Shown here: piece after piece, positions 1-64,000 of the stretch | Position numbering within the stretch: position 1 is the stretch's first letter | How the letters are laid out: each line of letters opens with the position of its first letter | Assembly: GCA_945883115.1 (NCBI GenBank) | Contig: CAMCXA010000001.1 | Span: forward strand, 62,001 to 126,000 | DNA from: Alsobacter soli | GTDB taxonomy: Bacteria; Pseudomonadota; Alphaproteobacteria; Rhizobiales; Beijerinckiaceae | Length of the DNA stretch: 64,000 bases | Direction: 5' to 3' | Position numbers and translations under genes: made by a program | Notes under the pieces: model-generated | What the model was told of the DNA's origin: nothing | The model's database searches: none | What the model saw: only the letters and a program-made list of their open reading frames with translations

Positions 1-1538
1 TCGCGCTGTTCGTTGCCCGGCGAGAGCGATTGCCCCCAAAGATCGGTCGTTATGTCATAATCGAACTCGCGCATCCGGTTTTCATATTGCGCCGCATCGA
101 CAACCCTGACCGTCACCCCGATCCCGAGCCGCTCCAGTGAGGGCTTCCAGAACAGTAAAATCCGCTCGAATGTCGAATCATAGGCAAGCAACTCCACCAC
201 CATCGCCTCGCCCGATTTTGCGTTCGTGCGCTTGCCGTCACGGATTTCCCAGCCCGCTTCTTTCAAAATTTTGTCGGCTTCCCGCAAATTGTCACGCACC
301 AATTGCGGCGTCCCGTTCACCGGATTGGTAAACGGCGTCGTGAATAGGGATGCCGGAACAAGCGCCTTCACACTCTCGAGAATATCCTTCTCCAACCCCT
401 CCGGCACGCCGTCGGAGGCAAGCTCTGTCCCTTGATAATAGCTCTTGATCCGCTTATAGGCGCCGTAAAACACGGTCTTGTTCATTTCCTCGAAATCAAA
501 AGCGAGGTTGAACGCCCTACGCACGCGTTGGTCCTGAAATTTCTCCCGCCTTAAATTGAAAACAAACGCCTGCATCCGCCCCGAAGCACGCTCGGCAAAT
601 TCCTCGCGCACGATACGACCGTCTTTGACAGCCGGAAAATCATACGCCGTTGCCCAATTCTTCGCGCTGTTCTCCAGTCGGAAATCATATTGATCCCCCT
701 TCAGCGCCTCGAGCTGCACGGTCGTGTCGCGGAAATATTCATAACGCACTTCATCAAAATTGTTTGTCCCGACATTCAACGGCACCGCCGCGCCCCAATA
801 ATCTTTCACCCGCTCATAAGACGCTGTCCGCCCCGCCGTGAATGATTTGAGCCTGTAGGCCCCCGATCCCATTGGCGGCTCGAGCGTTGTTTGCGTGATA
901 TCACGCGCCTTGCCGTCCGCCCCTTTGCCTTCCCACCAATGCTTCGGCAGAATGATGAACTGCCCGACAATCTGCGGCAATTCGCGATTTCCCGGTGCGT
1001 CGAAGGTAAATGTCACATCCCGCTCGCCGGTTTTCTCGGCCTTCGTCACGTGCGCGAAATAAAACGCATATTGCGGGCTGTTGGCCTTCAACGCATCAAA
1101 CGAGAAAACCACATCCTCGGGCATCACCGGTTTGCCATCCTGCCACCGCGCTCCTTCTCTGAGCCGATAGGTGACGGACGCATAATCCGCCGGATAACGC
1201 ACCGCTTCCGCAAGCAGTCCGTAGGCGGTCGAAACCTCGTCCAAGGCTGGTGACAGCAGCGTCTCGTATACGAGCCCCACGCCCGCTTCCAGCTGCCCTT
1301 TCACCCCCGCGACAACAGGGTTGAAATTGTCAAAACTACCCGCCGCAGCAAGCCTCACCGTCCCGCCCTTCGGCGCGTTCGGGTTCACATACTCGAAATG
1401 CTTGAACTCTTTCGGATATTTGGGTTCGCCCATCAGCGAAACGCCGTGCCGCCACTGCGCCTCCTCTGCAGAAGCTCGCGGCATGCCGCAGATCAGGGCG
1501 AGAACCACACCAAGAACGCTGAACGCAAATCGACCCAC
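1..1538 (-). CDS. ABC transporter substrate-binding protein, family 5 (partial)
   Basis: Periplasmic solute-binding protein of a peptide/microcin C type (YejA-like) ABC importer; the C-terminus runs off the left edge. I read about 512 codons on the minus strand. They begin at a GTG preceded by GGAGA, with an N-terminal signal peptide ending near PRASA-EE. Family 5 hallmarks are visible: a GVSLMGEPKYP opening, a YVNPNAPKGG stretch, RYPADYASVTYRLREGA followed by W-QDGKPV, and a late RRAFNLAFDFE motif. The YVNPNAPKGG element is typical of the YejA subgroup. The permease and ATPase genes would be expected beyond the left edge. The start is 61 bp after the end of recR, so it could be co-transcribed with recR. 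No shorter ORF in another frame explains this stretch as well. Confidence 0.88.
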   Translation of the reverse strand, partial: MGRFAFSVLGVVLALICGMPRASAEEAQWRHGVSLMGEPKYPKEFKHFEYVNPNAPKGGTVRLAAAGSFDNFNPVVAGVKGQLEAGVGLVYETLLSPALDEVSTAYGLLAEAVRYPADYASVTYRLREGARWQDGKPVMPEDVVFSFDALKANSPQYAFYFAHVTKAEKTGERDVTFTFDAPGNRELPQIVGQFIILPKHWWEGKGADGKARDITQTTLEPPMGSGAYRLKSFTAGRTASYERVKDYWGAAVPLNVGTNNFDEVRYEYFRDTTVQLEALKGDQYDFRLENSAKNWATAYDFPAVKDGRIVREEFAERASGRMQAFVFNLRREKFQDQRVRRAFNLAFDFEEMNKTVFYGAYKRIKSYYQGTELASDGVPEGLEKDILESVKALVPASLFTTPFTNPVNGTPQLVRDNLREADKILKEAGWEIRDGKRTNAKSGEAMVVELLAYDSTFERILLFWKPSLERLGIGVTVRVVDAAQYENRMREFDYDITTDLWGQSLSPGNEQR

Positions 1539-1599
1539 GGCACCATCTCCCAAACGAGTGAACAACCGCAATGATCCTGCACAAAAGTGTCGATTCTGG

Positions 1600-2202
1600 C
1601 TAGAGCGGCGTTCTCTGCCGGAACGCCGCACTCAACGTTCCCTCATCGAGATAATCAAGCTCCCCGCCAACCGGCACACCATGCGCGAGCCTTGAGACAA
1701 CGGGCCCATAGGGTGCCAGCAATTCGGTAATATAATGCGCCGTCGTCTGGCCATCGACCGTCGCATTCAGTGCCAGAATGACCTCGCCGATACCACCCGC
1801 CGCAACCCGCTCGATCAGCGCCTTCAGATTGAGTTCGCCGGGCCCGACACCATCGAGCGCCGAGAGCACGCCTCCGAGCACATGATACCGCCCGTTCACC
1901 ACATGCGCCCGCTCGAGCGCCCAGAGATCGGCAACATCCTCCACCACCACCAGCACGCTGCGGTCGCGCCGCGTATCACGACACAGATTGCACGGCGTCA
2001 CCGTATCGATACTGCCGCATTCCTCACACGTCACGATCGTATCATGCACAACCCGCATCGCATCCGCGAGCGGCCCCAGCAATTGCTCTCGCTTTTTCAC
2101 GAGGCTCAACGCCGCCCGTCGCGCGGAACGCGGCCCGAGCCCGGGCATCCGCGCAAGCAACTGGATCAGGCGTTCAATCTCTGGACCGGCGATGGAGGCC
2201 AT
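1600..2202 (-). CDS. recR: Recombination protein RecR
   Basis: RecR, the DNA-binding partner of RecF/RecO in gap repair and loading of RecA. The product of about 200 aa has the usual length. It shows an N-terminal HhH region ([18 protein letters not shown]), a four-Cys zinc finger ([16 protein letters not shown]) and a Toprim domain beginning [13 protein letters not shown], with [18 protein letters not shown] near the end. I chose the ATG giving [12 protein letters not shown] because family members start close to IAGPEIE. An in-frame TTG ten codons upstream (position 2232) is possible. It is the last gene of the dnaX-ybaB-recR group, a conserved arrangement. Confidence 0.95.
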
Positions 2203-2264
2203 AAAGGGGAAAGCCTTGCTGAACAAAAACAATACGATGCCGCCATCGGCATGGCGAACAAAAC

Positions 2265-2585
2265 TTAAAACAAATTCATTCCCGGCGGCAACGGCAATCC
2301 TGCGGTCAGCGCGCCCATTTTGTCCGCGAGCAGACGATCCGCCTTGCCCCGCGCATCATTCAGCGCAGCGACGACCAGATCTTCCAGAATATCCTTCTCG
2401 TCCGCCTTCATCAGGCTATCATCAATGACAAGCGTCTTGACCAGACCTTTCACGGTCATCGTCACAAAAACCAGGCCGCCGCCGGACGCACCCGAGACTT
2501 CCATGCCCTCGACCTCGTCCTTGACCTGACTGAGTTTCGATTGCAGCCCCTGAATCTGCTTCATCATGCCGAGCATGTCTTTCAT
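2265..2585 (-). CDS. YbaB/EbfC family nucleoid-associated protein
   Basis: Small DNA-binding nucleoid-associated protein of 106 aa. The sequence is typical: [18 protein letters not shown] coiled N-terminus, [16 protein letters not shown] central strand and [10 protein letters not shown]-terminus. It lies between dnaX (18 bp upstream) and recR, the order found in most bacteria, and is presumably co-transcribed with both. The ATG at 2585 is preceded on the minus strand by AAAGGAGACCAGACGA, a strong ribosome-binding site. Confidence 0.95.
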
Positions 2586-2603
2586 TCGTCTGGTCTCCTT
2601 TGG

Positions 2604-4457
2604 TCAATCATCGCGGTCATGGTCGAGCCCGCCAAAGTCGAAATCGGGCGGCAAATCCGGCAAATCGGCGTCCTCGTCGCTTACCGCAACAGCCTGCCGC
2701 AAATCGCGCACCTCGATGATTTCCGCCCCCGGAAACGTCGCAAGCACACTCTTAACGATCGGATTTTCGCGCACATCTTCAATCCGCTCGGCCTGCTTCG
2801 CCTTCGCGACTTCCCGAACCGGCGTTTGGCCTTCCTGCGATGACACGGCAACAATCCAGCGTCTTCCTGTCCAGTCACTGATCCGCTTGGTCAAATCCGC
2901 CGCAAGGCCGGGCGATGCACCGGGCATGGGTGCGAATTCAAGCCGGCCATTCTCGAACGCGACCAGCCGCACATCCCGCTCCAGCGCCGTCTTGATCGCA
3001 ATGTCGCGTTGCTCGGTCGCAAGCGCGATTAATTGCTCGAACGTATCAAGCCGCAAAACCGGGGCCTCTTGCACCGCAGCCGACGCCATCGGCGTAGAAC
3101 TCGGCGTCTGATCCGGCTCTGCACGATAGGCCACGCTCAGATTGCCGCTGGCTGTCGGCCCTCCCGAAGATGATCCCGCAAATGATCCTGAAGGTCGAGG
3201 CGCGCGCACCGTTTCGCCATTTTGCGTCAATGCCCGCAAGGCTTCATCCGGTGTCGGTAAATCGGCGGCATAAGCCAGCCGTACCAGCACCATCTCGGCG
3301 GCCGCCGCAGGCTTTGCGGCCTCCGCAATCTCGGTCGAGCCTTTCAGCAAAATCTGCCAAGCGCGCGAAAGGGCCCGCATCGGCATCGCCGCGCAGGCAA
3401 GCCCGCGCACCCGCTCGACTTCCGTCACACTCGAATCATCCGCCGCCGAAGGCATCACTTTCAGCCGTGTGACGAAATGGGTGAAATCCGTCAGATCATT
3501 CATGATGATCTGCGGGTCGGCTCCAAGTGCATATTGCTCCTTGAAATTCCCGAGTGCATCCGCAATCCGGCCGCTCATAATCGCCTCGAACAGATCGATC
3601 ACACGCGCCCGATCCGCAAGGCCGAGCATGGCACGCACCGTCTCGCCGTCCACCGATCCCGCGCCATGCGAAATCGCCTGATCGAGCAATGACAATGCGT
3701 CACGCACCGAGCCTTCTGCCGCTCGCGCAATCAGCGCCAGCGCTTCGGCGTCAATCTGCACCTGTTCCTTCTCGCAAATCCCTTTGAGATGCGGCACCAG
3801 AACATCGGCTTCGATGCGCCTGAGATCAAACCTCTGGCAGCGCGACAGGATAGTGATCGGTACTTTGCGGATTTCCGTCGTCGCAAAAATGAATTTCGCG
3901 TGTGGCGGCGGCTCTTCCAGCGTTTTCAGAAACGCATTGAACGCCTTGTCCGACAGCATGTGCACTTCGTCGATGATATAGACCTTGTAGCGCGCCGAGG
4001 CAGGGGAATAGCGCACGCCGTCCGTCAGCTGCTTCACATCGTCAATACCGGTATGCGAGGCCGCATCCATCTCGAGCACATCGATATGGCGCGATTCCAT
4101 GATCGCCCGGCAATGCACGCCCTCGACCGGCATGGTCACGGTCGGCCCGCCACTGCCATCCGGCAGCAAATAGTTGAGCCCGCGCGCCAGAATACGCGCC
4201 GTTGTCGTTTTCCCCACCCCGCGCACGCCGGTCAGAATCCAGGCTTGCGGAATTCTGTTGGCAGCAAACGCGTTCGAGAGCGTCTGCACCATCGCATCCT
4301 GTCCGATCAGATCATCAAAGGTCTGCGGTCGGTATTTGCGGGCAAGAACACGATAGGCAGATGGGCTGACCACAGGCTGTGCCGGCGCCGGAGTGTCGCC
4401 AAACATCGGGATCGTAAGATCGTCCCGGATCACGTCACTGTCCGACGTATCACTCAT
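2604..4457 (-). CDS. dnaX: DNA polymerase III subunit gamma/tau
   Basis: Clamp-loader ATPase of 617 aa. The AAA+ core contains Walker A GVRGVGKTTTAR (about residues 77-88), Walker B IIDEVHML and the SRC sensor LSRCQRFDLRRI. After domain III comes a Pro/Ser-rich linker and a tau-like C-terminal region ending in an acidic tail. The zinc module between Walker A and B is degenerate: where E. coli DnaX has four cysteines, this protein reads NYLLPDGSGG...GVHCRAI with a single Cys, as I recall is common in alphaproteobacteria. The gene is just downstream of the SRP RNA and upstream of ybaB-recR. Confidence 0.96.
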   Translation of the reverse strand: MSDTSDSDVIRDDLTIPMFGDTPAPAQPVVSPSAYRVLARKYRPQTFDDLIGQDAMVQTLSNAFAANRIPQAWILTGVRGVGKTTTARILARGLNYLLPDGSGGPTVTMPVEGVHCRAIMESRHIDVLEMDAASHTGIDDVKQLTDGVRYSPASARYKVYIIDEVHMLSDKAFNAFLKTLEEPPPHAKFIFATTEIRKVPITILSRCQRFDLRRIEADVLVPHLKGICEKEQVQIDAEALALIARAAEGSVRDALSLLDQAISHGAGSVDGETVRAMLGLADRARVIDLFEAIMSGRIADALGNFKEQYALGADPQIIMNDLTDFTHFVTRLKVMPSAADDSSVTEVERVRGLACAAMPMRALSRAWQILLKGSTEIAEAAKPAAAAEMVLVRLAYAADLPTPDEALRALTQNGETVRAPRPSGSFAGSSSGGPTASGNLSVAYRAEPDQTPSSTPMASAAVQEAPVLRLDTFEQLIALATEQRDIAIKTALERDVRLVAFENGRLEFAPMPGASPGLAADLTKRISDWTGRRWIVAVSSQEGQTPVREVAKAKQAERIEDVRENPIVKSVLATFPGAEIIEVRDLRQAVAVSDEDADLPDLPPDFDFGGLDHDRDD

Positions 4458-4506
4458 GGGCGGCGTGGTCCTCGGCGGGAAAAATCCGCTTGCGGGAGAT
4501 AAAGGG

Positions 4507-4606
4507 TGGGAGGCTGGACGGAGACCCGCCCTTGCTCGTTAGGGCTGCTTCCTTCCGGACCTGACCCGGTTGGCGAGTGGTACGTCCACCACCAACCTCC
4601 CGCCCC
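4507..4606 (-). ncRNA. ffs: Signal recognition particle RNA (4.5S, small bacterial type)
   Basis: On the minus strand the sequence carries the diagnostic SRP domain IV GGTCAGGTCCGGAAGGAAGC, with the GGAA apical loop and the asymmetric internal loop that Ffh binds. The ends pair through GGGAGGTTGG and CCAGCCTCCC, giving a single long hairpin of about 95-100 nt. The RNA targets ribosomes making membrane proteins together with Ffh and FtsY. It lies immediately upstream of dnaX on the same strand. Exact 5' and 3' ends are estimated from the terminal stem. Confidence 0.96.
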
Positions 4607-4651
4607 CTATATCGGGTATTGAGCCACAAAAGACAAGCATGACGCGCTATT

Positions 4652-4963
4652 TTATACCCCGCCTTTATTCGGCATCACGCTCTTGAGAGCGGAGTTGATC
4701 CGGGTCTGCCATCCGGGACCAGTCGCTTTGAAGGCAGCAATCGTCGCGCTGTCGATTCGAAGCGTTACACGCGTTTTCGTTGGCGCTTTCTGCTTGCCTC
4801 TGGCGCGCAACGCGCGTTCGGCAAGTTCGGGAAATATTTCTTTAAAGGTGTTGCCCTTCGTGACATCTGGATCGAGAAGCTCCGGTATCTCCGAGACGCA
4901 ATCCCAGTCTTCCTGTGAATAGCCGCGACCCGCAACAAATGTTTTCAGTGTTTTACGCATCAT
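4652..4963 (-). CDS. brnA: BrnA-type antitoxin
   Basis: Antitoxin of a type II pair, about 103 aa. The C-terminal half (KTRVTLRIDSATIAAFKATGPGWQTRINSALK) is the BrnA/CopG-like ribbon-helix-helix DNA-binding region, with the characteristic GPGWQTRIN. BrnA proteins neutralise BrnT and repress their own promoter. The start overlaps the end of brnT (ATG at 4963, or the next ATG at 4960), with GGAG 5-8 nt upstream inside brnT, so the two genes are translationally coupled. The toxin-first order is the usual one for brnTA. Confidence 0.88.
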   Translation of the reverse strand: MMRKTLKTFVAGRGYSQEDWDCVSEIPELLDPDVTKGNTFKEIFPELAERALRARGKQKAPTKTRVTLRIDSATIAAFKATGPGWQTRINSALKSVMPNKGGV

Positions 4964-5204
4964 AAATACTCCGCTCCCGGTCACTCGATCGCCGCATACT
5001 AATCACCGAAACGCCTTCCGTACCGAGTGGAAAAAAGACAACTGAGATGATGATTTTACGAAATATGCCAACAGCCAAAAATCTGTTGTTTTTTGCTTGG
5101 CGAACTCGCGCTTCCAGAAAGAAATCTGTGGTTAGCTCAGAAAAATCAAATCCATGCTTGTCGATATTCGCCAATCGCTTCGGTTCATCCCAGACAATGA
5201 TCAT
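4953..5204 (-). CDS. brnT: BrnT family ribonuclease toxin
   Basis: RelE-fold toxin of about 83 aa. The BrnT pattern is clear: VWDEPKRLANIDKHGFDFSE at the N-terminus, a central strand (IIISVVFFPLG), then ISMRRSSDRERSIYDA at the C-terminus, which matches the family ISARRAT-x-E-R-x-x-Y ending. BrnT cleaves RNA when freed from BrnA. I prefer the ATG at 5204, where MIIVWDEP begins; an in-frame TTG at 5222 has no ribosome-binding site either. The pair is transcribed leftward, away from the HIT gene. Confidence 0.86.
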   Translation of the reverse strand: MIIVWDEPKRLANIDKHGFDFSELTTDFFLEARVRQAKNNRFLAVGIFRKIIISVVFFPLGTEGVSVISMRRSSDRERSIYDA

Positions 5205-5249
5205 ATCATTTTGTAGTGACAAAATAACATGAGGTCAATCCTCAATAAT

Positions 5250-5265
5250 CGACCTAGCGAGGTCG
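5250..5265. promoter_or_regulatory. Inverted repeat in brnT/HIT divergent promoter
   Basis: CGACCT-AGCG-AGGTCG forms a perfect 6-bp inverted repeat. A further AGGTC half-site lies at 5232-5236, between the repeat and brnT. BrnA antitoxins repress their own promoter, so this is a candidate operator. It could equally act on the HIT-nudC operon starting at 5290. Function is inferred from position only. Confidence 0.4.
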
Positions 5266-5289
5266 CCGTGCCTGCGCTACAAGGTGCCT

Positions 5290-5703
5290 ATGACCCAGTT
5301 TACACTCGATTCCCGCCTCATTGCCGATACGATCCCGGTTGGCGACCTCAGCCTCAGTCGTGTTTTGCTGATGAATGATTCCCGCTATCCGTGGCTGCTC
5401 TTGGTGCCTCGTCTGCCTGATATCCGTGAATTCATCGATCTCGATATGACCAATCGCGCCCGCATCTGGCGTGAAATCGAGGATGTGTCGGAGATGATGC
5501 GGCACGAATTTTCACCCCATAAGCTGAATGTCGCAGCACTCGGTAATGTCGTTCCGCAACTCCATGTCCATGTTATCGCCCGCTCGCTTGATGATGCCGC
5601 ATGGCCGCGTCCGGTATGGGGTGTCGGTGATCGTATCCCCTACGAACCAGACGCGGGCCAAGTTCTTGCCGCGCGTCTTTCTGCTGCTTTGGGGTATCTT
5701 TGA
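5290..5703 (+). CDS. HIT family protein
   Basis: Histidine-triad nucleotide hydrolase/transferase fold, about 137 aa. The signature QLHVHVIAR (His-x-His-x pattern of the HIT motif) is present near residue 95, with the upstream LLLVPRLPDIREFIDLD strand-helix typical of the family. The third histidine position of the triad reads A rather than H (HVHVIA), so the motif is shortened. The ATG at 5290 with AAGG just upstream is preferred over a GTG at 5284. The stop TGA overlaps the nudC start (TGATG), which indicates a two-gene operon with the NADH pyrophosphatase. Confidence 0.85.
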   Translation: MTQFTLDSRLIADTIPVGDLSLSRVLLMNDSRYPWLLLVPRLPDIREFIDLDMTNRARIWREIEDVSEMMRHEFSPHKLNVAALGNVVPQLHVHVIARSLDDAAWPRPVWGVGDRIPYEPDAGQVLAARLSAALGYL

Positions 5704-6650
5704 TGTCATCCGCGTACCGTTCGGAGCGTTCGGCAACCCTCGGCTATGCCGATAATCCACTGGACCGCATGGCCGCCCGCCGCGATGACGCCGAGTTTAT
5801 GGCCGGCCTTGCGGCATCCCCTGAATCGCGCACCTTTGTGCTCGCTGGTGATATCCCAATCCTGAAGCGCAACGGCGATCATCTCGAAGCGCTGTTCGAT
5901 CTCACAGAGGCCGAGCACCTCGGCACAACCCGCGAACGCGTGTTCCTCGGTCACGATGGCAAACGCGCACTGTTCGGGCTTCAACTCGACGCGCAGGAAC
6001 CCGAGACACATCAGGGGCGTGATGATCTTCTCGTCCTCGATCTGCGGTCTATCGCCGTTCAGGGCCTTTTGCCGCCGGAAATTCTCGGGCCGTTGGGAGA
6101 AGCAAAGTCGCTCATGTATTGGCATCGTCGCCATCGGTTCTGCGCCGTCTGTGGCCAGCCCTCCGCACTCGCAAGTGGCGGCTGGAAGCGCATCTGCCCC
6201 TCATGCGAGGCCGAGCACTTCCCACGCACCGACCCCGTCGCCATCATGATGGCTGTGCGGGGCGACAAATGCGTTCTCGGTCGCCAGTCCCGTTTCCCGC
6301 CGGGCATGTATTCGTGCCTTGCCGGTTTCATCGAGCCGGGCGAGACCATGGAAAGCGCCGTCCGGCGCGAATTGGAGGAGGAGGCCGGCATCAAAACTGG
6401 CTCGGTCCGTTATCTCGCCTCCCAGCCATGGCCGTTTCCGGGCTCACTGATGATCGGCTGTATTGGCGAGGCCCTCACCGACGCGCTCACCATTGATCAC
6501 GACGAGCTCGAAGACGCCCGCTGGTTCAGCCGGTCGGAAGTTCGCGCCATGCTCGATGGCACGCATCCGGACGGACTCAACTGCCCGCCGCCCATCGCTA
6601 TCGCCCACGCAATCATGCGCGCATGGGCGATTGACGGCGAAGGAGCGTGA
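5703..6650 (+). CDS. nudC: NADH pyrophosphatase NudC (NUDIX)
   Basis: Hydrolyses NADH/NAD to NMN(H) and AMP, and can remove NAD caps from RNA. The 315-aa protein has an N-terminal NUDIX-like domain, a zinc ribbon with two CxxC pairs (CAVC near FCAVCGQPS, CPSC near RICPSCEAE) and the following HFPRTDPV motif. The catalytic Nudix box GFIEPGETMESAVRRELEEE then ends AG-I, intact in all glutamates. A C-terminal SQPWPFPGSLM segment is the NudC-specific SQPWPFPxS motif. It starts at the overlapping TGATG junction with the HIT gene. Confidence 0.95.
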   Translation: MSSAYRSERSATLGYADNPLDRMAARRDDAEFMAGLAASPESRTFVLAGDIPILKRNGDHLEALFDLTEAEHLGTTRERVFLGHDGKRALFGLQLDAQEPETHQGRDDLLVLDLRSIAVQGLLPPEILGPLGEAKSLMYWHRRHRFCAVCGQPSALASGGWKRICPSCEAEHFPRTDPVAIMMAVRGDKCVLGRQSRFPPGMYSCLAGFIEPGETMESAVRRELEEEAGIKTGSVRYLASQPWPFPGSLMIGCIGEALTDALTIDHDELEDARWFSRSEVRAMLDGTHPDGLNCPPPIAIAHAIMRAWAIDGEGA

Positions 6651-6651
6651 T

Positions 6652-7941
6652 CTAGCTCCCCAGCGGCTCGCTATCCTCGATCTCGATGCCAAAGCCGGCC
6701 AACCCGACATAAGACCTGCTGCTCGATGCGAGATTGATGATCGAGACGACGCCGAGATCTTTCAAAATCTGCGCGCCAAGTCCCACTTCCCGCCATTGCT
6801 GCTGGCGCACCGCATCCGACCCCTTGTCGCCAAGCGATTGCAGCGGAACGCCCGATGTCCCGTCACGCAGATAAACCAGCACGCCGCGACCTTTCGCTGC
6901 GAATGTCTTTAAGGCCGCACTGATATTCGTGCCGCCACCGAATACGTCCGCCAGCACATCGGCGCGATGCAACCGCGTCGGCACCCCTTTGCCATCGCCG
7001 ATCCGGCCATGCACGAATGCAAAATGATGCACCGGATCAAACGGCGTCACAAACGCATAGCCAGTAAGTTCGCCAATTTCCGTTTTCACCGGAAACGTCG
7101 CCAAACGCTCGACAAGTTTCTCGCGCGCCTGCCGATAGGCGATCAGATCGGCGACCGAAATCCGTTTGATCGAATGCTTTTCGCCAAACGCATCAATCTG
7201 CGCCCCGCGCATCACGGTGCCGTCATCATTGGCCAATTCGCAAATCACGCCCACGGGCGGCAGGTTGGCCAATTTGCAGAGATCAACTGCCGCTTCCGTA
7301 TGGCCCGAGCGCATCAGCACGCCGCCATCCTTCGCGATCAGCGGAAAAATATGCCCCGGACGCACAAAATCATCCGCGCCCATATTGCCATTAGCCAGCG
7401 CCCGTACCGTATTCGAGCGCTGCTCAGCTGAAATTCCGGTCGTAAGCCCATGCTTCACATCCACCGTCACCGTAAAGGCGGTTCCGAGCGGCGCATCATT
7501 CGAGGCCACCATCGGCGTGAGGTGCAAGCGCTTGGCCGTGTCCGAACTCAGCGGCGCGCACACAATCCCGCACGTATTGCGGATGATGAAGGCCATCTTC
7601 TCCGGCGTGCAATGGATCGCCGCGCAGATGAGGTCGCCCTCATTCTCGCGATCATCATCATCGGTCACAATCACAATCTCGCCCCTCGCGAAAGCCTCGA
7701 TCGCCTCTGTCACACTGTGCGGCATGGTATTCCTCTTGGTGTTGTTTGCGGTAAAAGGGAGAAAATCATTCGGCGTCACGGCGCCTTTGGTCTCGCGTGC
7801 GATGGTTTCCGCCGTCTCGCGCGAAAGCCACGCCGCCTCATTATTGCACATCTGCGTTATCGCCCCGGGCGACACACCAATCCGACGCGCAAAATCCACA
7901 CGGCTGATCGCATTCTTTTTGAGCCAGACAGCAAGTTTCAT
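6652..7941 (-). CDS. ribB: HTH-3,4-dihydroxy-2-butanone 4-phosphate synthase fusion (RibB with RibA-like tail)
   Basis: Makes the four-carbon precursor of riboflavin from ribulose 5-phosphate. Three parts are visible in 429 aa. Residues 1-65 are a Cro/YdaS-like HTH (ARRIGVSPGAITQMCNNE). Residues about 73-280 are RibB, with DDDDRENEGDLI, GHTEAAVDLC and the GxxRPGH-type FVRPGHIFPL. The rest is a GTP cyclohydrolase II-like domain. That domain lacks the zinc cysteines: where active RibA has CLTGD...RCDCG, this reads ADVLADVFGGG, so GCH II activity is unlikely. An AAGAGG site lies 7 nt before the ATG of MPHSVTEAIEAF (position 7728), so a short RibB without HTH may also be made. Confidence 0.93.
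   Translation of the reverse strand: MKLAVWLKKNAISRVDFARRIGVSPGAITQMCNNEAAWLSRETAETIARETKGAVTPNDFLPFTANNTKRNTMPHSVTEAIEAFARGEIVIVTDDDDRENEGDLICAAIHCTPEKMAFIIRNTCGIVCAPLSSDTAKRLHLTPMVASNDAPLGTAFTVTVDVKHGLTTGISAEQRSNTVRALANGNMGADDFVRPGHIFPLIAKDGGVLMRSGHTEAAVDLCKLANLPPVGVICELANDDGTVMRGAQIDAFGEKHSIKRISVADLIAYRQAREKLVERLATFPVKTEIGELTGYAFVTPFDPVHHFAFVHGRIGDGKGVPTRLHRADVLADVFGGGTNISAALKTFAAKGRGVLVYLRDGTSGVPLQSLGDKGSDAVRQQQWREVGLGAQILKDLGVVSIINLASSSRSYVGLAGFGIEIEDSEPLGS
7722..7742 (-). promoter_or_regulatory. Internal ribosome-binding site in ribB
   Basis: On the minus strand AAGAGGAATACC directly precedes the in-frame ATG that begins the RibB catalytic domain. It is stronger than anything I see before the upstream ATG at 7941. 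It would allow a second, HTH-less product from the same mRNA, or it could be the only real start, in which case the HTH segment would be an upstream reading frame. Confidence 0.55.
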
Positions 7942-8002
7942 CGGAGCGGTCTAATCCGATCCAGAATTCATTTCAACTCAATTTTGGAAATAATGGTTCA
8001 AA

Positions 8003-8021
8003 AATTTAGTATAACTAAATT
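8003..8021. promoter_or_regulatory. 19-bp palindrome upstream of HTH-ribB
   Basis: AATTTAGT-ATA-ACTAAATT is a perfect inverted repeat with 8-bp arms, centred about 70 bp before the ribB ATG at 7941. Read on the ribB strand it contains TATACT, a good -10 element. A protein bound here would therefore block transcription. The HTH domain encoded by the gene itself is the obvious candidate ligand; this is inference. Confidence 0.5.
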
Positions 8022-8047
8022 ATTCGATAAGATGCGACTGGGCAGTC

Positions 8048-9136
8048 TCACCCCACCTGCCCCCTATGCCGCAGGAAATGATCAGCCAACACACACGCCA
8101 TCATCGCCTCGCCAACCGGTACGGCGCGAATACCCACGCACGGGTCGTGGCGGCCTTTGGTGAGAATATCCGTCTCATGGCCTATCTTATCAACCGTCTG
8201 GCGCGGCGTGAGGATCGACGACGTCGGTTTCACGGCAAAACGCGCCACAATCGGCTGCCCCGTTGAAATACCGCCTAAAATCCCGCCCGCATGATTGGCC
8301 AAAAAGTGCGGCTTCCCGTCCGTCCCCGCACGCATTTCGTCGGCGTTTTCTTCCCCCAAGAGGCTCGCAGCTGCAAATCCATCGCCAATTTCGACACCTT
8401 TCACAGCGTTGATCCCCATGAGGGCCGAGGCCAGATCGGCATCGAGCTTGCTATAAATCGGCGCGCCCCAGCCTGCGGGGACGTTTTCGGCGACGATTTC
8501 GATCACAGCCCCGACCGAGGAGCCGGATTTACGGATGCTGTCGAGATAACCCTCGTAGAACTTCGCCATTTCAGCGTCAGGGCAGAAAAACGGGTTATTG
8601 TGGACTTGCTCCCAATCCCATCGCGAACGATCCACTTTATGCGGTCCCATTTGCACCAGCGCGCCGCGAATGATAACGTTTGGAATGATCTTGCGGGCAA
8701 TCGCTCCCGCAGCAACCCGCGCCGCCGTTTCGCGCGCAGACGAGCGACCACCGCCACGATAATCGCGAATGCCATATTTTGCGTCATAGGTGAAATCGGC
8801 GTGCCCCGGGCGGTAGGCATCACGAATATCGCCGTAATCTTTCGAGCGTTGATCAGTGTTCTCAATCATCAACGCAATCGAGGTACCGGTAGTGACTTGT
8901 TCAGGCGTGCGATCATCCGAAAAGACGCCCGAGAGGATTTTGACCTGATCAGGCTCGCGCCGCTGCGTGGTGAAGCGCGACTGGCCAGGCTTGCGGCGAT
9001 CAAGCTCGATCTGGATATCGGCTTCCGTCAGCGGGATCAGCGGCGGGCAGCCATCGACGACGCAGCCAATCGCAACCCCGTGGCTTTCGCCAAAGGTAGT
9101 GACGCGGAAAAGATGGCCGAAACTGTTGTGAGACAT
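8048..9136 (-). CDS. aroC: Chorismate synthase
   Basis: Last enzyme of the shikimate pathway: converts EPSP to chorismate using reduced FMN. The 362-aa length is normal. Conserved family signatures are present: [18 protein letters not shown] near the start, the [16 protein letters not shown] motif and SQ/ISTGQPI-type [34 protein letters not shown] follows. The ATG at 9136 gives [20 protein letters not shown], the standard N-terminus. The gene is upstream of ribB with 106 bp between them that hold the ribB palindrome. Confidence 0.97.
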
Positions 9137-9204
9137 AGGTATCGCTTTCGTATGACACGATTCTTTTATAAGCGCTGGCCGAACGGGTCAAATCCCGCCG
9201 CGTC

Positions 9205-9792
9205 TCACACCCAGCGGCACCCGCCCGCCTCGAACACCAGGACACGCCCCTGCCACACGTCCTGCTGCGGCGCCGTATCGGTCGTCATTCCGCCAATCAT
9301 CGCCATCAGCGCGCGCGCGACGCCACCATGCGAGACAATCACGCTTTCGACGGTAATCGTCTCGATCCACGGCTTCAGCCTTTTGGCAAGCATCGCATAG
9401 CTCTCGCCCTCGGGCGGAACAAACGCCCATTTATCGGCAGCCCTGCGCTTTTCGACGTTTGCGTCCTGCTTCCGCAGTTCCTTCCATGTGTAGCCTTCCC
9501 AACGTCCGAAAGTGAGTTCCTTCGCCCGCTCTTCGAGTTCGAACGCCGTGGGATCAAGGTTCAGCGCTTTCCGCGCGATTTCTGCCGTCTCCCGTGTCCG
9601 CGAGAGCGGACTGACAATCCAGGGCAGGGCATCGATATTCGAAGCGAGCGTCCCAAGCCTCCGCCCCGCTTCTTCGGCCTGCACACGACCAAGCGCGTTG
9701 AGCGGCGTATCTTTCTGCCCCTGCAAACGGCCTTCGGCGTTCCAGTCGGTCTCGCCGTGTCTGACAAACAAGATACGGGGCAGGGACGCCAT
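9205..9792 (-). CDS. Histidine phosphatase family protein (phosphoglycerate mutase-like)
   Basis: 195 aa with the RHG catalytic motif LFVRHGETDWNAEGRLQG at the N-terminus, the second conserved Arg in SPLSRTRETAEIA, the EERAKELTFGRWEG acidic region and a distal VSHGGVARALM catalytic His. These are the complete features of the cobC/GpmB-like branch. The substrate cannot be read from sequence. It begins 5 bp after the end of fabI on the same strand, so the two are likely co-transcribed. Confidence 0.88.
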   Translation of the reverse strand: MASLPRILFVRHGETDWNAEGRLQGQKDTPLNALGRVQAEEAGRRLGTLASNIDALPWIVSPLSRTRETAEIARKALNLDPTAFELEERAKELTFGRWEGYTWKELRKQDANVEKRRAADKWAFVPPEGESYAMLAKRLKPWIETITVESVIVSHGGVARALMAMIGGMTTDTAPQQDVWQGRVLVFEAGGCRWV

Positions 9793-9797
9793 CGTGG

Positions 9798-10628
9798 TCA
9801 GCCCTTGTCGAGCGTAATATCCGGTGCTTCCGGGTTTTTCATGCCGACAATATGATATCCTGCATCCACATGCTGGATTTCGCCGGTGACACCGCGCGCC
9901 ATATCCGACAGCAAAAACACCGAGCTATCGCCGACTTCCTCTATTGTAACCGTCCGGCGCAGCGGCGAATTATATTCGTTCCACTTCAGAATATAGCGGA
10001 AATCGCCAATTCCCGAGGCCGCCAAAGTCTTGATCGGGCCTGCCGAGACGGCGTTCACCCGGATATTCTTCGGGCCCAGATCGGCGGCAAGGTACCGGAC
10101 GGATGCTTCGAGTGCCGCCTTGGCAACACCCATCACATTATAATGCGGCATCCATTTTTCGGCACCATAATAGGTCAGCGTCAAAAGCGAGCCGCCATTC
10201 GGCATCAATTTCTCGGCGCGCTGCGCCACCGCTGTGAACGAATAGCATGAGATCAGCAGCGATTTCGTGAAATTGGCTTCCGTCGTTTCAATATACCGTC
10301 CGGTCAATTCGTCCTTGTCCGAGAACGCGATGCAATGCACGACAAAATCAATCGTACCCCATTTTTCCTTAACAGCGTCGAATACCGCATCAATTGAGTC
10401 AGGGTCCGTGACGTCACAATGGCCGACAACGATGCCGCCCAGTTCTTCGGCGAGCGGGCGTACCCGCTTTTCAAGCGCGTCACCCTGATAGGTAAACGCA
10501 AGTTCGGCTCCGTGAGCGCGTGCGGATTGGGCAATCCCCCAGGCGATCGAGCGGTTATTGGCAAGGCCCATAATGAGCCCGCGCTTACCTTCGAGGATTG
10601 GCCGTGCGGCAGTGTGATCTGAAGCCAT
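9798..10628 (-). CDS. fabI: Enoyl-ACP reductase (NADH) FabI
   Basis: Reduces trans-2-enoyl-ACP in the elongation cycle of type II fatty acid synthesis. The 276-aa SDR-fold protein has the FabI start GLIMGLANNRSIAWGIAQ (dinucleotide-binding variant), the catalytic Tyr-x6-Lys as YNVMGVAKAALEASVRYLA, and NAVSAGPIKTLAASGI. The LTYYGAEKWMPHYNVMG segment is diagnostic of FabI rather than of other SDRs. Transcription runs leftward from the 229-bp AT-rich gap shared with kup. Confidence 0.95.
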   Translation of the reverse strand: MASDHTAARPILEGKRGLIMGLANNRSIAWGIAQSARAHGAELAFTYQGDALEKRVRPLAEELGGIVVGHCDVTDPDSIDAVFDAVKEKWGTIDFVVHCIAFSDKDELTGRYIETTEANFTKSLLISCYSFTAVAQRAEKLMPNGGSLLTLTYYGAEKWMPHYNVMGVAKAALEASVRYLAADLGPKNIRVNAVSAGPIKTLAASGIGDFRYILKWNEYNSPLRRTVTIEEVGDSSVFLLSDMARGVTGEIQHVDAGYHIVGMKNPEAPDITLDKG

Positions 10629-10857
10629 GCGATTTGAAAATCCAAATTAAACTGCGGAAGAAGTACTAATAGATAAACTCCTTAGCCGAAGGTTGATAAA
10701 AGCGGAAGTCTTAACCGACCAGCCTGTTGATAGCGCCCGATCAACTTTCTTGACGAAACAGGACATTCAGAAACAACTATGGTTGGCTCTAGCAACTCCG
10801 CCAGAAAATGATATAAAGCAGCTGCCGGAGTTAACCGGCGATCAATTATAAGAAGCC
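10629..10857. other. Divergent intergenic region fabI/kup
   Basis: 229 bp between two outward-facing genes, so it must carry both promoters. It is AT-richer than the flanking genes. I see no convincing operator, riboswitch or RNA gene in it. Confidence 0.5.
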
Positions 10858-12804
10858 ATGCCTCAAAATCATTTATCTGATCACGCTTCGCACCCTGGTC
10901 CGGAGCGGCACCATGCCGCGCAAACACATCGCTTTCTCCCGCTCGCCATTGGCAGCATCGGCGTTGTGTTTGGCGATATTGGAACCAGCCCGCTCTATGC
11001 TTTTCGGGAAGCACTTCTCGCAGCCGTAGGAGGACATCACGCTGGAGCGAGTGGCACAATTCCGGTCATCCCGCGAGAGTCGGTGCTCGGCGTTTTGTCA
11101 TTGATTGTCTGGGCACTCGTGCTCGTGGTGACTGCAAAATATGTGTTGATCCTGCTCCGCGCCGACAATAACGGCGAAGGTGGAACGCTGTCGCTGATGG
11201 CACTGTGCCAACGAGCCCTCGGGCGCGGCAAGAATTTTGTTTTTTTTCTCGGCGTCATCGGGGCGGCCATGTTTTATGGCGACTCGATCATAACGCCAGC
11301 AATTTCGGTGCTTTCCGCCGTCGAAGGCGTTAAGCTGATTATACCTGCCTTTGAGCCTTATATTATCCCGATTACCCTGTTTATCTTGATTGGCTTGTTC
11401 ACCGTTCAGAGCCGGGGTACAGCCAGCATGGCGTCGTTTTTTGGCCCAATCATGGTTCTATGGTTTCTGATGCTTGCAGCGGGCGGCATCATGCACATCA
11501 GCGATGACATTGGTGTCCTTTCTGCGCTCAATCCGCTTCACGGGTTTTTCTTCGTGATCGAGCATAAGGTTATCGGTCTTGTTACCTTGGGAGCGGTCTT
11601 TCTCGCTGTGACAGGCGGTGAAGCGCTTTACTCAGATCTTGGTCATTTTGGTAAAGTTCCAATCCGCATGGCATGGCTTTGGTTTGTATTTCCATGTCTG
11701 ATCCTGAATTATTTCGGTCAGGGGGCTTTGGTTCTTGCCCATCCCGAAGCGGCAACGAGCCCGTTTTTCCAGCTTTATCCTGATTGGGCCACGGTTCCCG
11801 TCGTGCTCATGGCAACAGCCGCCACCGTCATCGCTAGCCAAGCTGTCATTACGGGTGCCTTCTCGCTCACGCGTCAGGCGATCCAGCTCGGCCTCTTGCC
11901 GCGCATGGAAATCCGGTTCACCTCAGAATCCCACGCGGGACAGATCTATTTGCCGCGCATCAATTGGCTGTTGCTCATCGGCGTCGTCGTACTGGTGATC
12001 GTATTCAAGACATCCACGGCATTGGCTTCTGCCTACGGCATAGCCGTCACAACAACGATGGTCGTAGATGCCACACTCGCTTTCATTGTTATCTGGCGCT
12101 TGTGGAAATGGAATGTCGCCGCTGCTGCCGCACTGGTCCTGCCGTTCCTCTTGATTGACCTGACATTTTTCTCAGCCAATCTGTTGAAATTGTTCGAGGG
12201 AGCCTATGCGCCGCTCGCATTTGGCATGTGTCTCGTTGTTCTCATGACCACGTGGCGGAACGGGACTCGCATTCTCGCTGAAAAAACCCGGCAGGGAGAA
12301 GTTCCGCTCGGAGATTTGATCAGAAGTCTCGAGAAGCGCCCGCCGCATTTTGTTGCCGGGACGGCGGTATTCTTGACAAGCGATCCTGACTCCGCGCCCA
12401 CCTCGCTGCTGCATAATCTGAAACATAACAAGATTTTGCACGAGAAGAACGTCATCCTGACTGTGACAACGGGGGATACGCCACGCGTCGACGATGAAAC
12501 CCGCGTTCAGGTCGAGCAGATCAGCCCGCATTTCAGCAGGGTGAGCATGAAATTTGGCTACATGGAAACGCCCAACGTCCCGCGCGGTCTGGCCATCGCG
12601 CGCAAGCACGGCTGGATCTTCGATATCATGTCGACTTCGTTTTTCGTGTCACGGCGTTCTATCAAAGTGGCCGCCCATTCGGGTATGCCGCTCTGGCAGG
12701 ACAAATTATTCATCGGTCTTGCCCGGAACGCCATTGATGCGACGAGCTTTTTCCAGATACCAACCGGACGCGTTGTGGAAGTGGGGACGCAGGTGACGGT
12801 CTAG
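10858..12804 (+). CDS. kup: Low-affinity potassium transporter Kup
   Basis: Potassium uptake permease of 648 aa, normal for Kup/HAK proteins. The N-terminal signature [19 protein letters not shown] is followed by about twelve hydrophobic segments, including [17 protein letters not shown] and the [13 protein letters not shown] loop. A cytosolic C-terminal domain begins around [12 protein letters not shown]-like [20 protein letters not shown]. It stands alone, transcribed away from fabI. The stop overlaps the stop of the convergent MOSC gene by 4 bp. The ribosome-binding site before ATG is weak (AAGAAGCC). Confidence 0.96.
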
Positions 12805-13421
12805 GCTGTCACCTTGGTCTTCCGTTTTGCGGGTGCGGGTTTGGCGTGCCCGTAAATCCGTTGCGGCGGAATGAATAGAGTTATCGTATCACCACTCCTG
12901 ATCATTCCCTCTCGTTCCACCCTTGCCACAATCCCCCGGCGATGTGTTGCAACCTTGGGAAACGCGAGTCCATGCCCCGGATGGTGCCCCTCGATGACAT
13001 CTGCAGGATACCTGCAAGGCTGGTTTTCAAGATCGACAATCAACGTCGCACCCGATGAAAACATCATCCGTGTCGATGGTGGCAGCAGCGTAAAATCTGG
13101 AATACCAGATACGAGAAGATTTGCGCCAACCCATTCCGGTAAAACCTCTGGAATGCCAAGATCGGAAGCAATCAACGCCAATTCCTCGACCGACACAATC
13201 GACACTTGCCGGCTATTGACGATCGGTATTCCCCGCACATATTGCTTCAGTGTTCTGCTGTCGGACGCCATGATCCGACTCGAATGGCAATCGCCCGCAA
13301 TGCCGTCAAACACGATCGTCAGCGAATTGCATCGTGCCTTTTCAAGCCCGGTCTTTCGGTCAGGATTGATAAGACAGGTTTCAACACGGCCTTCAACGGC
13401 GATTTTCTCGAGTATGGCCAT
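12801..13421 (-). CDS. MOSC domain-containing protein
   Basis: MOSC (molybdenum cofactor sulfurase C-terminal) domain protein of 206 aa. Recognised by the [10 protein letters not shown] segment, [19 protein letters not shown] and the conserved Cys in [13 protein letters not shown], followed by [24 protein letters not shown] proteins carry sulfur or act in molybdenum-enzyme metabolism; the particular role here is unknown. There are no molybdenum-enzyme genes nearby. It is convergent with kup. Confidence 0.85.
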
Positions 13422-13458
13422 TTAAATAATCCCCCGCCGTAACTGCTTGATTGAATGC

Positions 13459-14379
13459 CTACATCCGTTCCCGGGGTTTATTATCCCGCCAACGCTTCAT
13501 CAGTACTTCCAACTCCAGATCCGGTGTTTTCGGCAGAATGACATCGATCGTCACCATCAGATCACCCGGTCCGCTATCGGAGGGTAACCCCTTGCCGCGT
13601 AATCGCAATGTCTGTCCAGTCGAGCTATAGGGAGGCACAGAAATTTCAACCGTTCCCTCAAGCGTCGGCACAAGCACCTTGCCGCCGAGAACCGCATCTT
13701 CCAGCGGAACCGGCGCGCGAACGCGGAGATTCTTGCCCTCTGTCACAAACCTTGGGTCTCCAGCCACATGCACCGTCACAAAGGCATCGCCATTCGGCCC
13801 GCCCTCGGCGCTCGGCATCCCCTGTTGCTTCAACCTGATGACTCTGCCCTCGGTTACACCGGCAGGCACAGCCACTTCGATTGTTTTGCCCGACGGGAGC
13901 GTAACACGAACCTTCGTCCCCTTCAGCGCATCCGAAAATGAAATCGTCGAATCAATTCTTACATCGGCGCCGGGTGCAGGTTGCCTCCGACGCGTACCGG
14001 TATTGAAACCAGCACCGCCACCACCGGCACGGAAGAAGTCTGCAAAGATGTCTGAAGCATCAAATCCGCCAGCCTGAAAGCCCGCACCGCGTCCGGCTCC
14101 CGCTTGACGTCCTGCCCGCGGATCAAACCCGCGCCCCCCGAAACCAGGATGCTTCGGCTTGCCTTCGGCATCAATTTCCCCGCCATCAAACATTTTCCGC
14201 TTCTTGGCATCACCCAAAATTTCGTAGGCGCTGTTCAACTCGGAAAACTTCTCTTTGGCCAGAGGATCATTGACATTGTAGTCGGGGTGAAGCGCCTTCG
14301 CGAGTTTGCGAAACGCTTTCTTGATGTCTGCTTCTGCTGCCGTCTTCGGGACGCCCAGAACAGTATAGGGATCACGCAT
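13459..14379 (-). CDS. DnaJ-type co-chaperone (CbpA-like)
   Basis: 306 aa: an N-terminal J domain (residues 1-65; PYTVLGVPKTAAEADIKKAF, with the HPD triad in ALHPDYNV), a Gly/Phe-rich linker (GFGGRGFDPRAGRQAGAGRG), then two C-terminal beta-barrel substrate-binding domains (GKTIEVAVPAGVTEGRVIRL and VLVPTLEGTVEISVPP). The zinc-finger domain of true DnaJ is absent, as in CbpA. It would stimulate DnaK ATPase. It stands alone on the minus strand. Confidence 0.9.
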   Translation of the reverse strand: MRDPYTVLGVPKTAAEADIKKAFRKLAKALHPDYNVNDPLAKEKFSELNSAYEILGDAKKRKMFDGGEIDAEGKPKHPGFGGRGFDPRAGRQAGAGRGAGFQAGGFDASDIFADFFRAGGGGAGFNTGTRRRQPAPGADVRIDSTISFSDALKGTKVRVTLPSGKTIEVAVPAGVTEGRVIRLKQQGMPSAEGGPNGDAFVTVHVAGDPRFVTEGKNLRVRAPVPLEDAVLGGKVLVPTLEGTVEISVPPYSSTGQTLRLRGKGLPSDSGPGDLMVTIDVILPKTPDLELEVLMKRWRDNKPRERM

Positions 14380-14488
14380 GCTTGGCCTTGCGGGAGAGTT
14401 TCGGGTTATCGACGAAAAATTGCTCGCCTTCTATATGGCGATTGTCACGTTAATGCGCAATATTGGAGAAGTGCGAGTTCACTCTTGA

Positions 14489-14989
14489 TCAGAGTTGCCC
14501 CGGATCGCCGTCGATGATGGTCCAGGGCCCGGCCGCCTGTCGGCATGCTGTTGCCGAGAATTTTGCCGGTGTCGTGCCGCGTGTTCCGAATTTTGCATCA
14601 AATGAACGACAAAGGCTATCATCCTGGATGAAGGGCTCGGCCGTAGCAACAAAATCTCCGCGCACGCGCGTCGCTGGATTGGCCCATTCGAAGCGTTTGC
14701 CATCGTCGGAGCCGAGAGCCGCTGTCAGGGCAGGTTCGGCAACTGGCCAGTCCTCCGATGAAATCCGCGTCAGAGACGGCGACAGGCCTTTCTGGATGGA
14801 ACCAGTAATCAGGTATTCATTTCTGTCCGAAAACTGTTCAAAAATAGCGCTATCGTAACCACATCCTCCCAGCAGAAGCCCTATGCTGAAAACACCTGCC
14901 AAACGAGCACTCCGCCCGCTTTTTGACGAAGCTCCTGCTTCTAATGTGTCCTTTATTGCGATAGACACTTGGGATATGCAACGCATCAT
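14489..14989 (-). CDS. Lipoprotein of the RT0821/Lpp0805 surface-protein type
   Basis: About 166 aa. A hydrophobic stretch ending LLLGGCG is a lipobox, so the mature protein begins at that Cys and is lipid-anchored. The C-terminal part (GKRFEWANPATRVRGDFVAT ... CRSFDAKFGTRGTTPAKFSATACR) resembles the C-terminal domain of the glycine-zipper lipoprotein at 59560 in this window. The glycine zipper itself is missing. The start is uncertain: ATG at 14989 or GTG at 15007 both leave a long N-terminal region before the lipobox. It is divergent from pdxH. Confidence 0.65.
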   Translation of the reverse strand: MMRCISQVSIAIKDTLEAGASSKSGRSARLAGVFSIGLLLGGCGYDSAIFEQFSDRNEYLITGSIQKGLSPSLTRISSEDWPVAEPALTAALGSDDGKRFEWANPATRVRGDFVATAEPFIQDDSLCRSFDAKFGTRGTTPAKFSATACRQAAGPWTIIDGDPGQL

Positions 14990-15040
14990 ACTCAACTGGT
15001 CCGCCACTCAAATCTCGATTAATCGAACGGAAACATAACC

Positions 15041-15655
15041 GTGAAACCCTTAACAGACAGTGACTTCACCGCGGCGCAAGAGCCCTTCGATCTGTTTCGG
15101 CAATGGTTCGCCGACGCCACGGCATCCGAGCCTAATGATCCGAATGCCATGGCACTCGCGACCGTTGATCCCGAAGGCATGCCCGACGTCCGCATGGTCC
15201 TGATGAAGGGCTATGACGAGCAAGGCTTCGTTTTTTACACCAACACCGGCTCCGCAAAGGGCACCCAGCTACTCGCCTCCCGAAAGGCAGCCATCGTATT
15301 CCACTGGAAGAGCCTGCATCGCCAAGTGCGTGTTCGTGGTCCGATCGAGCAGGTCAGCGATGCCGAGGCCGACGCCTATTTTCAGAGCCGCCCGCGCGAT
15401 AGCCGCATCGGCGCATGGGCCAGCCAGCAGTCCCGCCCGCTCGAAAGCCGCTTCGCGCTCGAGAAGGCCGTTGCCGTCAACGCCGCAAAATATGCCGTCG
15501 GCACCGTGCCTCGCCCGCCGCACTGGACAGGCTTTCGCATTATGCCCGTTGCCATCGAGTTCTGGCATGACCGCCCCTTCCGCCTGCACGACCGCATCAC
15601 CTTCTCGCGGGCTGAGCCAAACGGAGACTGGACCAGGCACCGCCTTTACCCCTAA
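15041..15655 (+). CDS. pdxH: Pyridoxamine 5'-phosphate oxidase
   Basis: FMN enzyme that oxidises PNP and PMP to pyridoxal phosphate, the last step of vitamin B6 synthesis and salvage. The 204-aa protein shows [35 protein letters not shown] and [17 protein letters not shown]. Further on are [19 protein letters not shown], the [17 protein letters not shown] motif and an RLHDR-ITF ending, all standard PdxH elements. Start is GTG at 15041 with GGAAAC upstream. Confidence 0.96.
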
Positions 15656-15707
15656 ATAGAAGATCACGCAGCACGAGACTGCAAGTTGGAATGATAAAGG
15701 ACGAACC

Positions 15708-16460
15708 ATGCCGCAACCCAAAGACAATGGCCCGACGCGCACCATGCTGCTGACGGGTGCAAGCCGCGGAATCGGCCATGCCACCGTCAAGCGCTTTTCC
15801 GCCGCCGGCTGGCGCGTCATCACCTGTTCCCGGCATCCCTTCCCCGAAAATTGCCCGTGGGAGATGGGCCCCGAGGATCACATTCAGGTCGACCTCGCCA
15901 ATCCTGTCAGCACCGAAGCCGCCATCCTTGAAATCCGCAACCGCCTCAAAGATGGTCGTCTCGACGCTCTCGTCAATAATGCCGGTATTTCGCCGAAAGG
16001 CCCGGGCGGCAGCCGCCTTGGCACCATCGAAACATCCCTCAAGGACTGGCAGTCAGTCTTCCAAGTCAATTTCTTCGCGCCCGTCATGCTGGCCCGCGGT
16101 CTGCTCGACCAGCTGAAAGAGGCGAAAGGATCCGTCGTCAACGTTACCTCGATCGCCGGCTCCCGCGTCCATCCCTTCGCCGGTGCCGCCTACGCCACCT
16201 CCAAATCAGCGCTCGCCGGTCTCACCCGCGAAATGGCCGCCGATTTCGGCCCGCACGGCGTCCGCGTCAACTCCATTTCGCCCGGCGAGATCGACACCGC
16301 GATCCTCTCCCCCGGCACCGACAAAATCGTCGCCCAGATCCCGCTCCGCCGCCTCGGCACGCCGGAAGAAGTCGCCAAAGCGATCTATTTTCTCTGCACT
16401 GACCAATCGAGCTATGTGCACGGCGCCGAAATCCACATCAATGGCGGACAGCACGTTTAA
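15708..16460 (+). CDS. SDR family oxidoreductase
   Basis: Classical short-chain dehydrogenase of 250 aa. It has the nucleotide-binding TGASRGIGHATVKRF, NNAGISP, the catalytic Ser in VTSIAGSRVHPFAG with YATSKSALAGL (Tyr-x3-Lys), and a C-terminal INGGQHV ending. Substrate unknown. It follows pdxH after 52 bp on the same strand and may be read from the same promoter. Confidence 0.9.
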   Translation: MPQPKDNGPTRTMLLTGASRGIGHATVKRFSAAGWRVITCSRHPFPENCPWEMGPEDHIQVDLANPVSTEAAILEIRNRLKDGRLDALVNNAGISPKGPGGSRLGTIETSLKDWQSVFQVNFFAPVMLARGLLDQLKEAKGSVVNVTSIAGSRVHPFAGAAYATSKSALAGLTREMAADFGPHGVRVNSISPGEIDTAILSPGTDKIVAQIPLRRLGTPEEVAKAIYFLCTDQSSYVHGAEIHINGGQHV

Positions 16461-16477
16461 CTTGAATTTGTGCCGTA

Positions 16478-16498
16478 ATTAGCTAATCTAATAGCTAA
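16478..16498. promoter_or_regulatory. Paired AGCT-centred repeats before phd-vapC
   Basis: ATTAGCTAAT (perfect 10-bp palindrome, 16478-16487) is followed by ATAGCTAA (16491-16498), with centres 12 bp apart. They abut the AAGGAG ribosome-binding site of the antitoxin gene. Phd/YefM antitoxins autorepress by binding paired short palindromes at this position, so this is a likely operator. Confidence 0.55.
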
Positions 16499-16509
16499 GG
16501 AGAAATTCA

Positions 16510-16773
16510 ATGAAGCCCGAACAGTCCCGTGCCGGTCAGGCGTTCTCTGTCACCATCCACGAGGCCAAGACAAACCTGTCGAAACTGATTGCTGCCGTCG
16601 AAGCAGGCGGTGAGGTTGTCATCTCGCGTGGTGCGACTCCCGTCGTGCGGATTGTCTCCCTGTCACCGCCTAAAAAGCGGATATTCGGCGCCATGAAGGG
16701 GCGGGTTTCCCTCGATGACACATTTTTTGAACCGTTGCCGGAAGATGAATTGACACTTTGGGAGGGCCGGTGA
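16510..16773 (+). CDS. Phd/YefM family antitoxin
   Basis: 87-aa antitoxin with the Phd N-terminal fold: FSVTIHEAKTNLSKLIAAVE, GGEVVISRGATPVVRIV. The C-terminal tail (DDTFFEPLPEDELTLWEG) is the toxin-binding segment common in partners of VapC toxins. Strong AAGGAG precedes the ATG. The last codons overlap the toxin start by 4 bp (GTGA), which couples their translation. Confidence 0.92.
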   Translation: MKPEQSRAGQAFSVTIHEAKTNLSKLIAAVEAGGEVVISRGATPVVRIVSLSPPKKRIFGAMKGRVSLDDTFFEPLPEDELTLWEGR

Positions 16774-17156
16774 GGCTCCTTCTCGATACGCACAGCTTTG
16801 TCTGGTTCATCGAAGGATCGCCGCGCCTCTCGAGCCGGGCGCGTGAATTAATCGAAGCCGATGCAGCAGAAGTTTATGTGAGTGCGGCAACTGGCTGGGA
16901 AATAGCCACCAAGCACCGGCTTGGCAAATTGCCGAATGTCGAAGCACTCGTTATGGATTTCGAGGGCGCAGTTCTCCGGGCCGGAATGACAGGTCTCGCA
17001 ATCACCCTTCGCCATGCGGCCATGGCGGGCTCTCTCACGGGTGACCATCGCGATCCGTTTGACCGGATTTTGTCTGCGCAATCGCTGTGTGATAACCTCA
17101 TCTTCATTTCAAACGACGAGATTCTGGATCGCTTCGGAATTTCACGAATCTGGTGA
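16770..17156 (+). CDS. VapC family PIN-domain toxin
   Basis: PIN ribonuclease of 128 aa. Acidic metal ligands are visible: LLLDTHSFVWF (first Asp), SAATGWEIATKH (Glu) and DHRDPFDRIL (distal Asps), as in the VapC group with the LLDTHxxLW opening. The GTG start at 16770 has GGAGGG a few bases upstream; an in-frame TTG at 16758 is less likely. It is the toxin partner of the preceding Phd-type antitoxin. Confidence 0.92.
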   Translation: MRLLLDTHSFVWFIEGSPRLSSRARELIEADAAEVYVSAATGWEIATKHRLGKLPNVEALVMDFEGAVLRAGMTGLAITLRHAAMAGSLTGDHRDPFDRILSAQSLCDNLIFISNDEILDRFGISRIW

Positions 17157-17160
17157 CGCC

Positions 17161-17610
17161 ATGTCCGACCGCCTCTATCCCCCGCGCCCGATCATCGCCG
17201 CTTCCGTTGCCGTGTTCCGCGAGGGGAAAGTTCTCTTGGCCGCGCGCGTCAATCCGCCGGGCGCCCATGTGTTCTCGCTCCCCGGCGGCCTTGTCGAGAT
17301 CGGCGAAACGCTTGAAGAGGCCGCTCTGCGCGAACTCATGGAGGAAGTGGTTGTCGAGGCCCGCATCATCGGCTTTGTCGGCCATGTCGAAGTCATCGAG
17401 CGTGATGCCGAGGACAAGATCCGACGCCATTTCGTTGTCAATACCTTCGCCGCTGAATGGGTCTCCGGCGAGCCGCAAACCGGCCCCGAGGCTGCTGCCG
17501 TGCAGTGGACTGACCCTGCTTCGCTTGGCGGACTTGCCGTCACAAAGGGTCTTTCCGGCATTCTCGAGAAAGCCGTGCGCGTCATGTCCGGGACGTCACT
17601 CGTGCGCTAA
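17161..17610 (+). CDS. NUDIX hydrolase
   Basis: 149 aa. The Nudix box is LPGGLVEIGETLEEAALREL followed by MEEVVV. It keeps the RE and EE residues that hold magnesium, but the usual Gly after EEx is Val. RPIIAASVAVFREGKVLLAARVNPPG is the typical N-terminal strand, and GPEAAAVQWTDPASL is near the C-terminus. The substrate is not evident; ADP-ribose-like compounds are plausible. It starts 4 bp after vapC and its end overlaps the convergent dihydroorotase gene by 15 bp. Confidence 0.88.
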   Translation: MSDRLYPPRPIIAASVAVFREGKVLLAARVNPPGAHVFSLPGGLVEIGETLEEAALRELMEEVVVEARIIGFVGHVEVIERDAEDKIRRHFVVNTFAAEWVSGEPQTGPEAAAVQWTDPASLGGLAVTKGLSGILEKAVRVMSGTSLVR

Positions 17611-18933
17611 GGTTTCCGAGAATCTGACCACCTCGCCCTGCGAATTGGCCACCAGCTCGCCCTCCCACATCACGCGATTGCCGCGGATGATCGTCCCGAC
17701 CGGCCACCCCGTCACCGTCACACCGTCATAGGGTGTCCACTGGCTACGCGACGCAATCCATGAATTGCGGAGTGTCTCCCGCCGCTTCAGATCAACCACC
17801 GTCACATCCGCATCATAGCCGACGGCAATACGTCCCTTGCCGGCAATGCCGAAGAGCCGCGCCGGCCCCGCGCTCGTCATATCCACAAAACGCTCGAGCG
17901 ACATCCGCCCTGCATTCACATGGTCGAGCATGATCGGCACAAGCGTTTGAACACCCGTCATACCCGATGGGGAGGCCGGATAGGGCTTCGCCTTCTCTTC
18001 CAATGTATGCGGCGCGTGATCGGAGCCCAGAATATCAGCAACTCCCTGCGCCATGCCCCACCACAATCCGTCGCGGTGCGCGAGATCCCGCACGGGCGGG
18101 TTCATCTGCACCAATGTCCCGAGCCGTTCATAACACTCTGGTGCCACCAGCGTCAGATGATGCGGCGTCACTTCGCAGCTTGCAACATCCTTGTGCTTGG
18201 CCAGAAACCGCATTTCCTCCTTTGTCGAAATATGCAGCACATGAATGCGCGCGCCCGTCTTGCGGGCAATCCGCACGAGACGTTCCGTGCAACGCATCGC
18301 CACTTCTGCCGAGCGCCACACGGGGTGCGACATCGGATCGTTCTCGACCCTGAGATCGCGCCGTTCGCGCAGCATCATCTCGTCTTCCGAATGGAACGCC
18401 GCCCGCCGTCCGATCTGCGAGAGAATCGCTTCCACTCCCGCATCGTCTTCCACCAGCAGCGATCCGGTCGATGACCCCATGAAAACCTTGACACCTGCCG
18501 CGCCCGGCAATCTCTCGAGCTCTTTGAGCTCAGCGGCGTTTTCGTGCGTTCCGCCAACCCAGAATGCGAAATCGCAATGCATCCGGTGTGTGCCCCGCTT
18601 CACCTTGTCGGCAAGTGTCTCGGCGTTGGTAGTTTGCGGATCGGTATTCGGCATCTCGAACACGGTCGTCACGCCGCCCATCACGGCGGCCAATGATCCC
18701 GTTTCGAGATCCTCCTTGTGCATCAGGCCGGGCTCCCGGAAGTGCACTTGGGTATCGATCACGCCCGGCAGCACGTGCAGTCCGGTGCAGTCGACCACGG
18801 TGCCTGCAGAGGCGGCGTCGAGCGTGCCAAGCGCTGCAATCCGTCCCCCTTTGATCCCCAGATCACACAGCCCCTCGCCATCCTGATTGACGATTGTTCC
18901 GCCCTTGAGCACCATGTCGAAAGTTTTTGCCAT
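17596..18933 (-). CDS. pyrC: Dihydroorotase (class I-like)
   Basis: Amidohydrolase of about 445 aa that cyclises carbamoyl aspartate to dihydroorotate in pyrimidine synthesis. Metal-binding residues are seen in DTQVHFREPGLMHKEDLETG (His-x-His replaced in part: Q-V-H-F), KVFMGSSTGSLL (Lys region), HVLHISTKEEM, and ILGSDHAPH (Asp). The first metal motif reads DTQVHF rather than DxHVHxR, a deviation to note. A standard bacterial class I enzyme is the closest call; allantoinase is an alternative. The ATG at 18933 has GGGA upstream; another ATG lies at 18942. Confidence 0.83.
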   Translation of the reverse strand: MAKTFDMVLKGGTIVNQDGEGLCDLGIKGGRIAALGTLDAASAGTVVDCTGLHVLPGVIDTQVHFREPGLMHKEDLETGSLAAVMGGVTTVFEMPNTDPQTTNAETLADKVKRGTHRMHCDFAFWVGGTHENAAELKELERLPGAAGVKVFMGSSTGSLLVEDDAGVEAILSQIGRRAAFHSEDEMMLRERRDLRVENDPMSHPVWRSAEVAMRCTERLVRIARKTGARIHVLHISTKEEMRFLAKHKDVASCEVTPHHLTLVAPECYERLGTLVQMNPPVRDLAHRDGLWWGMAQGVADILGSDHAPHTLEEKAKPYPASPSGMTGVQTLVPIMLDHVNAGRMSLERFVDMTSAGPARLFGIAGKGRIAVGYDADVTVVDLKRRETLRNSWIASRSQWTPYDGVTVTGWPVGTIIRGNRVMWEGELVANSQGEVVRFSETLAHE

Positions 18934-19102
18934 GCGCGTCATCCCGTGAGTGTAATATCTTGGTGCGTCATGGGAAGCAGGCTAGTCAATGCAAAAAACA
19001 ATCGTCAAGGCCATTTCACTCGACTAAGACTATCCTCATGAAAGCAATCACTGAACGATCCAGCCCGCTTGATTTGGCCACGACACGGTTAGGGGAAGCT
19101 CC

Positions 19103-19978
19103 ATGCCTTTAAGCCATCTTTCTGATCGTGGCGTGCTCCGTGTGACCGGCGAAGACGCCCGGCATTTTCTCCACAATCTTGTCACCAACGACATCGAATC
19201 ACTTGGCCGCGGCGAAGCGCGGTTTGCCGCCTTGCTCACCCCTCAGGGCAAAATCATTGCCGACTTTTTTGTCATCGCATCGCATCACACCGACGATGAC
19301 TTCTGGATTGATTGCCCAAAAGCTCTTGCTCCCGACCTCGCAAAACGTCTCGGTTTTTATAAGCTCAGGGCAAAGGTTGCCATTGTCGATCTTTCCGGTG
19401 CGCATGCCATTCTCGCCTGTTGGGACGACGCGAACCCCGAGACTGAAAATGGAGTAGCCTTCACAGATCCGCGCTTTGCCCCGCTTGGTTCCCGTCTCAT
19501 CGTCGATCAGGCGCTGGCTTCAAGCCTCGCATCTCATCCCGCATCGCTCTGGCAGACGCACCGGATCATGCTCGGCATCCCTGAAGGTAGCAAGGACTTC
19601 ACCTATTCGGATGCGTTCCCCCACGAGGCCGATATGGATTTGCTGAACGGCGTCGATTTCAAAAAGGGCTGCTATGTCGGGCAGGAGATTGTCTCCCGCA
19701 CGCATCATCGCGGCACGGCGCGCACGCGGTCCGTGCTTGTTCAGTTTCCTGCCGGTGTGTCAGCACCCGAAGGTGTCGAGATCCATGCCGGAACAAAAAC
19801 GGTCGGTACGCTCGGGTCATCGGCTCCCGAAGGCCACGCCATTGCCCTGCTGCGCCTTGATCGCGTTCAGGAGGCAATGGCTGCGGGCGAACCCCTGTCG
19901 GTTGGCGGTCTGCCGCTCCGCATTCTTCGCCCCGAATGGATGCCGCAGGCAATTCTCGATGGAACCAGTCACGCATGA
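19103..19978 (+). CDS. ygfZ: YgfZ/GcvT-type folate-binding protein
   Basis: Folate-dependent protein that helps assemble or repair iron-sulfur clusters. The 291-aa product has the YgfZ signature KGCYVGQEIVSRTHHRGTAR (K-G-C-Y-x-G-Q-E), with the conserved Cys. The N-terminal part (RVTGEDARHFLHNLVTNDIE ... FAALLTPQGKIIADFFV) is the GcvT-like folate fold. The last bases overlap the start of tag (ATGA). Confidence 0.93.
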   Translation: MPLSHLSDRGVLRVTGEDARHFLHNLVTNDIESLGRGEARFAALLTPQGKIIADFFVIASHHTDDDFWIDCPKALAPDLAKRLGFYKLRAKVAIVDLSGAHAILACWDDANPETENGVAFTDPRFAPLGSRLIVDQALASSLASHPASLWQTHRIMLGIPEGSKDFTYSDAFPHEADMDLLNGVDFKKGCYVGQEIVSRTHHRGTARTRSVLVQFPAGVSAPEGVEIHAGTKTVGTLGSSAPEGHAIALLRLDRVQEAMAAGEPLSVGGLPLRILRPEWMPQAILDGTSHA

Positions 19979-20580
19979 AAGGCGTCATAGAACATCCTGA
20001 CGGTAAAATTCGCTGCCCTTGGCCGGGCGTTGATCCGCTCTATGTCGCCTATCACGATCAGGATTGGGGCGTCCCCGAATATGATGACCGCGCTTTGTTC
20101 GAAAAGCTTGTGCTGGACGGCTTTCAGGCAGGTCTGTCTTGGATCACGATCCTTCGGAAGCGCGATCATTTTCGCGCCGTCTTTGACGGGTTCGATGCTG
20201 AAAAAATCGTCCGCTACACGCCTGAAAAGATCGGTGTCCTGTTGAATGATGCCGGCATTATCCGCCATCGCGGCAAAATCGAAGGGACTGTCAAAAGCGC
20301 GCGGGTTTTTCTCAATATTCAGGAAAAACAGGGCTTCTCAACCTATCTCTGGGATTTTTGTGACGGGCACGTCATCAATAATCAACCTCGCATCATGGCT
20401 GATATTCCTACAGAGTCCGAGATTTCCCGCCGCCTGTCGAAGGATTTGAAGGCTCGTGGTTTCGCCTTTTGCGGCCCCACCATCGTCTATGCGTTCATGC
20501 AGGCTGTCGGCATGGTCAATGACCACCTCGTCGGATGCTTCCGTCACGACGAGGTCAAAACGCTGGAGCGGCGTCTCTGA
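19975..20580 (+). CDS. tag: DNA-3-methyladenine glycosylase I
   Basis: Removes 3-methyladenine from alkylated DNA. The 201-aa protein starts at the ATG overlapping the ygfZ stop. Family features: CPWPGVDPLYVAYHDQDWG (zinc Cys and His near the N-terminus), GFQAGLSWITILRKRDHFR, AGIIRHRGKIEG and SKDLKARGFAFCGPTIVYAF with a C-terminal HLVGCFRH zinc site. The stop TGA overlaps the next start (TGATG), so it lies inside a ygfZ-tag-HD operon. Confidence 0.95.
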   Translation: MKGVIEHPDGKIRCPWPGVDPLYVAYHDQDWGVPEYDDRALFEKLVLDGFQAGLSWITILRKRDHFRAVFDGFDAEKIVRYTPEKIGVLLNDAGIIRHRGKIEGTVKSARVFLNIQEKQGFSTYLWDFCDGHVINNQPRIMADIPTESEISRRLSKDLKARGFAFCGPTIVYAFMQAVGMVNDHLVGCFRHDEVKTLERRL

Positions 20581-21185
20581 TGCCGCGCAAGCAGGAGCCA
20601 CCCCGCGCATGGCAACGCATGCTCTCAGGTCGGCGTCTTGATCTGCTCGATCCGTCGCCGCTCGATATCGAGATCGAAGATATCGCCCACGGCCTCGCCC
20701 GCGTCGCCCGCTGGAACGGCCAGACGAGTGGCTCGACGATCTTTTCCGTCGCCCAGCATTCCTTGCTGGTCGAAGCCTGCGCCCGCACTGCGGATCCCGG
20801 CCTCGACAATACCGATCTCCTCGCGGCTCTCCTGCACGATGCGCCTGAATACGTCATTGGCGACATGATCTCGCCCTTCAAAGCGGTGATCGGCTCCAAT
20901 TACAAAGAGGTCGAGCACCGTCTTCTCGCGGCAATTCACATCCGGTTCGGTCTCGCTCCGATTCTTCCCGACGGTCTGGCCAAAGCCATCAAAGCGGCCG
21001 ACTGCGCCGCCGCATGGATCGAAGCCACCCGGCTCGCCGGTTTCACCGAGAGTGAGGCGAACAAGTTCTTTGGCGGGCAACGCCTCGACCGGGCGATCAT
21101 CGGCGATTTTATGGAGGCATGGTCGGCGGATCACGCCAAACAAAGGTTCATAGCGCGGTTTGAAGACTTGTCATCCACAAGTTGA
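20580..21185 (+). CDS. HD-domain hydrolase (YfbR-like)
   Basis: Metal-dependent phosphohydrolase of about 201 aa. HD residues: FSVAQHSLLVEAC (first His), LLAALLHDAPEYVIGDM (His-Asp), and a distal KAADCAAAW (Asp). The EYVIGDMISPFK element resembles 5'-deoxynucleotidase YfbR and other COG1896 proteins. Translation starts at the TGATG junction with tag. The pairing with an alkylation repair enzyme may hint at a nucleotide-cleaning role, but that is inference. Confidence 0.88.
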   Translation: MPRKQEPPRAWQRMLSGRRLDLLDPSPLDIEIEDIAHGLARVARWNGQTSGSTIFSVAQHSLLVEACARTADPGLDNTDLLAALLHDAPEYVIGDMISPFKAVIGSNYKEVEHRLLAAIHIRFGLAPILPDGLAKAIKAADCAAAWIEATRLAGFTESEANKFFGGQRLDRAIIGDFMEAWSADHAKQRFIARFEDLSSTS

Positions 21186-21290
21186 AGTCTGGGGGTAGCC
21201 TCGTCGCATCGCATTTTGAGACCTGTGTTTTGGCGTGTGCTGTGTCATGGTTACACTTAAGCGCGTTGCTAATTTCATGAAAGTTCATCC

Positions 21291-21803
21291 ATGCCCACAC
21301 TTCACGTTTCCTCGCTCTCCCGTCTCGTCGAGACCGTCGAGGCAACGCGCGCAAGCCATGTCGTCACCCTGATCAACGCCGCAACTGTGGTCGAGCGTCC
21401 ACCGTCGATCCGGGAGGATCGCCATCTTTTTATCGGCGTCAGCGACATTTCCGCGCCGCTTGACGGCCATATTCTCCCCGGTGCCGAACATGTCGAGCGT
21501 CTGCTCGCCTTTGTCCGCGCATGGGATCGTGCGCACCCCATCGTCATCCACTGTTGGGCGGGTATCAGCCGCTCGACGGCGGCCGCCTACATCACGGCCA
21601 GTGCCTTGAACCCGTCCCTTGACGAGGAAATGTTGGCACAGCGTCTGCGCACCGTCGCACCGAGTGCGACGCCGAACCCGAGCCTGATCGCCGCCGCGGA
21701 CGCTTTGCTGGGGCGGGGAGGGCGCATGAGTCGGGCGATCGAGGCGATTGGCCGGGGGGCTGACGCATTTGAAGGGACGCCCTTCCAATTATCGCTGGAT
21801 TAG
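21291..21803 (+). CDS. Tyrosine/dual-specificity phosphatase-like protein
   Basis: 170 aa with the cysteine phosphatase P-loop HCWAGISRS (HCx5R) near residue 85. An upstream conserved Asp is in IGVSDISAPLDGH. This group is small and soluble and is widespread in alphaproteobacteria; substrates are not known to me. The 3' end precedes the NrtR-like regulator start by 4 bp (stop TAG at 21801-21803, ATG at 21808), so the two genes form a transcription unit. Confidence 0.85.
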   Translation: MPTLHVSSLSRLVETVEATRASHVVTLINAATVVERPPSIREDRHLFIGVSDISAPLDGHILPGAEHVERLLAFVRAWDRAHPIVIHCWAGISRSTAAAYITASALNPSLDEEMLAQRLRTVAPSATPNPSLIAAADALLGRGGRMSRAIEAIGRGADAFEGTPFQLSLD

Positions 21804-21807
21804 CGGC

Positions 21808-22791
21808 ATGACGGCGCGGGTTGGCGATACGCCCATCGAAATCGGCCTTGCGGCAGCAATCGTCGCCGTTGAACGCGATGCGCCGACAATCCTCGTGTCG
21901 CTGACACCGGGTGAGGAGGACGGATTACCCTACGGCCAGTTCGACCCGATTGCAGATCGCACACTGGAAATCGCCCTGCGCGCCTTTGTGTCCGATCAGA
22001 CCGGCCTTTCGCTCGGCTATGTTGAACAGCTTTACACCTTCGGCGACCGGGGCCGCCACGCAACCCCTGATGATCTTTCCGCGCACATCGTCTCAATCGG
22101 CTATCTGGCGTTGACCCGCATCGCGTCGCCACGCGCGGCGGCGCTCCCGGCAAATGCAGCGTTTAAATCCTGGTATCGCTATTTCCCGTGGGAAGACTGG
22201 CGCGGTGGCCGTCCCGCCATGCTGGATGCCGTAATGCTTCCTGCACTCGAAAAATGGGCCGGCGATAAAGAATCCGAGCGGACCGATACGCGCCTGCGCG
22301 CCTTGACGCGAACCGAGCGTCTCAACCTCTGCTTTGGCAACGGTTCAAGTCCGTGGGACGAGGAGAAAGTTCTGGAGCGCTATGAGCTTCTCTATGAAGC
22401 TGGGCTCCTCTTTGAAGCCGCGCGCGATGGTCGCGACAATGCCGGCCCTCTGCATCCAGTCTCTGCCTTTGGCGATCCCATGCGTCACGACCACCGCCGA
22501 ATCCTCGCCACCGCAATGGGGCGGCTTCGCGCCAAACTCAAATACCGCCCCGTTGTCTTCGAATTGATGCCCGCCGAGTTTACGTTGACGATCCTCCAAC
22601 GCACCGTCGAAGCGATTTCCGGTCGCCATCTTCACAAGCAGAATTTCCGCCGCCTCGTCGAGAACGGCGCCCTCGTCGAACCGACAGGCGGGCAAACCAC
22701 GACGAAGGGACGGCCAGCCGCACTCTTCCGCTTCCGTCGCAACGTCATCCAGGAACGCCCAGCCCCCGGCCTGCGCGGCGGCAAGCGGTGA
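21808..22791 (+). CDS. NrtR-like NAD regulator (NUDIX-related domain plus winged helix)
   Basis: About 327 aa. The N-terminal part is NUDIX-like, but the catalytic box is eroded: the region reads RTLEIALRAFVSDQTGLSLG, without the REx2EE residues. It therefore probably senses rather than hydrolyses. The C-terminal winged helix (FELMPAEFTLTILQRTVEAI ... HKQNFRRLVENGALVE) is the NrtR DNA-binding pattern. NrtR proteins repress NAD synthesis genes and respond to ADP-ribose. No NAD gene is adjacent, so any target must lie elsewhere. An in-frame TTG start at 21748 is less likely, since the ATG at 21808 begins just after the phosphatase stop. Confidence 0.85.
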   Translation: MTARVGDTPIEIGLAAAIVAVERDAPTILVSLTPGEEDGLPYGQFDPIADRTLEIALRAFVSDQTGLSLGYVEQLYTFGDRGRHATPDDLSAHIVSIGYLALTRIASPRAAALPANAAFKSWYRYFPWEDWRGGRPAMLDAVMLPALEKWAGDKESERTDTRLRALTRTERLNLCFGNGSSPWDEEKVLERYELLYEAGLLFEAARDGRDNAGPLHPVSAFGDPMRHDHRRILATAMGRLRAKLKYRPVVFELMPAEFTLTILQRTVEAISGRHLHKQNFRRLVENGALVEPTGGQTTTKGRPAALFRFRRNVIQERPAPGLRGGKR

Positions 22792-23055
22792 GGGTGTTCT
22801 CACAAAATTTTCCGTTTTGTTCTCTAAAACGAAATTTGTTTGTTACAGCGGACAAAAAAACGTGTCCGTTTAAACTGGAACGTTGGAGTGGTAAAAAATC
22901 GTCCAATTTCCGCCAATTGGTTTAAAATATCCGGAAATAACCGTACTAAAGCTCCAACGTGTCCAATTCAAAAAGCCGGGTTAGAAGGTCAAAACGAACG
23001 TCGTTCTTTCAAAAAAAACGACGTTTCCCCCTAATCCGGCCTATTTTGTCGCGTT
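22792..23055. other. Convergent intergenic region dense in inverted repeats
   Basis: 264 bp between two genes that end here. I see nested pairs: CGGACA (22849-22854) with TGTCCG (22863-22868), ACGTTGGAG (22880-22888) with CTCCAACGT (22952-22960), and ATTTCCG (22906-22912) with CGGAAAT (22932-22938) inside the last pair. The outer two form terminator-like hairpins. The central 81 bp could fold into one long structure. It has no convincing ORF. Confidence 0.6.
22997..23025 (-). terminator. Probable Rho-independent terminator of ald
   Basis: AACGTCGTT and AACGACGTT are 9-bp perfect arms around an 11-nt loop. On the ald strand the hairpin is followed by CGTTTTG. It starts 30 bp past the ald stop. 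Confidence 0.55.
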
Positions 23056-24174
23056 TTACAGCCCCAAAATGCTCTCTGCACTCGTATAAGAAAGTCCCTG
23101 CGCATCAGCAACCGGCTTGCAAGTCACCTTGCCGTCATGGACATTCAGGCCGTTCCGGAGGTGCTTGTCATCGATCAGCGCCTGCTTCCAGCCCTTGTTC
23201 GCCAAGGCCAGAGCGAATGGCAGCGTGCCATTGTTCAGCGCAAATGTAGAGGTCCGCGCAACCGCTCCCGGCATGTTCGCAACGCAATAATGGATAACGC
23301 CATCAACGACATAGGTCGGATCCGAATGCGTCGTCGCCTTCGATGTTTCGCAGCACCCGCCTTGATCGATCGCGACATCGACGATGACCGAACCGGGCTT
23401 CATGGTCTTAAGCATCGCCCGCGTAATCAGCTTAGGCGCTTCAGCTCCCGGCACAAGCACGCATCCGATAAGAAGATCAGCCGTCTTGGCCAAGTCCTGC
23501 ACCGCATCGCGTGTCGAGAAGGCCGTCCGCACCGCGCCGTTGAACTGCGCAGAAATCCGCCGCAGCACCTCGGCCGAACGATCAACGACGGTGACATTCG
23601 CACCCATGCCGAGCGCAATCATCGCGGCGTGGGTTCCAGAGACACCGCCGCCGAGAATGACGACTTCCGCCGCAGGAACACCCGGAACGCCGCCCAGAAG
23701 TACGCCACGGCCTCCAGCAGCCTTTTCTAGACTATGTGCGCCAACCTGTGGCGCAAGACGCCCTGCAACCTCCGACATTGGCGTCAGAAGCGGCAGGCCG
23801 CCTGTTGCCGCTGTAACGGTCTCATACGCGATGCAGGTCGCCCCCGAAGCAATCAAATCCTTGGTTTGCTCTGCATCAGGTGCAAGATGGAGATAGGTGA
23901 AAAGAATTTGCCCCTTTTTCAACCGCTTCCGCTCGACTGCAAGCGGCTCCTTGACCTTCACGATCATGTCAGAATTGGCAAAAATATCCTCGGCACTGGC
24001 CGAAATCGTCGCACCGGCGGCAACATAATCCGCATCCGTAACGCCCGCACCCATTCCCGCCTGTGTTTCAACAGTAACCTGATGGCCATTGTGAACCAGT
24101 TCGGCAACTGATGAGGGAACAAGACCGACCCGGAATTCGTTATTTTTGATCTCTTTTGGAACGCCAATACGCAT
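23056..24174 (-). CDS. ald: Alanine dehydrogenase
   Basis: NAD-dependent reversible deamination of L-alanine to pyruvate. The 372-aa length is standard. The N-terminus MRIGVPKEIKNNEFRVGL contains the substrate-binding Arg, KVKEPLAVERKRL the catalytic Lys region, and YLHLAPDAEQTK the His. The NAD fold is VVILGGGVSGTHAAMIALGM and DVAIDQGGCCETSKATTHSD is also conserved. The gene diverges from an Lrp-type regulator across 131 bp, the usual genetic arrangement for alanine-controlled ald. Confidence 0.97.
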   Translation of the reverse strand: MRIGVPKEIKNNEFRVGLVPSSVAELVHNGHQVTVETQAGMGAGVTDADYVAAGATISASAEDIFANSDMIVKVKEPLAVERKRLKKGQILFTYLHLAPDAEQTKDLIASGATCIAYETVTAATGGLPLLTPMSEVAGRLAPQVGAHSLEKAAGGRGVLLGGVPGVPAAEVVILGGGVSGTHAAMIALGMGANVTVVDRSAEVLRRISAQFNGAVRTAFSTRDAVQDLAKTADLLIGCVLVPGAEAPKLITRAMLKTMKPGSVIVDVAIDQGGCCETSKATTHSDPTYVVDGVIHYCVANMPGAVARTSTFALNNGTLPFALALANKGWKQALIDDKHLRNGLNVHDGKVTCKPVADAQGLSYTSAESILGL

Positions 24175-24189
24175 TGAATCCTCCCTTTG

Positions 24190-24206
24190 AATGATATTTC
24201 ATCATT
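24190..24206. promoter_or_regulatory. Inverted repeat in ald/Lrp intergenic region
   Basis: AATGAT-ATTTC-ATCATT, arms of 6 bp, lies just upstream of the ald start. The divergently encoded Lrp-type regulator is the likely ligand, since Lrp sites are degenerate AT-rich palindromes. This rests on position only. Confidence 0.4.
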
Positions 24207-24305
24207 GCATGCCTCGAAAAAAAGGTTCCACGAAACTGCGCGATCAACAGGTGCATTCTTCAAATTTCCTGCGACAAACGATCCTGATTGTGGTAGATAA
24301 TTCGA

Positions 24306-24767
24306 ATGATCGAACTCGAAGCGCGGGATCGCGCCATTCTCAGATTGCTGCAGAAAGATGCGGCAATTACGAACGCGGAACTCGCGGAGCGGGTTAATCT
24401 GTCGCCGTCCGCCTGTTTGAGGCGGGTAAGCCTGCTTCAGCAACGCGGCCTCGTCCTCGGAACTGTTCTTTTGCTTGATGAACAGGCGATCGGCCTCTCG
24501 GGAACAGCCTTTGTCTCGGTCACACTTGACCAACAAGGGCGGCAAAGTCTCGATACGTTCGAAGCAGCGGTTGCCGAACATGCTGAGATTCTTGAATGCT
24601 ACCTTCTCGCCGGTACTGCCGATTACTTGCTGAGAGTGGTTTATTCGGATACGGCGGATTTCGAACGTATCCACCGCAATGTCGTCACCCGTTTACCCGG
24701 CGTTGTGCGCGTTCAGTCGACTTTGGCACTTAGAACTGTCAAAAAGACCACAGCTTTGCCTCTTTGA
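24306..24767 (+). CDS. Lrp/AsnC family regulator of ald
   Basis: 153-aa feast/famine regulator. N-terminal winged HTH: RDRAILRLLQKDAAITNAELAERVNLSPSACLRRV, with the conserved NLSPSACLRRVxxL. The C-terminal RAM domain for amino acid binding includes ILECYLLAGTADYLLRVV. In other bacteria the divergent partner activates ald when alanine is present. The ATG at 24306 diverges from ald. Confidence 0.93.
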   Translation: MIELEARDRAILRLLQKDAAITNAELAERVNLSPSACLRRVSLLQQRGLVLGTVLLLDEQAIGLSGTAFVSVTLDQQGRQSLDTFEAAVAEHAEILECYLLAGTADYLLRVVYSDTADFERIHRNVVTRLPGVVRVQSTLALRTVKKTTALPL

Positions 24768-24835
24768 AAGCTAGTTTACTTGCTTTGAGGCCCAATCTCA
24801 TCGATAATTTAATCTGATCTTTCTGGAGTTTTGCC

Positions 24836-25087
24836 GTGACTGAAGTTTCCTTGTCCGATGTTTCAACGCTTACCTTCGAAAAAGCATTGGCTGAACTCGA
24901 AGCGATCGTCGGAAAGCTTGAACGGGGCGACGTGCCTCTCGAGGAATCAATTGCCATGTATTCCCGCGGCGAAGTCCTGCGGACTCACTGCGAAACCCTG
25001 TTAAAACAAGCCGAGATGCGCATCGAAAAGATTGCTCTTGGTGCGGATGGCAGTCCAAAAGGCGTCGTGCCATTGGACCCGCAATGA
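24836..25087 (+). CDS. xseB: Exodeoxyribonuclease VII small subunit
   Basis: 83 aa with the XseB pattern [20 protein letters not shown] ... [30 protein letters not shown]. It forms ExoVII with XseA, which is not in this window. GTG start. Its stop overlaps the tlyA start (ATGA). Confidence 0.95.
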
Positions 25088-25824
25088 ATAATTTGGTTCG
25101 TCGAACCCGCGCCGATGTGCTTCTCGTTGAAAAAGGGCTTTTTGAGAGCCGCTCAAAGGCGCAAGCAGCGATTTCTGCCGGATTGGTCAGTGCAGATGGC
25201 GCTTTTCTGAAAAAGCCTTCTGAATCCGTGCCATCGAACGCCGAATTGGTTGCTTCTGCAGCATTTCCATGGGTTTCCCGCGGAGGGGTCAAACTCGCTG
25301 CGGCGCTTGATCATTTTGAGCTTTCACCAAGCGGGTTGAATTGCCTCGATGTCGGTGCCTCGACTGGCGGATTTACCGATGTGTTGCTCAATCGGGGTGC
25401 GCGTCACGTGACCGCTGTCGATGTCGGCAAAGACCAGTTACATCCCAAAATTGCCAGAAATAGACGTGTTTTGTCGCTGGAAAATACCGATATTCGGTCG
25501 ATTGTGACCGGTTCTTTGCCAGAAATGCCGACGTTTGCGGTTGTAGATGTCAGTTTCATCTCGCTCAGGCTTATTCTTCCGTCTATTGCCCAGTTGCTTG
25601 CCCGGCAAGCTCAACTCATCTGTCTTATCAAACCGCAGTTCGAGGCAGGCCGAAAAGCGGTCGTTAAAGGCATTGTTCGCGATGAATTGATTCACGCGGA
25701 AGTTTGCGAAACCATCTCGGAGAGCTTAAAATCTTTGGGATGGACGATTACGGGCTTGATCGAGTCGCCGATTATGGGCGGCGACGGCAACCGGGAATTT
25801 TTGATGGCGGCCTCTCGCAGATGA
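25084..25824 (+). CDS. tlyA: TlyA family rRNA 2'-O-methyltransferase
   Basis: 246 aa: an S4 RNA-binding domain ([22 protein letters not shown]) followed by an FtsJ-like SAM domain with [32 protein letters not shown] and [16 protein letters not shown]. TlyA modifies 16S and 23S rRNA and affects capreomycin susceptibility. It overlaps xseB and the next methyltransferase by ATGA on both sides. In many Rhizobiales dxs lies between xseB and tlyA; here it is absent. Confidence 0.94.
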
Positions 25825-27089
25825 TCCGGACACACTCTCTTTCAATTGAAGCGCTTGGGCAAAAAGGCGATGGCCTCGCTCATCTTGGCGGCGAAGCGGT
25901 ACATGTTCCCTTTGCATTGCCGGGTGAACAGGTCCTCGTTGAAATCGAGGGCTCAGTCGGGCGTTTGGTTGCCGTTGAAAAGGCTTCACCAACACGAATT
26001 CAGCCTGTTTGTCCGCTATTCCAACGCTGCGGCGGCTGTTCCATGCAACATCTTGCAGCCTCGCTCTACGGTGACTGGAAGCGGGAATTGGTGCTTAAAG
26101 CTCTGTCATATGGCGAAATTGAGTATCCTGTTGCTGTCCCGATTGCTGCCCACGGCGCTGGCCGCAGACGTGTTACACTTCATACGAGATTTGAACAGGG
26201 CAAGGCGATAAGCGGATTTATGGCCTCTCGAAGCCATAAATTGGTTGAAATTGATACCTGTCCGATCCTTGTTTCAGGTCTTGAACGATCATCCGAAGTA
26301 GCAAGTGCGCTTGCTCAGGCTCTGTCAAAAGCACGGAAGCCGCTTGATGTCGCGATCACGAAAACATCAGCTGGGCTTGACGTTGATATTCGAGGTCACG
26401 GCCCCGTTTCGCCGTCCTTACGTCAGTATCTTGCGCGTGAGGCCGAGCGGCTCGATCTTGCGCGCCTGTCGATTCACGGCGATCCAATCATCATTCGGCG
26501 ACCACCGATCGTTCAGATGGGTACCGCTTCTGTTGTTTTGCCGCCGGGAAGTTTTCTTCAGGCTACCGAATTAGGGGAAGAAACGCTCGCTTTTCTGGTC
26601 GTGAATGCACTTTCTGGAGCAAAATCCGTTGCAGATCTCTTCTGCGGCGTCGGGCCTTTTGCACTCAGATTGGCAAAATCTTCCAAAGTACACGCCGTCG
26701 ATAGTGATCAACCCGCTATTGGTGCACTTGATCGCGCTGCCCGGGAAACGTCCGATTTGCGGCCCTTGACGACAGAGGCACGTGATCTGTTCCGCCGACC
26801 GCTTCTGGCGCAGGAACTCAACGCGTTTGATGCCCTCGTATTTGATCCTCCTAGGGTAGGTGCAGAAGCGCAAGCGCTTGAAATTGCGCGCTCAAATGTA
26901 CGTTTGGTCGCAGCGGTTTCATGTAATTCGACGAGTTTTGCGCGTGATGCCCGAATTTTGATTGATGGTGGGTATAAACTCAACGCGCTTACCTTGGTTG
27001 ATCAGTTTTTGTATTCTGCCCATATCGAACTTGTGGGCATTTTTGAGAAAAAGCCGGAAACAAAGCGGCCAAGGCGTTTGTTGGGGTAA
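25821..27089 (+). CDS. 23S rRNA (uracil-C5) methyltransferase, RlmD/TrmA family
   Basis: About 422 aa. A TRAM-like N-terminus (SLSIEALGQKGDGLAHLGG) is followed by iron-sulfur cysteines CPLFQRCGGCSMQHL with a fourth in DTCPIL. The SAM fold is SVADLFCGVGPFALRLAK. The nucleophile region reads VSCNSTSFARDARIL, whereas the usual form is SCNPxTLARD. The Cys is retained and only the flanking residues differ. It starts at the ATGA overlap with tlyA and ends 3 bp before the next gene. Whether the target is m5U1939 or another site cannot be read from sequence. Confidence 0.9.
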   Translation: MIRTHSLSIEALGQKGDGLAHLGGEAVHVPFALPGEQVLVEIEGSVGRLVAVEKASPTRIQPVCPLFQRCGGCSMQHLAASLYGDWKRELVLKALSYGEIEYPVAVPIAAHGAGRRRVTLHTRFEQGKAISGFMASRSHKLVEIDTCPILVSGLERSSEVASALAQALSKARKPLDVAITKTSAGLDVDIRGHGPVSPSLRQYLAREAERLDLARLSIHGDPIIIRRPPIVQMGTASVVLPPGSFLQATELGEETLAFLVVNALSGAKSVADLFCGVGPFALRLAKSSKVHAVDSDQPAIGALDRAARETSDLRPLTTEARDLFRRPLLAQELNAFDALVFDPPRVGAEAQALEIARSNVRLVAAVSCNSTSFARDARILIDGGYKLNALTLVDQFLYSAHIELVGIFEKKPETKRPRRLLG

Positions 27090-27092
27090 GAG

Positions 27093-28535
27093 ATGGCGCA
27101 CACTGAACTGAATGATTACGGGAAAATTCTCGATAAATTTGCTGAAATCATCGGATCAAAGCATGTTTTGACCGATCCTGCCGAAATGCGCCCTTTTTTG
27201 ACAGACTGGCGCGGATTGTACCAAGGCAGTGCATTCGCAATTGTGAAGCCGGGTAACACGCAAGAAGTATCTGAAATTGTTCGGATTTGTGTTTCAGAAA
27301 ATATCGGAATTGTTCCGCAAGGCGGTAACACTGGCCTTGTGGGTGGGAGCATTCCTTTTGAAACTGGAAATGAAATCGTTTTATCGTTGAAAAGGTTGAA
27401 TCAGGTTCGCGAGGTCGATCCTTTGTCGGACACGATGACGGTGGATGCGGGAGTAACTCTTAAAACTGTGCAAGAAGCCGCTGAATCGGTAGATAGACTG
27501 TTCCCCCTCTCTCTTGCATCCGAAGGTTCCTGCACAATTGGCGGAAATCTCGCGACAAATGCGGGAGGAACTGCTGTTCTCGCCTATGGCAATGCGCGAG
27601 ATCTCGTTTTGGGGCTCGAAGTCGTTCTGGCAGATGGGCGGGTATGGAACGGACTGGGAAAATTACGAAAAGACAATACCGGATATGACCTTCGCAACGT
27701 TTTCATAGGGTCCGAAGGAACTTTGGGGATCATTACCGCTGTCGTTTTGAAGCTCTTTCCAGCTCCAAAATCACGTTCTACCGCAATCTGTGGCCTGACT
27801 TCGCCTGAAAACGCACTTCAACTTTTTACTTTAGCAAAGAAAAAATCAGGTTCCGCACTCACCACGTTCGAGTTAATGCCCAGATTAGGCATCGAAATGG
27901 TCGTTCAGCACATCCCGAATAATCGGGATCCTCTATCAATTCGTCACGATTGGTATGTTCTGATGGAACTCTCGTCTGCCGGAAATGATGGCCTGAGTGA
28001 GGTATTTGAACAGCTGTTGGCAGAAGCTTTTGAGCAAGAGCTCGTTTCCGACGCAGTTATAGCTTCGTCGCTGGATCAGCGGGATGATTTCTGGAGATTG
28101 CGCGAAAGTCTCTCCGATGCGCAAGGGTTCGAGGGCGGGTCCATCAAACACGATATTTCTGTGCCGTTAGCATCAGTCCCGCAACTGATTGCCAACGTAA
28201 ATCGTGATGTTGAACTTCTGATTCCCGGTATTCGGCCGGTGCCTTTCGGCCATCTTGGCGATGGAAATCTGCATTTCAATATGACCCAACCGATCGGGGC
28301 TGATAAATCGGCGTTTTTAGCGCGTTGGGATGAAGTAAATGAAATTGTCCATGGTTACACACTCAAAGCGAATGGATCGATTTCTGCGGAACACGGCATT
28401 GGTCGATTGAAGCGAGGAATGCTTGAAAAAGTCAAAGATCCTGTCGCTTACGATATGATGAGGGCGTTAAAGCTGACATTCGATCCCAAAAACATTCTCA
28501 ATCCTGGCAAGGTCGTCAGCCCGAAATTGGTTTAG
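27093..28535 (+). CDS. FAD-binding oxidase (GlcD/D-2-hydroxyglutarate dehydrogenase type)
   Basis: 480-aa flavoenzyme. FAD-binding PCMH domain: VPQGGNTGLVGGSIPFETGNEIVLSL and NAGGTAVLAYGNARDLVLGLE. The C-terminal cap contains GHLGDGNLHFNMTQP and ENGIGxxK-type AEHGIGRLKRGML. These features fit glycolate/D-lactate/D-2-hydroxyglutarate dehydrogenases. Which substrate is used here is undetermined. It marks the start of the AT-rich block, and its stop overlaps the convergent SRAP gene. Confidence 0.88.
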   Translation: MAHTELNDYGKILDKFAEIIGSKHVLTDPAEMRPFLTDWRGLYQGSAFAIVKPGNTQEVSEIVRICVSENIGIVPQGGNTGLVGGSIPFETGNEIVLSLKRLNQVREVDPLSDTMTVDAGVTLKTVQEAAESVDRLFPLSLASEGSCTIGGNLATNAGGTAVLAYGNARDLVLGLEVVLADGRVWNGLGKLRKDNTGYDLRNVFIGSEGTLGIITAVVLKLFPAPKSRSTAICGLTSPENALQLFTLAKKKSGSALTTFELMPRLGIEMVVQHIPNNRDPLSIRHDWYVLMELSSAGNDGLSEVFEQLLAEAFEQELVSDAVIASSLDQRDDFWRLRESLSDAQGFEGGSIKHDISVPLASVPQLIANVNRDVELLIPGIRPVPFGHLGDGNLHFNMTQPIGADKSAFLARWDEVNEIVHGYTLKANGSISAEHGIGRLKRGMLEKVKDPVAYDMMRALKLTFDPKNILNPGKVVSPKLV

Positions 28536-29236
28536 AACAAATCAAACTGATCCGATTTCCGTGTTTTATTTTCATCTTTCGGTCTCTTTAGTGGATGTTT
28601 CTCAAGAGTGAGCGGTCCTTTAACAGGGTCGTAGGGTTCGATCTCAAGAAGCCCATCCGGCGCAGGGCGTAACAGCGAGAGCGCTTCCGTTAAGTTGGGC
28701 GCTGATGAATCGAGCCAGAGTGAAAAATCTGGCGGCGAAATAATAGCTGGCATCCGGTTGTGAAGTGGAGCCACCTCAGCGTTCGCGGAAGTTGTGATGA
28801 TAGCAACCGTGTCAATTTCCGAGCCGTCGCCTCCGGAATAGGTTTCCCAGACACCGGCAAGTGCGAGAGGGGATCTGTCTTTCATTGCAACCAGAAATGG
28901 TATTTTGACTTTTCCATCGTGCCGCCACTCATAAAATCCGCTCGCGGGGATCAAACATCTGCGGTGCCGGATTGCGGCACGAAATGCCGGCTTCTCCGAG
29001 GCAGTTTCACTTCTTGCGTTAAAAAGCAGCGGAAAATCTGCAGGATCCGTGACCCAGCTTGGAATAAAGCCCCATCTCATGAGCTGAAAATGACGTTTCT
29101 GATGATCTTGAGTAATGGTTACGACCGGCTGCGTCGGTGAAATATTTGTTAAAGGAGGAAAATTTGGCATTTTCTCATAGCTAAAGACCTTTTTCAGGAG
29201 TTCGGGGGTGATTGTAAGAGCAAAACGTCCGCACAT
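28532..29236 (-). CDS. SOS response-associated peptidase (SRAP/YedK)
   Basis: 234 aa. MCGRFALT with Cys2, which in this family forms a DNA-protein crosslink to abasic sites in single-stranded DNA. It keeps ARSETASEKPAFRAAIRHRRCLIPASGFYEW (in full form: SE..F motif and GFYEW) and a catalytic His in PLHNRMPAII. It protects abasic sites from error-prone processing. It is the last gene of a minus-strand run with an SDR and an acyl-CoA dehydrogenase. Confidence 0.94.
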   Translation of the reverse strand: MCGRFALTITPELLKKVFSYEKMPNFPPLTNISPTQPVVTITQDHQKRHFQLMRWGFIPSWVTDPADFPLLFNARSETASEKPAFRAAIRHRRCLIPASGFYEWRHDGKVKIPFLVAMKDRSPLALAGVWETYSGGDGSEIDTVAIITTSANAEVAPLHNRMPAIISPPDFSLWLDSSAPNLTEALSLLRPAPDGLLEIEPYDPVKGPLTLEKHPLKRPKDENKTRKSDQFDLF

Positions 29237-29244
29237 CGAGTGTT

Positions 29245-30075
29245 CTACTTACTATCCGGAACGAAAAAGTCAGGATGAAGCCGAACTCCAGGCTGCATCG
29301 CATATTTTTCAAAATCGGTCACACCTTCTGAAGCCAAAAACGTATCATCAATCAGAAAATTACCCGTAAATAAGGCTGCAGACTTCATGAAGATCGCATA
29401 AGCAGCATCCGCCATAATCTGTGGTGAGCGGCTCGCCCGCATCATCTCGTCGCCGCCGAGTAGATTCTTGATTGCTGCAGTCGCAATCGTCGTTCTTGGC
29501 CATAGTGCATTGACCGCAATTTTCTTGTCACGAAGTTCACCTGCGAGTCCGAGTACCACAAGGCTCATCCCGAATTTTGACATTGTGTAAGCCAGATGCG
29601 GCGCAAACCATTTCTCCTGCATGTCTAGAGGCGGGGAGAGCATTAAAATATGCGGATTTTTCGCATTTTCGAGATGAGGTATCGCATATTTTGATACCAT
29701 GAACGTCGCGCGGGCATTGACCTGCTGCATTAAATCAAAGCGCTTCATTTCCGTCTCTGGTGTCCGCGTTAATTGAATTGCCGACGCATTATTTACGACG
29801 ATATCAATACCTCCAAACCTTTGGGCAGCTTGTTTGATTGCGCTTTTTACCTGTTCTTCATCTCTCACGTCACAGGGAATTGGCAATGCCTTTCCGCCTT
29901 CAGCTTCAATTTGCTCAGCGGCAGAATAGATAGTCCCCTCAATTTTAGGATGGGGCACGACAGTTTTCGCAGCAATTGCGATATTTGCCCCGTCACGTGC
30001 GGCCTTTAGCGCGATTGCGAGCCCTATTCCTCTCGATGCGCCCGTAATGAAGAGGGTCTTTTTTGCCAGTGTCAT
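29245..30075 (-). CDS. SDR family oxidoreductase (HSDL2-like)
   Basis: About 276 aa. Rossmann TGASRGIGLAIALKAARDG, long insertion AAKTVVPHPKIEGTIYSAAE that marks the HSDL2-like branch, NNASAIQL, and Tyr-x3-Lys in AYTMSKFGMSL. The catalytic Ser region is LMLSPPLDMQ. I start at the second Met (30075), which has AAGGA six bases upstream. The gap to the acyl-CoA dehydrogenase is 30 bp, suggesting co-transcription and a role in fatty-acyl metabolism. Confidence 0.87.
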   Translation of the reverse strand: MTLAKKTLFITGASRGIGLAIALKAARDGANIAIAAKTVVPHPKIEGTIYSAAEQIEAEGGKALPIPCDVRDEEQVKSAIKQAAQRFGGIDIVVNNASAIQLTRTPETEMKRFDLMQQVNARATFMVSKYAIPHLENAKNPHILMLSPPLDMQEKWFAPHLAYTMSKFGMSLVVLGLAGELRDKKIAVNALWPRTTIATAAIKNLLGGDEMMRASRSPQIMADAAYAIFMKSAALFTGNFLIDDTFLASEGVTDFEKYAMQPGVRLHPDFFVPDSK

Positions 30076-30105
30076 CGGGGTTCCTTGCATTCATTGGGTA
30101 TTTTC

Positions 30106-31869
30106 TCAGTCTTCGAAGACCGCTGCTGCAAATTTTACGGCAGATGCACCTTCTATGACTGCTCTGCAGAGACTGGGTGCGTCAACGGCACGTTGCTCTG
30201 CATAAAATCTGGCGATTGCAATTTTTTGTTGCCTAGTTTTGGGCGAGTTCTCAGCAAAGGCTGACTTTATCAAAGCGGCAGCCCCGGTAGCGAGAGCAAA
30301 CAGTTTCAAATACCGGTCAGCAGAAGCTAGAACCTCATCGGTGCGATCTTTCGAATTCTTGTTGATCCAATCCGTTGCAATTTCCAATGAATCAATGGCC
30401 TCGCCTGCTCGCACTAGCAAAGAGCCTGCGTTCTGGTCCGGCGGTGCATTTTTCAAGATTTCTCGGAGAAATGCGATATGTCGGCTGACAGCACGTCCTC
30501 CGGAGAGCGGAAGTTTGCGAGTGACAAGATCGATAGCCTGAATGCCGTTCGTACCCTCGTATATTGAGGCAATTCGTGCATCGCGCAGATGCTGAGCAGC
30601 TCCAGTGCTTTCGATAAATCCCATACCACCGTGAACTTGTATCCCGAGTGATGCCACTTCAATACCCATATCCGTTGAATACGCCTTCGCAACAGGGGTC
30701 AATAATGCTGCATTTTCAGCTGCAACCTGACGTTTTTCGAGTGTTTCTTCCAATCGAGAACGATCAATTGCTGCCGCAGTTAAAAAACACAATGCCCGGG
30801 ATACATCTGTTTCAGCACGCATCGTAAGTAGCATCCGTTGTACGTCCGGATGAGCAATAATTGGGCTCATCGAATCCGTGCTGTAATTCAATGATCGCCC
30901 TTGTTTCCGTTCTTTAGCATATGAGAACGCTAGCTGTGTTGCGCGCTCAGCAATGGCTACACCTTCAAGGCCAACACCAAGTCGAGCACTGTTCATCATT
31001 GTGAACATGCAGGCTAGCCCACGATTTTCTTCACCAATCAGGTAGCCGATAGCTCCTTCTCCGTCTCCATACACCATTGTACATGTAGGGGAGGCGTGAA
31101 TACCCAGCTTTTTCTCAATTCCGGCACAACGAACATCATTACGGGCACCTATCGAGCCGTCTGGATTAACCAAAAACTTTGGAACGAGAAACAAGGATAT
31201 CCCGCGGGTTCCTGCAGGTGCATCAGGCAATCGAGCTAGCACAAGATGTATAATATTCTCAGTAAGATCGTGCTCGCCATAGGTGATATATATTTTTTGT
31301 CCCCGAATGCGATAACTGCCATCGTCTGCAGGCTCAGCTTTGGTCCGAAGGGCGCTTAAATCCGATCCTGCTTGAGGTTCGGTTAGGTTCATGGTGCCCA
31401 TCCATTCACCGGAGACAAGCTTTTCTAAATAAATCTGTTGTAATTTATTTGATCCGTGAGACACGAGAGCTTCAATCGCGCCTGATGTTAACAATGGGCC
31501 GAGCATGAACGCCATTGAAGCGCTGCTCCACATTTCGCTGCACGCAGAGTGGACCATTTGTGGCAAACCTTGGCCGCCAAATTTTTCTGGCGCATTGAGG
31601 CCATTCCAGCCCGCATTGGCCCAGTCAACATAAGTTTCTTTCCAACCATGTGGAAGAGTTACAGTCCCATTGTGATATTGCGCACCAGTTTGATCGCCAA
31701 TTTGATTTAATGGTGCAATTCTATCAGAGGCGAACTTGCCTGCCTCAATCAGGATTGATTCAGCCGTTTCACAATCAAGATGTGGGAGAAACTTGTCATC
31801 AAGAAGCTCTTGAAGGCCAAAAACCCGGAGAGACGAGAAAATTTCTTCGACTGGCGCTTTGAAATGCAT
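30106..31869 (-). CDS. Acyl-CoA dehydrogenase
   Basis: About 587 aa, longer than basic acyl-CoA dehydrogenases, with a C-terminal extension after the FAD fold. Signature elements: MNLTEPQAGSDLSALRTKA, KIYITYGEHDL, QVHGGMGFIESTGAAQHLRD and DARIASIYEGTNGIQAIDL (catalytic Glu of the YEGT motif). I chose the ATG giving MHFKAPVEEIFSSLRV, with AGGG upstream; the longer form adds an implausible 30-aa leader. It heads a minus-strand unit with the SDR and SRAP genes. Confidence 0.92.
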   Translation of the reverse strand: MHFKAPVEEIFSSLRVFGLQELLDDKFLPHLDCETAESILIEAGKFASDRIAPLNQIGDQTGAQYHNGTVTLPHGWKETYVDWANAGWNGLNAPEKFGGQGLPQMVHSACSEMWSSASMAFMLGPLLTSGAIEALVSHGSNKLQQIYLEKLVSGEWMGTMNLTEPQAGSDLSALRTKAEPADDGSYRIRGQKIYITYGEHDLTENIIHLVLARLPDAPAGTRGISLFLVPKFLVNPDGSIGARNDVRCAGIEKKLGIHASPTCTMVYGDGEGAIGYLIGEENRGLACMFTMMNSARLGVGLEGVAIAERATQLAFSYAKERKQGRSLNYSTDSMSPIIAHPDVQRMLLTMRAETDVSRALCFLTAAAIDRSRLEETLEKRQVAAENAALLTPVAKAYSTDMGIEVASLGIQVHGGMGFIESTGAAQHLRDARIASIYEGTNGIQAIDLVTRKLPLSGGRAVSRHIAFLREILKNAPPDQNAGSLLVRAGEAIDSLEIATDWINKNSKDRTDEVLASADRYLKLFALATGAAALIKSAFAENSPKTRQQKIAIARFYAEQRAVDAPSLCRAVIEGASAVKFAAAVFED

Positions 31870-31988
31870 GAAAAGAATATCCCTCTCGAAGTTGAAGAGT
31901 TTTTTACAATGAGCATCAGAGTCGTGATAGGTAACATTTAAATATGCAGTATGAATCAATACACACTGCTGAACAACCTATCTTGGCA

Positions 31989-32996
31989 ATGATTAGCATG
32001 ACTGAGGGCAAATTAGATTTGCTGACGCGGGTAACAGGCGTGGATGCGGACAGCATTTTGGCCGGTGCGTCAATTCTGCGTTCCGGGGGCCTCGTCGCAT
32101 TTCCAACCGAAACTGTTTATGGTCTAGGGGCAGATGCAACGAACCCGCTCGCAGTCGCGAAATTATACGCTGCGAAGGGGCGTCCCAGCTTTAACCCTTT
32201 GATTAGCCACGTGATTGATCAAAGTGCTGCGGAAAAGCTTGGAAATTTTTGTGATGATGCTCGAAAATTAGCACTGGCATTTTGGCCAGGCCCTCTAACA
32301 CTTGTTGTACCTAAATCATATAATTGCGATGTTTGTGAATTGGCACTTTCAGGTTTGGAAACAATAGCAATACGAGTTCCATCACACCCTGTCGCTCGTG
32401 TTCTGCTAGAGGCCGTAAACCGACCGGTTGTCGCACCGTCCGCAAATCGCTCGGGAAAGGTAAGTCCGACGATTTCGGAGCATGTCTCACATGATCTTTT
32501 TGGGAGAATTGATCTCATACTTGATGGAGGACGCGCTGAAATTGGACTTGAGTCAACGATTGTTTACTGTGGCGAAAATGAGGTTCAGATATTGCGGCCA
32601 GGCGGCATCTCTTCAAGCCTCTTAAGTTCAGTAATTGGAAAGTCAGTAAAAAATGGGACTGATGTTGGTCAGTCGAACGATAAATTAACAGCCCCTGGAA
32701 TGCTGTCTTCCCACTACGCGCCTAATGCTTTTGTGCGATTGAACGCTGATACCGTTGAAGTCGGAGAATCATTGCTCAGTTTTGGAGAAGATGAAGCAAA
32801 AAATGCGGAAAGGGCCCATAAATACTTGAATTTGAGCCCATCATCGAATCTCGTTGAAGCTGCCGCCAATCTATTCCAGTACCTCAGAATACTTGATACC
32901 GAGGGAGTTCGTATGATCGCAGTTGCTCCGATTCCAAATATCGGCATCGGTGAAGCAATAAATGATAGGCTTCGACGGGCAGCAAGCCCAAGATAG
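31989..32996 (+). CDS. L-threonylcarbamoyladenylate synthase (Sua5 type)
   Basis: About 335 aa. The TsaC/YrdC domain (LRSGGLVAFPTETVYGLGAD, KGRPSFNPLISHV, APSANRSGKVSPT) makes the intermediate for t6A in ANN-decoding tRNAs. It is followed by the C-terminal Sua5 domain, with PGMLSSHYAP and VRMIAVAPIPNIGIGEAINDRL. Start is uncertain: in-frame ATGs at 31944, 31989 and 31998 all lack a clear ribosome-binding site. It diverges from the acyl-CoA dehydrogenase. Confidence 0.93.
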   Translation: MISMTEGKLDLLTRVTGVDADSILAGASILRSGGLVAFPTETVYGLGADATNPLAVAKLYAAKGRPSFNPLISHVIDQSAAEKLGNFCDDARKLALAFWPGPLTLVVPKSYNCDVCELALSGLETIAIRVPSHPVARVLLEAVNRPVVAPSANRSGKVSPTISEHVSHDLFGRIDLILDGGRAEIGLESTIVYCGENEVQILRPGGISSSLLSSVIGKSVKNGTDVGQSNDKLTAPGMLSSHYAPNAFVRLNADTVEVGESLLSFGEDEAKNAERAHKYLNLSPSSNLVEAAANLFQYLRILDTEGVRMIAVAPIPNIGIGEAINDRLRRAASPR

Positions 32997-33101
32997 TTGT
33001 GAAGGTTTTGCTCAAAAGATCACGATCTAAGGTAACCTTATTTGGAAACCTCAGTCGCGCGATCAAGCTGAAATGGCTGCATTTTAAGGGAGAGTTTGCA
33101 A

Positions 33102-34016
33102 ATGCAGATTCCATGGGATGATTTCCGGCTTGTAAAAGCAATAGCAGATACTCGGACATTAAATGGGGCTGCCGATGCACTTTCAATCAACCACTCGACA
33201 GTGTTCCGCCGTCTGGCGGACCTTGAAAAGCGCATTGGCATTATAATCTTCGAACGTCACCGGACGGGATATTCTCTCACCTCAGCTGGCGAGGAAATGG
33301 TCCAGTTGGCCATGAGGATGGATGAGGATGTGAATGCGTTTACCCGAAAATTAATGGGAAATAAACTCATTCCGTCCGGTGAACTGCGTGTTACTACGAA
33401 TGATACACTTTTGGTTTATTTGTTGATGCCGATCTTCGCATCATTTAGACGCGCGTACCCGACGATAAATCTAGATATTGTGTTATCCAATCAGGTTCTC
33501 AATTTATCCAAACGTGACGCAGATATTGCCATTCGCGCAACGGATAGCCCACCTGAAACACTGGTTGGAAGGCGAATTTGTGCGTTAAACTGGGCGATTT
33601 ATGGTTTGAAAGCTGACTTTCCAGACGCTGAAATCGGGCAACCTCCTGATATGAATGTACTGAGCACCCGAAATTGGGTGTCTCTTGGAGACCAACTTGG
33701 CCATATTCGTGCCGTTCGCTTTGTTAGAGAGCGTGTCCCCGAAGCACGAATAGCCATCAAGATTAATACTGTATTAGGCCTCGCTGAAGCAGTAGAAGAG
33801 GGTGTTGGTGTTGGGCCGCTGCCTTGCCTAATCGCGGATCAGCGCCCAAAACTTGTAAGGTTGACGGATCCGAACCCCGAGTTTGCTACGGGCCTATGGA
33901 TACTGACTCATCCAGATTTGCGATCTTCACCCCGTGTGAGAGCGTTTTTGGACCTCGCTTCAACAGAATTAATGCGTCGGAAGGCATTGATCGAAGGTCT
34001 GAAGTCAACAAACTAG
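33102..34016 (+). CDS. LysR family transcriptional regulator
   Basis: About 304 aa. N-terminal winged HTH: WDDFRLVKAIADTRTLNGAADALSIN-HSTVFRRLADLEKRIG, then a substrate domain with VTTNDTLLVYLLMPIFASFR. The ATG at 33102 is preceded by GGGAGAG, better than the TTG at 33096. Its stop overlaps the convergent AcuI-like gene by 4 bp. Effector and targets are unknown. Confidence 0.9.
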   Translation: MQIPWDDFRLVKAIADTRTLNGAADALSINHSTVFRRLADLEKRIGIIIFERHRTGYSLTSAGEEMVQLAMRMDEDVNAFTRKLMGNKLIPSGELRVTTNDTLLVYLLMPIFASFRRAYPTINLDIVLSNQVLNLSKRDADIAIRATDSPPETLVGRRICALNWAIYGLKADFPDAEIGQPPDMNVLSTRNWVSLGDQLGHIRAVRFVRERVPEARIAIKINTVLGLAEAVEEGVGVGPLPCLIADQRPKLVRLTDPNPEFATGLWILTHPDLRSSPRVRAFLDLASTELMRRKALIEGLKSTN

Positions 34017-35002
34017 GAAATTTTTACAACAATTCGTCCTCTAATTTCGCCGTTCAGGATCAAGGGCGCAGTGTCAACAACCTGATCAAATGGAATAACC
34101 GTAGTCATCGAATGAAGCTTGGCTAGATCGAGGTCTTTCGCAAGCCTGTTCCAAGCGTCGACCCGTCGGGGCATGGGACAATTTACGCTGTCAATGCCAA
34201 GTAACGATACGCCTCGCAGAATAAAGGGAGCCACGCTTGCTGGAAGATCCATTCCTTGAGCAAGACCGCACGCAGTTACCGCACCACCTGCCTTCGTCAT
34301 AGCCAATATATTTGCCAAAGTATGTGATCCGACTGAATCTACACCCGCAATCCAACGCTCCTTGCCGAGCGGGCGGCCTGGAGCAGAAAGTTCTTTTCGA
34401 TCAATAACTTCTGCTGCGCCTATTTCCTTTAGGTATTCACTTTCCTGAAGACGACCAGTTGAGGCAATGACGTGCCATCCGAGGTGTGATAGAATGGAGA
34501 TTGCTATTGAGCCCACTCCGCCAGCCGCGCCCGTCACAACAACTGGACCTTCAGATGGCCGAAGTCCATGTCTTTCCAGAGCCAATACACTCAGCATAGC
34601 TGTGTAGCCTGCTGTCCCAATCGCCATCGCGTCAAGTTCCGAGAATTGCTCAGGAATTTTTACAAGCCAATCACCATTTACGCGCACTTTTTGTGAATAT
34701 CCCCCATAGTGCGTCTCACTTAGACCGAATCCGTTCTGCAAAACTCGATCACCCGGTTTAAAATCGCGGTGAGTAGATCGCTCGATCACTCCAGCAAAAT
34801 CAATTCCCGCGATCATGGGAAACTTTCGCACAACTGCTGATTTTCCTGAAAGAACGAGGCCATCTTTATAATTTATTGTTGAATGGCTAACCCGTACATC
34901 CACGTTGCCGTCCATCAGATCAGTGTCCATCATATCGCGATAGGCAACATTTTGCGAACCAGTGTCCTCTTTTGAAATCGTAATTGCTTTGAACGTGTTC
35001 AT
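34013..35002 (-). CDS. MDR-family quinone/acrylyl-CoA reductase (AcuI-like)
   Basis: About 329 aa, zinc-independent medium-chain reductase. NADPH Rossmann motif VVVTGAAGGVGSIAISIL, N-terminal RVSHSTINYKDGLVLSGKSA and the YhdH/AcuI element PMIAGIDFAGVIE, followed by VPSRVDAW-like PMPRRVDAWNRLA. AcuI reduces acrylyl-CoA to propionyl-CoA. I start at MNTFKAITISKED (35002). Confidence 0.9.
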   Translation of the reverse strand: MNTFKAITISKEDTGSQNVAYRDMMDTDLMDGNVDVRVSHSTINYKDGLVLSGKSAVVRKFPMIAGIDFAGVIERSTHRDFKPGDRVLQNGFGLSETHYGGYSQKVRVNGDWLVKIPEQFSELDAMAIGTAGYTAMLSVLALERHGLRPSEGPVVVTGAAGGVGSIAISILSHLGWHVIASTGRLQESEYLKEIGAAEVIDRKELSAPGRPLGKERWIAGVDSVGSHTLANILAMTKAGGAVTACGLAQGMDLPASVAPFILRGVSLLGIDSVNCPMPRRVDAWNRLAKDLDLAKLHSMTTVIPFDQVVDTAPLILNGEIRGRIVVKIS

Positions 35003-35430
35003 GGCTCTGTCCGCGGTTGAATTAAGCAAAATTTTGATTGAGCGTTCAAAAAATACAAATTTTAAACGCAACAATCGTCAGTATACACCTATTTATCACT
35101 AACGTTTTTTTTATGAGAAACCAATTCCATTCGTATAGGCGCGGTTTAGGTGCAGAATGCAATGAGCAAATCTCATAAAAGATCGTCTGGATAATCCAAC
35201 TCACGCATTCTTATGTAAAGCTTATTTCAGGTTGGCATTTAGAGTCTGGAAATTGTGACATGATACCTACATCGCTTTCGACTTATTGGTTAGTCCTCTG
35301 ATTATGGGTTTTCCAATAATTGGGGGAAAGTAGGAGCCTCAGATGAAATGTAAAAGTCAAAATTTACAAAGTTGAGATATTGAGTCGAGATATGGTATCG
35401 TGAAAACATCGCGCATTAATGGAGGCTTTT
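35003..35430. other. Long AT-rich intergenic region before msrB
   Basis: About 430 bp. It must hold the leftward promoter of the AcuI-like gene and the rightward promoter of msrB. A 10-codon ORF at 35343-35375 with AGGAG six bases upstream could be a leader. TTTTCCAAT-A-ATTGGGGGAAA around 35311-35332 can form a hairpin. Nothing else recognisable. Confidence 0.5.
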
Positions 35431-35853
35431 GTGGTTCCGTTCAATAGTTTGAGAAAGGTTATAAAGCCTGACTCGGAGTGGCGTGAAATTTTGACACCTG
35501 AGCAGTTTCGAATTGCTCGCGAGCATTCGACAGAGCGTGCTTGTTCCGGTCCCGGATGGGATGAAAAAAGAGATGGGCAATATGAGTGTGTTTGCTGCGA
35601 GACTGTATTGTTTGACTCGAGTTCGAAATATGAATCAGGATCTGGTTGGCCTAGTTTTTTTGAGCCGATTGACGATGAGGCAATAATTGAGCGACTGGAT
35701 GGTTCACTTGGAATGAGACGTGTCGAAGTGCTTTGTGCAACGTGCGACGCGCACTTGGGTCACGTTTTTCCGGATGGACCTCGGCCTACAGGACTTCGTT
35801 ATTGCATTAATGCTACAATTTTGCATTTTACACCCGCCGTCGGTCAAGAGTGA
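35431..35853 (+). CDS. msrB: Peptide-methionine (R)-S-oxide reductase
   Basis: About 140 aa. Repairs methionine-R-sulfoxide. Zinc cysteines in [11 protein letters not shown] and [12 protein letters not shown]; catalytic Cys in [23 protein letters not shown] is the substrate pocket. I choose GTG at 35431 because GGAGG sits five bases upstream; an ATG at 35419 is embedded in that site. Two genes upstream of sodB, so this part of the window carries two oxidative-stress enzymes. Confidence 0.95.
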
Positions 35854-36006
35854 ATTGTGGAGGCTCTAAGAACTACTCTATTTACAATGCGAGTTATTTT
35901 TTGCGGTAAATCTTCGATCGCATTCCGCTGAGTTTAACTTTGGTAGATTTTGGGTGTCGGGATTGCCCGAAGCCTAGAAAATGAATAAGATAGCATTGAA
36001 AAAATA

Positions 36007-36023
36007 TAACCGGCTGTCGGTTA
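36007..36023. promoter_or_regulatory. Inverted repeat upstream of sodB
   Basis: TAACCG-GCTGT-CGGTTA, perfect 6-bp arms, ends 21 bp before the sodB ATG and 6-10 bp before the AAGGAG ribosome-binding site. It could be an operator or a small 5' UTR hairpin. Confidence 0.4.
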
Positions 36024-36044
36024 AATTCTCTAAAGGAGCCAAAG

Positions 36045-36641
36045 ATGTTTACGCTAACAGATCTTCCTTACTCCCACGATGCTCTTCAGCCTTATATGTC
36101 AAAAGAGACACTCGAATATCACCACGATAAACATCATCTAGCCTATGTGAATAATGGCAACAATCTGATTAAGGGTTCGGAATGGGAAGGGAAGTCCATA
36201 GAAGATGTAGTTGTTGGATCTTTTGGTAAAAATGCGGGTTTGTTTAATAATGTAGGCCAACATTATAACCACAAGCATTTTTGGAATTGGATGAAGCCGA
36301 ATGGCGGTGGTTCAGTTCCGGGTAAGATTGAAAAGGCACTTGTCGAAAGTATAGGTTCTGTCGATAAATTCAAAGAGGACTTCATTGCTGCTGGTACGAC
36401 CCAGTTTGGATCGGGTTGGGCTTGGCTTTCCGTAAAAGATGGAAAGCTTGTTGTTTCAAAAACTCAAAACGGTGAAAGTCCTTTAGTACATGGTGCTAAG
36501 CCTATCCTCGGCGTTGACGTTTGGGAGCATTCTTATTACATTGATTATAGAAACAGACGCCCCGATTATTTAAAGGCTTTTGTAGAACATCTTATAAATT
36601 GGGATTATGTTCTTGAAATGTACGAAAATGCTACTTCGTGA
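36045..36641 (+). CDS. sodB: Superoxide dismutase (Fe/Mn type)
   Basis: 198 aa. Metal ligands in HHDKHHLAYV, HYNHKHFWNWM, and DVWEHSYYIDY (Asp and His). Fe versus Mn cannot be assigned with certainty; the FGSGWAWL stretch with an upstream Gln (TTQFGSGW) is compatible with the iron branch. Strong AAGGAG precedes ATG. It is followed by an unusually long perfect hairpin. Confidence 0.95.
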   Translation: MFTLTDLPYSHDALQPYMSKETLEYHHDKHHLAYVNNGNNLIKGSEWEGKSIEDVVVGSFGKNAGLFNNVGQHYNHKHFWNWMKPNGGGSVPGKIEKALVESIGSVDKFKEDFIAAGTTQFGSGWAWLSVKDGKLVVSKTQNGESPLVHGAKPILGVDVWEHSYYIDYRNRRPDYLKAFVEHLINWDYVLEMYENATS

Positions 36642-36657
36642 ATAGATAAGCGAGACC

Positions 36658-36702
36658 AATGAACAATTAGATCAGGCTTTGAGCCTGATCTAATTGTTCA
36701 TT
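36658..36702 (+). terminator. Long perfect hairpin after sodB (terminator)
   Basis: Two arms of 20 bp are perfectly complementary around the five-base loop TTTGA (36678-36682). The 5' arm starts 17 bp past the sodB stop. The right arm is followed by TTAAATAA. A stem this long is unusual for a simple terminator and could also protect the mRNA 3' end. Confidence 0.75.
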
Positions 36703-36916
36703 TTAAATAATCGATGCAGCAAAAATTGTTAATATTTGTTGAGGCAAGAAATGTTATTTAATTTATTAACTTGTTGATTATTTGTCTCGCAGTTCGAGTA
36801 TTTGAAATCTGATTTTAACAGACTTTGAAAGGAATAAGATCGAACAACCCTAATCCTATCTGAGCAAAATTGAATTATCGATCCCTCCAACTCGACTTCC
36901 TGAGAAAATCCAAGGT

Positions 36917-38440
36917 ATGATTAGATCAATAATGTCGGTCGGTGGATTGACCTTACTCTCAAGGATCACCGGGTTTGCCCGAGATATTGTTTTAGCTTCA
37001 TTTCTCGGAGCTGGATTAGTTGCTGATGCGTTTGTAGTCGCGCAACGACTTCCTAATCATTTGAGATCTATATTCGGCGAGGGCGCTTTCAATTCGGCTT
37101 TTGTTCCGGCTTATTCACGAGAGATGGCAATTCATGGTTCTGCGAAAGCTCAAAATTTTGCAGGAAAAATATTATCGGTTCTTGTAGCGACCCTAACGAT
37201 CTTGAGCATCTTTGCGTTGTGGCAAATGCCTTTGGTTATTGAGCTATTAGCCCCCGGATTTTCGAATGATCCTAATAAATATGCACTTACGATCGAACTG
37301 ACGCGGATAACCTTTCCATATCTGCTACTTGTTTCGATCGTTACTCTGTTATCAGGTGTTCTTAATGCCCATAATCGGTTTGCTTCGGCTGCCGCTGCGC
37401 CAATTTTACTCAATGTTTCTGTTGTCGTTTTTGTCGGCTTTGCCTTTTTATTTCCCAGTGCCGGACACGCAGCAGCTTGGGGAGTAACGATCGCAGGAAT
37501 TTTTGAAATTCTAATATTGCTAGTAAACGCTCGGCGGGCGGGCTGTTTACCCAAATTTCAATGGCCTATCCTTGATACCTCATTACGTGGATTTTTCAGA
37601 TCACTTGGCCCAGCAGTGGTAAGTTCGGGGGGTATCCAGATTGCAATGTTTGCCGACACAATTCTAGCATCATTAATGCCCACTGGGTCTGTATCGGCAA
37701 TATATTATGCTGATAGAATATACCAGTTGCCTGTCGGTATTATTGCTGTCGCGGCAGGAACCGTATTATTACCTGTAATGAGCAAGCACCTCGGTGTTGA
37801 AGACACGGCTAAGGCTGAAAGAGCGCAGAATAAAGTCATCGGAATGACATTTGCTTTGACGCTACCTTTTTTTGTTGCATTTATATTGATACCTGATTTG
37901 ATTTTTGACGCGTTGTTCTTGCATGGTGCTTTCACAAAAGAAGCGTCACTTGCTGCTTCTAGTGTTCTTTCGGCTTATGCGTTGGGGCTAATCCCTATAA
38001 TGCTGCTGAGACCAGTTTCTTACGGTTTTCTGGCTAGACAAGATACATATTCCCCATTGATCGCCTCTGTTTTTGGAATTGGATCAAATGTCTTTTTGAA
38101 ATTCTTGCTCTACGCCGAGTTTGGTGCGGCGGGACTAGCCTACGCGACAGCAATGGGGGCTTGGGTTACTTTTGCGATTCTGGGATATCTGGGATTTCGA
38201 AAAAAATATCTCCGTATTGATCGTTCTCTAATACGCATAATTTTTTCAACACTAATTTCAGCGTGTATATTGGCATCATTTACGTATTTTATGTCCTCAA
38301 CAATTTTTAATTCAATCATTTATAATGAAAAATTGAGTGCAGTTCTTAATCTTATTGCACTAAGTGTTTCGGGTTTTGTTATTTATTCAACTTGTTTTTT
38401 GATTTTTATAAAAATGATTTTTCGAAGCAAAATATCATGA
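36917..38440 (+). CDS. murJ: Lipid II flippase MurJ
   Basis: 507 aa and about 14 hydrophobic segments. MOP-superfamily flippase that moves lipid II to the periplasmic side for peptidoglycan synthesis. Diagnostic N-terminus: LTLLSRITGFARDIVLASFL, followed by AFVVAQRLPNHLRSIFGEGA and FNSAFVPAYSRE. The third-loop region includes IYYADRIYQLPVGIIAVAAG. It is essential in most bacteria. It lies in the AT-rich middle block and is monocistronic between the sodB hairpin and a terminator at 38485. Confidence 0.95.
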   Translation: MIRSIMSVGGLTLLSRITGFARDIVLASFLGAGLVADAFVVAQRLPNHLRSIFGEGAFNSAFVPAYSREMAIHGSAKAQNFAGKILSVLVATLTILSIFALWQMPLVIELLAPGFSNDPNKYALTIELTRITFPYLLLVSIVTLLSGVLNAHNRFASAAAAPILLNVSVVVFVGFAFLFPSAGHAAAWGVTIAGIFEILILLVNARRAGCLPKFQWPILDTSLRGFFRSLGPAVVSSGGIQIAMFADTILASLMPTGSVSAIYYADRIYQLPVGIIAVAAGTVLLPVMSKHLGVEDTAKAERAQNKVIGMTFALTLPFFVAFILIPDLIFDALFLHGAFTKEASLAASSVLSAYALGLIPIMLLRPVSYGFLARQDTYSPLIASVFGIGSNVFLKFLLYAEFGAAGLAYATAMGAWVTFAILGYLGFRKKYLRIDRSLIRIIFSTLISACILASFTYFMSSTIFNSIIYNEKLSAVLNLIALSVSGFVIYSTCFLIFIKMIFRSKIS

Positions 38441-38484
38441 AAATGTAGATAAATAATTCTCTAAATCATTTTGTTGCCTTAATC

Positions 38485-38520
38485 GCTTTGAGGCGCTTTT
38501 ATCTTGATGCGCCTCAAAGC
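38485..38520. terminator. Hairpin between convergent murJ and mmsA
   Basis: GCTTTGAGGCGC and GCGCCTCAAAGC form a perfect 12-bp stem with a 12-nt loop, 44 bp after murJ and 21 bp after mmsA. A two-way terminator is the simplest reading. No long U-tract follows on either side. Confidence 0.6.
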
Positions 38521-38541
38521 AAGTTGCTAAATTTTGGAATT

Positions 38542-40041
38542 TTATCTCATTGTTGGAATCACAAATTCCGCACCGTCTTTTATGCCTGAAGGCCAGCGCG
38601 ATGTGACTGTTTTTGTCTTTGTGTAAAAGCGGAACGCATCCGGACCATGTTGGTTCAGGTCGCCAAATCCAGAGCGCTTCCAGCCGCCGAAGGTATAGTA
38701 CGCTAGTGGAACTGGGATCGGGACATTGATTCCAACCATACCTACCTGAACTTTTGAAGCAAAATCGCGTGCTGCGTCGCCGTCACGCGTATAAATTGCA
38801 ACTCCGTTGCCGTACTCATGATCGTTCGCTAATGCAAGACCTTCTGCATAATCCTGCGCCCTAACCACTGATAATACAGGTCCGAATATTTCTTCCTTAT
38901 AGATGCGCATATCTTTTGTTACATTGTCGAACAGGCATCCACCCATATAGTAACCGCTCTCATAACCTTGGAGTTTGAAGTTTCGTCCATCGACTTTAAG
39001 TGCGGCACCTTCCTTGATGCCGAGGTCTACGTACGCTTTCACCTTTTCTAGGTGCGCTTGGGTAACTAGTGGACCAAAATCTGCTGAAGGATCAAGCGAG
39101 GTCCCAACCTTTAAACTTTCCACGCGGGGGATCAGAGCTTCAATCAAGCGATCTGCTGTGGCTTTTCCAATAGGGACTGCGACAGATATGGCCATGCAAC
39201 GCTCTCCAGCTGATCCATATCCTGCTCCCATTAATGCATCGACTGCCTGATCCATGTCCGCATCGGGCATGATAATCATATGGTTTTTTGCGCCGCCAAA
39301 GCATTGAACACGCTTTCCTGCTGCAGTTCCACGCGTGTACACGTACTCTGCAATCGGCGTCGAACCCACAAAGCCGATTGCTTTAACGTCGGGATCATCG
39401 AGTAGGGCATCAACTGCTTCTTTGTCGCCGTTGACGACATTGAGAATACCAGCCGGGAGGCCTGCTTCAATAAAGAGTTCTGCAATACGAAGGGGCACAC
39501 CAATGTCACGTTCGGAGGGTTTTAGGATAAATGCATTTCCCGCGACAATTGCGGGTGCGCATTTCCATAATGGGATCATTGCAGGAAAATTAAATGGCGT
39601 AATGCCCGCCACTACACCTAATGGTTGGCGCATCGAGTACATGTCAATTCCTGGGCCCGCGCCATCCGTAAACTCGCCTTTGAGCAAGTGAGGGGCGGCG
39701 ATGCAAAATTCAACAACCTCAAGCCCTCTTTGGATATCTCCTTTCGCATCGGCAATAGTTTTTCCGTGCTCGCGGGCGAGGAGAGTGGCAAGTGCGTCGT
39801 ACTCGGCGTTAGCTAGTTCGAGAAACTTCATCATCACTCTGGCACGACGTTGAGGATTAGTGGCTGCCCATGCTGGCTGCGCCGCCTTTGCGTTCTCAAC
39901 CGCAAATCTCACTTCATCCTTGGATGCAAGTGGAACTTTTGATGCAATCTCGCCAGTCATTGGCCAGAATGCATCTGCAAATCGTCCTGACGTGCCTTTT
40001 ATATGTTTGCCGCCAATGAAGTGGGAAAGCTCTTGAATCAT
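38542..40041 (-). CDS. mmsA: CoA-acylating methylmalonate-semialdehyde dehydrogenase
   Basis: About 499 aa; also called IolA. Converts malonate or methylmalonate semialdehyde to acetyl- or propionyl-CoA in valine and inositol breakdown. Aldehyde dehydrogenase fold with FGGAKNHMIIMPDADMDQAV, catalytic Cys in GSAGERCMAISVAV, and the MmsA-specific MYSMRQPLGVVAGITPFNFP. I start at ATG 40041 with GGAG seven bases upstream; another ATG is at 40053. Divergent from a LysR gene. Confidence 0.94.
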   Translation of the reverse strand: MIQELSHFIGGKHIKGTSGRFADAFWPMTGEIASKVPLASKDEVRFAVENAKAAQPAWAATNPQRRARVMMKFLELANAEYDALATLLAREHGKTIADAKGDIQRGLEVVEFCIAAPHLLKGEFTDGAGPGIDMYSMRQPLGVVAGITPFNFPAMIPLWKCAPAIVAGNAFILKPSERDIGVPLRIAELFIEAGLPAGILNVVNGDKEAVDALLDDPDVKAIGFVGSTPIAEYVYTRGTAAGKRVQCFGGAKNHMIIMPDADMDQAVDALMGAGYGSAGERCMAISVAVPIGKATADRLIEALIPRVESLKVGTSLDPSADFGPLVTQAHLEKVKAYVDLGIKEGAALKVDGRNFKLQGYESGYYMGGCLFDNVTKDMRIYKEEIFGPVLSVVRAQDYAEGLALANDHEYGNGVAIYTRDGDAARDFASKVQVGMVGINVPIPVPLAYYTFGGWKRSGFGDLNQHGPDAFRFYTKTKTVTSRWPSGIKDGAEFVIPTMR

Positions 40042-40104
40042 TACAATCTCCATTTTGTATGGATTATTTATGCCTTATGATTTAACGCACAACAATAGCG
40101 TATC

Positions 40105-40123
40105 TTGCGCATCAATTGTGCAA
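40105..40123. promoter_or_regulatory. LysR-type operator between mmsA and lysR
   Basis: TTGCGCA-TCAAT-TGTGCAA, an inverted repeat with one mismatch, fits the T-N11-A LysR box. It sits between the divergent genes, 14 bp from the lysR ATG. Likely autoregulation and control of mmsA. Confidence 0.5.
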
Positions 40124-40136
40124 AAAGAGGCATTAA

Positions 40137-41018
40137 ATGGATTGGGATCAAACTAGGATATTTTTGGCAGTCGCTCGCCAGGGGCAGTTTTTGGCTGCGG
40201 CAAGATCACTTTCTCTGGATCACACGACGGTCAGTCGAAGAATGAATGCATTGGAAGCCTCGCTCGGCGCAAAATTATTTGAAAGAACGACTAGTGGCTG
40301 TCGATTAACAGCTGTTGGAGAAAGTTTCTTAATCGTTGCGGAACGTATTGAAACGGAGTTTCTAAGAGTACAAACAGAAATTTCAGGTCATGATGTTGCT
40401 ATTTCCGGAACAATTCGGATAGGCACGCCAGATGGTTTTGGAACCTACATACTTGCCAAGTTTTTAGGCGATTTTATTGATCAAAATCCGAATTTGAGAG
40501 TTCAACTTGTACCACTACCTCGGGCGTTTTCGCTTTCCAAAAGAGAAGCGGATATTGCGATAACAATTGAACCGCCGACCGAAGGAAAGATTACAGTTCG
40601 AAAGCTGACTGATTATACCCTGAGCCTCTACGCATCACGGACATATTTTGATCGTCATGAAACGATCTCAAATATAGGCGATATCTCAAAACACAGGATC
40701 GTGACCTACGTTCCAGATCTGATTTATACTCGTGCGCTTGATTATCTTGATGAATTAAAAATTGAATCGGAAAAGCATTTCGAGTGTGCTGCTATGATTG
40801 GTCAAATTGAAGCTGTTCGAAGCGGGATAGGTATTGGAGTTCTGCATGATTATATTGCTCGAAATGATCCTGATTTTGTTAGAATACTTCCCGAACATTC
40901 GATAAGGCGTGCATATTGGATAGTTGCGCACAACGATGTCCGGGATTTGGCGAGAGTTCGACTTGTTTATGATTATATAGTCGACCTAACCTCAAGGTTA
41001 CGCAGCAATTTTGCATAA
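40137..41018 (+). CDS. LysR family regulator divergent to mmsA
   Basis: 293 aa. N-terminal HTH WDQTRIFLAVARQGQFLAAARS-LSLDHTTVSRRMNALEASLG; substrate domain begins ISGTIRIGTPDGFGTYILAKFL. Likely controls mmsA across the 95-bp gap and its LysR-like box. Convergent with iolB. Confidence 0.9.
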   Translation: MDWDQTRIFLAVARQGQFLAAARSLSLDHTTVSRRMNALEASLGAKLFERTTSGCRLTAVGESFLIVAERIETEFLRVQTEISGHDVAISGTIRIGTPDGFGTYILAKFLGDFIDQNPNLRVQLVPLPRAFSLSKREADIAITIEPPTEGKITVRKLTDYTLSLYASRTYFDRHETISNIGDISKHRIVTYVPDLIYTRALDYLDELKIESEKHFECAAMIGQIEAVRSGIGIGVLHDYIARNDPDFVRILPEHSIRRAYWIVAHNDVRDLARVRLVYDYIVDLTSRLRSNFA

Positions 41019-41027
41019 AATTTGAAC

Positions 41028-41828
41028 TTACCACCCAAGAAATGCATGCTCCGGTGCCATTGAGAATTTCCATGATTTGATCGGGCCAGCCATGACGTTG
41101 AGATAATACAAATCAAATCCGTGAGGGGCACTAACAGGGTGATACCCGCGAGGAACAAGCACCACATCGCGATCTGAAATAGCCATTGTTTCGTCTATCG
41201 CTCGATCATCGGTGTATACACGCTGAAAGCCAAACCCTTGTGGTGGATTCAAGCGATGATAGTATGTTTCTTCCAGATAGGTCTCTTTTGGAAACGCGTC
41301 AGTATCATGTTTGTGGGGCGGGTAACTGGACCAGTTGCCACCAGGAGTGATGACCTCGACCACCAAGAGGGTTTCCGCGTGCGGCGAGCTGTCTGGCAAG
41401 ATGTTGCGAACATGCCGTGTGTTGGTTCCCTTTCCGCGCGTTTCTTCAACTACATCACTCGGCGGAATTAGTCGCGGAGGCAATTTACCTGTCGCGGGTG
41501 CCTTACATACAGTAAATTCAAGAGTGGTTAGAGCTTGCAAATGCCAACTCGACTTGGCCGGCACATAGACCGACCATGGTAGGGAATCGAAAGGGGAATT
41601 TCGTGCGCCAATTATTCCGAAATCAACACTTTCTGCCCTAACTGTGGCCGACCCTGAAATGAGCACAAGGCATACTTCGTTTCCAAGTGTTTCATGGCTT
41701 ACCGTTTCGCCAGCCTCGATCTTGTAAACGTCAAAGCCGACATAAGACCAGTTTGCTGTCTCAGGAGTAATCGAATGAATCTTACCATCGGGGGCAGAGA
41801 GATTCGGGCGCTGTAGTAATTTTAACAT
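41028..41828 (-). CDS. iolB: 5-deoxy-glucuronate isomerase
   Basis: 266 aa, cupin fold. Third-stage isomerase of myo-inositol catabolism. Metal-binding cupin residues YPPHKHDTDAFPKETYLEE (His-x-His, Glu), with HHRL-type YYHRLNPPQGFGFQRVYTDD and VPRGYHPVSAPHGFDLYYLNVMAGP at the C-terminus. Only iolB and mmsA of the pathway are in the window. The gap to the ppc end is 35 bp on the same strand. Confidence 0.93.
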   Translation of the reverse strand: MLKLLQRPNLSAPDGKIHSITPETANWSYVGFDVYKIEAGETVSHETLGNEVCLVLISGSATVRAESVDFGIIGARNSPFDSLPWSVYVPAKSSWHLQALTTLEFTVCKAPATGKLPPRLIPPSDVVEETRGKGTNTRHVRNILPDSSPHAETLLVVEVITPGGNWSSYPPHKHDTDAFPKETYLEETYYHRLNPPQGFGFQRVYTDDRAIDETMAISDRDVVLVPRGYHPVSAPHGFDLYYLNVMAGPIKSWKFSMAPEHAFLGW

Positions 41829-41863
41829 TTTCTATGGCCAAGCATTTAGGTGTTTGATAAAAT

Positions 41864-44653
41864 TTACCCGCTATTTCTCAATCCGGCTGATATTCCATTT
41901 ATGGTTAGCTGAATTCCCTGAAGCATTAGATCTCCGCCAGATTTAGATCGATGTTGTTTGAGTAACTCTACCTGAACATGATTAAGTGGGTCGAGATATG
42001 GGAACCTATTCCTTATTGAGCGATCAAGAAGGGGGTTTTTTTCTAAAAGGCTTGATTGCTTTGTAATGTTTAGAAGCATTTCTATCGAGTCTGTCCACTC
42101 TTGCTTAATTCGACCAAAAATCTGATCGCGTAATACCTTATCCGGTGTCAATTCTGCATATCTGGAAGCTATTGCGATAGAACTTTTTGAAAGTACCATG
42201 TCCATGTTCGACAGCAGTGTCCGGAAAAATGGCCATTCAGAAGCCATCTCCTGCAGGAAGGGTAGTCCCTTGTCAGGATAATTCTCAATCCAAAACTTTA
42301 CAGAGGAGCCAAATCCATACCACCCCGGAAGCATTAGGCGGCATTGCGCCCAACTGAATACCCATGGGATCGCCCTTAAGTCTTCAATCTTTCTGGTTTG
42401 GGTTCGTGAGGCTGGACGGCTGCCGATATTGAGTGTGGCAATCTCGGTTATTACAGTTGAATTCCAGAAATAGTCTAAAAATCCGTCCGTTTCATATACA
42501 AGTTTTCGGTAACTTTGATAAGCATTTGCCGATAAAACTTCCATCGCATCAAGATAATCATCTTTTGGTGCTGGTTTATCGGGGTTAAGTATACTTGCCT
42601 CAAGCGTTGCTGCTGCAATGATTTCCAAATTACGCCGCCCTACCTCGGCGTTTGAGTATTTGCTGGCGATTATTTCACCTTGCTCAGTAATTCTTATGCT
42701 ACCGGATACTGCCCCCCCAGGCTGTGCAAGAATTGCATCATAACTTGGGCCACCCCCACGACCAACAGAGCCTCCACGACCATGGAACAGGCGTAACTTT
42801 ACACGATGCTTATGGAACACTTCGACTAGTTTGATTTCAGCTTTGTAAAGTTCCCATCCCGACGTCACAAATCCGCCGTCCTTGTTGCTGTCGGAATAGC
42901 CGAGCATGACTTCCTGCAAGTCATTTCGGCTGCTTATTAGCTTCCGATACGCAGGCAGGGAGAGGAGTTTATCGATTACCTCGGCGCAAAATCTTAAGTC
43001 ATTTATTGTTTCAAAAAGCGGGACGATGTTCATCGAACTCTTGCCGTTCGAATCAATAAGGCCGAATTCCTTCAACAGGATAGCAAGTTCCAGAATATCC
43101 GAAACGCCCTCAGCTTTGGAAATTATGCAATTTGTTATGACGTCCGTGCCATACTGCTCGTGGGCACTTGCCGCAGTCTTGAATACAGCAAGTTCACCTT
43201 TGGTTTCCGGACTATACTCAATATGCGGTGACAAAAGTGGTCGGGGGTTCACCAGCTCAGCGAGCAATAAACTGATACGCTGATCTTCCGTGAGCGAAAG
43301 ATAATCAATTGAAGGGTTGATTGAGTGGATGAGTTCATTGATTGTCCTTTCATGGACTGCGGAGTTTTGCCGTAAATCCAATACGGCAAGATGGAAACCG
43401 AAACAGTCTACTGCTCGTCTCAGGTGCCTCAAGCGACCTCGGGCCAATACACCTGATCCGTTCTCCCGCAATGAATTATTAATTTTATCGAGATCATTTT
43501 TAAATTCGAGCGGTGAAGTGTAGCAATCGCTTCGATCTGCATTTTTTGGATGGCCGCTGTCCTCAATCGACTGTCTTGTTACATGAAGCCTTTCAATGAT
43601 CCTTGATATTGCTAATCTGTAAGGCTCTCGACGCCGATGCGGAGAAGCATCGGTCGTTTGCGCTGCTAATTCCTTTATGTCTTGTGTGACCGTTACAATG
43701 CCTTCACTAATGGGAAGTTCAGATGATAATCTGCTTAATTCTTCAAGATAAAAGCTAAAAATTCGGTCGGCATGCATTTTGAGTGTATTTTCTAGGACTT
43801 CAGCTGTCACGAAGGGATTTCCATCGCGGTCACCGCCTATCCAGCTTCCCATTCGAAAGAACGTGCCGATTTCTTCTCGGAGGGAATAATTTGAAAGACG
43901 ATGGATATAGTCTTCTACAAAACCGTGTAATCGCGGCACTTCTGTGAGAAAGGTGTAGTCATAGTAAGAAAGCCCGTTATCGACCTCGTCCAAAACTGTG
44001 AGCTTTGTCTCCCTCAGCATGTTTGTTTGCCAAAGTGTTAAGACGGAGCGTCTGAGTTGTTCGTCACTTTCGGCAGCTTCTTCTGGTGTCGCAATTATTC
44101 TGTCTCTCTTGTCCAGGAGATCAGCAATCTCGCGCTCTCGCGTCAAAGTGCTCTTCCGTCGAACCTCAGTTGGGTGAGCGGTTAGAACAGGACTGATCAA
44201 AGAGTCGCTGAAAAATGCTTGTAATTCAGGCGCAGAAACGCCTGTTTTTTGAGCATGATCGAGAGAAAAGGCCAGAGAACCAACTCTTGGTGACGATCCC
44301 AAAATTGCGTGGGCCCGAGTGCGACGGATGTGATGCTGGTCTTCCGCAATGTTGGCTAGGTGCGAAAAATAACTGAATGCCCTTAGAATCTGGATGGTTT
44401 GAGTCGGTGATAAACTGTTTAGGATACTTTCAAGTTCGTTCCGTGCTGGGGCGTCGTTATCTCGATGAAAGCGAATGGATGTTTGCCGAATTCGCTCGAC
44501 AAGGTCGAAAATATCTTCACCTTCTTGAGTTCTAACTGTGTCTCCCAGAATTCTACCCAAGAGCCGAATGTCGTCGCGAAGTGGGCGGTCTTTCTCAATT
44601 TCTATATCTAACTGTCGGATATCCGAGGCGCCAGGAGTTGAGTTTTTTTTCAT
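41864..44653 (-). CDS. ppc: Phosphoenolpyruvate carboxylase
   Basis: About 929 aa. Carboxylates PEP to oxaloacetate to replenish the TCA cycle. Conserved: [14 protein letters not shown] (catalytic His), [61 protein letters not shown], and IGSRPASR. The C-terminal [15 protein letters not shown] matches the allosteric end. I start at [11 protein letters not shown] (44653); an earlier ATG at 44716 adds 21 residues without a ribosome-binding site. Confidence 0.96.
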
Positions 44654-44828
44654 TCTTCGAGCTTCCGTTCGTAATTTCACGCTAATCTTATTTGAGAATG
44701 CTTCATCAATACACATGCCAATTACGTCAAGTTATTTTGACGTGCCCGTTATTTTCGAGATCCAATTCGAACGGTGGCACGGCGTAATATTGCAATCATC
44801 GACTTGACAAGAAATCAATCTCGTGTGG

Positions 44829-44854
44829 AAATCCTGACCAATTGGTCAGGATTT
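44829..44854. promoter_or_regulatory. 26-bp perfect palindrome upstream of preTA (RutR-like)
   Basis: The centre reads CCTGACCA-AT-TGGTCAGG and the match extends to 13 bp on each side (26 bp). TGACCA-NN-TGGTCA is the core consensus known for RutR, a TetR regulator of pyrimidine use. A TTGACA box lies at 44804-44809, 20 bp upstream, so the site would overlap the -10 region. The next gene is preT. Confidence 0.65.
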
Positions 44855-44896
44855 AAAAAATTGGCTCTCAAATCATAATTCATATGGAGGAAAGCG

Positions 44897-46249
44897 ATGA
44901 CGGGTTCCGTTCGAGCCGAAGGAATTGTGGAGGGTCGTCTCGGTAAAGATGAGTATGATGCAAACTTCTCTGATATCCATCCACTGTTATCGCGGCATGA
45001 AGCATTTGTTGAATCAGATCGTTGTTACTTTTGTCATGATGCTCCTTGTCAAAAAGCATGTCCGACTTCGATTGATATTCCGCTTTTCATCAGACAAATC
45101 GCAAATTCCAACGAGATAGGTGCAGCCGAAACGATCTTAAATGCCAACATTCTTGGAGGAATGTGCGCACGAGTCTGTCCAACGGAAACACTTTGTGAAG
45201 AGGCTTGTGTCCGCGAGCACTCTGAAGGTAAACCTGTAAAAATTGGGCTTCTGCAACGCCATGCGACAGATGCTTTGCTGGATGCCGGGAAGCAGCCGTT
45301 TCGAAGGGCAGAGCCTACCGGGAAGAAAGTTGCTGTTATCGGCGGCGGTCCAGCAGGCCTCGCATGTGCACACAAACTTGCGGAATTCGGTCATTCGGTC
45401 ACGATATTTGAAGCCAAACACGTATTGGGCGGCCTGAATGAGTTTGGAATAGCAGCTTACAAATCAACAGAAAATTTTGCCCAAAGAGAAGTGGATTTTG
45501 TGCTTTCAATTGGCGGAATAGAGACAAAAACCGTCCAATCGCTTGGAGTGGACTTCGAGATTGGACAGTTACGTAGGGAGTACGATGCGGTTTTCGTTGG
45601 CACTGGACTCAGCGCTGTAAATAAACTCGGCCTTTCGGGTGAGGATGATTTGACGGGTGTGATTGACGCCGTTGATTATATTTCAAAATTACGGCAATCG
45701 AAGGATCTCTCAAAACTGCCCGTTGGGCGTAATGTTGTCGTTATTGGTGGTGGAATGACGGCGATTGATATAGCTGTTCAGTCAAAAAAGCTTGGTGCTG
45801 AGCATGTTACTGTTGTCTATCGCCGAGGCCAGGACCAGATGAAAGCAAGTGCTTACGAACAGCATCTCGCTCAGATGAGTGGTGTTGCACTTCTCACTTG
45901 GGCTCGACCATCCGAGCTGATCGGCGATAAAGGGAAGTTGACGGCGGTGCGATTTGCCGAAACAGCGGAAAATGCCGGCCAACTTGTTGATGCCGGGGGG
46001 ACATTCACGCTCCCCGCGGATATGGTTTTTACTGCGATTGGACAATTGTTTGTTGCTGATGGCGTTGGGGGCGCGCAACCACTTGCCCTCAGCGGTGGCC
46101 GCATTGTTGTTGATCAGGAACGCAAAACGAGCGTTTCAGGTGTGTGGGCTGGCGGTGACTGTGTTGCCGGTGGGCAGGATTTGACCGTTTCGGCGGTTGA
46201 AGACGGCAAGCAAGCCGCTTTTTCAATTCATCGCGCTTTGAGCGTTTAA
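44897..46249 (+). CDS. preT: NAD-dependent dihydropyrimidine dehydrogenase, PreT subunit
   Basis: 450 aa, glutamate-synthase-small-chain-like flavoprotein. N-terminal iron-sulfur Cys sets CHDAPCQKACPTSIDIP and CARVCPTETLCEEACVREH, FAD site VAVIGGGPAGLACAHKLAEF, NAD site NVVVIGGGMTAIDIAVQSKK. Transfers electrons from NADH for reduction of uracil and thymine. Strong GGAGGAAAG before ATG. Transcribed with preA, 23 bp apart. Confidence 0.94.
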   Translation: MTGSVRAEGIVEGRLGKDEYDANFSDIHPLLSRHEAFVESDRCYFCHDAPCQKACPTSIDIPLFIRQIANSNEIGAAETILNANILGGMCARVCPTETLCEEACVREHSEGKPVKIGLLQRHATDALLDAGKQPFRRAEPTGKKVAVIGGGPAGLACAHKLAEFGHSVTIFEAKHVLGGLNEFGIAAYKSTENFAQREVDFVLSIGGIETKTVQSLGVDFEIGQLRREYDAVFVGTGLSAVNKLGLSGEDDLTGVIDAVDYISKLRQSKDLSKLPVGRNVVVIGGGMTAIDIAVQSKKLGAEHVTVVYRRGQDQMKASAYEQHLAQMSGVALLTWARPSELIGDKGKLTAVRFAETAENAGQLVDAGGTFTLPADMVFTAIGQLFVADGVGGAQPLALSGGRIVVDQERKTSVSGVWAGGDCVAGGQDLTVSAVEDGKQAAFSIHRALSV

Positions 46250-46272
46250 AATCGTTTTAGGAGGAGCACTTA

Positions 46273-47580
46273 ATGGCCGATCTTCGCACCAACTTCCTCG
46301 GTATCAAATCGCCTAACCCGTTCTGGCTGGCTTCAGCACCACCGACGGATCGAGAAGTCAATGTTGTCCGTGCATTCAAGGCGGGATGGGGTGGCGTAGT
46401 CTGGAAAACGCTTGGCGAAGATCCCCATATCGTGAATGTGAGTGGGCCACGCTACGGCGCGATCCATGGTCCAGATCGCCGATTGATTGGTTTGAACAAT
46501 ATTGAGCTCATCACGGATCGACCGCTTGAGATCAATCTGCAGGAAATTAAAAAAGTGAAGCGGGAATGGCCCGACCGAGCAATGGTCGTTTCGCTTATGG
46601 TTCCTTGTGAAGAAACAAACTGGGCAGCGATCCTCAAACGTGTCGAAGAAACTGAATGTGATGGTGTAGAACTGAATTTTGGTTGTCCTCATGGCATGTC
46701 AGAGCGTGGAATGGGCTCCGCTGTCGGGCAGGTTCCCGAGTATATCGAGATGGTTGCGCGGTGGTGCAAACAGCACACGCGTATGCCTGTTATCGTAAAG
46801 TTAACACCGAATATCACCGATATTCGTTTTCCGGCGCGGGCTGCAAAAAAGGGCGGCGCTGATGCGGTTTCATTGATCAATACAATATCTTCCATCATGT
46901 CCGTTGACCTAGATGCGATGGCGCCATGGCCGCATGTTGACGGAAAGGGGACACATGGCGGCTATTGCGGGCCTGCAGTTAAGCCGATCGCCCTCAATAT
47001 GGTTGCTGAAATTGCTCGTGACCAGGAAACACAAGGACTTCCGATTTCCGCGATTGGCGGAATTACGACGTGGAAAGATGCAGCGGAATTCATTGCGATG
47101 GGGGCGGGAACCGTTCAGGTCTGCACTGCGGCGATGACATATGGGTTCAAGATCGTCGAGGAGATGATCACTGGCCTCTCTCAGTTTATGGATGAAAAAG
47201 GCTATAATTCTATTGAGGATTTCAGAGGTATGGCGATGCCAAAGGTTACGGATTGGCAATATCTCAACCTGAATTATGTTGTGAAGGCGAAAATCGATCA
47301 GGACTTGTGTATTTCGTGCGGAAGGTGCCACCAAGTTTGTGAAGATACCTCACATCAGGCGATCACTAACCTTGTCGACGGAAAGCGTCGTTTCGAGGTG
47401 AAGGATGAGGAATGCGTTGGGTGTAATCTTTGTGCCGTTGTTTGCCCTGTCACGGATTGTATCACGATGGTTCCACAGACTTCGGGAACGGATCCGCGGA
47501 CGGGATTTGAGTATGGGCGTCCTTACGCTAATTGGACGACGCATCCGAACAATCCGGCAGCGAAGATTGCTGCGGAATAA
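46273..47580 (+). CDS. preA: NAD-dependent dihydropyrimidine dehydrogenase, PreA subunit
   Basis: 435 aa. N-terminal DHOD-like FMN barrel (NPFWLASAPPTDREVNVVRA, ELNFGCPHGMSERGMG, KPIALNMVAEIAR), and C-terminal two [4Fe-4S] sites CISCGRCHQVCEDTSHQ and CVGCNLCAVVCPV. Reduces uracil to dihydrouracil in the first step of reductive pyrimidine degradation. Downstream dihydropyrimidinase and ureidopropionase genes are not in this window. AGGAGGAGC precedes ATG. Confidence 0.95.
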   Translation: MADLRTNFLGIKSPNPFWLASAPPTDREVNVVRAFKAGWGGVVWKTLGEDPHIVNVSGPRYGAIHGPDRRLIGLNNIELITDRPLEINLQEIKKVKREWPDRAMVVSLMVPCEETNWAAILKRVEETECDGVELNFGCPHGMSERGMGSAVGQVPEYIEMVARWCKQHTRMPVIVKLTPNITDIRFPARAAKKGGADAVSLINTISSIMSVDLDAMAPWPHVDGKGTHGGYCGPAVKPIALNMVAEIARDQETQGLPISAIGGITTWKDAAEFIAMGAGTVQVCTAAMTYGFKIVEEMITGLSQFMDEKGYNSIEDFRGMAMPKVTDWQYLNLNYVVKAKIDQDLCISCGRCHQVCEDTSHQAITNLVDGKRRFEVKDEECVGCNLCAVVCPVTDCITMVPQTSGTDPRTGFEYGRPYANWTTHPNNPAAKIAAE

Positions 47581-47583
47581 GGA

Positions 47584-48033
47584 TTAGCTTGGTTGTGTTA
47601 TTGGATTGCTGAGTTCGGCGGCGGAGGCGTCACGCTTGATCCGCTCGATCATCGAACGCACGCCGTTTGATCTCTGGGGCGTTAGATGATCGGAGAGACC
47701 TATTTTTTGAAAAAGCGTGCTCGCTTCAATATCTTTTATTTCGGCCGGTGTGTGACCAGAATAGAGAGCGAGAGTAAGCGCGACAAGACCTTTGACGATG
47801 AAGGCGTCGCTGTCACCTGAAAAAGTTAGAATACGTTGACCATTGATGTTCGAAATGTCGGTTTTTACCCAAACCTGACTTGCGCAGCCCATCACACGAT
47901 TTGCTTCGATTCGAGCAGATTCAGGAAGAGTATCCAGGGACTTTCCGAGCTCGATCAAATAGCGGTAGCGGTCATCCCATTCGTCGAGATATGCGAAATT
48001 TTCAATAATTTCTTCGATATTCGTGGTCATCAT
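47584..48033 (-). CDS. sufE: SufE family protein
   Basis: 149 aa. Sulfur acceptor for the SufS desulfurase. Active-site Cys in ANRVMGCASQVWV; LVALTLALYSGHTPAEI and FQKIGLSDHLTPQRSNGVRSMIERIK complete the family. Convergent with preA, 3 bp gap. In related bacteria it lies beside DUF5330 as here. Confidence 0.94.
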   Translation of the reverse strand: MMTTNIEEIIENFAYLDEWDDRYRYLIELGKSLDTLPESARIEANRVMGCASQVWVKTDISNINGQRILTFSGDSDAFIVKGLVALTLALYSGHTPAEIKDIEASTLFQKIGLSDHLTPQRSNGVRSMIERIKRDASAAELSNPITQPS

Positions 48034-48086
48034 GTCATCCTAGAACGTCATATTTCCAGTATAACGTGATTATTCAGAAATGACCT

Positions 48087-48491
48087 TCAAATCTTTTTGT
48101 TGTGGCCCGTTTCGGGAGTTCTGCGAGGTGGCAAAGGGGTGTGTTCAGCGATCGATCCAGTTGCTTCTGGTTCATCCGGTGTTTCGCTCTTGGAATGGTT
48201 GGGTTCTTGACCAATTTCGGACAATTCATTCATTAGATTGTTAAAATCTGCCGAACCATTCTCGATCGAAGCGGTAACTTGGACCGCGTTGACACAAGCG
48301 TCCGGACGACTCTTGCAAGCTGACAGCGTCAATTGCATGACTGATTGGATTTGATCGGTCATGCCCTCAACTGAAGTTGAGACGCTTGCAGCTGTAACTG
48401 TTTTTTCTATCCACGCCGGTAGGCCGGGTTGAGCGGGGGAAATGGCGTAAATTAGACCCACCACAAAAAGAAACCGAAACAAGAAACTCAT
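48087..48491 (-). CDS. DUF5330 domain-containing protein
   Basis: 134 aa with an N-terminal hydrophobic helix MSFLFRFLFVVGLIYAISPA, either an uncleaved anchor or a signal peptide. Two cysteines flank LSACKSRPDACVNAV. The C-terminal tail is acidic/Pro-rich. I recognise the DUF5330 pattern; function is unknown. Same strand as sufE, but 53 bp upstream of it. Confidence 0.75.
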   Translation of the reverse strand: MSFLFRFLFVVGLIYAISPAQPGLPAWIEKTVTAASVSTSVEGMTDQIQSVMQLTLSACKSRPDACVNAVQVTASIENGSADFNNLMNELSEIGQEPNHSKSETPDEPEATGSIAEHTPLPPRRTPETGHNKKI

Positions 48492-48751
48492 GCGGGGTCA
48501 TTTTCCGGAAATAGTGACTGCAACTTTAAGTTTAAAAGACACATTAGCGCGTAATTACAGAAATTTGCACGCAATACATGTAAAAGGTTTCTTACTTGGT
48601 TAGCAAAACGTAAATTTTAGACAAATATCTGGCTAAATGATCATATTTAATAAAAAAATTGTTTTTGCTTCGATTTTTAGGAAACACTTAAGCACGATCA
48701 AGCATCATTGACCTTCAAGTGTATTATTTTTACCGAGATTTCAGGTTGGTT

Positions 48752-50173
48752 ATGCAGATTGGGCGGAAAAAATTTGTAGAGGGTTCTCCTTCGTGGAAAT
48801 TTCCCGCGCGGGGAAACGCGATATCAACGAAGATTTTTGCGAAGATCCATTGGCTTGACCTGGCATTTTTTGTCGTATTCATCTTGCCACCTTATGTCCT
48901 TATCGGGCTATCAAACTGGCAAAATCTTGAGGTTTTTTATAGGTTAATGTTCCTATTTCTATTGATCGGGCAGACTCTTGCAGTCATTTTTTATCAAAAT
49001 TATAAGAAAAAAATCTTTTTTTTGGATGGTATTTTTGAAATTTCCATGTATCATGATCCTTCGGGTTACACGCATGCGGTTTCTTCGGCAGATAGATCAA
49101 AAGACGCAATAAGCACGGATCAATTTTTGGGCATCGGCTTATTCGAGAGACTTCACATTACGAGCAGGCCGGCATATTTGAAGGCGTTATCAGACGCTGT
49201 GCACTCAAATAGCACGGAATTGACCATGCTTTTGATCCGCGTCGAGCGTCCGGGTGCTGATCATCTGGCCCGGGAGCAGTACATCCCTTTTGAGGCCTGT
49301 TTCATGCCCGACAGGGCAAGCGTCTTGCGCAAGACGGATGGCAGACTTCGCGGTGTTTTCAGGGCAGCACATGATGCTAAAGGTGCCCTCGAGATAACGG
49401 ACGAAACGAGCAAGCTGAAGCTTGGGAAGCTCGAGCATGAATTGCGAACGCCACTAAACGCTATTGTCGGATTTTCGGAATTGCTAGCGGACCCGAAAAT
49501 GGTCGCTTCCGATGATCCGCGGCGTGCCGAATATATGAAAATCATAGCAACAGCAGGTCGCCATATGATTGATATTATTGATGATATGTCGGTCCATACT
49601 GATCGAAACTCAGAAAAGGGATGCACGCAGGAGAAAACAAGTTTTCAGGATCTCGTTGATGAGGCCGTCGGGATGCTTTCGCTATCAGCGCGGGCTGCTC
49701 GATCCGATGTTTCAAATACGATCGATCCCGCACTTGTTGTTCCTCCCAATATGCGGCATTCCATCAGGCAGGTTTTACTCAATTTGATCTCGAATTCGGT
49801 TAAATATGCGCCAGCCGGGAAGATCCGGATCGAAGCACAAGAAGACGTGGGCGTTATTACCGTTTCAATATCTGACAATGGAATTGGTGTTGGATCTGAT
49901 GACATTCGTAGATTGGCTGAGCCCTATTTCCGGGCGAGCGGTCATCTGAAAAGCCAAGCGGAAGGTCAAGGTTTGGGATTATCGGTTGTGCAGGGAATTG
50001 TCGATCGTCTGGGTGGCGTATTGGTTTTTGAAAGTGCGCCTGGCAAAGGAACCAAGGTTGTTTTCCGGTTGAGGGCCGATGGCACGCGGCTTAGCGAGCG
50101 AGAGAAGGGGCAGGAAGCCCAAAAAACATTTCCCGGGCTAGATCATCATGGATCGGAACTGAAACGTGCCTGA
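48752..50173 (+). CDS. Membrane sensor histidine kinase
   Basis: About 473 aa. Two membrane segments (LDLAFFVVFILPPYVLIGL and FYRLMFLFLLIGQTLAVIFY), a central region, then HisKA (LEHELRTPLNAIVGFSELL) and HATPase_c with NLISNSVKYAP, DNGIGV and GQGLGLSVV. No receiver is attached. The ATG at 48752 has AGG upstream; GTG at 48719 is an alternative. It overlaps the next gene by 8 bp. The cognate regulator is not adjacent. Confidence 0.88.
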   Translation: MQIGRKKFVEGSPSWKFPARGNAISTKIFAKIHWLDLAFFVVFILPPYVLIGLSNWQNLEVFYRLMFLFLLIGQTLAVIFYQNYKKKIFFLDGIFEISMYHDPSGYTHAVSSADRSKDAISTDQFLGIGLFERLHITSRPAYLKALSDAVHSNSTELTMLLIRVERPGADHLAREQYIPFEACFMPDRASVLRKTDGRLRGVFRAAHDAKGALEITDETSKLKLGKLEHELRTPLNAIVGFSELLADPKMVASDDPRRAEYMKIIATAGRHMIDIIDDMSVHTDRNSEKGCTQEKTSFQDLVDEAVGMLSLSARAARSDVSNTIDPALVVPPNMRHSIRQVLLNLISNSVKYAPAGKIRIEAQEDVGVITVSISDNGIGVGSDDIRRLAEPYFRASGHLKSQAEGQGLGLSVVQGIVDRLGGVLVFESAPGKGTKVVFRLRADGTRLSEREKGQEAQKTFPGLDHHGSELKRA

Positions 50174-50786
50174 GCGAGCTTTTAAAGAGGATATGGAGGA
50201 TCGCGGCGTTCAACGCCGCGCTGTCCGATCCCGGATACGCGGGACAAGGTTTCGCAGCTTAGGGATGATTTTGGCGTCGGTGGCGGTCTTAAATGGCCGA
50301 ATATTGGCGATTTTGATCACTTTGGGAATCTTCTGTGCTTTCGCAACGAATGCGTTGTTTCTTCAGACAGGGTTCCGATCGGGAACAATCCTCGACGACT
50401 TTGATATTCCCCTATTGCCCAGCAGGAATATGAAGTCCGATATTTCGCCGGATCGGGGCAATCTTGGTCTTGCCCAAGCTAGCTTAGCGTCTATCCCGCT
50501 CCCGCGCAATCGGCCTGACGTCGGGAATGAGAATTCAAGCGATCAGATTGACGCATTATTGGCGAGAACGGCAGATTCAGCGATGCTGCCGCAGACAATA
50601 GTTTATATACAACAGACACTTAATAAGCTTGGATATGGACCCTTGGACGAAGGCGGCGTTTATTCCAACTCAGTGAGACTCGCCATATCCCGCTTCGAAA
50701 AAGATCGTCGGATGCACCCAACGGGCGAGATCGACGCGGCACTGGTGAGGGAATTGGGGCGCGCATCTGGCGTGCCATTGGAGTGA
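50166..50786 (+). CDS. Peptidoglycan-binding domain membrane protein
   Basis: 206 aa. A single N-terminal membrane helix (RILAILITLGIFCAFATNALFL) and a C-terminal PG_binding_1 domain (YIQQTLNKLGYGPLDEGGVYSNSVRLAISRFEKDRR). GTG start overlaps the kinase end; stop overlaps the DUF1491 start (GTGA). The coupling hints that kinase and wall sensor act together; this is inference. Confidence 0.85.
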   Translation: MPERAFKEDMEDRGVQRRAVRSRIRGTRFRSLGMILASVAVLNGRILAILITLGIFCAFATNALFLQTGFRSGTILDDFDIPLLPSRNMKSDISPDRGNLGLAQASLASIPLPRNRPDVGNENSSDQIDALLARTADSAMLPQTIVYIQQTLNKLGYGPLDEGGVYSNSVRLAISRFEKDRRMHPTGEIDAALVRELGRASGVPLE

Positions 50787-51130
50787 TTGTGGGGGGTCGT
50801 CTCAGGGCCGATATCTGGGTTGCTGCCTATCTTCGCCGCTGTGCGAGTGAGGGCGTATTCGCTGCTCTACGGCGGCGTGGCGCCGCTGAAGCTGGGGCTG
50901 TTTTTATCAAGATCGACCGTTTGGACGGCCGAGCCGCTTTGCTGGGACCGGCCCTCGCATTGTCTGATGACTCATCGTGCGAGCGGCGCTTTGAGCGGTT
51001 GATGGAGGAGGGGAGTTCAGACGAGATCGAGGCGCGGATGGCAAAGGAAATTCGGTTTGACGCCGACCTTTGGTATGTCGAGATCGAGGATCGAACGGGT
51101 CGATCCTTTGTCGATGAAGTGAAGCAATAA
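50783..51130 (+). CDS. DUF1491 family protein
   Basis: 115 aa. RLRADIWVAAYLRRCASEGV, GAVFIKIDRL and ARMAKEIRFDADLWYVEIED are the DUF1491 features. Alphaproteobacterial family of unknown function. GTG start inside GTGA. Confidence 0.85.
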   Translation: MIVGGRLRADIWVAAYLRRCASEGVFAALRRRGAAEAGAVFIKIDRLDGRAALLGPALALSDDSSCERRFERLMEEGSSDEIEARMAKEIRFDADLWYVEIEDRTGRSFVDEVKQ

Positions 51131-51138
51131 AGTAAATA

Positions 51139-52236
51139 TCAAGCTATCCGCAATTGTCTTGCATACTTGTAAGCGTCGGGTTTTTCTCCCGCAATAGCAT
51201 CGGATACTATCAGTTCCTCGATCGAGGTTGATTTAATATTTTCGTCGATCCTAATTGCGAGCATCCGTTCAATGAGCCACCGAGCGGAGCTTTTATTCAT
51301 TATTTCGATCATTTGCTTCAGAAATTGGCGTGACCGAAAATTTAGATTTTCAAAATTAAAACTATACTCGAGTATCTGGGGCAGATTGTTTAAGCGGAAG
51401 CCGAGGGCAGAGAGCAAGATGGTCAATCCGACGCCCCGGTGATCGCTTGCAATGCGCTCAATTTGGGAGGTTTGAACCTGAAAAGCGCTGGCACACTGCG
51501 CAAAAAACTCCGTCTTGATGCTTTTGGAAGCCTGAATTGAAGACAGAAGTTCAGGATCGGGCGAATAATTAGAGGGCATCTTTCGCTCTGCCGAACCGAT
51601 GAGTTCATTGACGGATTGAAGGATATCGAGTGCTGTTTCGAGGTCTGCCGCAGGTACGAGACAACCGCGTTGAGCGAGTGTTAGATCAGGTCGGTCAAGT
51701 AGGGCGCGAGCGAGATCGGGGCTCCTCATCGCACGGATCATCAGCCGCTCAAGGACCTTATAAGGAATTGATATCTCGTGATTTTCAGCAAGTAAAATAT
51801 CAATCGACCGGTCATTTCGGTTCAGAAGAAATTGAAGAGGCAAAAGGTCAAGATCTGTGCGTGCAGTAATGGCCGCAGCCTCGTCACGCCGCAGGCCAGT
51901 GGTTGCACCCAGGATCAAATCACGTGGTAACCACGATGCCTCTGACAGCACGATGCGCGTCGACAGGTCATGGCGCGTCAGAAAGGCCCCTATCATGCCT
52001 TCATCCAAACGTCTGTTCAGTGCGAGTGTCTGAGCGATGCAAGCCGCTGCATCACTTGATACTTCATTCAAAAGTTTAGTGATGGCTTTGGCAATAGATC
52101 CGAGTTCCGTAGCGGATTTAACTGAAGAATTTAAAAATATTTCCACGATTTGCTTCAAAAAATCAGAAGGATCAATCGGGGAAGATCTTTGAAAATCAAC
52201 GCTGGAAACGTGAGCTGTCATATGGAACCGAATCAT
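51139..52236 (-). CDS. DUF2336 domain-containing protein
   Basis: About 365 aa, almost entirely helical, with repeated LTRHDLSTRIVLSEASWLP-type units. It matches the DUF2336 pattern of alphaproteobacteria, function not known to me. Start among ATGs at 52236 and 52221 is unclear. Convergent with DUF1491. Confidence 0.75.
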   Translation of the reverse strand: MIRFHMTAHVSSVDFQRSSPIDPSDFLKQIVEIFLNSSVKSATELGSIAKAITKLLNEVSSDAAACIAQTLALNRRLDEGMIGAFLTRHDLSTRIVLSEASWLPRDLILGATTGLRRDEAAAITARTDLDLLPLQFLLNRNDRSIDILLAENHEISIPYKVLERLMIRAMRSPDLARALLDRPDLTLAQRGCLVPAADLETALDILQSVNELIGSAERKMPSNYSPDPELLSSIQASKSIKTEFFAQCASAFQVQTSQIERIASDHRGVGLTILLSALGFRLNNLPQILEYSFNFENLNFRSRQFLKQMIEIMNKSSARWLIERMLAIRIDENIKSTSIEELIVSDAIAGEKPDAYKYARQLRIA

Positions 52237-52252
52237 CAAAGATAAATAAAAC

Positions 52253-52302
52253 CTAACGTATTTTTATTTATAGTAAATATTCGTTAGCAAATGATTAACC
52301 AT
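52253..52302. promoter_or_regulatory. Inverted repeat and CtrA-like half site
   Basis: CTAACG (52253-52258) and CGTTAG (52282-52287) form a spaced inverted repeat; TTAACCAT lies at 52295-52302, resembling a CtrA half-site. Between DUF2336 and a small rightward ORF. Confidence 0.3.
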
Positions 52303-52357
52303 ATTATGGGATTTATCGAAGTGTCTTTCAGGCGTGTGCCGGAGGGAGGAATTCGTC

Positions 52358-52558
52358 ATGGGCGAACTTGTTGATTTTGTTGCTTTTTTTAGATCGCGCG
52401 AGCGACTCGTCGTGCCTCCGTCGGACGGTGGGGAGGTTCTTCCGTTCACTGGCGTTCGTTACTCACGTCACGACGTAGCGGCAATTGAAGTCCCTTCCCC
52501 GCAAGGAGTAATGTCGTGTGGCCGGAAGCGGCGCAAGAGCAAGAACCGCCAGGGCTAA
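52358..52558 (+). CDS. Small hypothetical protein (66 aa)
   Basis: ATG preceded by GGAGGAATTCGTC, a strong ribosome-binding site that makes translation likely. Protein begins MGELVDFVAFFRSRERLVVP and ends in a very basic tail (CGRKRRKSKNRQG). I do not recognise the family. Followed 14 bp later by a lipoprotein gene on the same strand. Confidence 0.6.
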   Translation: MGELVDFVAFFRSRERLVVPPSDGGEVLPFTGVRYSRHDVAAIEVPSPQGVMSCGRKRRKSKNRQG

Positions 52559-52572
52559 ATCGGAGTGCGGTC

Positions 52573-53277
52573 ATGAACATCAAGGACTGGCAGAAGGCCT
52601 TGATCCCGCTTATTTTTTTGGCGTTGACCGGGTGTTACGAAACGGGTGATTTCGGGCGTCGGAAACCCGGATTATTCGAGGGGAAAAAGGGGCCGGATCT
52701 GTTCCCGGCGAGGTTTGATTCGAACTATACCTGGACTGAAGACGAGACGGAGCTGCGGAACCGGTCCGTTATGCTCTTGTTCAATCCGCGACCTCCAACG
52801 TTACCAAGTATTGACAGGATTGAGCGGAACAACGGGGTCGATTCCCAGTCCTACTATTCCAGAATAGCGGGGGGTCATGACCAGTCAGTTCTCCAACGTT
52901 ACCAGCGGATCTTGTTGGACATCGCCGACGACCTCGAATTGATCCCGATCGAGCGGGAAGTCGCGTGTCGAGTCGTCGCGACCGACAAGGTGCGGGTGGC
53001 GGCGATCAAAGCTGCCCGGGGCCTCACCGAGGAAGAGGTGATGTTGGCTAAGGAGCGGGTGGCGGAGAACGACGAGCTGATCGACACGGTGGAGGCGAGC
53101 TTGCCGAAGAGGGTCGACGCCTACCATTACGCGCTGACCCGACTGGTGGCGGGGTCGCCCGACCGGAAGGCGGTCGAGGTCGAGCAGGCGATCCGGACTT
53201 TGCGGGCAGAGGTGGCGAAGGGGCTGCCATGTCCGAGAGGCGGCGGTTCGGGTAAGTCGATCACCCGCAAGGGCTGA
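52573..53277 (+). CDS. Hypothetical lipoprotein
   Basis: About 234 aa. [21 protein letters not shown] is a lipobox; ribosome-binding GGAG lies seven bases before ATG. The rest is helical and rich in Arg/Glu ([13 protein letters not shown]), with no known domain. Upstream in-frame GTG at 52516 is less likely. Probably in an operon with the 66-aa ORF. Confidence 0.7.
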
Positions 53278-53369
53278 GATTCTGGAGACGTCCGGTTTTA
53301 CTTGAGGACGAAGCGGGATTCAGGCAAGCTAAGTTGACCCGCGATCACCGAGGCCGAAGGGAATGGTGC

Positions 53370-53906
53370 ATGACCGCCGAGACGAGCAGCGAGGCGCCGT
53401 TCTGGAAAGTGAAGACGCTGGAGGAGATGGATGCTTCCGAGTGGGAGAGCCTCTGCGACGGGTGCGGGCGGTGCTGCCTGATCAAGCTGGAAGATGAAGA
53501 TACGGGTGCCTATTACGGGACCGACGTTGCCTGCCAGCTCTTTGACGCCAAGACGTGCCGCTGCAGCGACTACGAGAACAGGGACAAGACGGTGAGTGAT
53601 TGCGTCAGGCTGACGCCGACGGCGGTGCGGGAGCTCGGCTGGTTGCCACCGACCTGTGCCTACCGGTTGGTAGCGGACGGGAAAGAGCTAATGTGGTGGC
53701 ATCCGCTGGTGTCGGGACGCGCCGAGACGGTCGAGGAAGCGGGGGTCTCCATTCGCGGACGTGTGTTCGCCAAAGAGGACGAAATCGCGACTGAAGACCT
53801 GCCGGAGCGGATCAGACGATGGCCGTTGCAGTGGCCGAAGGGTGCTAGATCACAAAAATCAAATTTTGCAACTGTCCTAAAGGACATGTTGAAGCGTCGA
53901 TTTTAG
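53370..53906 (+). CDS. YcgN family cysteine-cluster protein
   Basis: About 178 aa. Three cysteine groups: [38 protein letters not shown] and [10 protein letters not shown] ... [11 protein letters not shown], characteristic of UPF0260/YcgN (putative metal/Fe-S binding). Function unknown. Its 3' end carries one of two matching palindromes. Confidence 0.9.
53873..53886. promoter_or_regulatory. Palindrome TGTCC-N4-GGACA (copy 1)
   Basis: TGTCCTAAAGGACA, perfect, in the last codons of the YcgN gene. Same arms as the copy at 53916-53929, 43 bp centre to centre. Confidence 0.5.
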
Positions 53907-53913
53907 GCCATTT

Positions 53914-53936
53914 ACTGTCCAATAGGACAGTTGACA
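53914..53936. promoter_or_regulatory. Palindrome TGTCC-N4-GGACA (copy 2) with TTGACA
   Basis: ACTGTCC-AATA-GGACAGT, perfect, then TTGACA at 53931-53936 overlapping its last base. Likely an operator on a promoter for the gene at 54159. About four helical turns from copy 1, so two dimers could cooperate. Confidence 0.5.
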
Positions 53937-54158
53937 ACATTATTAGGAAATAATTCGTTTACTTTACGGAAATTTGTGTTTATTTGTTTGCAACGCTTCT
54001 GAACGGCCGAAAAAACGGAGCTGAGGGCGGGAACCTTTTCGTGCAACGGATCGTCCCGTCGCCTCGGTTTTCAAGCAGCGGGTGCTCAGAAGCGGGCCCG
54101 ATTTCCGGGAGTATTGCGTGATCCACTTGTCCCATCATTTTTGCGAGAGTGTCTCATT
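53937..54158. other. 5' region of the 54159 gene
   Basis: AT-rich for the first 60 bp, then GC-rich; no ORF recognised. The operator pair lies just upstream. Confidence 0.4.
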
Positions 54159-54563
54159 ATGGAAAAAGAAATCGAAACCTTATCCCCTGCTACTGACTTG
54201 GCCGAACTTTCCCGTTCCTCTCACCGCAGCAGTGCCCCGAGGGCCGTTGCGGTTGATGAAAAGAAGGTGAAAGAAACCATCGACCGTATCTGGCGATTGA
54301 CGCGTCGCCAGATTGAAGCTCTTGAACTAGAATTGAATGATCCGGCGCAGTCTCTCGCCGAACGCGAGAGTAATGCCCGGTCGGTAGCCAAGCTATCGCT
54401 GATCATGCGTGATCTCGCGAAACGCAATCTGCCGCCAACTTCCGACGTCACATTCGGTTCGGATGACCCAAGGGCATGCCCGCGTGACCCTGAAGAATTC
54501 AAGCTTTTGCTGATGCTCGAGCTTGATCGGGATCGCGAGAAAGAAAATTTATTCCTAAAATAG
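54159..54563 (+). CDS. Hypothetical protein, possibly GTA/phage terminase small subunit-like
   Basis: 134 aa, helical. RIWRLTRRQIEALELELNDP followed by a conserved-looking tail PRDPEEFKLLLMLELDRDRE. In many Rhizobiales a protein of this style precedes the terminase gene of the gene transfer agent. I cannot verify homology. No terminase follows here. The phage-like remnant at 56.2 kb supports the guess weakly. ATG 54159 has GAGAG upstream. Confidence 0.45.
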   Translation: MEKEIETLSPATDLAELSRSSHRSSAPRAVAVDEKKVKETIDRIWRLTRRQIEALELELNDPAQSLAERESNARSVAKLSLIMRDLAKRNLPPTSDVTFGSDDPRACPRDPEEFKLLLMLELDRDREKENLFLK

Positions 54564-54573
54564 GAAATATGTC

Positions 54574-54602
54574 TTGACATGGGAAAATGGCTGATCTAAA
54601 GT
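54574..54602 (+). promoter_or_regulatory. Strong sigma70-like promoter
   Basis: TTGACA (54574-54579), 17-bp spacer, TAAAGT (54597-54602). A palindrome TTCCTA-AAA-TAGGAA (54552-54566) lies just upstream. No start codon follows within 200 bp in phase with a good ORF until the AbrB gene at 54807. Confidence 0.55.
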
Positions 54603-54608
54603 CACTCC

Positions 54609-54718
54609 ATGCTCCCAAGGTGAAACTCAGGATTTCGACGCGATCAAGCTTCTGAAATGCGGCACGTCCTGATCTGACAGGGGTGATGATGTCATTGGCC
54701 GGGTTCGCCCGGCCAATG
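54609..54718 (+). ncRNA. Candidate small RNA or structured leader with UUCG hairpin
   Basis: From the inferred start after the promoter to a hairpin CATTGGCCGGG-TTCG-CCCGGCCAATG (54693-54718), an 11-bp perfect stem closed by a UUCG tetraloop. No U-tract follows, so it may be a leader of the AbrB/PemK operon rather than a free RNA. Not a tRNA. Confidence 0.35.
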
Positions 54719-54806
54719 GCGGGCATAGGGTGGCGAAGCGTGAAATGATCCCCTTCGCGACAGTCAGAAATTATGGTATCAGGATGATGGCAAAAGGAGC
54801 CGGATG

Positions 54807-55028
54807 ATGCGGAAGGTTTATTCTCGTCTCACAGAGAAAAGTAAGGTGGCAGTTCCGAAACTGGTGCGGGACACGCTTGGCTTGTCGAGCGGCGACCGGA
54901 TCAGGTTCCGCGTGACCAAGCAGCTCGTGATTGTGGAGAAAGCCGACCAGATGGATGCGGATGATCCGTTCTCCGCGTTCAGCGAGTGGGCATCGGACGC
55001 GGACGAGAAAGCTTATGCCGATCTCTGA
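54807..55028 (+). CDS. AbrB/MazE-type antitoxin
   Basis: 73 aa. SpoVT-AbrB DNA-binding fold: KVYSRLTEKSKVAVPKLVRD then GLSSGDRIRF. AGGAG lies seven bases before the ATG at 54807 (or four before ATG 54804). Overlaps the toxin start by 14 bp. The C-terminal tail DPFSAFSEWASDADEKAYADL is the toxin-binding segment. Confidence 0.88.
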   Translation: MRKVYSRLTEKSKVAVPKLVRDTLGLSSGDRIRFRVTKQLVIVEKADQMDADDPFSAFSEWASDADEKAYADL

Positions 55029-55386
55029 GGGTGAATTTGATCCGCGGGATCTCAGCCAGTTCGATGTTGTTGTTGTGCCGTTTCCCTATTCCGACCGTCT
55101 TGCCGAAAAGCGAAGGCCTGCGGTTGTTGTGTCGAACAGGCATCTGATCCAGCAAGGATTGATCTGGGTGATCATGGTCACGAGTTCGGACAATCCCCGC
55201 TGGCCCGACGATGTTGACATTGAGAGCCTCGCTTTATCCGGGCTTGCCCATTCGTCGATGATCAGACCCACCAAGATTGCCTGTATCGATCCCGTCAGGA
55301 TCATCAGGATTGCGGGAACACTTGGCTCGAGGGAACGGCGCCGCGTTTTGCGGTCTCTGAAGAAATTTCTCGATCCTGAAAAATAA
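55015..55386 (+). CDS. PemK/MazF-type toxin
   Basis: 123 aa. RNA interferase fold: FDVVVVPFPYSDRLAEKRRPAVVVSN, VIMVTSSDNPRWPDDV, SMIRPTKIACIDPVRIIRI-AG. The R-P-A-V-V-V-S element and the S-x-x-R-P-x-K motif are the PemK core. Partner of the AbrB antitoxin. Confidence 0.9.
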   Translation: MPISEGEFDPRDLSQFDVVVVPFPYSDRLAEKRRPAVVVSNRHLIQQGLIWVIMVTSSDNPRWPDDVDIESLALSGLAHSSMIRPTKIACIDPVRIIRIAGTLGSRERRRVLRSLKKFLDPEK

Positions 55387-55392
55387 CGGATC

Positions 55393-56127
55393 CTATCGCT
55401 TCATATACTTTGCGATCCAGTCGCTTTGGGGGCCGAGAAGGGCGCCCTGGGTTAGGGCGCCGCATTCGGCTTTGCCGGTTCCGGTTGTCCAGGTGGTGGT
55501 GGCAACGAGTTTGCCTTCCGCCAGGATCAGACCGCCTGAATCGCCGTGACAGGCGCCGCCACCGGATTTTCCGTTCGTTGATTGCGGGGCCGACAGCCAG
55601 AGCAGGATGCTGCTTTTGCCGTAAGGCTCGACAACGGCGAGATCGATGCTGCGATAGGTTCCAAGCGATTTACGATCCGTCTCGGAGGCGAGGCCATAGC
55701 CGAGCACGGTCACGGGATTGCCGGGGACGGGTTGCCACTCGGGATCGCGTGCGATGGGCGAGAATTGATCGGGCAGGCGCTCGGCAAGCGTCACAATCGC
55801 CAGATCGATGGATTTGACCCGCTTTTTGATCGCATCGGCATTGTAATCCGGATGGATGTGGATGGATGCCGGTTCGATCAGGACGGGTGTGTTGTCGGGC
55901 GTGCGGAAGTGGACGCGATAGGCGGTCGAGCCTGTCACGCAATGGGCCGCGGTGAGAATGATGTTTTGCGTGAGGACAGCACCCGTGCAGGTGCTGCCGC
56001 GGTCTCCCAAAATCATGACGGCATGGCGCGCAGACTCAGGAGCGGGAACGCCCTTGATGATTGCGGATGCGGCTGTCGCGGAACCCAAGGTCATCAAGAG
56101 GGCAAGGGCAGGTGGCGAAGGCCGCAT
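55393..56127 (-). CDS. Trypsin-like serine protease (S1 family)
   Basis: 244 aa with a signal peptide (ALALLMTLGSATAASA). Catalytic triad visible: LTAAHCV (His), SIDLAIVTL (Asp) and CHGDSGGLIL (Ser). Secreted to the periplasm or outside. Target unknown. It lies between the toxin and the phage remnant and faces the latter divergently. Confidence 0.92.
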   Translation of the reverse strand: MRPSPPALALLMTLGSATAASAIIKGVPAPESARHAVMILGDRGSTCTGAVLTQNIILTAAHCVTGSTAYRVHFRTPDNTPVLIEPASIHIHPDYNADAIKKRVKSIDLAIVTLAERLPDQFSPIARDPEWQPVPGNPVTVLGYGLASETDRKSLGTYRSIDLAVVEPYGKSSILLWLSAPQSTNGKSGGGACHGDSGGLILAEGKLVATTTWTTGTGKAECGALTQGALLGPQSDWIAKYMKR

Positions 56128-56180
56128 GGCTCGGTCTCATCGGTCAATCAAGAACTAAAATACAATCAAGGAGGGGTTAT

Positions 56181-56354
56181 ATGAACATGATTCTGCTCAC
56201 GGGGCCAAGTTTGGAACCGGTTACGCTCGCGGAAATGAAACTCTGGCTCAAAATTGACGGGTCGGAGGATGATAATGTGATCAATGCTTTGATCGTTTCG
56301 GCGCGCCTTTCGGTCGAGGCCGGACATTGGCGCGTTTCCGCGGCGCGAAGGTGA
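56181..56354 (+). pseudogene. Truncated head-tail connector protein (phiE125 gp8/GTA g6 type)
   Basis: 57 codons with a perfect AAGGAGG ribosome-binding site. MILLTGPSLEPVTLAEMKLW and DNVINALIVSARLSVEA are the N-terminus of the connector family, which should be about 190 aa. After VEAG the sequence turns into the endolysin remnant and stops at 56354. A deletion is the simplest cause. Confidence 0.65.
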
Positions 56355-56764
56355 CGCGCGAGGCGGTGATGGCACTCACACGGGACGAGGCGGGGGAGGT
56401 CTACCGGACGCTTTATTGGGACAAGATCAGCGGCGATCACTTGGCGGCAGGGATTGATTACGCCGTTTTTGATGCTGCGGTGAATTCCGGTGTTCGGCAG
56501 GCGACGCTCTGGTTGCAGCGCGCGCTCGGCGTGACAGCCGATGGCGTGATCGGGCCGGTGACTTTGGCCGCGGCGCAAAAGGCTGATCCGGAAACGGTGA
56601 TTGCCGCGATTTGCGACAAAAGGCTGATCTTTTTGCAGCGATTAAAGACTTGGTCCGTCTTTGGCCGGGGGTGGTCGAAGCGGATTTCCGAGGTTCGCCT
56701 CAGGGCGATCCACAGGGCGGATGAACGCCGCTCTTTCCATGAACATGATCAACAGGAGACGAGA
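56327..56764 (+). pseudogene. GH108 endolysin remnant (N-terminus lost)
   Basis: Reading frame RFRGAKVTREAVMALTRDE, EVYRTLYWDKISGDHLAAG, IDYAVFDAAVNSGVRQATLW and GVTADGVIGPVTLAAA matches the C-terminal two thirds of GH108/secretion activator proteins, with the PG-binding end. The N-terminal catalytic EGG region is absent, so it is inactive. It joins the connector fragment at about 56320 and runs in frame, without stop, into the holin. Confidence 0.65.
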
Positions 56765-56974
56765 ATGAATGATACGCAAACAGTTTTTGCCAGCCGAACG
56801 GTCTGGTCGAATATTATCGGGCTTGGTGCACTGGTTTTGTCGGTGACGGGGCACAATATGGTGGGGATTGACGCGGGGCAGGTGACCGATGCCGTGATGC
56901 AGATCATTGCGGCGGGGAGTTTTGTAGCGTCCACCGTGTTCAGAATAATCTCGACGAGGAAGATTGCACTCTAA
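56765..56974 (+). CDS. Holin-like membrane protein
   Basis: 69 aa with two hydrophobic segments (IIGLGALVLSVTGHNMVGI and VMQIIAAGSFVASTVFRII). AGGAGACGAGA precedes the ATG. Position after a GH108 remnant suggests a phage/GTA holin. Same frame as the remnant, so a fused product is also possible. Confidence 0.6.
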   Translation: MNDTQTVFASRTVWSNIIGLGALVLSVTGHNMVGIDAGQVTDAVMQIIAAGSFVASTVFRIISTRKIAL

Positions 56975-57018
56975 AGCCATTCAGGTTTCATTCACGGGAG
57001 AGCCGTTACGGGGTGACG

Positions 57019-57345
57019 ATGCGTGAAATCGTGAATGCCGCTTTGATGATGACAGTTCTGACCGCCAGTCTCACCGGACTGGCGGGTTTTGCTGTTGCGG
57101 GCGAGGAGCCAAAGGCCTGCTTCAGCGAGAAGGAATTGCGCGAGGCGGTTGCCGCGAAATCCGTTGTGCCGCAAATTCAAGCGGTGCGGGCGGCGAAAAA
57201 TGCGACGAGCGGGGATGTTGTGCGGGCGCGACTGTGCACCTTCGAGGCCGGTATTGCCTATCTGATCACGACATTGACGCGGGACGGAAAAGTCGTGCAG
57301 GTGAAGATTGACGCGGTAACGGGTAAGCCGCTCGGCGTGCAGTAA
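57019..57345 (+). CDS. Exported small protein preceding FeuP-like regulator
   Basis: 108 aa with signal peptide (LMMTVLTASLTGLAGFAVAG). Mature part has a PepSY-like ending (ITTLTRDGKVVQVKIDAVTG). It is 14 bp before the response regulator. In Sinorhizobium a small periplasmic inhibitor, FeuN, is encoded just before feuP; this could be a counterpart, although I cannot confirm similarity. Confidence 0.7.
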   Translation: MREIVNAALMMTVLTASLTGLAGFAVAGEEPKACFSEKELREAVAAKSVVPQIQAVRAAKNATSGDVVRARLCTFEAGIAYLITTLTRDGKVVQVKIDAVTGKPLGVQ

Positions 57346-57359
57346 ACAGGAGACTTCAG

Positions 57360-58052
57360 ATGCGGCTGCTGGTTGTCGAGGATGACAGGGATCTGAACCG
57401 GCAGCTTGTGAAGGCGTTCGAGCAGGTGGGCTATGCCGTTGACGAAGCCTTTGACGGCGAGGAAGGCGAGTTTCTCGGCGAGACGGAGCCTTATGACGCG
57501 GTGGTGCTCGATATCGGCCTGCCCGGCAAGGACGGTGTTGCCGTTCTCGAAGCCTGGCGCAAGGCGGGGCGCAAAATGCCGGTGCTGGTGCTGACAGCGC
57601 GTGACCGGTGGAGCGAGAAGGTGCAGGCCTTTGACGCCGGCGCCGATGATTATGTGACGAAGCCATTTCATCTCGAGGAAGTGCTTGCGCGTTTGCGGGC
57701 TCTGGTGCGGCGCGCATCGGGCCATGCGTCGAGCGATCTTGTCTGCGGGCCGGTGCGGATTGATACGCGGACGAGCCGTGTGAGCGTGAATGATGTGACA
57801 ATCAAGCTGACATCGCTGGAATATCGCCTGATTTCCTATTTGATGCATCATGCGGGGCGGGTGGTGTCGCGGACGGAGTTGGTCGAGCATCTCTATGATC
57901 AGGATTTTGACCGGGATTCGAACACGATCGAGGTTTTTGTCGGGCGGTTGCGGAAAAAGCTCGGGGTGGATGCGATCCGGACGATCCGCGGGCTGGGTTA
58001 TGTGCTTGAACCGCCGGGGAACGTTGTGACGCCCTCGGCAAGCGCGGGATAG
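57360..58052 (+). CDS. feuP: OmpR-family response regulator (FeuP-like)
   Basis: 230 aa. Receiver with phospho-acceptor Asp51 in VVLDIGLPGKDG, Lys in YVTKPF, and C-terminal winged helix (LEYRLISYLMHHAGRVVSRTELVEHLY, NTIEVFVGRLRKKLG). AGGAGACTTCAG precedes ATG. With the kinase and ccmIEFH downstream the order matches feuPQ-cycHJKL in Rhizobium. Confidence 0.9.
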   Translation: MRLLVVEDDRDLNRQLVKAFEQVGYAVDEAFDGEEGEFLGETEPYDAVVLDIGLPGKDGVAVLEAWRKAGRKMPVLVLTARDRWSEKVQAFDAGADDYVTKPFHLEEVLARLRALVRRASGHASSDLVCGPVRIDTRTSRVSVNDVTIKLTSLEYRLISYLMHHAGRVVSRTELVEHLYDQDFDRDSNTIEVFVGRLRKKLGVDAIRTIRGLGYVLEPPGNVVTPSASAG

Positions 58053-58059
58053 GGCGGCC

Positions 58060-59430
58060 TTGGCGCGCAGATTTTCAATCGCGACACGCTTGTTTGTTTC
58101 CGCCGCCGTGTGGAGCATCGCGATTCTCGTTGTTGCGGGATTTGTTCTGTCAACGATCCAGCGGCGGGTGACGGAACGGGGTTTCGACGAGCGTTTGCAG
58201 GTCTATGTACAGACAATGGCGGCGAATATTGCCGTGCGGAACGAGAATAATGTGATCGATCCGTTCGGGCTCGGGGATCCGCGGTTCTCGCTGCCGCTCT
58301 CGGGGTGGTACTGGCAGGTGACGCGAAGCGATGTCGATCCGCCCGATATTACCGCGTCGATCTCGCTCTTCGGCGGAAGATTGCCGCGGATCGAGGAAGT
58401 AACGACGACGGCGAACGGCAAGGATCCCTCGGAAGGGTATGTGACGGGGCCTGACGAGCGGCGGTTGCGGATGCTGGAGCGCAGCCTCGAAATGCCGGAC
58501 GGGGCGAAATATCTGGTGCAGATTGCGGCGAATTCGGAAGAAATCGAGACGAATGTCGAATCCTTCCGGTGGGCGATGACGGTGAGTTTCGCGCTTCTCG
58601 CTTTGGCGCTCGGCGTGACGACGGCGTTTCAGGTGCGGTTCGGGTTGCTGCCGCTGGCGCGCTTGTCGAACGCGATTGGCGCGATCCGGCGGGGGGCTGC
58701 GGACAGGATCGACGGGCGCTATCCGGATGATCTTGCGCCGCTGGCGAGCGAGGTCAATCTGTTGATCGATGCGAACCGCGAAATTCTGGAGCGGGCGCGC
58801 ACGCAGGTGGGCAATCTCGCCCACGCGCTCAAGACGCCGCTCAGCGTGCTGGTGAACGAGGCGGCGAATGACGACACGTCTTTAGCGGGAAAGGTGCGCG
58901 AGCAGACGACGCTGATGCGGGATCAGGTGAACTGGTATCTGGATCGTGCACGGGCGGCGGCGCGGGCCGGTTCGATCGGGATTGTCTCCGATGTGGAGCC
59001 GGTGATCCGGGGATTGGAGCGGGCGTTTTTGAAGATTTATGCCGACAAGGCGCTCGCTTTCGAGATTGCCGTGCCGGAGGATCTGAAATTCCGGGGCGAG
59101 CGGCAGGATCTCGAGGAGATGATCGGCAATCTCATGGATAATGCGGCGAAGTGGGCGGACCGTGCAGTTCGGGTCTCGGGTCGTCTGATGACCGAAGAAA
59201 CGCAACGCGTGCTGATCGAGATCGAGATCGATGATGACGGTCCGGGATTGCCGCCGGAAACGCGGGCGGATGTGATCAAGCGCGGGCGGCGGCTCGACGA
59301 GAGCAAGCCGGGGTCCGGATTGGGGCTGTCGATTGTCGCGGATCTCGCGTCGCTCTATGGCGGGTCGCTCGCGCTGGATGTCGCGGAAATCGGCGGGTTG
59401 CGTGTGCGTCTGCGTTTGCCGGGGGCTTGA
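58060..59430 (+). CDS. feuQ: Sensor histidine kinase (FeuQ-like)
   Basis: 456 aa. Two TM helices (LFVSAAVWSIAILVVAGFVL; AMTVSFALLALALGVTTAF), HAMP-like region, phospho-His in NLAHALKTPLSVLVNEA, ATPase domain with NLMDNAAKWADRAV, DDDGPGLPP and GSGLGLSIV. TTG start with AGGGCGG upstream. Gap of 7 bp from the regulator. Inner-membrane sensor; signal unknown. Confidence 0.88.
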   Translation: MARRFSIATRLFVSAAVWSIAILVVAGFVLSTIQRRVTERGFDERLQVYVQTMAANIAVRNENNVIDPFGLGDPRFSLPLSGWYWQVTRSDVDPPDITASISLFGGRLPRIEEVTTTANGKDPSEGYVTGPDERRLRMLERSLEMPDGAKYLVQIAANSEEIETNVESFRWAMTVSFALLALALGVTTAFQVRFGLLPLARLSNAIGAIRRGAADRIDGRYPDDLAPLASEVNLLIDANREILERARTQVGNLAHALKTPLSVLVNEAANDDTSLAGKVREQTTLMRDQVNWYLDRARAAARAGSIGIVSDVEPVIRGLERAFLKIYADKALAFEIAVPEDLKFRGERQDLEEMIGNLMDNAAKWADRAVRVSGRLMTEETQRVLIEIEIDDDGPGLPPETRADVIKRGRRLDESKPGSGLGLSIVADLASLYGGSLALDVAEIGGLRVRLRLPGA

Positions 59431-59559
59431 ATCATGGTAGATTAAGCCAGAAAAAAGCCTGATTCGACGGGCATATTATGTTAAATCAATGACGTTATCG
59501 CGTTCCGGATTTTGTGTGTACCGAACATGCCAGAAAACACCTCAAGGAGACTGAAAACC

Positions 59560-60027
59560 ATGACACTTAAACCATTTATTGCTGTGCTTCTCGTTGGAAC
59601 GATTGCTGTGGGAACGGCGGGATGTTCGCAATCGACCGGCCCGAATGAATCAGGCGGCGCTATTCTCGGCGCGATTGCGGGCGGTCTCCTTGGCAGCAAG
59701 GTCGGCAAGGGCTCGGGCAACACGATGGCGATTGTTGCAGGCACCATGCTGGGCGGGATGGTCGGCAGCTCGATCGGACGCGGGTTGGACGAAGAAGCGA
59801 AGCGGAACGCCTACAAGGCCGAGACGCTCGCGCTCAGCAGCGGACGGCAGACGCAATGGAAGGCGCCGAGCGGCTCCTACGGATTTGTAGAGCCGGGCCC
59901 GGTCTATGCCGAGGCGCAGCGCACCTGCCGCAGCTATACCCACAAGATCTACATCAATGGCAAGCCAGAGACGGGCAATGGCACGGCGTGCCGCGCGTCG
60001 GATGGCAGCTGGGATATTGTGAACTGA
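59560..60027 (+). CDS. Glycine-zipper lipoprotein (17-kDa surface-antigen type)
   Basis: 155 aa. Lipobox VGTAGC, then glycine zipper GGAILGAIAGGLLGSKVGKG and AGTMLGGMVGSSIGRGLDEE. The C-terminal domain (AQRTCRSYTHKIYINGKPET, NGTACRASDGSW) is the RT0821/Lpp0805 type. AAGGAGA precedes the ATG. Outer-membrane lipoprotein. Confidence 0.88.
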   Translation: MTLKPFIAVLLVGTIAVGTAGCSQSTGPNESGGAILGAIAGGLLGSKVGKGSGNTMAIVAGTMLGGMVGSSIGRGLDEEAKRNAYKAETLALSSGRQTQWKAPSGSYGFVEPGPVYAEAQRTCRSYTHKIYINGKPETGNGTACRASDGSWDIVN

Positions 60028-60112
60028 TCCTGATTTCCGCTAAAGGCGCGGCGGATCGTCTCGCCGCGTTCTGGCGCGTGACTCCGCCCTGCAATACTGG
60101 TTTACAGGGTTC

Positions 60113-61174
60113 ATGTTGATCTGGCTTCCGATCGCTTTGCTCACAGGCGTGGCCGTGTTGGCCGTGCTGCTTCCGCTCGGCTCGCGTTCAAAGGCGCGTG
60201 ACGAGGGTGGCGATGTCGCGTTCTATCGCGCACGCTTGACTGAAATAGAGGGTGACGCGGCGCGTGGCCTGATCGAGCCGCAGGATGCTGAGGCCGCGAA
60301 GATCGAGGCGGCGCGGTTTCTGCTGGCGGCGGAACGGTCTGGCCCTGATGAGCGGGAAGGGGCGTTCTCGCTCGGGCGGCGACGCGGTGCGGCGTTGATC
60401 GGATTGGTACTCGTGCCGGTGATCGCATTGGCGTTTTATGGTGTGCTCGGTGCTCCCGACCGTGCGGATGCACCCTATGCCGAGCAGCAGGCCTTGCTGA
60501 AAACCTCCACCGATATCGATAGCCTGATGTTGCGGGTCGAGCAGCAATTGGCGGCGCATCCTGATGATGTGAAGGGGTGGCAGGTCATTGCGCCGATTTA
60601 TCTCGAAGTCGCGCGATATAATGATGCGGTGAAGGCCTATCTGCAGTTGCTCAGGCTGAAAGGCCCGAATGCGGCGGATTTTTCGGGGCAGGGCGAGGCC
60701 TTGGTGTTGGCGGCCGAGGGCGTTGTGACGAGCGAGGCGCGGCAGGTGTTCGAGCAGGCGCTGGCGCTTGATGGCACGCAACTCAGGGCGCGCTACTATA
60801 GTGCGATTGCGCTCGAGCAGGATGGCGACCGCGTCGGGGCTTTGGCGCGGTATCGGGAGATGTTGCAGGGACTGCCCGATACGAATGGCGCGGCAGGTGC
60901 GATCCGGGCACGCATGGCGGCGTTGATCGGCGCGGCGGAGCCTTCGGGCCAGAATGCGATGATTGCCGGAATGGTGGCGCAATTGGATGCAAAACTTGAA
61001 GCAGACGGATCGGATCGCGACGGGTGGATCAAGCTGATGCGGTCTTATCAGGTGCTCGGGCAGCGTGCGAATGCGGAGGACGCGCTGGTGCGGGCGCGGA
61101 AGGCGATGGCGTCAAGCTCCGAGGGGTTGGCGGCGATCAATGCGGCGGCGCAGGAATTGGGGTTCGGAAACTGA
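60113..61174 (+). CDS. ccmI: Cytochrome c maturation protein CcmI
   Basis: 353 aa. Two N-terminal membrane helices, the CcmI feature [20 protein letters not shown], then TPR-like repeats ([22 protein letters not shown]). Holds apocytochrome c for the heme lyase. Stop overlaps ccmE start (TGATG). Confidence 0.92.
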
Positions 61175-61632
61175 TGGCCATGACACGCAAGCAGCGGCGG
61201 TTGGTGACAATCGGGTTGGCCGGTATCGTGCTGGCCATTGCGGCGACCCTGATCCTGACGGCGGCGAAGGACAAGATCGTGTTTTTCTATGGCCCGACCG
61301 AGTTGAAGACGATGGCGGCGTCGCCCGGGCAGCGTCTCAGGATTGGCGGGTTGATCGAGGCGGGGTCGCTGGTCAAGAGTGACGATTTGCGGGTGGCGTT
61401 TCGCGTGACGGATGGCACGACTGTCCTGGCTGTGGCCTATCGCGGTTTATTGCCGGATCTGTTCCGCGAAGGGCAGGGCGTGGTGGCGGAAGGCGTGCTG
61501 GAGAGCGATGGCACGTTCAGGGCCGATAGCGTTCTGGCGAAGCACGATGAAAATTACATGCCGAAAGAAGTTGCCGAGGCACTGCGCAAGCAGGGCGTCT
61601 GGAAGGGCCAGAAGAATGGGGCAACGCCATGA
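61174..61632 (+). CDS. ccmE: Cytochrome c maturation heme chaperone CcmE
   Basis: 152 aa, single N-terminal membrane anchor and periplasmic OB-fold. Heme-binding His in [26 protein letters not shown] and [13 protein letters not shown] are family features. Overlaps ccmI and ccmF. Confidence 0.95.
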
Positions 61633-63611
61633 CCGTCGAACTCGGACATTACGCGCTGATCCTCGCTCTGGCGCTTGCTTTCGTGCAGATGACGGTGCCG
61701 CTCTGGGGCAGTCTGGCGCGTGATCCGGCTTTGATGCGGGTCGGGCGGATGGCGGCGTGGGCAAGTTTCGGATTTGTCACGTTCTCCTATGCAGCGCTGA
61801 CCATGGCCTATGTGAATTCGGATTTTTCGGTTCTCAATGTCGTGATGAATTCGCATTCGGCCAAGCCGCTCATCTATAAAATTTCAGGCGTCTGGAGCAA
61901 TCATGAAGGCTCCATGATGCTCTGGGTGCTGATCCTCGTTCTGTTTGCGGCTTTGGTGGCGTGGCGCGGCGGCGGGATGCCGGAGCGCTTGCTCGCGAGC
62001 GTGCTGTCCGTTCAGGGCGCGATTGCGTTTGCGTTTATCTTGTTTGTTGTTGTCACGTCGAACCCGTTCGAGCGGGTATTTCCTATTCCGGTCGAGGGGC
62101 AGGGACTTAATCCGGTGTTGCAGGATCCCGGTCTCGCCATCCATCCGCCATTGCTTTATCTCGGCTATGTCGGCTTCTCGATTGCGTATTCCTTTGCGGT
62201 TGGTGCGCTGATCCACGGGCGGATCGATGCGGTTTTCGCGCGGTTTGTGCGGCCATGGACCCTGCTTGCGTGGCTGTTTTTGACGCTCGGGATCTCGATG
62301 GGGTCGTACTGGGCCTATTACGAGCTTGGCTGGGGCGGCTGGTGGTTCTGGGATCCGGTCGAGAATGCTTCGCTTATGCCGTGGTTGATGGGAACCGCGC
62401 TCGTGCATTGCACAGTCGTGATGGAAAAGCGGGATGCGCTGAAAGTCTGGACAATTCTGTTGGCGATCCTGACCTTCTCGCTGTCGCTCTTGGGTGCGTT
62501 TATTGTGCGCTCGGGTGTGCTGACATCGGTGCATTCTTTTGCGAGCGATCCGACGCGCGGGGTGTTTATTCTCGGGATTTTGACGTTTTTCGTGGGTGGC
62601 GGCTTGGCGCTGTTTGCGTGGCGCGCGCCGATGCTGCGGCAGGGCGGGTTGTTTGCGGCGGTGTCACGCGAGGGCGCGCTGATCGTCAATAATCTGTTTC
62701 TGGCGGCGACATGCGCGGCGGTTCTGATCGGCACATTATATCCGCTGGCGCTCGAGGCGATCTCGGGGGCGGCGATTTCGGTGGGGGCACCGTTTTTCAA
62801 TGCGACGGCTGTGCCGCTCGTTGTGATGTTGCTGGCGTTTTTACCGATCGGACAGACGCTTGCGTGGAAGCGCGGCAATCTGCTCGGGGCGGCGCAACGC
62901 ATGATGGTGGCGCTTGGAATTTCGATTTTGGTCTCGCTTGTGATGCTCTCAATGGTCCATGGTGGGCCGGTTGCAGCACCGCTCGGCGTCGGGCTTGGTG
63001 CGTGGCTTATTCTGGGGTCGGTGTCGGAAATTATGTCGCGGAGCTGGCGTCGGGGCGCAACGCTCCGGATTTTTGTTGCGCGGGCTTTCGGGCTGCCGCG
63101 TGCTGCCTGGGGCGCGGCGCTGGCGCATGCAGGCATTGGCGTGACCGTGATCGGCATTGCGGCGACCGGATGGGGTGTTGAAAATCTCGGTGTTCTCAAG
63201 CCCGGCGAGCGGATCGAGATTGGTGCTTATTCGCTGGTTCTCGACAAGAGCTTTGTGAGAAACGGGCAGGGATTTCGCGAAGATGTGGCGCGTTTTTCCG
63301 TGATGGAAAATGGCGGGTTTGCAGGTGCCGTCGAGACGGGCAAGCGCGTTCATGCGGGGCGCTATATGCCGACGACGGAAGCGGGCATTCTCACGCTCGG
63401 GCTGGGGCAGGTCTATGCGAGTGTGAATGATTTTCATGCGGATGGCAGCGTGAGTCTCAAAGCCTATTGGAAGCCGCTCGTTTTGCTGATCTGGCTCGGC
63501 TCCCTGCTGATGGCGGCGGGTGGCGGGCTTGCCTTGATTGACCGGCGGTCGCGCATCGGAATTGTGGTGCGGAGCAAGGCTGCGGCGCTTCTCGCGGGGC
63601 GACCGGCATGA
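61629..63611 (+). CDS. ccmF: Cytochrome c heme lyase subunit CcmF
   Basis: 660 aa, many membrane segments. WWD heme-handling motif [19 protein letters not shown]; conserved histidines in [22 protein letters not shown] and [12 protein letters not shown]. Acts with CcmH/CcmI in heme attachment. ATGA overlap at both ends. Confidence 0.95.
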
Positions 63612-64000
63612 AGCGGATCATCGGGCTATACCTCGTTCTTTTTTTGGGATTTTCAGGTGCGGCATTGGCCGTGCAACCGGACGAGGTGCTGGCTGACAAA
63701 GCGCTTGAGGCGCGGGCACGTGCGCTTTCGACGGAGTTGCGGTGCCTCGTTTGCCAGAACCAGTCGATTGATGATTCGAACGCGCCGCTCGCACGCGATT
63801 TGCGCTTGATCGTGCGGGAAAAGCTGGTTGCGGGCGAGAGCGAGGATGCCATTCTTGCATTTCTTGTCGCGCGTTATGGCGAGTTTGTGCTGCTGAAGCC
63901 GAGATTTACGATGGCGACGGCCTTGCTGTGGCTCGGTCCGTTTCTTGTTCTGCTTGCCGGCGGGATCGGCATTGTCCTCGTGGCACGACGCCGGCGGGTG
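63608..64000 (+). CDS. ccmH: Cytochrome c maturation protein CcmH (partial)
   Basis: Signal peptide then CxxC in [19 protein letters not shown], and [19 protein letters not shown]. Membrane helix near the window edge. At least 131 codons; the 3' end is outside the window. Thiol-disulfide protein that keeps apocytochrome CxxCH reduced. Confidence 0.93.

Follow-up and report, generated by a model that had tools for sequence, protein, structure and literature searches.

Does an enzyme of riboflavin synthesis control its own gene at this locus? The question arises from a ribB gene with an HTH head in the window, by which we mean the whole stretch of 64,000 nucleotides analysed. In textbooks, it is the FMN riboswitch that controls bacterial riboflavin genes. 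As the original prediction had stated, none is apparent here: the RF00050 search gave no match in the window at the gathering threshold and none in the genome to which the window belongs under stricter filters. Control of ribB by an FMN riboswitch in this genome was rejected on the basis of that search. Across the family, RF00050 exceeded the cut-off in 6 of 149 genomes, and the three of these six that were checked precede lumazine synthase, not ribB. The gene and the parts of its product are located as follows.

6652..7941, minus strand: HTH-RibBX gene, 429 codons plus stop, with the long-form ATG at 7939-7941
7756..7941, minus strand: HTH head of YdaS/Cro type, residues 1-62 (Pfam HTH_26, AF2 and Foldseek)
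7843..7869, minus strand: recognition helix, residues 25-33 (PGAITQMCN), a helix in both models
7726..7755, minus strand: linker, residues 63-72, predicted to be disordered (pLDDT below 50 across residues 58-74)
7135..7707, minus strand: DHBP synthase (RibB) domain, residues 79-269, with the DDDDRENEGD motif
6670..7107, minus strand: degenerate GTP cyclohydrolase II domain, residues 279-424 (PF00925, 83 bits)

The open reading frame at 6652-7941 matched both HTH_26 and DHBP_synthase, confirming the predicted in-frame fusion of an HTH to RibB, and full-length relatives begin at the same residue as the window protein, with GTG as the start codon in a few. Scanned by themselves, the first 71 residues passed Pfam HTH_26 with 26.3 bits (cut-off 22) and HTH_3 with 23.8 bits (cut-off 23). 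In the whole-protein scan, HTH_26 remained above its cut-off (24.7 bits) and HTH_3 fell below (19.9 bits), and the HTH missed the YdaS_toxin cut-off with 19.1 bits against 30. The AF2 model of the HTH by itself (mean pLDDT 87.5) contains five helices at residues 3-9, 14-21, 25-33, 41-50 and 57-60, arranged as in an XRE/Cro-type HTH. Its top Foldseek neighbour was the YdaS N-terminal domain 8co2 (TM 0.75, E 0.07), and no Foldseek match of the modelled HTH had E < 0.001. The full-length AF2 model had a mean pLDDT of 66 and a poor RibB core, probably caused by a shallow alignment, and was used for the HTH and linker only.

The RibB domain passed PF00926 with 272 bits (cut-off 26.4) and TIGR00506 with 246 bits (cut-off 177.45). 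Its DDDDRENEGD motif is invariant across 38 aligned proteins, and 4i14 differs from it by one D/E change. Alignment of the GTP-cyclohydrolase-like domain to 4i14 showed that the zinc cysteines of a GTP cyclohydrolase II are gone, with SEC replaced and RRCDC deleted. Judged by these residues, the RibB domain is intact and the GTP-cyclohydrolase-like domain is dead, a layout that we take to be that of RibBX. This gene is the only RibB match in its genome, and a separate GTP cyclohydrolase II gene was found at G000:C21, beside a gene for a RibD C-terminal domain. Members of the RibB family are homodimers with an established enzyme activity. The domain architecture of the window protein, with a catalytic and a DNA-binding domain in one polypeptide, is that of a trigger enzyme.

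The gene looks monocistronic. A NudC-like NADH pyrophosphatase (5700-6650, plus strand) is convergent with it. Also near ribB are a BrnT toxin/BrnA antitoxin pair (4652-5222, minus strand) and a bacterial small SRP RNA (4505-4601, minus strand, 53.2 bits), which lies upstream of a probable dnaX (2604-4457, assigned by eye).

The HTH was expected to be conserved among relatives, and it was. Within the genus, RibB was matched in 10 of 12 genomes, all ten with the HTH (seven at full length, the other three as N-terminal fragments lying at the end of a contig); the two unmatched genomes have a completeness of 83% and 78%. In the family, at least 64 of the 149 genomes, this one included, had a match starting at residue 1 or 2 (hand count among the matches listed). 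Heads of this type are called class A here, and classes B to E comprise RibB proteins whose HTHs were missed or weakly matched by the class-A profile. In the order, the class-A HTH was present in families f1, f20, f28, f36 (one genome), f42 and f50, and outside the order in two genomes (one further family). Among 40 further RibB starts, drawn from the class and picked for long frames or early matches, four, from two f94 and two f64 genomes, carried an HTH and 36 had none by eye.

One might read the head as a recent accidental fusion or an annotation artefact without function, since RibB genes lacking the HTH occur at scattered places in the RibB tree (five changes, at least four of them gains or losses forced by well supported branches) and the HTH is thus dispensable. 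Against such an accident stand the wide conservation, the low dN/dS of the HTH (0 to 0.22 for 21 within-genus pairs) and its co-occurrence with a palindrome described below, and we rejected this explanation as having practically no chance of being right. In Methylorubrum aminovorans, two RibB genes (L089 and L103) were found, each without an HTH. Loci with both HTH-RibB and the operator also included L081, L283 and L284 (a Zavarzinia MAG and two genomes from a different order), which suggests that gene and operator were transferred together. The occurrence of the class-A HTH beyond the order fits transfer, as does the Zavarzinia copy, which sits among the f1 members of the RibB tree with a weakly supported immediate grouping (90/17).

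Candidate binding sites for the head lie immediately upstream of the gene.

8003..8021, no strand: main operator candidate, the 19-bp palindrome AATTTAGT-TAT-ACTAAATT, 61 nt before the long ATG
7967..7981, no strand: second, degenerate operator candidate TTGAGTTGAAATGAA, with seven of the eight core bases

The 19-bp palindrome announced before the gene was thus found at 8003-8021, and comparison with shuffled sequences countered a chance origin. The sequence TTYAGTNNNACTRAA occurs a single time in the 2.6-Mb genome, at the ribB promoter. In the set L001-L117, 69 of 80 distinct HTH-RibB genes had TTNAGNNNNNCTNAA no more than 120 bp from the long ATG, compared with 34 of 16,000 shuffles; of 27 HTH-less genes, for which 300 bp were searched, none had it. 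For the core TTNAGN(5)CTNAA, class-A loci were left out when their upstream stretch was shorter than 80 bp or identical to that of another locus; L008-L011, L119-L125 and L154 were left out of the ribB set, and the 5'-truncated L070 out of both groups. All eight core bases were present in 125 of 147 distinct class-A upstream regions and at least seven in 145, the two exceptions being L182 (6/8) and L158 (4/8, where 100 bp contained no recognisable palindrome). Up to 300 bp upstream of 65 HTH-less RibB genes, the full core was never found and 7/8 was found three times; among 2,940 shuffles of 100 bp, 0.17% reached 8/8 and 3.2% reached 7/8. Many loci are close relatives, and the HTHs were clustered at 80% identity to reduce kinship; 36 of 45 representatives still had 8/8, and 44 had at least 7/8. 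An unbiased test for perfect inverted repeats reached P 0.05 in 53% of class-A loci versus 11% of HTH-less ones. The palindrome is therefore conserved upstream of HTH-RibB orthologues, and the full core is missing at HTH-less genes, as the proposal of an HTH acting on this site had anticipated.

The site appears to be dedicated to ribB. In 14 other HTH-bearing genomes, TTYAGYNNNRCTRAA marked ribB in 13, with zero or one extra site each. A wider regulon was unsupported in these 14 genomes, as the extra sites per genome never exceeded the reversed-pattern control, and by eye the flanks of six of the seven extra sites contained no obvious riboflavin gene. Genome G161, which has no class-A HTH and served as a control, gave six sites against eight for the reversed pattern.

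Upstream of ribB, in the same orientation, stands aroC, both in the window and in 80 of the 98 HTH-bearing loci for which 1 kb or more of upstream sequence was available. With aroC so placed and Ts following the palindrome in the window, the repeat might be an aroC terminator, or else the site of another regulator, with its link to the HTH coincidental. The terminator was rejected: a terminator scan does not report the palindrome, all 18 aroC-free HTH-bearing loci keep the site (8/8 in 13 and 7/8 in 5), and aroC is also upstream in 31 of 33 loci without a class-A HTH (one of them, L139, being class C), although the full site is absent from HTH-less genes. Coincidence is further opposed by the preferred distances of the site from the ribB ATG, by its co-variation with the HTH and by the different site found where the HTH differs. 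We regard this explanation as a whole as very improbable.

The half-sites vary together. Base 3 of the half-site can be T, C, G or A, and the partner base usually changes along with it: positions 3 and 13 were complementary in 80% of 74 distinct sites, compared with a mean of 39% and a maximum of 59% for shuffled partners (5,000 shuffles). No such symmetric co-variation was seen for the pair 6/10 (0.64 versus 0.60). Base 3 also varied with the recognition helix, where residue 30 had the highest mutual information (0.82, against a shuffle maximum of 0.20). Alanine at residue 30 went with C in 64 of 64 cases, glycine with C in 5 of 5 and glutamine with T in 48 of 58. With one sequence per cluster, 38 sites with a complementary pair remained: 17 Q-T, 16 A-C and one each of G-C, S-C, L-G, Q-A and Q-C. 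Among the 16 residues examined, 21, 23, 24, 26, 27, 29, 31, 34 and 36 also lay above their own shuffle maximum, as kinship would give, and the peak at residue 30 is therefore suggestive but short of proof; in these alignments its co-variation with base 3 partly follows kinship. In our alignment, residue 30 presumably occupies the position of the base-contacting glutamine of the 434 repressor. The pair of residue 30 and half-site base 3 is thus a candidate specificity switch.

RibB genes with other heads had other palindromes upstream, as follows.

Class B, family f23, six loci (40-45 bits with the class-A profile): palindrome TATTAGCNNNGCTAATA, full in 4 of 6
Class C, genus g17, four loci: two copies of TTGCGANNNTCGCAA, 9-11 of 12 bases
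Class C', genus g8, two loci: two copies of TTGCGANNNTCGCAA, 9-11 of 12 bases
Class D, family f30, one locus: palindrome GTTGCCNNNNNGGCAAC, present in 1 of 1
Class E, family f64, two loci (L285 and L303): palindrome CACATNNNNATGTG, present in 2 of 2

One representative each of classes B, C, C' and D scored above the cut-off of Pfam HTH families, and class E fell below (17 bits). Class B could be a divergent form of class A, and class E is probably an independent fusion. The class C and C' loci (L139 and L184-L188) have a different XRE head. All these palindromes precede the long start, in the same place as that of class A, and none of the consensus sequences was complete in another class or in the 65 HTH-less genes; as the consensus sequences were taken from the few loci that were also scored, these counts show specificity and are not an independent discovery rate. 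The inverted-repeat test gave P values of at most 0.01 for five of the six class-B loci (the best repeat at L237 being a different one), 0.035 for class D and marginal values of 0.05 and 0.075 for class E. It misses the palindromes of class C (P 0.67-0.94) and C' (0.45 and 0.08). In the RibB tree, C and C' are nested in a clade with class A (support 98/96), and from this placement head and operator were probably exchanged together there. Such a paired swap is a natural experiment on the joint change of a regulator and its site.

The co-variation of palindrome and recognition helix, together with other palindromes at other HTH types, would be difficult to account for if the HTH did not bind its own promoter. 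On the strength of these sequence comparisons, HTH-RibB very probably does so, and the earlier suggestion of a self-regulated promoter is supported to that extent.

What binding would do depends on the layout of the promoter and of the start sites, for which three further features are needed.

7949..7954, minus strand: candidate -10 TTAGAC, 7 bases before the ATG
7732..7737, minus strand: internal Shine-Dalgarno AAGAGG (duplex -5.9 kcal/mol), six bases before the internal ATG
7723..7725, minus strand: internal ATG, Met73, the putative start of a 357-aa short form, aligning with the start region of HTH-less RibB

A generic sigma-70 scan reported no promoter at this gene. Among 53 distinct relatives, positions -13, -12 and -11 before the ATG favour C, T and A (34, 33 and 43 cases), a preference that we take to resemble the alphaproteobacterial -10, with transcription presumably starting at or next to the ATG. 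The degenerate second site of the window, 25 nt before the ATG, overlaps a candidate -35 (TTGAAA) and has the position of the relatives' proximal operator. In proximal sites the spacer was TTG or TTT in 32 of 55, which places a TTGAC-like -35 inside the operator; distal sites had it in 2 of 65. An operator lying over the -35 argues for repression, and in view of this arrangement HTH-RibB probably represses its own promoter. The alternative that it binds the operator and activates, or does both depending on a ligand, and is no plain autorepressor, draws on 51 of 145 loci, in which the best site has its end 51-54 nt from the ATG. On a leaderless mRNA, such a site would be centred near -60, a classical activator position. 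Since 67 of the 145 loci have their best site over the likely -35, ending 23-28 nt ahead of the ATG, and the spacer signal belongs to proximal and not to distal sites, we consider activation unlikely.

The gene was predicted to carry AAGAGG before its second Met; the motif does precede the internal Met, but Met73 is the third Met, Met31 lying inside the HTH. With identical HTH-plus-linker proteins counted once, 95% of 144 internal starts had a Shine-Dalgarno of -4 kcal/mol or stronger, compared with 30% of control windows, 3% of the 144 long starts and 44% of 70 HTH-less RibB starts. Class C was an exception, with a strong Shine-Dalgarno at the long start (-9.3 to -9.5, four loci). Long starts without and internal starts with a Shine-Dalgarno point to a leaderless long form and make a short form possible. 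Accordingly, the long-form transcript is probably leaderless, and initiation at the internal site may yield a short, HTH-less form. The gene would thus offer a natural two-product arrangement of a leaderless long form and a Shine-Dalgarno-driven short form.

Taken together, we hold with high confidence that the window protein is a RibBX with a fused HTH whose dimer sets its two heads on the palindrome of its own promoter as a nearly sole target, most likely repressing through the -35. In the proposed mechanism, the RibB dimer would present two HTH heads to the promoter palindrome, and occupation of the proximal operator would cover the -35 and repress transcription, with a distal operator often about 26 bp further up. 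The short form from the internal start could dilute the repressor dimers, and a metabolite signal might act on RibBX. The last step could be dispensed with if the protein simply measures its own concentration, in which case it would be an autoregulator and not a strict trigger enzyme. A target set of nearly one promoter is enough for homeostasis of a single protein, whereas the catalytic and inactivated GTP-cyclohydrolase-like domains may provide ready-made ligand pockets; control without a metabolite is quite possible, if short of an even chance. More tentatively, and with considerable doubt, we envisage an alternative to the FMN riboswitch in which RibBX senses a flavin or an intermediate, possibly in its dead GTP-cyclohydrolase domain, on behalf of its own gene only. 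Leaderless initiation would then yield a repressor-enzyme and internal initiation a plain enzyme, mixed long and short dimers would tune repression, and several exchangeable heads, each with its own operator, would have been plugged onto the same enzyme in evolution. For the preferred reading of a self-binding, most likely repressing RibBX, the consequence is that several families of Hyphomicrobiales have a different solution from the FMN riboswitch, an enzyme very probably regulating its own gene through one dedicated operator. The enzyme for a vitamin B2 building block carries such a DNA-binding head in many bacteria associated with soil or plants, where enzyme and regulator would be one molecule.

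Several known systems resemble parts of this arrangement. RibBX, a RibB with an inactive RibA-like domain, has been described for Proteobacteria; it has the same DHBP synthase and GTP-cyclohydrolase-II-like domain without zinc cysteines, and here a fused HTH and an upstream operator are added, neither of which, to our knowledge, is part of that description. The closest HTH fold belongs to the YdaS/Cro-type prophage regulators 8co2 and 8c7k, which are also the best, though weak, sequence neighbours in the PDB (E 0.17). Such phage regulators stand alone, whereas the head of HTH-RibB is fused to an enzyme and scores below the YdaS_toxin cut-off. In the alphaproteobacterium Wolbachia, the transcription factors wBmxR1 and wBmxR2 bind at the promoter of ribA, a riboflavin gene; unlike the fused HTH-RibB, they are separate from the enzyme (PMC3518464). 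No description of an HTH-RibB fusion or a self-regulating RibB was found in the literature searched, which covered few subscription journals, nor are they mentioned in the passages of riboflavin reviews at hand. BirA, PutA and NadR are trigger or autoregulatory enzymes that combine an enzyme with a DNA-binding domain and control genes of their own pathway; HTH-RibB differs from them in its enzyme and HTH family, in its target of nearly one promoter and in the exchange of HTH and operator during evolution. RbkR, the archaeal riboflavin kinase/regulator, likewise joins an enzyme of the riboflavin pathway to an HTH that controls riboflavin genes, the enzyme being a riboflavin kinase in Archaea and a DHBP synthase in HTH-RibB. 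An enzyme that regulates its own gene is thus of a kind already known, and what is new is the HTH-RibB variant.
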